Assembly: GCA_024227975.1 (NCBI GenBank)
Contig: JAAETV010000140.1
Location: 1-38,918 of the forward strand
DNA: 38,918 nucleotides
Source: Actinomycetes bacterium
GTDB taxonomy: Bacteria > Actinomycetota > Acidimicrobiia > Acidimicrobiales > SZUA-35
Direction: 5' to 3'
Shown here piece by piece: positions 1 through 38,918 of this stretch. A program made the translations under genes and the position numbers. The notes beneath the pieces are model-generated. The model searched no databases, had not been told where the DNA came from, and was given only the letters and a program-made list of their open reading frames with translations. Each line of letters starts with the position of its first letter. The first letter of the stretch is position 1.

Positions 1-161
1 ACCGCAACCACGAGGACCACGACGGCCACGATCAGGGCCGCGACCGATGCGGTAGGACCGAACTCGAGTCCGGTGCCGTCGGCTAGGGCTGCTGTCACTC
101 CTACCGCCACCAGGATCGACCCGTAGATGAAGGTTGGCACCGACCGGATTCCGCTAGCCAC
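1..161 (-). CDS. Truncated small membrane protein downstream of the PspC/LiaF-like gene
   Basis: About 53 codons are visible; the C-terminus lies beyond the window edge. The GTG start at 161 overlaps the stop of the upstream minus-strand gene (stop at 156-154). It is preceded by an unusually complete Shine-Dalgarno, GGAGGTGATCC, with 9 nt between GGAGG and GTG. The translation begins MASGIRSVPTFIYGS and has two hydrophobic segments (about residues 8-27 and 37-53) separated by a short polar turn. No enzymatic motif is visible. The overlap and strong ribosome binding site imply translational coupling to the envelope-stress gene, so a role at the membrane with that protein is inferred. Family unknown. 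Confidence 0.6.
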   Translation of the reverse strand, partial: MASGIRSVPTFIYGSILVAVGVTAALADGTGLEFGPTASVAALIVAVVVLVVA

Positions 162-1557
162 GGCGGATCACCTCCGCGTAGCCGAAGGTCACGTCGATGA
201 TCAGTTTGAGGGTTCCCCCGGCCTTCTCCAATCCATCACCATCACCATCCCCATCACTGAAGTGATTGACCTCATTGAAGACTCCCTCGTCGACCTCATC
301 GACGATGTCGAGATAGCCAGCGCGGTTCGTGGCTTCCACTTCGATCTGCATGTCGCGGGCCACGATGATCGTTGCGTTTCCGGCTCCCACGGCGACCTCG
401 ACCTCGTGATCGATGGTTGGGTCGAGATTGCGGAAATCCGCCCGAAGCTCACCGATGCCCAGAGAGTACGACGGTTGGGCCACCCCGCTCTCACCAGTCA
501 CCGTCACCCACTTGGTCCCGACCCCGCCCTGGACTGTGGTGTCGAGGAGGGGCGCAATCGTGAGCACGACCAAGGCCACCAGGGACAGCAAGACGAGGGG
601 TAGGGCTCGACCAAAGATCGAGCTGGCCACCAGCCCGGCTCCAAGCACAGCCAGGATGGCCCCAACGAACACAGTGGCACCGAGGTCGGTGCTGCCAACA
701 TTGCGGATGACGAGCAGAGCCCCGATGACGACGGCGGTCACAGCCATGGTGATCGAGGTCACCGGCGGCCCGGGCGGCTTTGGCTCAGGCTTGGGTTCGT
801 CGAGCCGGGTGTGGGCCCAATGGGGTCGGGGCGGGGGAACGTACCCGGTCATGTGAGGGACAGGTCCGGCCAGAGGCGAAGGACGCCAAGTCTGCGGTGG
901 AGGTGGCTCAGGAGGGGGAGATGCCTGACCTGAGGCCGCGGCCGCATTCACTACCGATGTCGGGCCCGGAACCGGAGGCGGAGCTGGAGTCGGAGGCGGA
1001 GCTGGAGTCGGAGCTGGAGCCGGGACCGGAGGGGCGGGGAAGGGCGGAGGCGGAGGCGACGACATCGGGGCTCCGGCAGGGCTCGAGGACGGCTCGGGCT
1101 GAGGCCCCAAAGGCTGGCCCGTCACCTCGGCTCGCTGATTCAACAGCCAGGCCCCGACCAGGATCATGGCCGCAGGGATGATCACGTTGGGTCCCCATGC
1201 GATGCCCTGAGCCAAGGCCACCAACCCGAGCACTCCCAATGTGAGACCAGCGACGATGGCAAGGGCATTACTGGTGATGGAGACAGGCCGGGGATCGACA
1301 CCGTCATCGCGTGGCACCAACATCCATGCTCCGAGGTAGAACAGGAGCCCCGCTCCCGTGAACAGAGAGAGCAGCACGAAGGCGACCTGGAATAGGAGGG
1401 CCTCAGTATCGAGAAACTCAGCCAGGCCAGTAGCTACCCCACCGACCATGCCACGATCGCTTCGCCGGAAACGACGAACGGGGCTCGATGTCGTCGGGTC
1501 CTCGGCTCGGCCTTGGTTCATAGGGCTATTCAACTCCCTCAGCCAGATCCAGGCCAT
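154..1557 (-). CDS. PspC-domain membrane protein with LiaF-like C-terminal domain
   Basis: The 467-residue protein has an N-terminal PspC domain (about residues 28-84, including MVGGVATGLAEFLD) running into a membrane helix. Two more hydrophobic helices follow (about 98-141), then a long Pro/Ala-rich linker (about 155-265) and three more helices. The C-terminal soluble domain (about 345-467) resembles the LiaF/DUF2154-type 'cell wall-active antibiotics response' module: beta-rich, with VEVAVGAGNATIIV and an Asp-Gly repeat near residue 440. PspC and LiaF proteins sense envelope stress and usually modulate an adjacent two-component system; here a PspC-containing histidine kinase is divergent 111 bp away. 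The ATG at 1557 has GGGGAG 5 nt upstream; a second ATG at 1521 has GGGAG 12 nt upstream and is possible. Confidence 0.85.
   Translation of the reverse strand: MAWIWLRELNSPMNQGRAEDPTTSSPVRRFRRSDRGMVGGVATGLAEFLDTEALLFQVAFVLLSLFTGAGLLFYLGAWMLVPRDDGVDPRPVSITSNALAIVAGLTLGVLGLVALAQGIAWGPNVIIPAAMILVGAWLLNQRAEVTGQPLGPQPEPSSSPAGAPMSSPPPPPFPAPPVPAPAPTPAPPPTPAPPPVPGPTSVVNAAAASGQASPPPEPPPPQTWRPSPLAGPVPHMTGYVPPPRPHWAHTRLDEPKPEPKPPGPPVTSITMAVTAVVIGALLVIRNVGSTDLGATVFVGAILAVLGAGLVASSIFGRALPLVLLSLVALVVLTIAPLLDTTVQGGVGTKWVTVTGESGVAQPSYSLGIGELRADFRNLDPTIDHEVEVAVGAGNATIIVARDMQIEVEATNRAGYLDIVDEVDEGVFNEVNHFSDGDGDGDGLEKAGGTLKLIIDVTFGYAEVIRRG
973..1020. repeat. Tandem 18-bp repeat encoding the Pro/Ala linker
   Basis: The unit CGGAGGCGGAGCTGGAGT occurs at 973-990 and 991-1008, followed by a partial copy to about 1020. 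It lies inside the PspC/LiaF-like gene and encodes alternating Pro/Ala/Thr linker residues on the minus strand. Such arrays can vary in copy number and change linker length. No independent function is evident. Confidence 0.7.
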
Positions 1558-1668
1558 GGGGGACTCCCCTGATCATGGCCAATCTGAGACTCAGGGTCTA
1601 CTCAGGGTGGCACCCGATAGTCGACCCCTCTCAATCGTGCGAGAATAGTCCCGACATGAGGCGACTCC

Positions 1669-2940
1669 ATGGCATCTGCTAGATCAGGCACAGTCCCCTA
1701 TTGGCGGTGGCCCGAGCTGGCCTCCGACGACCAGGTGGTCGGTGGGGTCTCGGCCGGACTCGGTCGCGAGCTTGGGGTCAGCGCCAACTGGGTCAGGCTG
1801 GCCTTCGTCGCCCTATTTGCCAGCGGAGGCTGGGGTGCCCTGCTTTACGGGACGGCATGGGTCGCCATGGCCCTCCACACCAGTGCGCACGACGGACCTC
1901 TGCCCGATGAGGGCCGAGTGGCCAAGGGCCGCACCAGCCAGCAACGTCATGCCGGCTTCGGCCTCCTGATCTTGGGTATGGTCATCCTGTCGCTCCAGAT
2001 CGGAGGGTTCCCGACTTCCATCGTCGTCACCCTCGGCCTTCTGGGCACGGGGACCCTGCTGAGCTGGACTCACCTCTCCAACCGCTCGACGGATCCAGGG
2101 GGCCGGGCTCGCCGGGTGCTGTTGGTCAGTGCTGGCCTGATCATGATCACAGCAGCCCTGGTTGTGCTCAGCACTGAGACCACGGGAGCAACCGACACCT
2201 CCGGCGGGATCCTGTTGATCCTGGGAGCGGTGGTGGCCATGGTTGCGCTGTCTGCCCCCTGGTGGTGGCGCCTGATCAGGGAGCGAGACGCCGAGCGCCA
2301 GGCCCGAGTCCGCTCCGACGAGCGAGCCGAGGTGGCGGCCCATCTCCACGACTCGGTCCTCCAGACCTTGTCCTTGATCCAACGCAACAGCGATGATCCC
2401 AAGACGATGTTGAACCTGGCCCGCCGTCAGGAGCGTGAGTTGCGGAACTGGCTCGATCCGAAACGGGTCTCACGACGAGGGGGCTCGATTCGGGGCCAGC
2501 TCGATGAGATCGCTACCACGGTAGAAGAGCTCCATGGGGTACCGGTCGAGGTGGTCGCCGTCGGTGACTGTCTGATCGATGACCGGATCGAGTCACTCCT
2601 CGGCGCAGCCCAAGAGGCAACCGTCAACGCAGCCAAGCATGCCGGCTCGGAACAGATTGACCTCTATATCGAGGTATCGGACGAGGCCATCGAGATCTTC
2701 GTTCGCGACACCGGAAACGGGTTCGACATCGACACCATCGACGACGACCGACAAGGGATACGCCAGTCGATCATTGGGCGCATGGAACGAGTTGGTGGGT
2801 CGGCCACCATCACCTCGGCTCCTGGCGAGGGGACTGAGGTCGAGCTCCTGCTCGACCGATCGGTAGCCAACGAAGCTACCTCGCCCGGGCCTGCTAGACA
2901 GGATCGAACCCAAGACCCACCCGAGGAGCAGGAGTCGTGA
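1669..2940 (+). CDS. PspC-domain sensor histidine kinase (NarL/LiaS-type)
   Basis: The 423-residue membrane kinase opens with a PspC domain (about residues 12-70, with VVGGVSAGLGRELGV). Further membrane helices extend to about residue 200. The cytoplasmic part has a HisKA_3-type dimerisation motif HLHDSVLQTL with phospho-accepting His227, then a HATPase_c domain with an N-box (NAAKHAG, Asn320) and a G1 box (DTGNGF, Asp347). Its stop overlaps the GTG of the response regulator, so the two form a coupled two-component system. The PspC sensor region and divergent PspC/LiaF-like gene suggest envelope-damage sensing, by analogy with LiaFSR. GAGG lies 8 nt upstream of the ATG at 1669; an ATG at 1656 hits a stop after eight codons. 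Confidence 0.9.
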   Translation: MASARSGTVPYWRWPELASDDQVVGGVSAGLGRELGVSANWVRLAFVALFASGGWGALLYGTAWVAMALHTSAHDGPLPDEGRVAKGRTSQQRHAGFGLLILGMVILSLQIGGFPTSIVVTLGLLGTGTLLSWTHLSNRSTDPGGRARRVLLVSAGLIMITAALVVLSTETTGATDTSGGILLILGAVVAMVALSAPWWWRLIRERDAERQARVRSDERAEVAAHLHDSVLQTLSLIQRNSDDPKTMLNLARRQERELRNWLDPKRVSRRGGSIRGQLDEIATTVEELHGVPVEVVAVGDCLIDDRIESLLGAAQEATVNAAKHAGSEQIDLYIEVSDEAIEIFVRDTGNGFDIDTIDDDRQGIRQSIIGRMERVGGSATITSAPGEGTEVELLLDRSVANEATSPGPARQDRTQDPPEEQES

Positions 2941-3578
2941 CCTATCAACCGACCGTCGTCCTGGTCGATGATCATGACCTCGTCCGAGCTGGGGTTCGAG
3001 CCGAGCTCGGCGACCAGGTCCGCGTGATTGGTGAAGCAGCCGATGTGGCCGAGGCCGTCGACGTCATCGTCGAGACCCAGCCTGATGTCGTCCTACTCGA
3101 TGTCCACCTTCCTTCAGGTACCGGGGCGGAAGTGATCTCGGGGGTGATCAGCCGAGGGATCGGCTCTCACTTCCTGGCCTTGTCGGTATCCGATGCCCCC
3201 GAAGACGTGATCTCGGTGATCCGGGCCGGAGCCAGGGGCTATGTCACCAAGGCCATCAAGAGCAACGACCTGATCTCGGCCATTGCCCGGGTGGCCGAAG
3301 GAGATGCCGTGTTCTCCCCTCGCCTCGCCGGGTTCGTCATCGATGCCTTCTCCGCCACCTTGGCCGACCCCGTCGACGCTGACCTCGACCAGCTCTCCCC
3401 CCGAGAGAAAGAGGTCATGCGGCTACTGGCCCGTGGCTACGCCTACAAGGAGATCGCCCGCCGCCTCACCATCTCGATCAAGACGGTTGAGACCCACGCT
3501 TCGGCCGTCCTGCGCAAACTCCAGCTCTCCAGCCGTCACGAATTGCAGAACTGGGCGGCCAAGCGCAAGATCGTCTAG
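2937..3578 (+). CDS. LuxR/NarL-family response regulator
   Basis: The 213-residue protein has a receiver domain (about 5-120) with acidic pocket Asp11/Asp12, phosphorylatable Asp55 in VVLLDVHLP and a conserved Lys in GYVTKAIKS. A LuxR-type helix-turn-helix occupies about residues 150-205 (LSPREKEVMRLLARG, then KEIARRLTISIKTVETH). The GTG start overlaps the kinase stop codon in a GTGA arrangement, so this is the cognate regulator. Likely targets are the PspC/LiaF-like gene and the ABC transporter immediately downstream; that is inferred from position only. Confidence 0.93.
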   Translation: MTYQPTVVLVDDHDLVRAGVRAELGDQVRVIGEAADVAEAVDVIVETQPDVVLLDVHLPSGTGAEVISGVISRGIGSHFLALSVSDAPEDVISVIRAGARGYVTKAIKSNDLISAIARVAEGDAVFSPRLAGFVIDAFSATLADPVDADLDQLSPREKEVMRLLARGYAYKEIARRLTISIKTVETHASAVLRKLQLSSRHELQNWAAKRKIV

Positions 3579-3776
3579 CCGGAGCCCTCGACGGGCAGTT
3601 GAGGCTGTTGACTCAGGGAACCCTAGGGGGCGCTCGGGGATAGTTCAGGGCTACCCCCAATACCCCTGGGACAGGATCTACTTGAACCTGGACCCATGAT
3701 CAGATCCAAGCGCACGGAGCCCGCCAACGCCGGGGGGCTCCCGACCCAGCCAACACCGACCGAGGTGGTCGATCGG

Positions 3777-4586
3777 ATGCCGGGGACTCCACTGATCTCA
3801 GCCCGGGCCCTTCAGAAGACCTACCGGACCGGTGATGTAACCGTCGATGCCCTACGAGGAGTCGACCTCGACATCAGGGCGGGTGAGTTCGTCGTCATCA
3901 TGGGTGCCTCCGGAAACGGCAAGACGACCCTTCTGAACTGCTGCTCTGGGATCGACGACATCGACAGCGGGACTGTGGAAATCGATGGTCTCGACCTCCA
4001 CGCCCTCTCCGACCGGGCTCGAACCGCCCATCGCGCGGCCCGCATGGGGTTCATCTTCCAAGGCTTCAACCTGATCCCAGTGTTGAGCGCAGCCGAGAAC
4101 TGTGAGCTCCCCCTGCTGGCGGCCGGGGCCAGACCACGCGACGCCCGACGCCGGGCCCTCGACCTCCTCGCACGGGTCGGTCTGAGCGATAGGGCCAACC
4201 ACCGGCCGGCCGAGCTGTCAGGTGGTGAGCAGCAGAGAGTTGCCATCGCCCGGTCCCTGGTCGCCAACCCAGCCGTGATCTGGGCCGACGAACCAACGGG
4301 CAACCTCGACTCCCGGACCGCATCCTCGGTGTTGGAGCTATTCGAGGAGGTCAACGTGAGCGGTCAGACCCTGGTCGTTGTCACCCATGACCCCTCCGTC
4401 GGTGACTGTGCTGATCGGGTGGTGACGGTGACCGATGGCCGGATCACGGATGACCAGCCCGGCACCGACCGCCTGGTCCCTGCCCCCTGCCTGACCCGAG
4501 CGCACCCCGTCAACGGGGTCTCCGACCCGATTGGACTAGCTGTTGCCCCGGCCATCGTCGGTGGGGAAGGAACCCCGACGCGATGA
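3777..4586 (+). CDS. ABC transporter ATPase, MacB/LolD type
   Basis: The cytoplasmic ATPase has Walker [10 protein letters not shown] (residues 43-51), a Q-loop (FIFQGFN), signature LSGGEQQR from residue 147, Walker B/D-loop [12 protein letters not shown] (catalytic Glu172) and the H-loop VVVTHDP. The EPTGNLDS form is typical of ATPases that partner FtsX-like permeases. The stop overlaps the permease start (ATGA at 4583). I chose ATG 3777 because GAGGTGG lies 8 nt upstream; an in-frame ATG at 3696 would add 27 Pro/Thr-rich residues and lacks a Shine-Dalgarno. A 30-residue tail after the H-loop region is poorly conserved. Location after a PspC two-component system suggests a role in envelope stress or peptide efflux (inference). 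Confidence 0.92.
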
Positions 4587-7366
4587 CCTTTGTCGCCGTC
4601 GTCGTCCTTGGCCTCTTGATGCCTTTCGTCATCTTCGATCTCGTTGCCCGACCGACCATCCGCCGCCTGGCCATCCGCAATGTCGTGCGCCGGCCTGGGG
4701 AGGCCGCCCTCGTGGTCGGTGGTTCCCTGCTGGCCACCGCCCTCATCACAGCATCATTCATCATCGGAGACAGCTTCGGCAGCTCTATCCGAGGGCTCGC
4801 CGTCGATCGCTGGGGCCCCACCGACGAGTTGATCCTGATCCCAGATCTCGACCAGGTGCCAGAGGCTGTCGAACAGGTCCGGTCCCTCTCCCCGGAGCTG
4901 ATCGATGGGGCCCTCGGGGTCTCCTGGCTCGACGTCGCCGTCGCTTCAACCGGGTCTGACCGCCGGGTCGAACCCGAGGTCACCCTGCTCGAACTCGATC
5001 CGCGCGAAGCCATTGAATACACGGCCGATCCTGCGGTGGTCGGGGCCGATTCGGCTGGTTCCCTCCGACCCGACGAGATCGTCATCAATCAGCGGATCGC
5101 CGATGAGCTCGGCGTCGAGGCCGGCGAGGAGGTCGACGTCTTCATAGGTGGTTCCCCTGTCAGCTTCCAGGTGGCAGCCGTCAGGCCGGCCACCGGGCTC
5201 AACGGGCTCGCTCAGGCCATCGTCACCCCAGGCGCGGTAACCGATCACTTCGACGACCCGTCCTCGGTAGTGACCCCGGCCGTCCTGATCTCCAACACCG
5301 GCGATGTCTTCAGCGGCGCCGATCGTTCCGCTGAAGCTGTGGCCGCCATCGAAGCCAAGCTCGGTGACAACAGCCAGGTCATCCCGGTCAAACAGGACCT
5401 GCTGGACGACGCCAAAGCGGAGGGAGCCGAGATGCGAGAGCTATTCGGCACCGTCGGCGGGTTCAGCGTGGCGGCCGGGATCCTGCTCATGATCAACCTC
5501 TTTGTCATGTTGGCCGGTGAGCGGACTTCGGAAATGGGAGTCCTGAGGGCCACCGGGCTACGTCGTGGGCATCTGGTCCGGGCCTTCTCGATGGAAGGGG
5601 CAGCGTACGGGGTGATGGCCAGCGCGCTCGGGATTGGCGTTGGGATCGGTGTGGCGGCTGTTGTCATGCGCATGGCGAGCGGCTTGTTCGAAGGTGAGTT
5701 CACGATCAGGTTGGACATCGTCGCCACCAGCCTCCTGTCCGGTGCCGTCATCGGGCTCATGGTGTCACAACTGACCGTATTGCTCACGACCTGGCGGGTG
5801 ACGAGGCTCAACATCGTCCGGGCTATTCGTGAGCTCCCCGAACCCCGGGGAGCTGGCGGTTCCCGTCGGCGATTGGCCTTCGGTCTGGTTGGCGTGATCG
5901 CTGGCGTCGGCCTGTACCTGGCCACCGGAACTACCCCGACTGTCGCCATCTTCGCTCCAGTGGTCGCCCTGATCTCATCGGTTCCCCTCCTCGAACGGCT
6001 GATCGCTCGCAAGGTCGCAGTCATCGCAACCTCAGGGCTGGCCCTGGCCTGGGTCGCCACCGTGTTCGGGCTTTTGCCCGACGTCATGGCCGACCCCGAC
6101 ATCTCCCTCTTCCTCATTCAAGGTGTGCTTCTTGTCGGCCTGGCCACCATCATCGTCGCCAATCTCGACAAGGTTTGGCTGGGGCTGGCCCAGGTTGTCT
6201 CGCGCGGTGGCATTGCCGTTCGAATGGGGATGGCAGAACCGCTGGCCCGGCCGGTGCGGAGCGCCCTCCTGGTGGCCATGTACTCACTGGTCATCTTCAC
6301 CGTGACCTTCATGGCGGTGATGAACGCAGTGTTCCAGGCCCAGGCCCCCGACTTCGCCGTCCAGGCCGGGGGCGGCTATGACCTCTACCTCGATGCCAAT
6401 GCCAGCAGCGGTCTGACCGCGACCGACCTGACCGCCCGAGGCGATGTCGACACTGTGGCACCAGTGCTCCGAGGCCACATTCTCGGCCGCTCGGATGAGG
6501 CCGACGACACTCTGGCCGGTTGGCGGACGAGCGGGATCGATGAAACCTTCCTCACTGTCGATCCCCCTGTCCTCGACGGCCGGATCGAGCACTTCGCCAC
6601 TGACGCCGAGGCATGGGCCGAAGTGGCAGCCGGAGGTCCCTACGTCATCGTCGACAGTGACGTCGGACTGGAGCCGGGCGACAGCTACCAGTTCCAGGGC
6701 GAGGGTGGGAGCTTCACCACGTTCACCATTGCCGGTACAACCGAGCAGGGCTGGCTCGTCGGTGCGGGAGCGGTGATGGGCCAAGCCCGAGTGGCTGAAC
6801 TGATGGCCGATGGTCGGCTCCCGACCCGGTTCTACCTCACCGTCCCTTCCTCAGCCGATCCCGATGTCGTCGCCGCCCAGCTGACTGACAGCGGAGCCGA
6901 GCGCGGTATCGACGCCCGCACCTTCCTGGCCGCGGCCAAGGCAGAGACCGATGCCCAGCAGGGATTCCTGTACCTTCTCCAGGCCTACCTCGGGCTCGGG
7001 CTGCTCATCGGGATCGCTGGCCTCGGCGTAGTGCTGGCGAGAGCGGTTCGTGAACGCCGCCGTCAGTTCGGGGTCATGAGGGCTCTGGGTATCGCCGCCC
7101 CCGTGATCCGTCGGGCTTTCGTGGTCGAGGCTTCCTTCGTGGCCGTTCAGGGTGTGGTGCTGGGGATTGGGCTGGGTCTGCTCAGTTCCTGGCAGGTCTT
7201 GACCCGGTCGTCGGCCTTCGAGGACGGGCTGGGCTTCACCGTTCCCGCTCAGATCCTGATCGGGCTCGCGCTGGCCTGCCTGGCTGCATCACTATTGATG
7301 ACGTCGGTCCCCGCCATCAGGGCCGGCCGGACTACCCCGGCAGTCGCCCTACGGATGACGACCTGA
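4583..7366 (+). CDS. ABC transporter permease with two FtsX domains
   Basis: This 927-residue inner-membrane protein starts in an ATGA overlap with the ATPase gene. Two FtsX-like units are visible. Unit one has an N-terminal helix, a MacB_PCD-like extracytoplasmic domain (about 70-280) and three helices containing the coupling motif GERTSEMGVLRATGL. A central block of helices (about 430-590) follows, then a second extracytoplasmic domain and a C-terminal unit with RERRRQFGVMRALGI. The architecture matches large actinobacterial permeases that pair with MacB/LolD-type ATPases and work mechanically on extracytoplasmic substrates rather than by classical import. The substrate is unknown. The last 18 bp overlap the convergent gene on the minus strand. 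Confidence 0.9.
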   Translation: MTFVAVVVLGLLMPFVIFDLVARPTIRRLAIRNVVRRPGEAALVVGGSLLATALITASFIIGDSFGSSIRGLAVDRWGPTDELILIPDLDQVPEAVEQVRSLSPELIDGALGVSWLDVAVASTGSDRRVEPEVTLLELDPREAIEYTADPAVVGADSAGSLRPDEIVINQRIADELGVEAGEEVDVFIGGSPVSFQVAAVRPATGLNGLAQAIVTPGAVTDHFDDPSSVVTPAVLISNTGDVFSGADRSAEAVAAIEAKLGDNSQVIPVKQDLLDDAKAEGAEMRELFGTVGGFSVAAGILLMINLFVMLAGERTSEMGVLRATGLRRGHLVRAFSMEGAAYGVMASALGIGVGIGVAAVVMRMASGLFEGEFTIRLDIVATSLLSGAVIGLMVSQLTVLLTTWRVTRLNIVRAIRELPEPRGAGGSRRRLAFGLVGVIAGVGLYLATGTTPTVAIFAPVVALISSVPLLERLIARKVAVIATSGLALAWVATVFGLLPDVMADPDISLFLIQGVLLVGLATIIVANLDKVWLGLAQVVSRGGIAVRMGMAEPLARPVRSALLVAMYSLVIFTVTFMAVMNAVFQAQAPDFAVQAGGGYDLYLDANASSGLTATDLTARGDVDTVAPVLRGHILGRSDEADDTLAGWRTSGIDETFLTVDPPVLDGRIEHFATDAEAWAEVAAGGPYVIVDSDVGLEPGDSYQFQGEGGSFTTFTIAGTTEQGWLVGAGAVMGQARVAELMADGRLPTRFYLTVPSSADPDVVAAQLTDSGAERGIDARTFLAAAKAETDAQQGFLYLLQAYLGLGLLIGIAGLGVVLARAVRERRRQFGVMRALGIAAPVIRRAFVVEASFVAVQGVVLGIGLGLLSSWQVLTRSSAFEDGLGFTVPAQILIGLALACLAASLLMTSVPAIRAGRTTPAVALRMTT

Positions 7367-8374
7367 GCTGAGGAGATGCATCCAGCGCTCGTCACGCTGG
7401 CCTAGTTGGCGCTCTAACCGGGTGACGTGACCGGCGGTAGCGAGAGTACCAAGCGCCTCTTCGACAGCCTCGACGTGGCCGAAGTCGTGCATCCGCTCGG
7501 TCCGGTCTCTCAGCTCCCGGGCCGTCTGGAGTCCCCGCAGCATCAACACGGCCAGGAGGGCTACGTCGGGCTCTTCGAGGCCGAGGTACTCGTCGAGTAC
7601 ATGGCGGTACTTGGTCACCCCTCGCCCACTGCGGGGATGGACGAAACGGACCAGCTTGCGTTCCTTGCCCTCGGTCAGGATGTCGAGCACGTCCCGCTCA
7701 CTCAGATCGGTGACGGGATCGCGGCTGGTCGCCTGATTGCAAGCGGCAACGAGGGCGTTCAACGAGAGGGGGTAGTTCTGCGGGGTGGACAGACCCTTCT
7801 CGATCAGAGCCCCGATGACCCGGCTCTCGACGAAGCTCAGAAGATTCTGGGCAACAGCAGCCGAGCCGCCACCGGTCTGGGATCCATCCCCCTCTGCCCC
7901 CTTTGAGCAGGTCGGTCCGGCTTCGTCGGCCCCGTCGGTGGCCATGCCGTCACTGGGGCCGGTCCCAGAAACGTGCTCGGTCCAGGATCCGGAACGGATG
8001 GGGGTGAGCTGACCGAGCCCGAATCCGTACTGGTAGGCCCAAGCCATTCGGCCACTGTCGGTTTCTATCACGACACGGTGGTAGAGCCCGGTCCCGGCCC
8101 CCTCGATCTCATCGAGCATGTCGAGGCAATCGTCGAGCACCTCTGGGTCGATCGTCATCCGCAGTCCGTGGATGCGGTCAGGGATGGTGCCGGTCCCGTC
8201 GAAACGAGCGGCCGGGTAGCCCACACCACCATCGAAGAGGCGCCCTCGGGTCGTGTCCGACTCGAGGGCGGTGATGAAGTCCTCGAGGAGTGGCCACCGG
8301 TCCTCACCCGGGATCAGGGTGCCGTAGATGAAGAGTTGGTCGAGCGTCACGTCGGTGGAGACTAGCCCAGCCAT
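7349..8374 (-). CDS. Gamma-glutamylcyclotransferase-like / DUF480 (YceH) fusion protein
   Basis: The 341-residue protein joins two families. Residues about 12-135 are a GGCT/AIG2-like fold with the signature YGTL (17-20) and the acidic LDEIEG...YHR motif (about 87-100) expected to carry the catalytic Glu. A Gly/Ser/Asp-rich linker (about 145-172) leads into a DUF480/YceH winged-helix domain (about 175-335), recognisable from ALIEKGLSTPQNYPLS, ACNQATSRDPV, LRGLQTARELRDR and ERWMHLL. YceH-like proteins are of uncertain function; GGCT-like enzymes cleave gamma-glutamyl amine bonds. The frame extends upstream to 8653, but that part is Cys/Pro-rich, unlike either family, and overlaps the next gene, so I start at ATG 8374. 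No clear Shine-Dalgarno is visible. Confidence 0.85.
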   Translation of the reverse strand: MAGLVSTDVTLDQLFIYGTLIPGEDRWPLLEDFITALESDTTRGRLFDGGVGYPAARFDGTGTIPDRIHGLRMTIDPEVLDDCLDMLDEIEGAGTGLYHRVVIETDSGRMAWAYQYGFGLGQLTPIRSGSWTEHVSGTGPSDGMATDGADEAGPTCSKGAEGDGSQTGGGSAAVAQNLLSFVESRVIGALIEKGLSTPQNYPLSLNALVAACNQATSRDPVTDLSERDVLDILTEGKERKLVRFVHPRSGRGVTKYRHVLDEYLGLEEPDVALLAVLMLRGLQTARELRDRTERMHDFGHVEAVEEALGTLATAGHVTRLERQLGQRDERWMHLLSSGRHP

Positions 8375-8394
8375 CAGGTGGTGGTCGTCGCCAG

Positions 8395-8877
8395 TCAAGT
8401 GGTCCAGAGCCAACCAAGATGTTCCCACGGTGGCCGCCGCGGATCTTGGCCCCAGCCAAGCCGAACTAGCCAGGGGGCAAGTCGCTGAGCAGGAGGGGTT
8501 GGGAGCGGTTGTTGGTTCTGCCTTGCAGCGGCAATCCAAGCACGGCAACGAGCAGCAAAGAGCCGGATCCGCCGAATCGTCGAGGTTGGTGCCTGGTGAA
8601 AGCGGTACACACCCCTCCTCAGACGGATCACCCGCCCCCGAGCCACCTCCCACCGCAAGGCATCGGAGATCACCTTCGATGGGCGTCCTCCAAGGTTGAA
8701 TCCGTATTCGGCCATCGTCGTGACCATGTCACCAACCGTCATTGTCTGATGTTGCCGAAGTTCATCAGTCAGAACGAATCGAAGGCTCCGGCCCCGCAAG
8801 GGAAGATCGGCATCATCGATCGTGACTAGTCCGTCCTCAAGCCGAAGAGGGTGGTGGTTGTGGTTCGATGCGTCCAT
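8395..8877 (-). CDS. Small winged-helix-like protein, unknown function
   Basis: The 160-residue protein has a helix-turn-helix-like core at about residues 45-95 (MTVGDMVTTMAEYGFNL, then RPSKVISDALRWEVARGRV and RRGVYRF), the pattern of a small winged-helix DNA-binding domain. The C-terminal 65 residues are Arg-, Pro- and Trp-rich and look disordered. No Shine-Dalgarno precedes the ATG. On the minus strand TAGTGT ends 6 nt before it, so the gene looks leaderless, and a palindrome covers that -10. It is divergent from the MerB-like selenoprotein gene and could regulate it or itself; this is inference from position. Family assignment is uncertain. Confidence 0.65.
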   Translation of the reverse strand: MDASNHNHHPLRLEDGLVTIDDADLPLRGRSLRFVLTDELRQHQTMTVGDMVTTMAEYGFNLGGRPSKVISDALRWEVARGRVIRLRRGVYRFHQAPTSTIRRIRLFAARCRAWIAAARQNQQPLPTPPAQRLAPWLVRLGWGQDPRRPPWEHLGWLWTT

Positions 8878-8880
8878 ATT

Positions 8881-8894
8881 CGAACACTAGTTCG
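8881..8894. promoter_or_regulatory. LexA/SOS-box-like palindrome over the winged-helix gene promoter
   Basis: The sequence CGAACACTAGTTCG has half-sites CGAAC and GTTCG separated by 4 nt, the spacing and core of Gram-positive/actinobacterial LexA boxes. On the minus strand it lies 4-17 nt upstream of the ATG at 8877 and contains the candidate -10 TAGTGT (plus-strand 8884-8889). A repressor bound here would block transcription of the leaderless gene. Whether LexA or the encoded winged-helix protein binds is not shown by sequence. Confidence 0.5.
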
Positions 8895-8927
8895 CAACTG
8901 TGACAGCCAGCGGGCTGTCACAGTTGC
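8894..8927. promoter_or_regulatory. Perfect 15-bp inverted repeat with 4-nt loop
   Basis: Arm GCAACTGTGACAGCC (8894-8908), loop AGCG and the exact complementary arm (8913-8927) form a 34-nt perfect palindrome. It touches the SOS-like box and sits between the divergent winged-helix and selenoprotein genes. There is no T-run on either side, so an intrinsic terminator is unlikely. An operator or transcript hairpin is more plausible. Confidence 0.6.
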
Positions 8928-9190
8928 GGCAGGGCCCGGGCCACACCGCCAACACTTGTTTGGACCTAGACGGTAGATGTCCAGTTCGCGTGATAGCGAC
9001 AGAACAGACCAGGGGCTGAGCGCCGAAAGCTGAAGGCCGAGAGCCCAAGCCACGAGCTCGAGTCGAGAGCTGGAAGCTGAGCGGCGAACAGCGTGTGCAA
9101 TCCAGGCTCCATTCCTGTTGTCGCTGGAACGCGAATCGGTAGAGACCCGACCTAGGCGTCTAGTGCACAGGGACCGCTCGGTTTGCTCGC
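8928..9190. other. Intergenic region upstream of the MerB-like gene, with a short direct repeat
   Basis: No coding frame with gene-like character is visible here on either strand. It contains a near-perfect 13-bp direct repeat, GCTGAGCGCCGAA at 9015-9027 and GCTGAGCGGCGAA at 9076-9088, within a purine-rich stretch with several AGCT-centred short palindromes around 9054-9071. No convincing promoter or ribosome binding site for the downstream gene was found. Confidence 0.4.
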
Positions 9191-9949
9191 ATGAAAGCTG
9201 TCCATCCGGAACCGACTACAAGCCAAATCCGTCCTCAGCCGGCCGATGGGTCGATGCCTGTGGCATCGTTGAGCATGACCGAACAACTCGACCGGGCCTA
9301 CGCCTCGATCATGTCGACCATGATCGATACCGGACAAGCCCCCCACTTCACCGAACTGGCATCCGAGCTCGGCGTGACGATCGAGGCCGGCCGGGAGCTG
9401 GTCCACGAGCTCATGACCATCACCCCCGGTTGGACTCACCCTGGCACCGACTATGTCGCCTCGTTTCCCCCGTTCAACAACCAGCCGACCCAGTACCGGA
9501 TCTCGGTCGACGGGCGACAATCATGGTTCGGGCAATGAGGCTTCGAGTCGCTGGCCGTGCGCTGGCTCTTTCCTGGCTCCCTCATCCGCGTCGATGCTCC
9601 CTGCCTCGACTGTGGTGAACCCCTCGTCATCGAAATGCGCGACGAGGAGATCCTGACCACCGAGCCAGCCGAGATGGTCGGCTACACGAGCTCAGAGGTC
9701 GGAGGTGAGGCGTCGACCAGACCGTTCCGGTGAGCGAGCATGAACCTCTTCCGGTCGGAAGAGCACGCTCGCAACTGGTCTAATTTCAATCCGGCGATGG
9801 GGCGGATGCTGAAACCGGTATCCGAATGGGCCGACATCTTCGCCAACCCCTTCTTCCGCAATCGGATCCGACCCGACTACATCTCCTGGACTCGGAGCGA
9901 GGAAGGCCAAGCAGCCTTTGGCCAACTCCGCTCTGCCCTCAGCCCCTGA
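9191..9949 (+). CDS. MerB-like organomercurial lyase-family selenoprotein with two in-frame UGA codons
   Basis: One frame of 252 codons is interrupted only by TGA at 9536-9538 (codon 116) and 9731-9733 (codon 181). Reading both as selenocysteine gives a continuous MerB-family protein. An N-terminal helical domain (about 29-75) and beta region are followed by WFGQ-U-GFESL, aligning with MerB's AWC96ALD99; then CLDCGEP, aligning with the Cys117 region; EEILTTEPAEM matching MerB's SEIQAVEPAGM; and U-ASMNLFRSEEHARNW, aligning with C159-C160-HVHFF. Both stops therefore sit at the catalytic cysteines (65 codons apart; 63 in MerB), and Glu119 stands where MerB has Asp99. Both UGA codons have downstream hairpins, the second a strong SECIS. 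MerB cleaves carbon-mercury bonds; the substrate here is unknown. Start is uncertain: ATGs at 9191, 9254 and 9275, none with a good Shine-Dalgarno; the conserved region starts near 9275. Selenocysteine machinery is not in the window. A pseudogene with two nonsense mutations is the alternative. The MerB comparison is from memory. Confidence 0.8.
9545..9568 (+). promoter_or_regulatory. Candidate SECIS hairpin after the first UGA
   Basis: Starting 7 nt after the UGA, GAGTCGC (9545-9551) pairs with GC-GGCTC (9561-9568, U9563 bulged) with one G-U pair. This encloses a 9-nt loop, UGGCCGUGC, whose second and third bases are GG. The first loop G is the 15th base after UGA, slightly closer than typical bacterial SECIS elements. 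It is weaker than the second element. Confidence 0.45.
9734..9772 (+). promoter_or_regulatory. Bacterial SECIS element after the second UGA
   Basis: Immediately after the UGA at 9731, GCGAGC (9734-9739) pairs perfectly with GCTCGC (9767-9772). A 6/3-nt internal loop follows, then a 7-bp perfect inner stem CTCTTCC/GGAAGAG (9746-9752 with 9757-9763) capped by the tetraloop GGUC (9753-9756). The loop guanines are the 20th and 21st bases after UGA, inside the known spacing for SelB-dependent recoding. The GGUC loop matches the SelB-binding loop I recall from E. coli fdhF. This is strong independent support for selenocysteine insertion. Confidence 0.8.
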
Positions 9950-9978
9950 TCCAGCCACCGAGGCCCGGCCACTTCGGA

Positions 9979-12900
9979 CTAGGCCATCAGCTCGTTGGCT
10001 CTGGCTCGGAACAGGGCAACGTTGGCTTCCTTGATCGACTCGTAGCCCCTGATCATGTCAGGCAACTCAGCCACCTCGACCGCCCGGTCGTAGTCGTCAG
10101 CCGACAACCCGTCGAGGACCTGGTCGATCATGGCTTCATACTCGCCGATCAGCTCCCGTTCCATCTGGCGGTGCTTGGTCCGACCGAAGGGATCCATGGC
10201 TGTACCCCGCAAGCGCTTCATCCTCGACAACGCAGCAAACGCTCCCTCCCCGGAGCGACCGAGCCCGATCTTGGAGTCGTAGCCGAAGCGGCGGATGGTC
10301 GGCGGGTGGAGCTGGTATGTGACCTTGGCATCGGCCCCGAACTGCTCCAAGAGGGCATCCTTGAATGCCTTCGAGCGATGGAGGCGGGCCACCTCATACT
10401 CATCCTTGTAGGCCATCAGCTTGTAGAGGTAGCGGGCAACGGCCTCCGACAAGCGGCTGTCATCGCCAAGGGCGATCTCGGTTGTTCGTACCTTGGCCAC
10501 GGTAGCCACATAGCTTCGGGCGTAGTCGGCATCGTGGTAGTCGATGAGGTCCGAGACCCGGATGTCGAGCAATCGAACCAGCTCGCCCGAGGGATCGGCA
10601 ATGGTGTCGATCATGGCCTTGGCCTTCCTCGACCGCTTGGCTTTGGCCCGCTTGACCGAGCCGGGACGGGTCAGGTCGAGACTGTCGAGCCAAGCCGGCT
10701 CGATGGCAATCTTGCGACCTATGCGGAAGGCCTGGACGTTGGTGTCGACTGCGACCCCGTTCAGTTCGATGGCCCGTTCGATGGCGTCGGCCGAGATGGG
10801 GATCACACCCTGCTGATAGGCAGCCCCCAGCACGATCACGTTGGCTGGCATGTGCGACCGGAACAGGTTGTCTGAGACATTGCCGGCATCGAAGTAGACA
10901 TTCTTGGTCGCAACCGTCGAGCCGTCGATGGTGTCTTGCAGTGCCGCCCATTCGGGGAACTCTGCGCTGGTGTCACGGACCATGGCCCCAGTCGGAATCT
11001 TGGACGAAGAGACGACGGCCACCGTCCGGTCGGGGTCGGTCTTGTCCAGGTTGGCGGGGTTGATACCGGTGAGCACATCGAACACCAGGTAGGCGTCGGC
11101 GTTGCCCGAAGAGACCTTGTTGGCAATCCCGCTGACTTCCCCATTCTCGTCACCAGTCATGAGCCGGATCTTCAGGTTTGAGATGACTGAGCCCCCCTTC
11201 TGCGACAATCCCGTCTGGTCGAGACCATCGGCCTGCTTCCCGTCGAGGAGGGCGGCGGTGGCCAGCAGCTGGTTGACGGTGACGACTCCGGTACCCCCGA
11301 TACCCATCATCAGTACCTCGCCCTCATCGATCCGGTCCGGCTCGGGAAGATCATCGCCGATGGGGTTGAAGGCGACAGCGTCCTTGCGGGCGAGGTTAGG
11401 ATCGGGGACGACTTCCACGAAGGCAGGGCACTCACCTTCCAGACAGGAGTAGTCCTTGTTGCACGACGACTGGTGGATCTGGGTCTTGCGCCCGAACTCG
11501 GTATCGACCGGCTGGACCGAGAGGCAACTCGACTTGATTCCACAGTCGCCGCAGCCTTCGCACACCGCTTCGTTGATGAAGACACGGGTGCTGGGATCGG
11601 TCACCTTCCCCCGCCTGCGATCCCGCCTCAGCTCTGCGGCACACGCCTGGTCGTAGATGAGAACCGTGCAACCCTGGACGTCACGCAACAACCTCTGGGC
11701 CTCGTCGAGGCGGGAGCGATGCCAGATCTCGGTGCCGGGAGCGAACTCGGCCGAAGCCGGATACTTCTCCGGGTCGTCGGTCACGATCATGACCTTGGCT
11801 ACCCCTTCAGCGTGAACCGATCGGGTGAGTGCAGGCACAGCCATCTGACCATCGATGTCTTGGCCCCCGGTCATGGCCACGGCACCGTTGTACAAGATCT
11901 TGTAGGTGATATTGGTCCCGGCCGCCACCGCTTGGCGCAAGGCCAGGCTTCCTGAGTGATGGTAGGTACCGTCACCGATGTTTTGGAACCGATGATCCAT
12001 GGTGACAAAGGGAGCAGCGCCAACCCATTGGATCCCTTCGCCCCCCATCTGGGTCGTTCCTCTGGTGTTGCGGGTCGGGGTCGTTGCCGCCATACCATGG
12101 CAGCCGATTCCGCCTCCGGCCTCGGAGCCATCGGGAACCCAGGTCGAGGTGTTGTGGGGGCAGCCGGAGCAGAAGCCGGCCATCCGGCTGGCACCCAAAC
12201 CAACGGCTGCGGCCGCCACCGGAATACGAACCTTCTCCAACGAGGCTGGCCCGACAACATCGGCGCCGAAGACTTCGACCAGGAAGGGGCGAATCAGCTG
12301 GGCCAGCTGGTCGGCGTCCATCTCTCCGTGACCGGGGAACCAGAGCTGGCCGTCGGCGCGACGCTTGCCCAAGACCTGAGGAGCGTTGGCTGTCCCGTAG
12401 AGGGCCTCGCGGATGAACATCTCGATGAAAGCCCGCTTCTCCTCGACCACCACGATGACGTCGAGACCCTCGGCAAAGGCCCGCACCCCAGCTGGTTCGA
12501 GGGGCCAGACAACAGCTGGCTTGAAGACCCTGACACCCCTGCGGCGCAGCTCGGCCTCGTCGAAACCCATCCGGTCGAGGGCAGCCCTGACGTCGTAGTA
12601 GGTCTTGCCAGCGCCCACGATCCCGATCTTGGCATCGGGGGTGTCGACGGTCTGGGTGTTGAGGTCGTTCTCGGCCACGAAACGTTGGGCTGCTTCGAGG
12701 CGCCCCTCGTAGACCTCGCGTTCCATGGCAATGGCCAGAGGCCCGAACAGGCGATCCTCCTGCCGGTGTTGCCAGGGCTTGCCGTCCCACTCGAAGCTGG
12801 GACGGCTCGGTTTGACCCGCCCCGGTCCTACCTTGATGGTCGAGTAGCCATCGGCCACGTTGGTCACGATCTTGATGGCTGACCACAGCCCGCTATAGCG

Positions 12901-13470
12901 GGACATCTCGTAGCCCCAGCGTCCGTAGTCGGCTACTTCCTGAACCGAACCGGGGTAGAAGATGGGGGTCTCGTAGTGAAGCAAGACGAACTCGGACTCC
13001 GCCGTCAAGGTCGACGACTTCGACGCCGGGTCGTCACCGGCCACCAGCAAGACGCCACCCTTGGGGTCGACGCCACAGACATTGGCGTGGCGGATGGCAT
13101 CGCCCGAGCGATCGACCCCAGGGGCCTTGCCGTACCAGAGGCCCAGGACCCCGTCGTAGCGACCCTCCCAGTTGTGGTTGGCCAACTGGGATCCCCAGAT
13201 AGCAGTCGCGCCCAGGTCCTCATTGAGACCGGGAATGAAGGTGATGTTGTTGGCTTCCAACTCGGCCTTGTTCCCCGTCATGAGGGCATCGATCCCACCG
13301 ATGGGTGATCCCCGATAGCCACTGACCATGGCTGCGTTGTTCAAGCCATCACGTTTATCGGCCCGGAGCTGGTCGAGCAGTACCCTCAGCAGGGCTTGCA
13401 CGCCCGACATGGCGACATCGCCTTGCTGCAAACCAAAGCGATCCTCGAGTTTGAATTCAGCTAGTGACAC
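9979..13470 (-). CDS. Fused indolepyruvate:ferredoxin oxidoreductase (IorA-IorB type)
   Basis: The 1163-residue protein has the usual length of the fused, aerobically occurring form. It oxidatively decarboxylates aryl-pyruvates or related 2-oxoacids to acyl-CoA using thiamine diphosphate and iron-sulfur clusters. N-terminal pyrimidine-binding and transketolase-like domains (GYRGSPIGGID, GDDPASKSST) precede a TPP-binding region (CSGCPHNTST, IGDGTYHHSG). A cysteine-rich ferredoxin-like segment follows at about 635-690 (CEGCGDCGIKSSC, then CNKDYSCLEGECP). The C-terminal gamma domain begins MGIGGTGVVTVNQLL. The GTG start has AGGTG 6 nt upstream. It is divergent from the RidA-family gene, which fits 2-oxo/imino acid metabolism. 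Confidence 0.93.
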   Translation of the reverse strand: MSLAEFKLEDRFGLQQGDVAMSGVQALLRVLLDQLRADKRDGLNNAAMVSGYRGSPIGGIDALMTGNKAELEANNITFIPGLNEDLGATAIWGSQLANHNWEGRYDGVLGLWYGKAPGVDRSGDAIRHANVCGVDPKGGVLLVAGDDPASKSSTLTAESEFVLLHYETPIFYPGSVQEVADYGRWGYEMSRYSGLWSAIKIVTNVADGYSTIKVGPGRVKPSRPSFEWDGKPWQHRQEDRLFGPLAIAMEREVYEGRLEAAQRFVAENDLNTQTVDTPDAKIGIVGAGKTYYDVRAALDRMGFDEAELRRRGVRVFKPAVVWPLEPAGVRAFAEGLDVIVVVEEKRAFIEMFIREALYGTANAPQVLGKRRADGQLWFPGHGEMDADQLAQLIRPFLVEVFGADVVGPASLEKVRIPVAAAAVGLGASRMAGFCSGCPHNTSTWVPDGSEAGGGIGCHGMAATTPTRNTRGTTQMGGEGIQWVGAAPFVTMDHRFQNIGDGTYHHSGSLALRQAVAAGTNITYKILYNGAVAMTGGQDIDGQMAVPALTRSVHAEGVAKVMIVTDDPEKYPASAEFAPGTEIWHRSRLDEAQRLLRDVQGCTVLIYDQACAAELRRDRRRGKVTDPSTRVFINEAVCEGCGDCGIKSSCLSVQPVDTEFGRKTQIHQSSCNKDYSCLEGECPAFVEVVPDPNLARKDAVAFNPIGDDLPEPDRIDEGEVLMMGIGGTGVVTVNQLLATAALLDGKQADGLDQTGLSQKGGSVISNLKIRLMTGDENGEVSGIANKVSSGNADAYLVFDVLTGINPANLDKTDPDRTVAVVSSSKIPTGAMVRDTSAEFPEWAALQDTIDGSTVATKNVYFDAGNVSDNLFRSHMPANVIVLGAAYQQGVIPISADAIERAIELNGVAVDTNVQAFRIGRKIAIEPAWLDSLDLTRPGSVKRAKAKRSRKAKAMIDTIADPSGELVRLLDIRVSDLIDYHDADYARSYVATVAKVRTTEIALGDDSRLSEAVARYLYKLMAYKDEYEVARLHRSKAFKDALLEQFGADAKVTYQLHPPTIRRFGYDSKIGLGRSGEGAFAALSRMKRLRGTAMDPFGRTKHRQMERELIGEYEAMIDQVLDGLSADDYDRAVEVAELPDMIRGYESIKEANVALFRARANELMA

Positions 13471-13594
13471 TTCCTCACCTTTCGGGCCGGTTCAGTGACC
13501 TCACATTGGCAGAACGCAGCTCCCGCCGACAAGCACGACGGGCAAACCGTCAGCTACCGTGCCCCGCAACCAGAGATGCGGAGGTTGTACTGCC

Positions 13595-13978
13595 ATGGCT
13601 CGACGCTCGATTCAGACCGACTCATTTGCCCACGAGAACCCGATCCCGGTGGCAACCAGGATCGGTCCCCTCCTGACTTCGGGGATCATTCCCGCCTTCG
13701 ATCCCGGGACCCGGAACATGCCTGAGGCGCTCGAAGATCAGGTGGCGAACCTCTTCGTCCACATCGGCAATGCCCTAGCCGGGGCGGGTGGAGGTTGGGA
13801 GCATGTGGCCAAGATCACGTTCTTCGCCAACGATCCTGAGGCCAGGGGCAAGATCAACCCATCATGGTTGGAGAAGTTCCCCGACGCAGACTCGCGGCCG
13901 AGCCGCCACACCCAGATCACAGCTGAAGGCGGTCGCCCCCGCATCAGCTGCGACTTCATCGCCTACATCGAAGACTGA
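13595..13978 (+). CDS. RidA (YjgF/YER057c) family protein
   Basis: The 127-residue protein has the RidA size and pattern: IGPLLTSGIIPAFD near the N-terminus, a central helix EALEDQVANLFVHIGNALAGAG, VAKITFFAND and a C-terminal PSRHTQITAEGGRPRISCDFIAYIE. RidA-family deaminases hydrolyse reactive enamine/imine intermediates to keto acids; the Arg in PSRH is near the expected substrate-binding arginine. I start at ATG 13595, with GGAGG 10 nt upstream; an in-frame ATG at 13559 would add a Cys/Arg-rich stretch unlike the family. Divergence from the 2-oxoacid oxidoreductase suggests a shared amino-acid breakdown context (inference). Confidence 0.88.
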   Translation: MARRSIQTDSFAHENPIPVATRIGPLLTSGIIPAFDPGTRNMPEALEDQVANLFVHIGNALAGAGGGWEHVAKITFFANDPEARGKINPSWLEKFPDADSRPSRHTQITAEGGRPRISCDFIAYIED

Positions 13979-13981
13979 CAG

Positions 13982-16294
13982 CTAAGCCCGTCCGGCCGCG
14001 GTTTCGTCGGCCCGATTGCGGCCGCTGAGACGGATCAGCTCCTCGTGGAGCTCGAACCAGAGGGTGTGGTAGCTCTCCCTCATCGGGTGGGCCATCATCT
14101 GCTGATCACCACCAGCAACGGCGTCGATCGCCACTTGTAGTCGCTCGATGTACTCCCCCAGCCGGGGAACCTCCTGGCTGACAATCCCCACGATGTCGAC
14201 TATCTCGGCGTGGACTTCATCGGCCAACGCGGCCAGCACCGAGGCGTCATAGACCTCATCCTCATGATCGTTCATGACCGACTCACCGTCGATCTCTCGC
14301 ATCTGCCAGCTGGTGATGACCTCCTTGAAGCGGAGGTTGATCGCAGTGAACCGGTCGAAGTACGGCTCGATGACGGGACCCGCTACTTCTGCCTCCACCT
14401 CATAATCGGCGTCGACGACAGCCGACCCGTCGGCGGTCAAGAGATAGCGGTCGCCGGGCCCAGCCTGGGCTTGGCCATCGGCACACAACTGACCGAGAAC
14501 GGCCAAGATCGGATCTAGTTCAGAGCGAAGGATCTCAGCCAGAGACTCAGCCGTTGCCATCCCCTTGAGGGCCAAGGCCCTGCGACACTCGACCATGGTC
14601 ACCTCGGTAGCGAGCTCAACGCCGAGGTCGGCGGGGTCGCTTTTTACCCCCATGTGGCTGCCCTCGAGGCCGTGACCGGCGTGGGTCCCGTCCCGCCACG
14701 CCCTCAGGATGGCGACCTCCGGCATCTCAGCCCCGGCCCCCGGGTGATCTCCGATCAGGATCCGACCTCGGTCTCCGTCGATCGTTATCGTCTCCCCAGC
14801 CACCACCCGATGGCCGTTGGCCTCGATGCCATTGGCCCCGATCTGTACCTCACTTGCTCCCACCACCGCCGGGAGCCCCCATGAGCGGGCGACTACCGCA
14901 GCGTGAGAGACCAGCCCACCGAGGGTCGTCATCAAACCAGCGGCTTCGACCATGCCGTGTACGTCGGCCGGCGAGGTCTCGCTACGGACCAGGATGACAG
15001 CCTCACCATCAGCCCCTCGGCGCATGGCCTCATCGGGATCCAGCACGACGGCACCGACGGCTCGCCCCGGCGAGGCAGCCAGACCAGTGGCCAACACCGT
15101 GACCTCGGTCTCGGGGTCTTCGCTGGCCGCCGCCGTTGGCGGATCGTCGAGCAACGAGGCGACCCGCTCCACCGCTTCTGATCGCTCCAGGGGGAAGTCA
15201 GGATCGTTGGCCATGGCAACGGCCAGGCGCAGGGCGGCCTGGGGCGAGCGCTTGCCAACCCTGCTCTGCAACAACCACAACTTGGCACTTTCGATGGTGA
15301 ACTCGATGTCGACCAGGTCACGAAACTCCTGTTCAAGTGTCTCGGAGATGACCGCCAGCTCGTCGGCCAGGATCGGCCACACCTGAGCCATGTCGGCCAC
15401 CGATTGGGTCAGGTGGGTGCCAGCCACCACATCCTCGCCCTGACCTCGCACCAGGAAGTCACCGAGCATGCCCGGCGCCCCAGTCGAGGGGTCACGGGTA
15501 AAGACCACACCTGTTCCCGACTCCTGACCGAGGTTGCCGAAGACCATGGCCTGGACGTTGGCTGCCGTACCATGGCTCCCGTCGACCCCTTCGCGTTGGC
15601 GGTAGGTAACAGCCCGACGTGAGTTCCATGAGCTGAACACGGCTCGGACAGCATCACCGATCTGGGTCCGGGGATCGTCGGGTATCGGATGACCGGTATC
15701 GGCCAAACGTTGGCGCAGTGCCACGGTCAGGTGCCGATACTCATCAACATCGAGCTCAGCCAGAGAGCGGCCTCCACTCAGCTCGGTCATCATCGCGTTT
15801 ACCGTCCCCGTCGCGACACCAGCCACGATGGTCGTGTAGCTCTCGATGAAACGCCGGTAGGTGTCCCAGCCGAAGTACTCATCATTGCCCCACCGGCCGA
15901 GAGCTTCGGCCACCGCAGGTGTCATGCCGACATTGAGCACGGTGTCCATCATCCCCGGCATGGAAACAACGGCCCCGGAGCGGACACTGACCAGAAGGGG
16001 GTGATCGGAGGCACCGAGGCGTCGTCCCATGCTGGCTTCCAACTCGTCAAGGGCCCTAGTGATGGCCTCATCGAGCGCACCGAACCAACCCTGGGTCAGC
16101 ACCCGCTGGCTGACGAGGGCCGGGATGGTGAACCCGGGAGGGACAGGAAGCCCGAGAACCCGCATCCGGGCCAGGCCCGCACCCTTGCCGCCAAGAACGG
16201 CAGGCCAGTTGGCTTGATCGCCGGCGGGAGGGTTGTCGAAGGAGTAGACGAGATCTTGCGGCCCGGTGCTGTTGTGCAGTTCTGTGCTCGACAC
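13982..16294 (-). CDS. PPDK/PEP synthase-like protein lacking the C-terminal PEP/pyruvate barrel
   Basis: This 770-residue protein begins with a pyruvate phosphate dikinase-type ATP-grasp region (LGGKGAGLARM, VSVRSGAVVSMPGMMDTVLN, GTGVVFTRDPSTG). A swivelling phospho-histidine domain follows, with catalytic His464 in TTLGGLVSHAAVVARSWGLPAVVG. In PPDK a TIM barrel binding PEP/pyruvate comes next; here the last about 230 residues are unrelated by eye (acidic, helical, no barrel motifs). It may transfer phosphate to another acceptor or partner, so calling it a true PPDK would be wrong. I start at GTG 16294, with GGAG 6 nt upstream; the frame extends further upstream, but that stretch has no family resemblance. 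Confidence 0.82.
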   Translation of the reverse strand: MSSTELHNSTGPQDLVYSFDNPPAGDQANWPAVLGGKGAGLARMRVLGLPVPPGFTIPALVSQRVLTQGWFGALDEAITRALDELEASMGRRLGASDHPLLVSVRSGAVVSMPGMMDTVLNVGMTPAVAEALGRWGNDEYFGWDTYRRFIESYTTIVAGVATGTVNAMMTELSGGRSLAELDVDEYRHLTVALRQRLADTGHPIPDDPRTQIGDAVRAVFSSWNSRRAVTYRQREGVDGSHGTAANVQAMVFGNLGQESGTGVVFTRDPSTGAPGMLGDFLVRGQGEDVVAGTHLTQSVADMAQVWPILADELAVISETLEQEFRDLVDIEFTIESAKLWLLQSRVGKRSPQAALRLAVAMANDPDFPLERSEAVERVASLLDDPPTAAASEDPETEVTVLATGLAASPGRAVGAVVLDPDEAMRRGADGEAVILVRSETSPADVHGMVEAAGLMTTLGGLVSHAAVVARSWGLPAVVGASEVQIGANGIEANGHRVVAGETITIDGDRGRILIGDHPGAGAEMPEVAILRAWRDGTHAGHGLEGSHMGVKSDPADLGVELATEVTMVECRRALALKGMATAESLAEILRSELDPILAVLGQLCADGQAQAGPGDRYLLTADGSAVVDADYEVEAEVAGPVIEPYFDRFTAINLRFKEVITSWQMREIDGESVMNDHEDEVYDASVLAALADEVHAEIVDIVGIVSQEVPRLGEYIERLQVAIDAVAGGDQQMMAHPMRESYHTLWFELHEELIRLSGRNRADETAAGRA

Positions 16295-16462
16295 GATTGA
16301 CTCCGCTCTCTCGTCCTGGGCAGGACCGCTACCTTGATAGTCCACCAGACCCCGCAGCGAGCAATAGTGCCTGATCACCACCCGATGATGCTTGTCGTTG
16401 CACGGTTGGAAGGGCACTATGGAACCAATTATCCGCAAACACCAACCGCCGAGGTACAGGTC

Positions 16463-17026
16463 ATGGCCAATGGCGACCTGCCAGCTTCATCCCAGACACC
16501 GGGACCGGCCGGTCTCGGGCCGGTACGCCCCGGACCCCAGCCCATGGAACGTCAACGCCGTTTCGAGGTGAACATCGCGGCCTATGTTCAGATGTCATTC
16601 CAGGAGGAAGTCGAGCTCAGCGGCCATATCGGTGACCTGGCCTTTGCCGCCTCCAGCCACGCCTCGACTGGCCGTCTCAAGGTGGCGGGAGCGGTGGGGC
16701 CCGACTCAGTCAACCTGCGAGTTCGTATGAAGCGGATCCGATCCATGTCGGTGAGTGGTGAGGTGCTTGGCCAGCCGATATCCGGGAATGTGACGACGAC
16801 CAGTACGTCGCTGACGTTCCAGGGCATGGCCGGTCAAGAACCCTTACACTACCAGCTCGACGCCAAGGGATCCTGTGCCAGCCACAACGCCGATCTGGGG
16901 CTCCATCTGGTGTATCAGGCCTATTACTCCGAGATCGTCGGCACTGTCGACCGGATACCGGACGGAGCCATGGTCGGTCTGCTTCTGCCAGTTGCACTGG
17001 TCAAGTGGGAAGCCGCATACAGTTGA
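16463..17026 (+). CDS. Soluble protein of unknown function
   Basis: The 187-residue protein begins with a Pro/Gly-rich stretch (about 1-27) and continues as a beta-rich domain with many Val/Ser/Thr/Gly residues (for example SVSGEVLGQPISGNVTTTSTSL). No signal peptide, membrane segment or catalytic motif is visible. The ATG at 16463 has GAGGT 7 nt upstream; the frame stays open back to 16334 without a better start. It ends 3 nt before the beta-oxidation gene, so the two are probably co-transcribed and a lipid-related role is conceivable. I do not recognise the family. Confidence 0.6.
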   Translation: MANGDLPASSQTPGPAGLGPVRPGPQPMERQRRFEVNIAAYVQMSFQEEVELSGHIGDLAFAASSHASTGRLKVAGAVGPDSVNLRVRMKRIRSMSVSGEVLGQPISGNVTTTSTSLTFQGMAGQEPLHYQLDAKGSCASHNADLGLHLVYQAYYSEIVGTVDRIPDGAMVGLLLPVALVKWEAAYS

Positions 17027-17029
17027 GCC

Positions 17030-19141
17030 ATGCGCTCCCTTTCTGGAACTGTCAGCCTCGACACCCAGGGTGACGTTGCTCTCATCATCGTCGATAATCC
17101 CCCGGTCAACGCTCTCAGCCACCACGTCCGCTCAGGTCTTCTCGATGGTTTCACCGAGGCCGCAGCCGACGACGACATATCGGCAATTGTCTTGATCTGC
17201 CGTGGTCGGACATTCATTGCTGGGGCCGACATCACCGAATTCGGTCAGGCCCCCAAAGGTGCTCCTCTGCCCAAGCTTCAGGCGGCCATGGAGACCTGCT
17301 CCAAGCCTGTTGTCGCCGCCATCCAAGGTACTGCCCTCGGTGGTGGTCTCGAGGTGGCGATGTGTGCCCATTTTCGGGTAGCCATGCCTTCGGCCCGCTT
17401 CGGTCTGCCGGAAGTGAAACTCGGCCTGCTACCCGGGGCCGGCGGGACCCAGCGCCTGCCTCGCGTCGTCGGGCCGACCAAGGCCCTACAGATGATGACC
17501 AGCGGCAACCCGGTCGGAGCCGAGGAGGCATTGGCCGAAGGCCTGATCGACGAGATCGTGGCCACTGACGGGAACGATGAGATGGCAGCCCTCGAATCGG
17601 GGGCAGTTGGGTTCGCTCGTCGAGCCGTGACCGAAGAACTCGCCTTCACGGCACTGCGAGATCTGACCGACGCCCTGGCCGAGGCCAAGGACAACCCGGG
17701 CCTGTTCGACGACTTCCGTCGGAGCATTGCCCGTCGGGCCCGCGGCTTCGATGCTCCAGAAGCCATCGTCCAATGTGTCGAGGCGGCCGTGAACCTCGAC
17801 TTCGATGCCGGCCTGGCTCGAGAGCAAGAGCTGTTTCGGGGGCTGATGGGAGGATCCCAATCGGCAGCCCAGCGCTACTACTTCTTCGCCGAACGCGAAG
17901 CGGCCAAGGTTCCCGGCATCGCCAAGGGCACCCCACAACTCGAGATCAACTCCTGTGGAGTGCTGGGAGCGGGGACCATGGGGGGTGGGATCGCCATGAA
18001 CTTCGCAAACGTCGGCATCCCCGTCACCATCGTGGAACGTGATCAGGATGCCCTCGACCGTGGGCTCTCAGTGATTCGCAAGAACTATGAGCGGTCTGCG
18101 GCCCGCGGCTCGATGCCAGCCGACATGGTCGACAAGCGGATGGCGCTCATCACCCCGTCCCTCGACCGAAGCGATTTTGCCACCCTTGACATGGTTGTCG
18201 AGGCGGTCTTCGAGGATCTCGACCTCAAGAAGAGCGTGTTCGAGGACCTCGACAAGATCTGCAAGCCCGATGCCCTGCTGGCAACCAACACCTCCGCCCT
18301 CGACGTCAACCAGATTGCGGCCGCCACCACCAGACCCGAGAGCGTTATCGGCACCCATTTCTTCTCACCGGCCAATGTGATGAAGCTGCTGGAAGTTGTG
18401 CGGGGAGACAAGACCTCGGATCAGGTCATCGCTACCACCATGGCCGTGGCCAAGCGGATCAACAAGATCGCGGCCCTGGTCGGGGTCTGTCACGGCTTCG
18501 TCGGGAACCGGATGCTGTTCATGCGCAGTATCGAAGCCGAGAAGATGCTGCTGGAAGGGGCAACTCCGGCCCAGGTCGATCGGGTCATCTACGACTTCGG
18601 CTTCCCCATGGGACCATTCGCCATGAGCGACCTGGCCGGTCTCGATATCGGGTGGAAGGAGGAGACGTCGAGCAGCTCCACCGTTCGCGAGCTGTTGTGC
18701 GAAAGCGGTCGCCGAGGTCAGAAGAACGGGCGGGGCTACTACACCTACGATCCCGAGACCCGAGCCTCGACCCCCGATCCAGAAGTCGAGCAGATGATCA
18801 AGGACTTCGCCGTCTCCAAGGGAGTCGACCAGCGTCAGGTCAGCGACGACGAGGTGCTCGAACGCTGCCTGTACCCAATGGTCAACGAGGGAGCCAAGAT
18901 CCTCGACGAGGGCATTGCCGTCCGGGCCAGCGACATCGACGTTGTCTGGATCAATGGCTACGGCTGGCCCGTCTACCACGGTGGCCCCATGTTCTGGGCT
19001 GACACCGTCGGGCTGGATGAGGTGGCAGCCAAGATCAACGACTACCACGAGCGTCTCGGGGGCGACCATTGGAGCCCTTCGCCTCGCTTGGCCGAACTGG
19101 CAGCATCAGGGACTCCCCTCCATACTTCAACATCGGCCTGA
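17030..19141 (+). CDS. FadB/FadJ-like enoyl-CoA hydratase / 3-hydroxyacyl-CoA dehydrogenase
   Basis: The 703-residue bifunctional beta-oxidation enzyme has an N-terminal crotonase domain with oxyanion segment IAGADITEF and both catalytic glutamates, Glu108 (GGGLEVAM) and Glu128 (FGLPEVKLGLLPGAGGTQ), 20 residues apart as in FadB. The NAD-binding 3-hydroxyacyl-CoA dehydrogenase domain starts near residue 310 (GVLGAGTMGGGIA), with GTHFFSPANVMKLLEVV and GFVGNRM, and a C-terminal dimerisation domain follows (DIVWINGYGWPVYHGGPM-type end). It hydrates trans-2-enoyl-CoA and oxidises the resulting 3-hydroxyacyl-CoA. Thiolase and acyl-CoA dehydrogenase genes are absent from the window. Confidence 0.93.
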   Translation: MRSLSGTVSLDTQGDVALIIVDNPPVNALSHHVRSGLLDGFTEAAADDDISAIVLICRGRTFIAGADITEFGQAPKGAPLPKLQAAMETCSKPVVAAIQGTALGGGLEVAMCAHFRVAMPSARFGLPEVKLGLLPGAGGTQRLPRVVGPTKALQMMTSGNPVGAEEALAEGLIDEIVATDGNDEMAALESGAVGFARRAVTEELAFTALRDLTDALAEAKDNPGLFDDFRRSIARRARGFDAPEAIVQCVEAAVNLDFDAGLAREQELFRGLMGGSQSAAQRYYFFAEREAAKVPGIAKGTPQLEINSCGVLGAGTMGGGIAMNFANVGIPVTIVERDQDALDRGLSVIRKNYERSAARGSMPADMVDKRMALITPSLDRSDFATLDMVVEAVFEDLDLKKSVFEDLDKICKPDALLATNTSALDVNQIAAATTRPESVIGTHFFSPANVMKLLEVVRGDKTSDQVIATTMAVAKRINKIAALVGVCHGFVGNRMLFMRSIEAEKMLLEGATPAQVDRVIYDFGFPMGPFAMSDLAGLDIGWKEETSSSSTVRELLCESGRRGQKNGRGYYTYDPETRASTPDPEVEQMIKDFAVSKGVDQRQVSDDEVLERCLYPMVNEGAKILDEGIAVRASDIDVVWINGYGWPVYHGGPMFWADTVGLDEVAAKINDYHERLGGDHWSPSPRLAELAASGTPLHTSTSA

Positions 19142-19193
19142 TTACGACCAGGGATTGCGGCCCTGGTCCCAGACCATGGCTGGCAGGCCCGAC

Positions 19194-20630
19194 ATGAGCA
19201 TCGACGAAGGAGTCGATCCCCGCCACCGGGCAGTACCCCGGGCGGCATGGCGGGCCCTGGCCGTCGGCTCCGCCGGCTATGTCCTGTTCGGGTTCAACTC
19301 GACCGCGACCAACCTGGCCTTTGGGTCGATCGCCGACACCTTCTCCAATGTCTCGGAGTCGACGGTTTCGTGGATCGCGTCCGGCTACTTCGTCGCTTCG
19401 GCTGCCTTTCTTCCCCTGGGAGGTCGCCTGGCCGACCGGCTAGGACGACGACGGGTGTTCAACGTCGGACTCATGGGGTTTGCCGCCTCGGCCCTGTTGT
19501 CGGCGGTGGCCCCGACGGTGTGGCTCCTGATCTTCGCCCGGGTGGCGCAGGCGGTGGCCGGTGCCTTGGTCATTCCTTCGTCGTTGTCGATGGCGCTTCC
19601 AGAGTTTCCGGCCGCCCGACGCCCGTCGGCCGTAGCCAGCTGGGCCGCCGCCGGGCCCCTGTCGGCCGCTATCGCGCCCAGTGCAGCCGCTGGGCTCTTG
19701 GGTGCCACCAGCTGGCGCTGGGTGTACTTCGTCAGCGCGCCGGTGGCGCTGGCCACCCTCGCTGCCTCATACGTGTTCGTCGCCGACTCCAGGGGTGAAG
19801 ACGACGAAGGGCGGCTCGATCTGATCGGTACGGTGCTGGCCGTCGTCGCCATCGCCCTTCTCATCATCGGTATCACCCAAGGACCGAGTTGGGGCTGGGC
19901 CAGCCCGTCGACATTGGCCGCGATCGTGGCTGCTCTGAGCATCGGCGGCATCTTCACCGCGCGATCCAACCGTCATCCCACTCCCCTGCTGAACCTGTCC
20001 CTGTTTCGGATACCACAGGTCAGCATCGCCAACGCGGCCACCTTCACCATGTCGGTGACTTCTTTGTCGATCTGGTTGGTTTGGCCGTTGTGGCTCATCC
20101 GGGTGTGGGGGTACTCGACATCCATGGTCGGCCTAGCCATCACCATCGGTCCCCTGGCGGCGGGGCCGGCGGCCCTGATCGGCGGCCTCTTGGCTGACCG
20201 CTACGGCCAGCGCTGGTTGATGATCATCGGAACGGCCATCTCGACAACCGCCGTGATCTGGAGCATCTTCCGGCTGGGGGCCGAGCCCGACTACCTCCGG
20301 ACCATGATGCCGACCATCTTCGGCTTCGGCCTCGGCTGGGGGCTCTCGAACCCAAGCATGAACAGCTATGCCCTTTCCAATGTGCCCCAGAGCGTGTTCG
20401 GCGAGGTCAACGCTGCTTTCAACACGATCCGCAACCTGGGAGCCGCCATCGGAACAGCTGGCGCCATCGCCTTCGTCGGCGCCAGCGACCGGCTCGATGT
20501 CGTCGATGCCTACCGGCGGGCCTACGTGTTCTTCGCCTTTTGGGTTGGATTGTCGTTTGTCATCGTCACCGTCGGAACCTGGTACGTGGAGCGAACTCGA
20601 CACGATCCTGTTCCCCCATCTTGCCCCTAG
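19194..20630 (+). CDS. MFS transporter, DHA2-like multidrug exporter
   Basis: The 478-residue membrane protein has about 14 hydrophobic helices and the MFS motif A GGRLADRLGRRRVF between helices 2 and 3, echoed by GGLLADRYGQRW in the second half. The helix-5 region (GPLSAAIAPSAAAGLLGATSWRWVYFVSAPVA) has the DHA2/EmrB-like W-R-W-V-F pattern. Such proteins export drugs or lipids using proton motive force. I start at ATG 19194 (AGG 6 nt upstream); the frame is open from 18915, but that part overlaps the FadB-like gene in another frame. Substrate unknown. Confidence 0.88.
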   Translation: MSIDEGVDPRHRAVPRAAWRALAVGSAGYVLFGFNSTATNLAFGSIADTFSNVSESTVSWIASGYFVASAAFLPLGGRLADRLGRRRVFNVGLMGFAASALLSAVAPTVWLLIFARVAQAVAGALVIPSSLSMALPEFPAARRPSAVASWAAAGPLSAAIAPSAAAGLLGATSWRWVYFVSAPVALATLAASYVFVADSRGEDDEGRLDLIGTVLAVVAIALLIIGITQGPSWGWASPSTLAAIVAALSIGGIFTARSNRHPTPLLNLSLFRIPQVSIANAATFTMSVTSLSIWLVWPLWLIRVWGYSTSMVGLAITIGPLAAGPAALIGGLLADRYGQRWLMIIGTAISTTAVIWSIFRLGAEPDYLRTMMPTIFGFGLGWGLSNPSMNSYALSNVPQSVFGEVNAAFNTIRNLGAAIGTAGAIAFVGASDRLDVVDAYRRAYVFFAFWVGLSFVIVTVGTWYVERTRHDPVPPSCP

Positions 20631-20633
20631 GGG

Positions 20634-20650
20634 TCGGGGGATGTCCCCGA
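20634..20650 (+). terminator. Hairpin after the MFS gene
   Basis: TCGGGG (20634-20639) pairs with CCCCGA (20645-20650) around a 5-nt loop, starting just after the MFS stop; a CCCCTAGGGG palindrome overlaps the stop codon. There is no U-tract, so it may act Rho-dependently or only protect the 3' end. Confidence 0.35.
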
Positions 20651-20751
20651 TTCGGCATCCGTGAGTGCGTCATAGGTTGAGCTCAACAACGAAGCGAACC
20701 CACCGATGAACCGAACAGGCGGGTCACACACACACGAGGAAACCAATCGAC

Positions 20752-21048
20752 ATGAGCGCCACCATGACCGCAATCAACGCTAGCGAAGCCTTCTGGTCAG
20801 CCGCCGAGGACACCGGCAACGACATCACCACAGAGGCCCCCATCTCCTACGAGCGCTGCGTCAACTGGCTGCTCGATCTCCACCAGTCAACGACCGATCG
20901 TGGCCTCCAGGGCCTGATCATCGATGTGCTGTCCGATCTCGGCCAGCTTGGCCCCGTCAGCTCCGACCGGGAGCTCGAGAGCCTCGTACTCGGCGCCCTG
21001 TCATCGGTCGAGATCGCCTTCGAAGTCGCTGCTCAGGCCACTACCTGA
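20752..21048 (+). CDS. Small acidic protein of unknown function
   Basis: The 98-residue protein is acidic and predicted mostly helical (ISYERCVNWLLDLHQ, GLIIDVLSDLGQL, LESLVLGALSSVEIAFEVAAQ). It has no membrane segment, signal peptide or recognised motif. GAGGA ends 11 nt before the ATG and high-GC third positions support coding. It stands alone between the MFS gene and the convergent amidase gene. I do not recognise it. Confidence 0.6.
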   Translation: MSATMTAINASEAFWSAAEDTGNDITTEAPISYERCVNWLLDLHQSTTDRGLQGLIIDVLSDLGQLGPVSSDRELESLVLGALSSVEIAFEVAAQATT

Positions 21049-21107
21049 TCGATCCGCTGCCACCCGGCAGCCACCATCTCCCCCAACATCGACGGTCGAG
21101 GGCGGGT

Positions 21108-22484
21108 TCACCCGCCTCTCGCGGTCAAGAGGAGGGACTCGACCGTTCGAGCCAGGGAGAACAGCTGATGGTCGGCCCCAGGGCCGGCCATCAGCATCAA
21201 GGACACCGGTGGCTCACCGGCCCTCGATGCCGGCACGCTGATAGCGCAGGCATCGAGGAAGTTCCCGACCGAGGTGTTGCGGAGACAGAGCAGATTCATC
21301 TTCGAGTAGTAGTCAGGATCGCCGGAGTCGAACGAGGCCACGGTGGGCGCCACCACGGCAACCGATGGCAACACGAAGGCATCGAATCCGGCCAGGGTGA
21401 TCCTGGCCCGCTCGATCATCTGAACCCTCGCCGCCACCACATCGAGGTAGTCGGCAGCCGAGATCTTGGCCCCGGGCTCGATGCGTCGGCGCACCCGCTG
21501 GTCGTAGCCATCCCCCTTGGTTGCCAGCAAGGATCGATGCCAGTGGTAGGCCTCGGCCGTTGCCAGGCCACCGGTGCGATTGATGTCGGGCAGGTCCAAC
21601 AACTCGGGGAATGAGACCTCGACCACCCCCACTCCCGCCGCCGAGAGATCGCTCAACGCGGCATTGAAGCCGTCGGCTACCACCTGGTCGATGTCATCGA
21701 GGACATGATCGGTGAGTACCGCCAGCCGGATCCGATCAGCCGGTCGACCAGCTGGGACATCCGCCGCACCAGGTTGAGGCACAGGCTCACCGGCGAAGAC
21801 AGCATCGACAATGGCGCAACAGTCGACGCTGGAAGCAAGAGGGCCGACCGAGTCGAGCGACGCACTGAGCGGCACGATCCCGTCCAGGGGGATACGAGAG
21901 GCCGTCGGCTTGTAGCCAACGATCCCGCAGAAGGCAGCCGGTATGCGACATGAGCCACCAGTGTCGGTTCCAAGCCCGGCCACCACCATCTCGTCGCCAA
22001 CGGCCACCGCCGTCCCCGAAGATGACCCTCCCGGTATCCGTCCTGTTGTCCGGTCCCAGGGGCTACGGGGAGTGTCATAGTGAGCGTTGAGACCGAGTCC
22101 GGAATAGGCGAACTCGGTCATGTTTGTCCGACCGATGGGGATGAACCCGGCGGCCCGAAGGCGAGCCACCACCGGAGCATCGACGGGGGCCGCTGGCTGG
22201 TCGGCCAGGATCACCGAACCAGCCGTCGTCACCTGTCCCTCGATGTCGCACAGGTCCTTGATTGCCACCGGGATGCCGGCGAAGGGAGGGACAACACCCC
22301 CGTTTCGACGCAGAGTGTCGTAGGTGTCGGCCGTGAGCCGGGCCTTGTCGGCGGCCACCGAGAGAAACGCCCGCCCCCCCTCACCAGCAGGGTCGCTGAT
22401 CCGATCCAGGCTCTGGTCGACAAGCTGGCGGGCGCTGATCTCGCCGGCCGACAGTTGGACTGCGAGCTTTCTGATGGTTGTCAT
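21108..22484 (-). CDS. Amidase-signature family amidase
   Basis: The 458-residue hydrolase has the amidase-signature Ser-cisSer-Lys triad: Lys76 in PVAIKDLCD, Ser154 in PGGSSSGTAVAV and nucleophile Ser178 in GTDTGGSCRIPAAFCGIVGYKP. These enzymes hydrolyse amides (or transamidate as GatA). No gatB/gatC neighbours occur, and the C-terminal half is variable, so a general carboxylic amide hydrolase is more likely than GatA. GAGGAAGG lies just upstream of the ATG. The nicotinamidase gene follows upstream on the same strand about 90 bp away, giving two amide hydrolases in a row. Confidence 0.9.
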   Translation of the reverse strand: MTTIRKLAVQLSAGEISARQLVDQSLDRISDPAGEGGRAFLSVAADKARLTADTYDTLRRNGGVVPPFAGIPVAIKDLCDIEGQVTTAGSVILADQPAAPVDAPVVARLRAAGFIPIGRTNMTEFAYSGLGLNAHYDTPRSPWDRTTGRIPGGSSSGTAVAVGDEMVVAGLGTDTGGSCRIPAAFCGIVGYKPTASRIPLDGIVPLSASLDSVGPLASSVDCCAIVDAVFAGEPVPQPGAADVPAGRPADRIRLAVLTDHVLDDIDQVVADGFNAALSDLSAAGVGVVEVSFPELLDLPDINRTGGLATAEAYHWHRSLLATKGDGYDQRVRRRIEPGAKISAADYLDVVAARVQMIERARITLAGFDAFVLPSVAVVAPTVASFDSGDPDYYSKMNLLCLRNTSVGNFLDACAISVPASRAGEPPVSLMLMAGPGADHQLFSLARTVESLLLTARGG

Positions 22485-22572
22485 GATCCGACCTTCCTCT
22501 GGCCTGATGGCACCCGAGGATCCTAGGCCACCGACCCCACAGGGAACGGAGCGAGACGGGGGAAGCGGGCTC

Positions 22573-23178
22573 TCAGTCGGTTCGGACCTCGACGCCAGCT
22601 GCCCTCATGCGCTCGAAGGCGGCCTCCCCATCACCCGCTTCGAGCTCCACGGCCCGACAACCGCGGGCTATGACCGTCGTGGCGAAGCCGAGATCAACGG
22701 CGTCGAGTGCCGTGAACAGTACGCAGTAGTCAGTGGCCAGGCCCATGATGTGGACGGCGTCTGCACCCTCGGTTCTGAGCAGCTCGTGGAGGGTCGTTGC
22801 TTTTCGTCTGGCGTTGTCGAAAAAGCCGCTGTAGCTGTCGATGGTGGGATCGGTCCCCTTGCGGACCACGCGCTCGATGGCCCTGGGGTCCAGACCGGAG
22901 GCGAAGGCTGACCCAACGGACTCCTGGACGCAGTGATCGGGCCAGAGCACCTGGTCCAGACCGTCGAAATCGATGACCTGGCCTGGTTCGTAGCCAGGAT
23001 GCTGGCTGGCAAAGGATTGGTGGAGAGCCGGATGCCAGTCCTGGGTGGCGATCACCAGCTCGTAGGAGTCGAGCAGGTCGTTGGCGACGGCTATCACCTG
23101 GTCACCATCGGCGACGGCGAGGGCCCCTCCGGGAAGGAAGTCGTTCTGGATGTCGATCAACAACAGTGCGGTAGTCAT
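22573..23178 (-). CDS. pncA: Nicotinamidase (isochorismatase superfamily)
   Basis: The 201-residue enzyme hydrolyses nicotinamide to nicotinate in NAD salvage. The catalytic triad is Asp9 (LLIDIQNDF), Lys107 (VVRKGTD) and Cys152 (GLATDYCVLFTALDA); metal ligands are probably Asp47 and His49 (TQDWHP) and His82 (WPDHCVQ). Spacing matches bacterial PncA closely. I start at ATG 23178 because the conserved first strand begins there; the frame extends to 23211. It is divergent from the MoxR operon, with 73 bp between. Confidence 0.93.
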   Translation of the reverse strand: MTTALLLIDIQNDFLPGGALAVADGDQVIAVANDLLDSYELVIATQDWHPALHQSFASQHPGYEPGQVIDFDGLDQVLWPDHCVQESVGSAFASGLDPRAIERVVRKGTDPTIDSYSGFFDNARRKATTLHELLRTEGADAVHIMGLATDYCVLFTALDAVDLGFATTVIARGCRAVELEAGDGEAAFERMRAAGVEVRTD

Positions 23179-23251
23179 GGCAGGTCCTGTCTTCTCATCG
23201 TAGGCCGGCATCGCCCATACTCTGTGACGTGATCATCGATTTGGGCTCCCT

Positions 23252-24337
23252 GTGACCAGCGCCACTGCATCGACGGCACTCGGGGTGGCGGTAGCGGCCC
23301 GGGTGCCCGTGCTGTTGTGGGGTGCCCCGGGTACCGGCAAGAGCTCCGTGGTGCAGTCGCTGGCGGTGTCGATGGGATGGCCTTGCGAGGTGGTGATTGC
23401 CTCCATCCGAGAGCCCTCGGACTTCGCCGGCCTCCCCGTTGTCGCCGATGGGGGTGTCACCTTTGCCCCTCCCACTTGGGCTACCCGTCTCGTCACTGCT
23501 GGACACGGGCTGCTATTCCTCGACGAGATCTCGACCGCTCCCCCTGCGGTCCAAGCCGCCCTGCTACGAGTCGTGCTGGAACGGACCGTGGGCGACCTCG
23601 ACCTCCCCGATGAGGTTGTCGTTGTTGCCGCCGCCAACCCTCCCGATCAGGCGGCCGATGGCTGGGATCTGTCGGCTCCCCTAGCCAACCGCTTCTGCCA
23701 CCTCGCCTGGAGCGTCGACGCTGCCACCATCGCCGAAGGGTTCACGGCCGGGTTCAGCACCGCTCCTGTACCTCACCTGCCCCAACGGTGGACGGGTTCG
23801 TTGACGAGGGCCATGGCCGATGTTGCGGCCTTCTTGCTGGCCCGTCCAACCCTGGTCGCCGTCCCACCTCTCGATCGGGCCTCAGCGGGACGAGCCTGGC
23901 CAAGCCCTCGCTCGTGGGAGATGGCGGCCCGCCTCCTGGCCGCCGGTCGCACCATCGAAGTAGGCCCCGAGGTGACAAGCGTGCTGCTGACGGGTTGTGT
24001 TGGCGACGGGGCGGGCCTCGAGCTCCTCACCTGGTTGAGCGAGCTCGACCTCCCAGACCCCGAGGCGATACTGGCCGATCCTGGGTCTTTCGAGCTGCCC
24101 GATCGGGGCGACCGGGCCTATGCCGCCCTGACCTCGGTAGCAGCCGCCGTCGCCTCCAGAGCCACCGTCGAGCGCTGGGCGGCCGGGTGGCAGATCATGG
24201 CGAAGGCCAGTGAGCAGGCCCCGGATGTGGCCGCCCTGGCCGCCAGGATCCTGGTGCGTTGCCGTCCCCAAGGTGCACCGACACCGCCCGAAGCGGCAAC
24301 ACTACTTCCCCTACTGCGCGACGCCGGTCTGGCATGA
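23252..24337 (+). CDS. MoxR-family AAA+ ATPase
   Basis: The 361-residue ATPase has Walker A GAPGTGKS (24-31), Walker B LLFLDEIST (Asp91-Glu92) and sensor-1 VVVVAAANPP, with no transmembrane segment. MoxR ATPases work with VWA-domain partners as chaperones for assembling metalloenzymes or complexes. The next two genes start inside the stops of their predecessors (ATGA at 24334 and 25530), so the three form one coupled operon. The GTG start at 23252 is the first usable start in frame; no strong Shine-Dalgarno is visible. Confidence 0.88.
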   Translation: MTSATASTALGVAVAARVPVLLWGAPGTGKSSVVQSLAVSMGWPCEVVIASIREPSDFAGLPVVADGGVTFAPPTWATRLVTAGHGLLFLDEISTAPPAVQAALLRVVLERTVGDLDLPDEVVVVAAANPPDQAADGWDLSAPLANRFCHLAWSVDAATIAEGFTAGFSTAPVPHLPQRWTGSLTRAMADVAAFLLARPTLVAVPPLDRASAGRAWPSPRSWEMAARLLAAGRTIEVGPEVTSVLLTGCVGDGAGLELLTWLSELDLPDPEAILADPGSFELPDRGDRAYAALTSVAAAVASRATVERWAAGWQIMAKASEQAPDVAALAARILVRCRPQGAPTPPEAATLLPLLRDAGLA

Positions 24338-25533
24338 GTGACGGGCCAGGCCCCGAGATCGTTCCTATCAGCGACAAGCTGGCAGCGGCCAGGCTTTGGG
24401 CCACCAATCACTACCCGTATCTCGCATCAGCCGTCTTCGCCTCCCCCACCGTTCCGGCTCCTGAGCTCGGCCGTCTCGTCATCGACCGCTGGTGGCGGGT
24501 CCACGTCGACCCCATGGTCGTCGAGTCTTCGACCGTGGCCCAGCTCGGAGGTGAGCTACTCCACCTTGCCACCCATGTGCTGCGAGCCCACGCCGAACGG
24601 GCCGACACCGTCGGCCTCACCGACCGGGAGGAACTGCACCATTGGGTCGACGCGGCCGACGCCGAGATCAATGATGACTTCCCGAATGATCTCGATCGGG
24701 TCTCGCCCTGGGTTGGACCATCCGATCTGGTATGCGACGACGGTCGCCTGGCTGAGGAGTATTTTCGACGCGGCATCGTCCGCGAAGGAGAGGCCAACGA
24801 CTGTGGCAGTGGGGCCCACGGCCACTCTCCAAAATGGGAGCCTCCTCCCCCATCGAACCGGTCCGATCCTGGTGTGGACAACGACGACCAGAGGCTCATC
24901 CGCCGCAAGGTTGCGGCCGACATCGCCAACTCGCCGGCCGATTCGGTCGGGGCTGGGCTGCGTCACTGGGCCGAGCAGCATCTCGGCCCTCGGATCGACT
25001 GGCGAGCCGAGCTGGCCGCCATCGTTCGCCGCTCGATCTTCTCGGTCTCGGGGGCCGTTGACTACAGCTACCGCCGCCCTTCTCGCCGGGCCAGCGCCAT
25101 GCCCGGTGTCATCTTGCCCTCATTGTTGCGCCCCTCGGTCGAGGTGGTCATGATCTGCGACACCAGCGCCTCAGTCTCCGATGAGCAACTAGGCATCGCC
25201 ATCAACGAGGTCGACGGTCTGCTGCGGGCCTGTGGTATCCGGTCGATCACGGTCATGGCCTGCGACACCGCCGTCACCGCCGTTTCCAGGGTCACCGCCG
25301 GCCGCGACATTGCCCTGGTCGGCGGAGGGGGAACCGACCTGGCAGCCGGGATCGACACAGCCCTGGAGGGGCGACCAATCCCAGAGGTGCTGGTGGTGAT
25401 CACTGATGGTTTCACCCCCTGGCCCGATGAGGCGCCCAGGGCCGAGGTAGTGGTGGCCCTGCTCGAAACCGAGGCCTACATCGAGCCCCCTTCGCCCCCC
25501 TCGTGGGCCCGAACGGTGGTCGTTCCGCCATGA
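24334..25533 (+). CDS. VWA-like metallopeptidase-related protein (DUF2201-type)
   Basis: The 399-residue partner of the MoxR ATPase resembles DUF2201 proteins. Its N-terminal peptidase-like region has ELLHLATHVLRAH: His77 and His81 are kept, but the Glu of a classical HExxH is absent, so protease activity is doubtful. The C-terminal VWA-like domain (about 265-395) has a MIDAS motif DTSAS (276-280), a Thr-containing loop (GGGGTDLAAGI) and ITDGFTPWP. A middle segment (about 160-200) is charged and disordered. Expected role: metal-dependent adaptor recruiting substrate to the ATPase (family knowledge plus context). Confidence 0.8.
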   Translation: MSDGPGPEIVPISDKLAAARLWATNHYPYLASAVFASPTVPAPELGRLVIDRWWRVHVDPMVVESSTVAQLGGELLHLATHVLRAHAERADTVGLTDREELHHWVDAADAEINDDFPNDLDRVSPWVGPSDLVCDDGRLAEEYFRRGIVREGEANDCGSGAHGHSPKWEPPPPSNRSDPGVDNDDQRLIRRKVAADIANSPADSVGAGLRHWAEQHLGPRIDWRAELAAIVRRSIFSVSGAVDYSYRRPSRRASAMPGVILPSLLRPSVEVVMICDTSASVSDEQLGIAINEVDGLLRACGIRSITVMACDTAVTAVSRVTAGRDIALVGGGGTDLAAGIDTALEGRPIPEVLVVITDGFTPWPDEAPRAEVVVALLETEAYIEPPSPPSWARTVVVPP

Positions 25534-26384
25534 GCTGGTGGGAAACGGCCCCTCCGCTCGAACTCATGGTCCCGTGTTCGGAGGCCAGGCACCGTCTGGC
25601 CTGGTCCCAGGGGGAGGTGGTGGTTGTCGACCATCCCGAGCTCGACGCCGAACGGACCCTGATGGCATTGGGGGGTCCCGAACCGGCCTGCCTTTCCCGC
25701 CTCGGCTTGTGGGAGGACGCCATCGCCGACGGGGGTTTCCTGGCCGAGTGGATCGACCAGGCCCAGCTGACAGACGCTCGCCTCTCCTGGCTCACGATGG
25801 CGTTGGAGCGGATGCGAAACGAGGGCTTCCACGAGTTCTTGCGCAACCTGCCCTTCGCCCGCGCCGAACGGATGGGCCACTTCCTCAGCCAATTCCCCCG
25901 CCCCTGGCACGACCGGGCCGCCGCTGCGGTAGCCGAAGCCATCGTCGATGGGGAGGGGGTGGTGTGTAATGACGCGCCTCAGCTCCTCCCGACCGCCATC
26001 GCCAGCCGGTTGCGCCACTCGTTCGTCACGAGTGTTGGCGGCACCCATCTGGCGGTCGGAGTGGCAGCCCTGGTTCCGCTCACCATCACGGTCGATGACA
26101 GTGCCGGCAATGGGGTTTCGGTGGCCGGGGCCCTCACCGGACCACATCGCCGGGTGGCCATCACCGTGGCTGGAGGCTGGCTTCACCAGGTCTGGGGCGC
26201 AGGGGCCGCCTTGGTCGACGGCCACCTCGTGCTTGATCGAAGTGGTACCCGTCTGACCGTCTTGACCTGGACCGACCATGGAGGAGTGCTCGTCCCCCAG
26301 ACCGAGCTGAGGATGGCAAGGGTCGGTCCCAACGGGTGGCTTCTGGCCCCTGCCCCAGGGGGAATGGAAGGCAGAGATGGCTAG
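25530..26384 (+). CDS. Third gene of the MoxR-VWA operon, unknown function
   Basis: The 284-residue protein starts in an ATGA overlap with the VWA-like gene. Trp/Asp-rich strands alternate (ELMVPCSEARHRLAWSQ, VVVDHPELDAERTLMALGG), followed by a helical middle and a beta-rich C-terminus (LTITVDDSAGNGVSVAGAL, then HRRVAITVAGGWLHQVW). No membrane segments or catalytic motif are seen. It is probably the substrate-specific partner or client of the ATPase/VWA pair, inferred only from coupling. I do not recognise the family. Confidence 0.65.
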   Translation: MSWWETAPPLELMVPCSEARHRLAWSQGEVVVVDHPELDAERTLMALGGPEPACLSRLGLWEDAIADGGFLAEWIDQAQLTDARLSWLTMALERMRNEGFHEFLRNLPFARAERMGHFLSQFPRPWHDRAAAAVAEAIVDGEGVVCNDAPQLLPTAIASRLRHSFVTSVGGTHLAVGVAALVPLTITVDDSAGNGVSVAGALTGPHRRVAITVAGGWLHQVWGAGAALVDGHLVLDRSGTRLTVLTWTDHGGVLVPQTELRMARVGPNGWLLAPAPGGMEGRDG

Positions 26385-26437
26385 CACTCCGGACGAACCC
26401 GGCTGTTAGCCTCGGCGTGTTCTAGTCCAGACAAGGG

Positions 26438-27367
26438 GTGGTGACGGTGGCGACAGCGGCGATCGAAGTGCGTGGCCTGGTCAAGGCCTACGGCGACCAG
26501 AAGGCGGTGGCCGGCATCGACCTCGATGTCGACGAGGGTGAGATCGTGGCCTTTCTCGGCCCAAACGGGGCGGGCAAGACCACAACGATCGAGATCCTGG
26601 AGGGGTATAGGAATCGAACCAGCGGTGAGGTCTCAGTCCTCGGTGTCGACCCCGAGTCGGCTCCTCTCTCCTGGCGGGAACGCATCGGCATCGTGTTGCA
26701 GGAGTCGGAGCCTGTCCCGGAGCTGACGGCGGCAGAGTCGGTCACGATGCAGAGCCACTACTATGCCAAGCCTCGATCTCCACGCCAGATCCTGGAACTG
26801 GTCGGGCTCGGTGACAGTGCCGACCAGCGGACCAGCAAGCTATCGGGAGGGCAGAAGCGCCGTCTCGATCTTGCTCTGGCCCTGGTCGGCGATCCAGATC
26901 TGGTCTTCCTCGATGAACCGACCACGGGTTTCGACCCGTCGGCCCGCCGAGAGTCGTGGGGCATGATCGAAGCCCTCCGAGACCTGGGCCGGACCGTCCT
27001 CCTCACCACCCACTACATGGACGAGGCCGAGCACCTGGCCGATCGGATCGCCGTGATCTCAGCCGGTCGCATCGTGGCCACCGGAACGGCCAAGGAGCTG
27101 GCCAACCAGGTCAAGGCCAAGCCAAAGATCCTGTGGCGGCACCAGCTAGCGGGCCCAACCCCACCCACCGACCTCAACGTCGTGATAGATAGACACTGGG
27201 CCGAGATCGAGACCTCTGACGTGGTTGCCACGGCCAACGCCCTCACCTCCTGGGCTCTGTCCCAGGGCGCCGAGCTCGATGATCTCACCATCCGCCACCC
27301 CTCGCTGGAAGACGTCTACCTCCTACTCACTGAACAGGCCGAGCACCGCGAGCAGGGAGAGCGATGA
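26438..27367 (+). CDS. ABC exporter ATPase (DrrA/CcmA-like)
   Basis: The 309-residue ATPase has Walker A GPNGAGKTT (from residue 41), Q-loop IVLQESE, signature LSGGQKRR (from 135), Walker B VFLDEPTTGFDP and H-loop TTHYMDEAEHL, plus a C-terminal regulatory extension as in DrrA-type drug exporters. GTG codons at 26438, 26441 and 26447 are all possible starts; AAGGGG at 26433-26438 is best placed for 26447. Its stop overlaps the permease start (ATGA at 27364). Confidence 0.92.
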   Translation: MVTVATAAIEVRGLVKAYGDQKAVAGIDLDVDEGEIVAFLGPNGAGKTTTIEILEGYRNRTSGEVSVLGVDPESAPLSWRERIGIVLQESEPVPELTAAESVTMQSHYYAKPRSPRQILELVGLGDSADQRTSKLSGGQKRRLDLALALVGDPDLVFLDEPTTGFDPSARRESWGMIEALRDLGRTVLLTTHYMDEAEHLADRIAVISAGRIVATGTAKELANQVKAKPKILWRHQLAGPTPPTDLNVVIDRHWAEIETSDVVATANALTSWALSQGAELDDLTIRHPSLEDVYLLLTEQAEHREQGER

Positions 27368-28125
27368 GCTGGTTCCGCCAACTCCGCTACCAGGCCAACT
27401 TCGACCTACTCATGTTCCGGCGCAATCCAGCCGCCACCTTCTTCACCATCATCTTCCCCCTCATCTTCCTGTTCTTGTTCACTAGCATCTTCGGCAACGA
27501 GGAGACCAACGATGGGGTCCGGGTAGCCACGTTCTATGTACCCGGCATCCTGGCCTTGGCCATCATCTCAGCCACCTTCGTCAACCCGGCCATGAACATG
27601 GTCACCCGGCGGGAGCGGGGAACCCTCAAGCGGGTCAGAGGTACGCCACTACGTCCGTGGGTGTTCGTAGCCGCTCAGGTATTGGCGGCCGCCGCCATCA
27701 GCATCTTCATGACCGTTCTGGTTGTCACCATCGGCTGGGCCGTGTTCGACGTCTCCCTCAACAGCCGCGGCGTTGGCTCGCTGATCCTGACAGTACTCAT
27801 CGGATCGATGGCCATGTCGGCCCTGGGCCTGGCCCTGACCTCGATCATCCCGTCGGAGTCAGCGGCACCCGCCATCACCAATGCCATCGTGTTGCCCCTG
27901 TACTTCATCAGCGATGTGTTCATCGTCGGCGATAAACCTGAGATCCTGGAGACCATCGCCAACCTGTTTCCCATCCAGCATCTGGCCAGCGCCCTGTTCG
28001 AATCGTTCGACCCCTTCGTCACCACGGTCCCATGGCCCGTCACCCACTGGTTGGTGATCGCCGCCTGGGGGGTGTTCGGAGCCATCGCCACCCTGGTCAC
28101 CTTCCGCTGGATTCCCCGCCGCTGA
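27364..28125 (+). CDS. ABC-2 type transporter permease (DrrB-like)
   Basis: The 253-residue membrane protein has six hydrophobic segments (including FFTIIFPLIFLFLFTSIF, YVPGILALAIISATFV and ISIFMTVLVVTIGWAVF). The ABC-2 hallmark RRERGTLKRVRGTPLRPW lies in the cytoplasmic loop after helix 2. With the preceding ATPase it forms an exporter of unknown substrate, probably a drug or lipid. It starts by an ATGA overlap with the ATPase gene. Confidence 0.9.
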   Translation: MSWFRQLRYQANFDLLMFRRNPAATFFTIIFPLIFLFLFTSIFGNEETNDGVRVATFYVPGILALAIISATFVNPAMNMVTRRERGTLKRVRGTPLRPWVFVAAQVLAAAAISIFMTVLVVTIGWAVFDVSLNSRGVGSLILTVLIGSMAMSALGLALTSIIPSESAAPAITNAIVLPLYFISDVFIVGDKPEILETIANLFPIQHLASALFESFDPFVTTVPWPVTHWLVIAAWGVFGAIATLVTFRWIPRR

Positions 28126-28172
28126 AGCCTACGGCGGGTGGCAAATCCCCTCGTGGCGCCGACCAGGGTCGG

Positions 28173-28178
28173 TAGAGT
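28173..28178 (+). promoter_or_regulatory. Candidate -10 for leaderless metG transcript
   Basis: TAGAGT (TANNNT) ends 6 nt before the metG ATG, and no Shine-Dalgarno lies between. This is the arrangement typical of actinobacterial leaderless mRNAs that start at the A of ATG. Confidence 0.5.
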
Positions 28179-28184
28179 CAGGTC

Positions 28185-29942
28185 ATGACCCGCCAGCTGA
28201 TTACCAGCGCCCTTCCCTACATCAATGGCATCAAACACCTGGGGAACCTCATCGGGTCGATGCTCCCCGCCGATGTCTACGCCCGCTATCTGAGGGCCCG
28301 AGGCGAGGAGGTTCTCTATATCTGTGCCACCGACGAGCATGGCACTCCCGCTGAGCTGGCGGCGGCCGAGGCTGACCTCCCGGTGGCCCAGTTCTGCGCC
28401 GAGCAGCACGAGGTCCAACGTCGTGTCTATGAGGGGTTTGGACTGTCGTTCGACTATTTCGGTCGTAGTTCATCACCCCAGAACGCCGAGATCACCCAGC
28501 AGATCGCCCGCCAGCTCCACGCCAACGGGTTCATCGAGGAGAGGGCCATTCGTCAGGTGTTCTCACCAGCCGACAATCGCTTCCTCCCCGACCGCTACAT
28601 CGAGGGCACCTGCCCCCACTGTGACTACCCCAATGCCCGGGGTGATCAATGCGAAAACTGCACCCGAGTCCTCGATCCGACCGATCTGCTGGATGCCCGC
28701 TCAGCCATAAGCGGCAGTCAGGACCTGGAAATCCGGGAGACTACCCACCTCTTCCTGCTCCAGTCCAAGTTGGCCGACGAGGTTGCCAACTGGATCGACA
28801 AGACCGGCGACGACTGGCCGATTCTGGCCTCTTCCATCGCTCGCAAGTGGCTGACCGAGGGACTCCAGGACCGGGCCATCACCCGAGATCTCGACTGGGG
28901 GGTCCCGGTCCCAGCCGACACCTGGCCGGAGCTGGCGGCCGAGGGCAAGGTCTTCTACGTCTGGTTCGATGCTCCCATCGAGTACATCGGCGCGACCAAG
29001 GAGTGGTCAGACGCGGCCGCCGCCGAGGGTAGTGCAGGCCATGATTGGCGCTCCTGGTGGCATGACGTCGACGATGAGGTCCGCTACACCCAGTTCATGG
29101 GCAAGGACAATGTCCCTTTTCACTCCGTCATGTTCCCCGCCACCCTGATCGGGACCCGCGACGATTGGAAGAAGGTCGACTTCCTGAAGGCGCTCAACTG
29201 GCTCAACTACTATGGCGGCAAGTTCTCGACCAGCCAGCAGCGGGGGGTGTTCACCAGCGACGCCCTTGAGGTGCTGCCCGCCGACTACTGGCGCTATGCC
29301 CTGATTGCCAATGCTCCCGAGTCCGACGATGCCAGCTTCACCTGGGACCTGCTAGCCACCTCGGTCAACAAGGACCTGGCCGACACCCTCGGCAACTTCG
29401 TCAACCGGGTGCTCACGTTCTCAGCCAAGCGGTTCGGCGACACTGTGCCCGCCGGTGGTGAACGGGGGGCAGCCGAAAACGCGCTCGGAGCGAGGATCGC
29501 CGAGTTGGTTGGAGAGCTGGAGACGAATCTCGACGAGCTCCAGTTCCGCAAGGCGGCCCAGACCCTGCGGGCTCTGTGGAGCGAGGGCAACACCTATCTC
29601 GAAGAGAAGGCCCCCTGGACTGAGATCAAGACCGACCCCGAAGGGGCTGCCCTGTCACTGAGGACAGCCATGAACCTGATCTACCTCTTCAGTATCTGGT
29701 CGGCCCCCATCATCCCAACCAGTGCGGAAGCCATCCGCTCTACCTTCGCCCTCTCCAAAGATGACCGGTCCTGGATCTCGGGCCAAGAGGCCAAGGGGCT
29801 CGACTTCATTGCCGCCGGCTGTGACTTCACGACCCCCGCCGTCCTCTTCTCCAAGATCACCGACGAGGACCTGGACACCTACCAAGCCCGCTTCGGTGGT
29901 GAGCTGGAATCCGTCTCGGAGGATGTGAGCAAGAAGGCCTGA
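28185..29942 (+). CDS. metG: Methionyl-tRNA synthetase
   Basis: The 585-residue class I synthetase charges tRNA-Met. It has the HIGH-type motif HLGN (18-21), catalytic-domain segments [10 protein letters not shown] and [16 protein letters not shown], and the KMSKS-type motif KFSTS (346-350). A zinc knuckle has Cys143/Cys146 and Cys156/Cys159 (CPHC and CENC), and an anticodon-binding helical domain follows (about 390-540). No C-terminal tRNA-binding (Trbp111) domain is present. The promoter looks leaderless. It is co-oriented with the ABC exporter but probably transcribed separately. Confidence 0.96.
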
Positions 29943-29948
29943 GCCTCC

Positions 29949-30443
29949 TCAAGTCACAACTGCGAGAGCCCAGATCGACCACAATCCGATCATGGCCATG
30001 GCCAAGCCGATGTCGATCAGGGTGCTGAGACCAAACCCCTTGGCCACGGCAACCGTGGCCCCCCAGGCCTGCTTCCAGTCGCCCTGGTTCAGATACTCGG
30101 CGAGCAGCAGCCCGACCAGAGCACCGACTATGACCCCGACGACGGGGATGACGAAGAAGCCAACGACGGCACCAACGAGGGCCGCTACCTGAGACCATCG
30201 GGACACATCATGACCATCGGCCATCCGCTTCGGTACCCAGATGGCCTTGACCACGGCAACCACGACCAAGGCCGACAGCATCACCATGATCCCCACTCCG
30301 AGCGCCCCGAACCCGACTACGAGCCCGTAGACAAGAGCGGCAGCCCAGATCAACGCCAGACCAGGAAGAACCGGCACCACAGTCCCCAAGAGACCGACCA
30401 CCATGACCACGGCCACCAGGATGGTCATCTCGACATCGCTCAT
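29949..30443 (-). CDS. DUF456 membrane protein
   Basis: The 164-residue protein consists almost entirely of membrane segments with Gly-rich packing motifs (VVGLLGTVVPVLPGLALIWAA, then VGAVVGFFVIPVVGVIVGALVG), the DUF456 pattern. A polar loop (KRMADGHDVSRWSQ) sits in the middle. Function is unknown for the family. I start at ATG 30443, with GAGG 6 nt upstream; the frame extends to 30497 with a less family-like stretch. It is divergent from the GAF gene and ends just beyond the convergent metG stop. Confidence 0.82.
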   Translation of the reverse strand: MSDVEMTILVAVVMVVGLLGTVVPVLPGLALIWAAALVYGLVVGFGALGVGIMVMLSALVVVAVVKAIWVPKRMADGHDVSRWSQVAALVGAVVGFFVIPVVGVIVGALVGLLLAEYLNQGDWKQAWGATVAVAKGFGLSTLIDIGLAMAMIGLWSIWALAVVT

Positions 30444-30504
30444 CGTCGGCCTCGCCCTGTCCGTTGTCGCCAGCCATAGTGACACGCCAATCCACACGAC
30501 GGGT

Positions 30505-30510
30505 TACGAT
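30505..30510 (+). promoter_or_regulatory. Candidate -10 upstream of the GAF/protease-kinase operon
   Basis: TACGAT (TANNNT) ends 12 nt before the ATG at 30523, and AGGGA sits between, giving a very short leader. No convincing -35 is visible. Confidence 0.35.
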
Positions 30511-30522
30511 TCGCAGGGAATC

Positions 30523-31077
30523 ATGCTTCATCCTGTGCGACCCACCTATCAGGCCATCGTTGACCAAGCCCTCCGCACCACCGGAGCTTCCACCGGTTGG
30601 CTCCTGGCCGTCACCGGTTCCACCATGCGAGTAGTGGCCGCCGCTGGGCTTGCCGCCGAATACGATCTGATCGGCTCCGAGCTGACCCCGACGGGGGCCC
30701 AGGGCTATGTCTTGTCCTCGGCTCAGCCCGCGGCCCTCATGCCTCAGCCAAACGACCCGGCAAACAATGGGGCGGCCGGCTTCCCGGGAGTCCCCACATC
30801 GATCCTTGCCGTCCCTTGCGGCGATGACGCCCCGATCGGTGTTCTCGAGCTGGCAGGCAAGGCCGACGCCGGACCTTTCACCTTCGATGACATCGAGTCC
30901 CTGGCCACTCTGGCCTCAGTGGCCGGCGCCGCCTTGACCGAGGGAGATGACACCTCGACCAGCATCGCCACGCCGGCCCAGCTCGCGACCGGACTCGAAC
31001 GGCTGGCCACCATCGATCCATCGCGCTACGCCCAAGCCGCCGGCTTGATTGAGTCACTTCTCGGTCATCCCGCGTGA
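30523..31077 (+). CDS. GAF-domain-like protein coupled to the protease-kinase gene
   Basis: The 184-residue soluble protein has a GAF-like fold at about 8-140: helix PTYQAIVDQALRTTGAS, strands TGWLLAVTGSTMRVVAAAGL, and the terminal helix/strand set SILAVPCGDDAPIGVLELAGKADAGPFTFDDIESLATLASVAGAAL. GAF domains bind small ligands or sense redox/nucleotide signals. The short C-terminal helical tail (about 155-184) may mediate interaction. Its stop overlaps the GTG of the next gene, so it is translated with it and is a candidate sensor for that protein. AGGGA precedes the ATG at 30523. Confidence 0.75.
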   Translation: MLHPVRPTYQAIVDQALRTTGASTGWLLAVTGSTMRVVAAAGLAAEYDLIGSELTPTGAQGYVLSSAQPAALMPQPNDPANNGAAGFPGVPTSILAVPCGDDAPIGVLELAGKADAGPFTFDDIESLATLASVAGAALTEGDDTSTSIATPAQLATGLERLATIDPSRYAQAAGLIESLLGHPA

Positions 31078-33017
31078 CCGATCACAAGCTAGCCTGGTCC
31101 CGCGAATCCGGGGTACTACGGCTACCGGTCAGCGAGGCCAAGGACTTCTCTCCTGAGTGGGCTTTTGGCCACAGCAGCGGTCGTGGGGTGAGGATCGCCG
31201 TGATCGACTCCGGGATCGAAGCCGGCCATCCCGCCCTGACCGGGGCCGTCGACATGGCCAGCAGCATTGAATTCAGAGCTGACACCCACGGCAAGATCCA
31301 ATCCAGGATCGGCCCTCACGACGATGTCTACGGCCACGGGACAGCATGTGCCGGGATCATCCACGCCCTGGCCCCTGAAGCGACCATCGTCAGCGTACGA
31401 GTACTCGACGAAGGACTACGCGGAACGGCCTCCGCCTTCCACGCTGGCCTGACCTGGGCCGTCGACCACGAGTTCGAGGTCATCAATTTGTCCCTGGGGG
31501 CAGCCAAGCGGGATTGGGCTCTAGCCTTTCACGACACCTGTGACCGGGGCTACTTCGCAAACTCGTTCATCGTCACCGCGGCCAACAATGTCAACCGAGA
31601 CTCCTTCCCCTCCCTTTTCGCCTCCGTCACCAGCGTCGCCAGCAACAATTCCGCAGACCCCTTGCGCTTCCACTTCAACCCCGAGCCACCCACAGAATTC
31701 CTGGCTCGTGGGATCGATGTCGAGGTCCCGTGGCGGGACGGGTCGATGATCGTGACCACCGGCAACTCCTTCGCGGCCCCCCACATCGCAGGACTGGCGG
31801 CCCTGATCAAAGCCGAGCACCCCGAGCTGCGCCCCTTCCAGATCAAGACGGCGCTGTGGGCGTCCGCCGCCAATGTGCGAGAAGCAACCAAGGTCGATCG
31901 GGCGGGTCGGGGTACACGAGTCACGATGGCCAGTCGGTCCACCTTGCGCACCAGCCATCACCAAGGCCACGTCCGCCCCGTCGGCAGCCAGCAATCGGGT
32001 GGTCGTCAGCCAACAGACCGTCAATCACACCGTTCGACATCGATCGGACCCCAACGCTCTGCCTCCCTCGGCCCCCTGGCTGGCATGGCACCAATGATCA
32101 ACGCAGACAGGATCTTGGCCGATGCCGACGCCGAACGAGCGGAGATCCAACGGCTGATGGTGGATTACGACGTCGGCGATCTGGTGGCCCGAGGCCCCTG
32201 GGGGCCTGTGTTCACCGCCAGCCGAGATGGGGTCCCCATCGCCCTTCGACGACTTGACCCGACCCTGGCTTTCGATCGCCCAACTCGGGATCGCTTTACC
32301 GCCAGCGTACGCATCGCGGCTTCACTCGAACATCCTCACATCCTGCCGATCCTGGAGCTGAGGGAGGACGAGCACTTCGCCGTGATCGCTACGCCTCTCT
32401 GTCCGTCGAGTCTCGCCGATCGTCAACGATCCAGTCAGTTCACCGTGACCGCGGCTGTTGGCGCTGTCATCAGCCTGCTCGGGGGGCTGCACCACGCTCA
32501 CGCCGCTGGCATCTTTCATGGTGACCTCCGCCCCGAGAACGCCCTCATCGACGATGATGAGCGGGTCTTGTTGAGCGATGTCGGGATCGCGGCAGCCCTG
32601 ACCAGTGACATCCGCACCAGCTCGGCTCCCACCAACCCACTGTCGTGGGCCTACCTGGCCTCCGAGCAGCTGGAAGGAGGGGCCATCGGGGCCTACACCG
32701 ACACCCACGCCGCCGGCCTCATCCTCTACGAGCTGACCAGCGGCGCTCTCCCCCACCCTCCGGTTGCCGACCTCGGGGCCCTGGTCCGCCAACGAGCCAA
32801 ACCAACCCCGCGATCCCTCCGCGACCTGGCCCCCCACGTCTCGCCCCCTATTGCCGCCGTTGCCGAGCAGGCGGTCGCCGATCAACCGGTCGAGCGATTC
32901 AGCTCAGCCCGGGCCATGGCCGAAGCCTTGGACGGGGCCGCCATCGCCGCATTCGGTTCCGGCTGGCATCAGACTCAGCCCTTTGTCGTCTCAGCTGAGA
33001 CGCTTGCCATTAGCTGA
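31074..33017 (+). CDS. Subtilisin-like protease fused to a Ser/Thr kinase-like domain
   Basis: The 647-residue protein has no signal peptide. Residues about 25-280 are an S8 subtilase with the full triad: Asp45 (AVIDSGIEAGHP), His88 (YGHGTACAG) and Ser232 (TGNSFAAPHIAGLAAL), with an oxyanion Asn in AANN (171-172). A basic, disordered linker (about 285-345) leads to a kinase-like domain (about 358-625). Its glycine loop is VARGPWGPVF, the VAIK lysine is replaced by Arg (IALRRL), the catalytic loop reads HGDLRPEN (His482, Asp484, Arg instead of Lys486) and DFG is SDVG (Asp502). Kinase activity is uncertain; it may be a pseudokinase that senses ATP or binds a partner. The GTG start is inside the GAF gene stop (GTGA). 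Confidence 0.88.
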   Translation: MTDHKLAWSRESGVLRLPVSEAKDFSPEWAFGHSSGRGVRIAVIDSGIEAGHPALTGAVDMASSIEFRADTHGKIQSRIGPHDDVYGHGTACAGIIHALAPEATIVSVRVLDEGLRGTASAFHAGLTWAVDHEFEVINLSLGAAKRDWALAFHDTCDRGYFANSFIVTAANNVNRDSFPSLFASVTSVASNNSADPLRFHFNPEPPTEFLARGIDVEVPWRDGSMIVTTGNSFAAPHIAGLAALIKAEHPELRPFQIKTALWASAANVREATKVDRAGRGTRVTMASRSTLRTSHHQGHVRPVGSQQSGGRQPTDRQSHRSTSIGPQRSASLGPLAGMAPMINADRILADADAERAEIQRLMVDYDVGDLVARGPWGPVFTASRDGVPIALRRLDPTLAFDRPTRDRFTASVRIAASLEHPHILPILELREDEHFAVIATPLCPSSLADRQRSSQFTVTAAVGAVISLLGGLHHAHAAGIFHGDLRPENALIDDDERVLLSDVGIAAALTSDIRTSSAPTNPLSWAYLASEQLEGGAIGAYTDTHAAGLILYELTSGALPHPPVADLGALVRQRAKPTPRSLRDLAPHVSPPIAAVAEQAVADQPVERFSSARAMAEALDGAAIAAFGSGWHQTQPFVVSAETLAIS

Positions 33018-33066
33018 AGTGCTGGCTCAGCCCCCCGGCGTGCCGGTTGGGGCGAGAGTATGTCGA

Positions 33067-33447
33067 TCAGCTCAACACGTGACTGCGACCCCGCCAGAGG
33101 GTGATCAGGCCGCCGAGTACGGCGAAACCGACCAGTTCGGGCCATGAAGGACGAGCTCCCCACAGGGTCGGTCCACCAAGGCGGTCGGCCAAGGCCAGTG
33201 CCACCAGTGCCGCGAGGGCCACCACGACCCCGCCGATGGCGGCCGTGAATGTGGCTCGACGATCGCCGAGCTCGCTGATGAACCCCCAGGCGCCGGCGGT
33301 CACGAGGGGGGCGAAGTGATGGGTCGATGAGGGCGACCGCCAAGCCAGGATGAACCAGAGGGCCCCTATACCAACGGTCAAGATCAGGGGCCGGAGGACC
33401 AGCGGGGGTGGCTGCACCGTCGAGCGGGTTGGCGTTGTAGAGGCCAT
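33067..33447 (-). CDS. Small four-helix membrane protein, unknown function
   Basis: The 126-residue protein has a short Thr/Pro-rich N-terminus and four hydrophobic segments (VLRPLILTVGIGALWFILAW, APLVTAGAWGFISELG, FTAAIGGVVVALAALVALAL, LVGFAVLGGLITLW). No known motif is seen. I start at ATG 33447; the frame runs up to 33618, but that part overlaps the cfa gene and looks non-coding. It is convergent with the protease-kinase gene and sits just downstream of cfa on the same strand. Confidence 0.6.
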   Translation of the reverse strand: MASTTPTRSTVQPPPLVLRPLILTVGIGALWFILAWRSPSSTHHFAPLVTAGAWGFISELGDRRATFTAAIGGVVVALAALVALALADRLGGPTLWGARPSWPELVGFAVLGGLITLWRGRSHVLS

Positions 33448-33500
33448 GTCAACCAAACCAGGCGATCGATCCGTTGATTCCGTCGCCCGACGGGCCCTGC

Positions 33501-34634
33501 TCAGCGGACTGCCTGGTAGACGCCCGATGCTCGGCGGGAGCGCCGGAGCACGACCTGCCACAGCTGGAGGTTCCTGACCCGAAAGGCGGCGGCCGAACCA
33601 AGCAGGTAGTACTTCCATGTCCGACGAAAGTGCTCGTCGTAGTGAGGGATCTCACCCCACGCCTTTTCGATATTGTGGTACCAGGCCATCAGGGTGGTGT
33701 CATAGTCTGGCCCGAAGTTGTGTACGTCTTCGACGACCCACTTCTCGCCGGCCCCGTTCCCGATGTGAGCAATCGACGGGATGACACCACCAGGAAAGAT
33801 GTACTTGTCGAACCATGGATCGGTGTAGTTCCGAGACCGGTTTGACCCGATTGTGTGATGCAGGATGATGCCACCATCAGCCAACAGTTCGGCATTGGCG
33901 TCGAAGAAACGGCGGAAGTTCTTGGGGCCAACGTGTTCCAGCATCCCGACTGACACAATCCGGTCGAAGGTGCCCCTCACGTCACGGAAGTCCATCTGAC
34001 GGATGTCGATGTCGAGGCCGACACAACGTTCAGTGGCAACGGCAACCTGCTCAGCAGCCGGCGAGACTCCGGTGACATGGACCCCATATCGCTCCGCCGC
34101 ATGCTGGGACAGCCCACCCCATCCGCAGCCAATGTCCAGGAGGCGCATTCCCGGTTCCAGCTCGAGCTTCTGACAGATCAGGTCGAGCTTGGCCTCCTGG
34201 GCGCTCTCGAGGTCGTTCGATTCCCTCCAGTAGGCGCAGCTGTAGATCATCCTCTTGTCCAGCATCCGCTCGTAGAGGTCGTTGCCGATGTCATAGTGAG
34301 CCGACGCGTTCTTGGCTGCCCGCCGAATCGTCTGCCGGTTGACGAGCCGGGCCCGGAGGGCCATGGCCAGTAGTTGGGGGTTCCGCCTCACCATCGAGGC
34401 CAGATCCGCCTCCAACACTTTCGCCAGCAGCTCGTCAGGCTTGCCCGCGCTCCACCATCCCTGCTGGTAGGTCTCCCCCAGGCCGAGCTCACGGTCCTTC
34501 ACCACCCGATCGAAGAATCGCTCGTCGTGGATCTGGAGATCGCTGGGCGCGTTCCCATCGAGCTCGACCCCAGCCCTACCCAGCAATTCCTTCACCAGGT
34601 TCTTCGAGTTGCCTCTCGCTACGCTTCCACTCAC
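33501..34634 (-). CDS. cfa: Cyclopropane-fatty-acyl-phospholipid synthase
   Basis: The 377-residue SAM-dependent enzyme methylenates unsaturated fatty-acyl chains in membrane lipids. An N-terminal Cfa domain (LGLGETYQQGWWSAG) is followed by the methyltransferase fold with SAM motif LLDIGCGWGGLSQ. Active-site segments known from E. coli Cfa are present: YSCAYW (bicarbonate-site Cys), VGMLEHVGPKNF (Glu) and LHHTIGS (His), plus NFGPDYDTTLMAWY. Length matches Cfa (about 380). I start at GTG 34634; a GTG at 34724 would add 30 Cys/Arg-rich residues without a Shine-Dalgarno. It is divergent from the flavoprotein gene. Confidence 0.93.
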   Translation of the reverse strand: MSGSVARGNSKNLVKELLGRAGVELDGNAPSDLQIHDERFFDRVVKDRELGLGETYQQGWWSAGKPDELLAKVLEADLASMVRRNPQLLAMALRARLVNRQTIRRAAKNASAHYDIGNDLYERMLDKRMIYSCAYWRESNDLESAQEAKLDLICQKLELEPGMRLLDIGCGWGGLSQHAAERYGVHVTGVSPAAEQVAVATERCVGLDIDIRQMDFRDVRGTFDRIVSVGMLEHVGPKNFRRFFDANAELLADGGIILHHTIGSNRSRNYTDPWFDKYIFPGGVIPSIAHIGNGAGEKWVVEDVHNFGPDYDTTLMAWYHNIEKAWGEIPHYDEHFRRTWKYYLLGSAAAFRVRNLQLWQVVLRRSRRASGVYQAVR

Positions 34635-34792
34635 CGGTATCCCACCCCCGACCTGTCGACTACTGCGTGATGGACATCCATCGAACTGCCTGTCCAAGCA
34701 TAAAGCAAGAGCCGAATGCTTCACCTAACTGGGCTGACGGCAACACAGCGACACTGGTGAACATTCCCAGGTATCAGAAATCTTGAGGCCCC

Positions 34793-34802
34793 GAACCGGT
34801 TC
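34793..34802. promoter_or_regulatory. Perfect palindrome upstream of the flavoprotein gene
   Basis: GAACCGGTTC is a perfect 10-bp palindrome 64 bp before the flavoprotein ATG, in the 231-bp divergent region shared with cfa. It could be an operator half of a regulator; no second copy was found nearby. A chance occurrence is possible in GC-rich DNA. Confidence 0.3.
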
Positions 34803-34865
34803 CTACCTCTACCCACCAGCACCAACTGGAGGCCGCTCATCGCCGTCTGAGGAAGGACCACAACC

Positions 34866-36251
34866 ATGGCCGACAACACCACCCAAACCAATCGAGAAGC
34901 AGACGTCATTGTCATCGGGCTTGGCCCGGGGGGCGAAGCAGCCGCTGGACAGCTGGCTGAAGCAGGGCTCGACGTCGTCGGCATCGAGGCCTCGCTCGTT
35001 GGCGGCGAATGCCCATACTGGGGATGCATTCCCTCCAAGATGATGATCCGAGCGGCCAATGCTCTGGCCGAGGCTCGCCGTATCGAGGGTCTGGCTGGCA
35101 CCAGTACGGTCCAATCAGACTGGGCTCCAGTGGCAGCCCGCATTCGCGATCAGGCCACCGACAACTGGGACGACACCGTCGCGGTCGACCGCTTCGTTGG
35201 CAAGGGTGGCACCTTCGTCCGGGGCAAGGCCAAGATCACGGGCCCCGCCACTGTCGAGGTCGGCAACCAGACCTTCAGCGCAACCAGGGGCCTTATCATC
35301 TCCACCGGCACCCTGGCTGCGGTACCCCCCATTCCGGGGTTGGCCGAGACCCCTTTCTGGACCAATCACCAAGCCGTCGAAACCAAGGAGCTACCCAAGT
35401 CCTTGGTTGTGCTCGGAGGAGGCGCCATCGGTCTCGAGATCGGTCAGACCATGGCCCGCTTCGGGGTCGAAGTCACCATCGTCGAAGCCATGGATCGGAT
35501 CCTGCCTCGCCACGAGCCCGAGGCGAGTGAGTCCCTGACCGCCGCCTTCCAGGCCGAGGGCATCACAGTCAAGACGGGAGAGATGGCAAGCTCGGTCGCC
35601 TACTCTTCCGACCAAGGCCAGGGCCGCTTCGACGTCACCCTGGCCGATGGATCAATCGTGAGTGGTGAGAGGCTCCTGGTGGCAACAGGCCGACGGACCT
35701 TCCTCAATGACCTCGGGGTGGCCAATCTCGGCCTCGACCCGACCCAGGCCTACCTGACGACCGACGAAAACCAGCGGGTGACCGATGGCCTCTGGGCTGT
35801 CGGCGACATCACCGGGGACGGGCTCTTCACCCATTTGGCTATTCGCCAGGCATCGATCGCAGCCGGCGACATCCTCGGCAAGGCGACCGAGCCCCTGAAC
35901 CTCGACGCCCTGTCGGCGGTGACGTTCACTGACCCCGAGGTCGGCTCAGTCGGTCGTACCGAAGCCGACGCGATCGAGCTCGGACTGAACGTGACAACGG
36001 TGATCAAGTTGGTCCAACACACGGCCCGAGGCTGGCTCCACGGCGCAGATGGGGTCATCAAGATCGTCATCGACACCGACCGCCAGATCGTTGTGGGGGC
36101 GACATCAGTTGGCCCAGCCGGCGGTGAGGTCCTCGGCCTACTGGCCCTGGCCGTCCACGCCGAGATCCCATTGACCACCCTGCGCTCGATGATCTACGCC
36201 TACCCGACCTTCCACAAGGGCATTGAAGATGCGCTCAACGAACTGGGTTGA
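34866..36251 (+). CDS. Dihydrolipoamide dehydrogenase-like pyridine nucleotide-disulfide oxidoreductase
   Basis: The 461-residue flavoprotein has an FAD-binding GxGxxG variant (VIGLGPGGEAAAGQLAEAGLDVVGIE), the redox-active disulfide GGECPYWGCIPSK (Cys49/Cys54), an NAD(P)-binding VVLGGGAIGLEIGQTMARFG, the FAD motif GLWAVGDITG and the C-terminal dimerisation domain ending YAYPTFHKGIEDAL with the active-site His. It lacks the N-terminal metal-binding domain and the C-terminal vicinal cysteines of mercuric reductase, so a general disulfide reductase (Lpd- or Mtr-like) is most likely. GAGGAAGG lies 10 nt upstream of ATG 34866. Confidence 0.88.
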   Translation: MADNTTQTNREADVIVIGLGPGGEAAAGQLAEAGLDVVGIEASLVGGECPYWGCIPSKMMIRAANALAEARRIEGLAGTSTVQSDWAPVAARIRDQATDNWDDTVAVDRFVGKGGTFVRGKAKITGPATVEVGNQTFSATRGLIISTGTLAAVPPIPGLAETPFWTNHQAVETKELPKSLVVLGGGAIGLEIGQTMARFGVEVTIVEAMDRILPRHEPEASESLTAAFQAEGITVKTGEMASSVAYSSDQGQGRFDVTLADGSIVSGERLLVATGRRTFLNDLGVANLGLDPTQAYLTTDENQRVTDGLWAVGDITGDGLFTHLAIRQASIAAGDILGKATEPLNLDALSAVTFTDPEVGSVGRTEADAIELGLNVTTVIKLVQHTARGWLHGADGVIKIVIDTDRQIVVGATSVGPAGGEVLGLLALAVHAEIPLTTLRSMIYAYPTFHKGIEDALNELG

Positions 36252-36265
36252 TCCTGGGTTGATGA

Positions 36266-37363
36266 TCAGCCGAACCCCAAGCCGTAGGTGAAGGTAACGA
36301 CCTGACCACCGTCGGCCTCGGTCTGTTTGAGCACAACCTGCTGACCGTTGGCGCTGAAGAACAGCTCCAGGCGCTGGATCCCGACAGTCGAGTCGGCGGA
36401 ATCGAGTTGTTGCTCAGTTCCCGGTTCGACGTCGATCCGCCCTCCGTCACCGGTGTCTGGGGTCCCCAGGACGACGTCGCCGACAACTCCGATATCAGCC
36501 AAGACTTGGTGGATCGTGCTATGCCAAGGGCCCGGATGACCGTCGACGGTCAGTCCCCCAACGCCTTCGCACACGATCACCTCAGGTAGGAGCAGGCCAC
36601 TCTCAGTCTCGATAACACAGCGAGCCGGCAGTTGGCCCACCATCCCATCGATATCCGAACCCAGACCTCCCGAGACCTGAGGCCCGAGCACCACCGCACC
36701 GTCGGGCACCGAACCCGGATCTTGCTCTGCCAGGTCCCCTGAAGCCAAAGTAGCCTCTTCAGCCAGCTCGGCCGAGAGCTCATTCGTTGACCCCCCGAAG
36801 AACTGGTAGCCGAGAATCCCGGCGAAGGCTGCGACAACGGCCACGGCCCCCAACACGAGCAAGACCTCGGGAGCGACTCGACCATCGACCACCCCGAACC
36901 GTTCGAGCCACGGGGCGAGGAACGAGCCAGATGACTGGGCTCGCAGGTCGGCTAGCAAGGAGTCGACAAGGGGGAAGCGAGATCGAATGTCGCCCGGCTC
37001 ATAGCGCATTTCGGCAACACTCGACCCGGTTGTCAGGTTTGCTGCGTCATTGGCGACGAGAGAAAGGACCCGTCGGCTGCCAAGCGCCCCTTGGAGGATG
37101 CCGGTCAGGTAGACGAGGCGGTTCGAGACCTGATCGTCCCCGGAGGCCGAAGCGGGGGTCATCAGCACTGCAAGATCGACCCCTTCGAGCAAGGGCAGAG
37201 CTGCCTCGGCCTCAGCCGGATCATGGCGAGGGGTCGGGTCGAACAGGTCGACCTGCCAGCCAATGCCGACCAGGTGGTCGCGAAGAACACTCCAGTCCTG
37301 CCCTTCACCAGTCGCCCCGAGCAGGACCCGACCCAAGGGCATCATTGTGGTCGTATTACTCAC
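36266..37363 (-). CDS. Membrane-anchored protein with possible TIR/nucleotide-binding-like N-terminus
   Basis: The 365-residue protein has an N-terminal alpha/beta region (about 8-115: LGRVLLGATGEGQDWSVL, VGIGWQVDLFDP, VDLAVLMTPAS, YLTGILQGALGSRRVLSLVA). Its strand order resembles 'predicted nucleotide-binding/TIR-like' proteins, but no catalytic Glu is evident where TIR NADases have one. A single membrane helix follows at about 165-190 (PEVLLVLGAVAVVAAFAGIL), then an acidic, probably extracytoplasmic C-terminal domain. The GTG start at 37363 has GAGGA 5 nt upstream. The TIR-like reading is tentative; a generic membrane-anchored hypothetical is the safe call. Confidence 0.6.
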   Translation of the reverse strand: MSNTTTMMPLGRVLLGATGEGQDWSVLRDHLVGIGWQVDLFDPTPRHDPAEAEAALPLLEGVDLAVLMTPASASGDDQVSNRLVYLTGILQGALGSRRVLSLVANDAANLTTGSSVAEMRYEPGDIRSRFPLVDSLLADLRAQSSGSFLAPWLERFGVVDGRVAPEVLLVLGAVAVVAAFAGILGYQFFGGSTNELSAELAEEATLASGDLAEQDPGSVPDGAVVLGPQVSGGLGSDIDGMVGQLPARCVIETESGLLLPEVIVCEGVGGLTVDGHPGPWHSTIHQVLADIGVVGDVVLGTPDTGDGGRIDVEPGTEQQLDSADSTVGIQRLELFFSANGQQVVLKQTEADGGQVVTFTYGLGFG

Positions 37364-37402
37364 TGGGTCCTCGGAAAACCACTCGTCGATGAGGTATCAA
37401 TA

Positions 37403-37663
37403 GTGTCGACGCTACATCCGCCAACACCAAACGGGGAGCATGGTGACAGTCGCATCGTGGCCTTGGCCGCCATCTTGGCATCTGGCTTCATTTCAGCCAG
37501 ATACAACCAAACAGTGAATCAACTACTGATCATACGAGCCCGGGATCACCTGGGCTTGACCGCCAACACCGTTCGAGTGATCGGACGGGCCGAGCTGGCC
37601 GGTGCCCCCGGTGTCCTGGCCACTCTCCCCGTCCCCTATTCGACGACCGTCGTCATCCGCTGA
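37403..37663 (+). CDS. Possible small protein of unknown function
   Basis: The 86-codon frame starts at GTG 37403 with GAGGT about 8 nt upstream. GC-rich third positions increase in the second half. The translation has one hydrophobic patch (IVALAAILASGFISA) and a C-terminal stretch with no known motif. The same frame upstream of 37403 is antisense to the minus-strand gene and is rejected. It is close to the next small membrane-protein gene. Support is modest. Confidence 0.4.
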   Translation: MSTLHPPTPNGEHGDSRIVALAAILASGFISARYNQTVNQLLIIRARDHLGLTANTVRVIGRAELAGAPGVLATLPVPYSTTVVIR

Positions 37664-37679
37664 GGGACTGGGTTCTTCG

Positions 37680-38213
37680 ATGCACTTCGCTCGCCGACTC
37701 GGCGCCTGGATCGTTCTGGTATTGGGATCGATCGCATTCTTGATTGCACTGTTCCTGGCCCTGGCCAGCCTTGTGTCAGCGGGCTCCTCCGAAACCAGGA
37801 TCGAGTCCGACACAGCCGACGCGGCGAACGGAACGGTTGCTCCGGACCTCGATTCTCCGACCCGAAGCGTGCCGGCTAGTGATGCGCCGGCCGGACCACA
37901 GACCTCGGTGCCGTACCAATTCAACGGCAACGACGGGTCCATCAGCTGTTATCGGGCCGCCAGCGGGGCTTCTGCCGGTTCGTACGTCGTGCAAGTCGTT
38001 GCCATCACTCCAGTGACCGGAGATCTGACTGTCGGGGTTGAGCTCGTCTCCCGCGACGGGACCCACCAGTCGCGAGCCGTCTCGATCCCTGCCGAGTCTG
38101 GCAGTGAGGTGGTGACGATGATCGTTCCCGACTCGAACGGCGCCGACCCCTTCATCGACTGCACCATCAGCGCCATACAAAGCGGTCAGCGGGTGATCAT
38201 CACCGGTCGCTGA
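37680..38213 (+). CDS. Secreted or membrane-anchored small protein
   Basis: The 177-residue protein begins with a signal-anchor helix (about 5-35: RRLGAWIVLVLGSIAFLIAL). A Ser/Asp/Pro-rich spacer and a beta-rich extracytoplasmic domain follow, with two cysteines (in SISCYRAAS and FIDCTISA) that could form a disulfide. No enzyme motif is visible. A GAGGGA-like stretch lies about 12 nt before ATG 37680. I do not recognise the family; probably an envelope protein. Confidence 0.65.
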   Translation: MHFARRLGAWIVLVLGSIAFLIALFLALASLVSAGSSETRIESDTADAANGTVAPDLDSPTRSVPASDAPAGPQTSVPYQFNGNDGSISCYRAASGASAGSYVVQVVAITPVTGDLTVGVELVSRDGTHQSRAVSIPAESGSEVVTMIVPDSNGADPFIDCTISAIQSGQRVIITGR

Positions 38214-38244
38214 TCCTTGCCATCCAATGAACGCCTCCCTGGTC

Positions 38245-38250
38245 TACGAT
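38245..38250 (+). promoter_or_regulatory. Candidate -10 for a leaderless small gene
   Basis: TACGAT (TANNNT) ends 8 nt before the ATG at 38259, and no Shine-Dalgarno lies between. This is consistent with a leaderless transcript for the 51-codon membrane protein. Confidence 0.45.
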
Positions 38251-38258
38251 GACTGCCC

Positions 38259-38414
38259 ATGGAATGGTTTGAGGGCAACTGGCCCGTGGTTCTCGTTGTT
38301 CTAGCTGTAGCACTCGTGTTCACCGGCCTGCTGCGACGCCTACTCAAGCTGGCCTTCCTCGGTGCCGCCATCGGCGTTATCGGCCTGATCATCTGGCCCA
38401 TGGTCGCGAGCTAG
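38259..38414 (+). CDS. 51-residue single- or double-pass membrane peptide
   Basis: The frame encodes MEWFEGNWPVVLVVLAVALV followed by a Leu/Arg turn (TGLLRRLLKL) and a second hydrophobic segment (AFLGAAIGVIGLIIWPMVAS). This is a hairpin-like topology with two short helices around a basic turn. The candidate leaderless -10 supports expression. No homolog is recognised; such small membrane peptides are often overlooked. Confidence 0.6.
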   Translation: MEWFEGNWPVVLVVLAVALVFTGLLRRLLKLAFLGAAIGVIGLIIWPMVAS

Positions 38415-38474
38415 CAAGCCAACCAGCACACTTCTTGGGCCTCAACCGAAGTCATCGGGGGCCGATGGGCACTG

Positions 38475-38918
38475 GTGACCGAACGACGAGGCGAGCAGTC
38501 GTGGCGAACCGCGATGCGACCAATCGCCCCTCTGGGCGCGCTCTGGCTAGCTGGGGCCTGCCTCCTGGTCCTCCTCATCGGCAAGAGCTCCGTCCCCTCC
38601 GAGCAGCTCCTCCTCGACCCGACCCACTACCAGAACCGCCCCTGGTATACGGGGCTGATCTCGAACCTGGGTGTCCTGGGGTGGACGACGGCGACCGTCG
38701 CCGCTGCCGGCGGGAGTTGGATCAGCCGGGCCGGAGACCGCCGAGCGGCGGCCGACATGCTTCGTGAGGGGGCACTGCTATCGAGCCTGCTCCTACTCGA
38801 CGACCTGTTCCAGCTCCACATCGTTGTCGCCAAGGCGGTCGGTGCCTCGAAGCTGGCCTTCTACATCATCTATGTCGCCCTAGCCACGGCATGGGTCACC
38901 ACAAACGTCCGAGAGCTG
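38475..38918 (+). CDS. Truncated membrane protein at the window end
   Basis: 148 codons are visible from GTG 38475 and run off the window. Hydrophobic segments occur at about residues 16-37, 65-82, 104-120 and 127-142, with polar loops (EQLLLDPTHYQNRPWYTG, RAGDRRAAADMLREG). No enzyme motif is seen. The frame is open from 38415; an in-frame ATG at 38517 is an alternative start and no clear Shine-Dalgarno decides. Third positions are strongly GC-biased, supporting coding. Confidence 0.6.
   Translation, partial: MTERRGEQSWRTAMRPIAPLGALWLAGACLLVLLIGKSSVPSEQLLLDPTHYQNRPWYTGLISNLGVLGWTTATVAAAGGSWISRAGDRRAAADMLREGALLSSLLLLDDLFQLHIVVAKAVGASKLAFYIIYVALATAWVTTNVREL

Follow-up and report, generated by a model that had tools for sequence, protein, structure and literature searches.

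The window analysed here, a 38,918-nt stretch of an Actinomycetes bacterium contig (JAAETV010000140.1), carries a 252-codon frame that is interrupted only by codons 116 and 181, both of them TGA (Table 1). A first-pass annotation made from the sequence alone had reported a single frame broken only by these two codons, and the same two stops were found on re-reading. GC3 was even over the three segments set off by the two TGAs (0.82, 0.80, and 0.76). The start codon is not certain, since many homologs start close to window codons 22–29; either of the two downstream starts given in Table 1 is as plausible as 9191. Scans of the whole window found no Rfam match over cut-off and no tRNA gene.

Table 1 Features of the double-UGA MerB-like locus, in window positions.
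Feature	Position	Strand	Details or basis
Predicted double-Sec MerB-like gene	9191..9949	+	252 codons and a TGA stop; true start possibly 9254 or 9275
UGA codon 116, predicted Sec, MerB Cys96 column	9536..9538	+	phmmer alignment, relatives' loci
Glu119 codon, MerB Asp99 column	9545..9547	+	phmmer alignment, relatives' loci
SECIS-like hairpin 1	9550..9566	+	6-bp stem and CGTGC loop, with 17 nt between codon 116 and the loop; no more than suggestive
Cys138-x-x-Cys141 motif	9602..9613	+	Cys138 aligned with a MerB Cys
UGA codon 181, predicted Sec, MerB Cys159 column	9731..9733	+	phmmer alignment, relatives' loci
Outer stem of hairpin 2 (9734–9739 with 9767–9772)	9734..9772	+	folding, helix comparison
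SECIS-like hairpin 2	9746..9763	+	7-bp stem and GGTC loop, with 19 nt between codon 181 and the loop

Ten window ORFs were scanned against NCBIfam. An indolepyruvate ferredoxin oxidoreductase-family gene (9979–13470, reverse strand, 1163 aa) adjoins the double-UGA gene, and no mer or sao match appeared among the matches listed for the ten, in agreement with the earlier statement that the window holds no companion genes. Oxidoreductase relatives also lie near the MerB-like gene in L006, L008, and L066, possibly by chance. Another reverse-strand ORF (8395–8877) has a weak AbiEi_4 match below cut-off and overlaps a DUF480/GGACT ORF at 7349–8653. When up to six ORFs flanking the gene on either side were clustered for 80 loci plus the window, no family proved common across lineages, though the ORF calling was crude and weak clusters may have escaped it; a Pfam search of the 77 nearest neighbours of double-UGA loci found no family in more than three, among the 25 of 128 families listed. 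The double-UGA gene looks free-standing.

With both TGAs read through, residues 96–210 of the translation, a span that includes both codons, matched the Pfam MerB family (PF03243) at 61.8 bits (gathering cut-off 27). The nearest solved fold is MerB, and the MerB fold is kept. In a phmmer alignment to MerB and MerB2, codons 116 and 181 fell on two cysteines and Glu119 fell on an aspartate; in MerB residue numbering we take these to be Cys96, Cys159, and Asp99, and the MerB cysteine aligned with Cys138 is presumably Cys117. The placement of the TGAs on the two catalytic cysteine columns, 65 residues apart here vs 63 in MerB, had been proposed in the first-pass annotation and was borne out by this alignment. 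Cys96, Asp99, and Cys159 are given as the essential MerB residues in the excerpted text of a survey that screened for them (PMC8261052); at these positions the window protein has UGA, Glu, and UGA. Scores also fell short of the NCBIfam cut-offs for MerB (33.8 bits vs 193 for NF009710 and 28 bits vs 200 for NF033555) and for SaoL (33.9 bits vs 140 for NF040728), and by these cut-offs the double-UGA protein is neither MerB nor SaoL.

A protein search returned 357 homologs. Among the 120 listed, 109 were 152–183 aa long, carried Cys at column 116, and all stopped just before column 181, ending in RPFR (103), RAFR (3), RPWR (2), or RPLR (1). Some of these short homologs carry the NCBI name 'organomercurial lyase', so this MerB-like family is already in public databases, but shortened. 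Eight of the 120 had W at both columns, which is the output expected of a gene caller using code 4 on UGA; these are JGI gene calls (P0002, P0003, P0009, P0027, P0071, P0083, P0086, and P0100), and code 4 was apparently picked for short contigs. The remaining three (P0004, P0013, and P0050) had Cys at both columns at the protein level only, Cys at column 181 within the family being unproven in DNA.

A DNA scan of genome contigs, from which the best 80 of 128 relatives were kept (L001–L080, with a few near-copies), found TGA at column 181 in all 80 loci. Column 116 was TGA in 40, TGC in 33, TGT in 6, and unread in one (L050, where the stretch is missing); the 40:39 ratio of UGA to Cys is biased because one of the two search patterns required a Cys or Trp codon. 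The Asp99 column held Glu in 78 of the 79 readable loci of this set and Asp in L072, and it was Glu or Asp in every locus read there. When 296 genomes in the class of G001 were searched with a profile, 32 matched, mostly weakly, and the strong matches yielded nine further loci, six with UGA at both columns and three with Cys then UGA. Within that class L081–L086 form a divergent group with UGA at both columns, and G175 carries two copies of the divergent-group gene (L081 and L084). In the class of G025, 192 genomes were searched and 14 matched, 11 strongly: ten with two TGAs and one cut-off locus with one TGA (L100, at column 116). Two of the ten are repeats of L055 and L063 and were counted once; the eight other full loci had TGA at both columns. 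Viral contigs gave 17 pattern matches, none of them a relative.

Leaving the window out of the count, column 181 was UGA in 97 of the 97 distinct loci reaching it, and never TAA or TAG in the loci read. Column 116 was UGA in 55 and Cys in 42 of the 97 distinct loci read there (L050 out, L100 in), and both columns were UGA in 54 distinct loci. In the distant L101 both codons are TGC. The first-pass annotation had held that two chance nonsense mutations, both TGA, at exactly these positions would be improbable, and the recurrence of both codons in 54 other distinct loci and in several phyla favours that view; orthologs had Cys or TGA at exactly the columns it had singled out, and no stops elsewhere were seen in the loci read.

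The frame also continues past the second UGA. Across 81 frames no stop fell outside the two columns from about 90 codons before column 116 to the final stop; L077 begins at the end of a contig, and L050 is without the column-116 stretch. A further 56–217 codons followed column 181, with a motif U-x-x-MNLFRSEEHARxW or close variants, and the final stops were TGA in 44, TAG in 26, and TAA in 11. The 217-codon length occurred in eleven Cys+UGA Acidimicrobiia-type loci (L015, L016, L019–L022, L025, L027, and L029–L031), which carry some 145 additional C-terminal residues with no Pfam match (L016 tested) and have C-x-x-G, not C-x-x-C. In the double-UGA locus L014 the latter motif is replaced by D-x-x-T (10352–10363), so it may not be essential. 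Median pN/pS in 13 hand-chosen pairs (gapped alignments) was 0.30 before codon 116, 0.25 between the two UGAs, and 0.37 after codon 181, where the highest value was 0.58; purifying selection continues past both UGAs. A tree of 89 rows, nine of which are database proteins with the column state inferred from W or C, had about ten UGA/Cys changes at column 116, at least eight of them on well-supported branches. The window grouped with L042, L001, and L014, all Acidimicrobiia-type MAGs.

Each UGA is followed by a hairpin within the bacterial SECIS limits used, which are a loop of 3–14 nt, a G at loop position 1 or 2, and a distance of 16–37 nt from the UGA. For hairpin 2, 97.8% of cells were paired across 77 distinct rows (L049, which contains N, was left out). 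Three of its seven pairs changed on both sides (CG to UA, GC or AU), two of the three within one small clade. Out of 500 shuffles, 33 reached three compensatory pairs and none matched the observed number of cells or the covariation score; when the partner strand was shifted by 1–3 columns, pairing fell to 41–58%. Compared with synonymous resampling, the stretch after codon 181 was more stable than expected, with a mean z of −2.4 in UGA116 loci, −1.5 in Cys116 loci, and −5.6 in the window, and stretches 15–60 codons away had z near 0. The outer stem was complete only in the window and 11 of the 80 relatives. By geometry and covariation hairpin 2 is a candidate SECIS.

The full stem of hairpin 1, a helix drawn from the UGA loci, was present in 40 of 41 loci with UGA vs 15 of 39 with Cys (Fisher 3e-9). 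The fractions were 8/8 vs 11/30 for actinobacterial loci only, hand-grouped by name, and 32/33 vs 4/9 for the others. A hairpin-specific score of ≤ −5 kcal/mol was reached by 39 of 41 UGA116 loci vs 13 of 38 Cys116 loci. Only this score separated the two kinds of loci; whole-stretch folding z after column 116 did not (UGA −0.33 vs Cys −0.13, p 0.56), and the whole stretch folded less stably where column 116 is UGA than where it is Cys (−12.2 vs −14.6 kcal/mol, p 0.01). Hairpin 1 showed no compensatory change and no covariation, and in the window it was no stronger than expected from synonymous resampling (z −0.46). Among independent pairs on the tree, 2.6 of 7 linked the hairpin with UGA, 0 spoke against, and 4.4 were level (p 0.25). 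We thus consider hairpin 2 well supported as a putative SECIS-like element and hairpin 1 suggestive of one.

Selenocysteine machinery was searched for in the genomes of 50 of the 80 loci and in 14 control genomes. SelB was over cut-off in 48/50 hosts vs 2/14 controls, the remaining two hosts having fragments, one at a contig end; SelA was over cut-off in 48/50 vs 1/14, and one of the other two hosts had a fragment at a contig edge. The corresponding counts for tRNA-Sec were 44/50 (43 exceeding 60 bits) vs 5/14. All three were present in G001, G006, and G015, the window's tree neighbours. In the wider classes, tRNA-Sec was over cut-off in 216 of 296 genomes of the class of G001, some possibly tRNA-Ser cross-matches, and SelA was found in 188 of 192 genomes of the class of G025. 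Given how widespread Sec use is in these classes, the machinery in relatives lends weak support: it is needed, not decisive.

Since the UGAs fall exactly at the two catalytic Cys of MerB in dozens of relatives, a two-Sec enzyme is likely encoded. We give a probability of roughly 0.68 to the reading that this MerB-family gene, whose two catalytic Cys columns are UGA, makes a two-Sec selenoprotein predicted to cleave metal-carbon bonds. The columns, the orthologs, the hairpins, and the Sec machinery of relatives support what the first-pass annotation had predicted, a MerB-family selenoprotein with Sec at both catalytic positions, and homology alone suggests its organometal chemistry. SelB would read both UGAs as Sec via the two hairpins. 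The selenolates of Sec116 and Sec181 could then bind the metal of an organometal, for which methylmercury is a first guess, and Glu119, in the place of Asp99, would hand a proton to the carbon. The hydrocarbon would leave and the metal would remain on the two selenolates until cellular thiols removed it, and the host would then have to deal with the freed metal. In MerB, Asp99 also serves the first proton transfer. Computations reported in the accessible part of PMC4525700 have thiols taking Hg off the two cysteines of MerB, with Asp99 as the proton shuttle.

MerA was over cut-off in only 6/50 hosts, which is not unusual because about half of merB genomes are without merA (906 of 1795 in the excerpted survey, PMC8261052). 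HgcA, the mercury methylation corrinoid protein, was over cut-off in 8/50 hosts, all with the double-UGA form (G016, G018, G020, G021, G025, G026, G027, and G029), and in 0/14 controls. HgcA was not found in any Acidimicrobiia-type host of this set, and the mercury link therefore depends on other lineages. In the class of G025, HgcA occurred in 10/11 genomes with the double-UGA gene vs 67/181 without (77/192 in total; Fisher p 5e-4, kinship-uncorrected), and in 9/10 when the centre genome was removed (p 0.001, likewise kinship-uncorrected). These counts take the weak MerB-like matches in G395, G404, and G492 and the sub-cut-off HgcA fragments in G438, G471, and G524 as without. Among similar hosts in the set of 50, 8 of 12 had HgcA, which against the background of the class of G025 gave p 0.13. 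The near-universal SelA in that class means that Sec use does not explain the link, and the HgcA and double-UGA genes were not adjacent in ten genomes. We treat the association as a lead because it was tested after the first match was seen and is kinship-uncorrected. In the excerpted survey none of the MerB-only genomes encodes HgcAB (PMC8261052); that survey required Cys96, Asp99, and Cys159, all three of which are absent from the double-UGA family.

Public annotation implies that UGA181, and UGA116 where present, terminate translation to leave a short protein or a pseudogene, and gene callers do end 109 of the 120 listed homologs there. We consider this very improbable given purifying selection in 13 pairs, the conserved motif past the stop in 81 frames, a column that is never TAA or TAG, and the covarying hairpin after UGA181. 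Reading of UGA as Trp or another amino acid under code 4 or 25 would account for the W at both columns in the eight JGI calls, but is scarcely credible: 18 of the 25 window ORFs of at least 200 aa stop at TGA and have 177 TGG codons between them, MerB has Cys in these columns, as do 42 loci in column 116, and SelA, SelB, and tRNA-Sec occur in most searched hosts.

Two other alternatives accept both selenocysteines and concern what the protein does. It might use its two selenolates to bind a metal tightly or hand it over, with no lyase activity. The double-UGA family has no known activity and its C-terminal part varies, with 217 residues past column 181 in 11 loci; the catalytic acid position is nevertheless Glu or Asp wherever read and the MerB fold is kept, and we find this alternative improbable. 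A possible, though still unlikely, alternative is a double-Sec lyase whose natural substrate is not mercury but organotin, organolead, organoarsenic, organoselenium, or, as has been suggested for SaoL, some unknown natural organometal. The scarcity of MerA, the Glu in place of Asp99, SaoL as a known Sec relative, and the lack of a mer companion among the matches listed and in the neighbour clustering all point that way, and are countered by MerB as the nearest solved fold and by the co-occurrence with HgcA in one class.

Mercury has a far higher affinity for selenium than for sulfur. If the two-Sec metal-carbon lyase is the correct reading, selenolates at both metal ligands would offer a direct test of the effect of Sec on carbon-metal cleavage and product release. 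The gene is spread over several environmental phyla, but gene calling shortens it, and the residue criteria of the excerpted survey (PMC8261052) would probably miss it, so that methylmercury-degrading potential may be undercounted. We tentatively suggest, with less than even confidence, that these are widespread overlooked two-Sec methylmercury demethylases, that anaerobic hgcA+ methylators often carry one, and that one cell may both produce and degrade methylmercury without a classical mer operon. The HgcA link yields a testable claim on methylmercury turnover in sulfate-reducing lineages.

Among known systems, MerB (organomercurial or alkylmercury lyase, PF03243; PDB 3f0o, 3f2f, and 1s6l; MerB2 5c17) shares with the double-UGA protein its fold over nearly the whole length, the order of the two catalytic positions (65 residues apart here vs 63), an acid residue three after the first of these, and a conserved Cys between them. 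The double-UGA protein differs from MerB in the predicted Sec at the Cys96 and Cys159 columns, Glu for Asp99, the C-x-x-C at 138/141, about 20–25 C-terminal residues that do not align with the MerB crystal chains, and the absence of a mer companion gene among the matches listed for the window ORFs scanned. SaoL (MerB-like organometallic lyase of the SAO system, NF040728), which the first-pass annotation had named, likewise belongs to the MerB family, has predicted Sec, and has a proposed organometal role. It stands as a relative but is not the same protein, given the score well under its NCBIfam cut-off and its single Sec in the inventory; no sao-type companion was found among the matches listed for the ten window ORFs. 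In the accessible part of that 2026 prokaryotic selenoprotein inventory (PMC13188914), SaoL is the sole MerB entry, with one Sec in a CU motif. Our literature search found no double-Sec MerB, although absence in print is not established. The inventory's MbdU NF045648 and the NF041115 metal-binding UxxU proteins also have two Sec and a proposed role in metal binding, and are set apart from the double-UGA protein, as other families with other motifs, by the descriptions in that part of the source only (PMC13188914). We regard the double-UGA protein as a putative double-Sec branch of the MerB superfamily.
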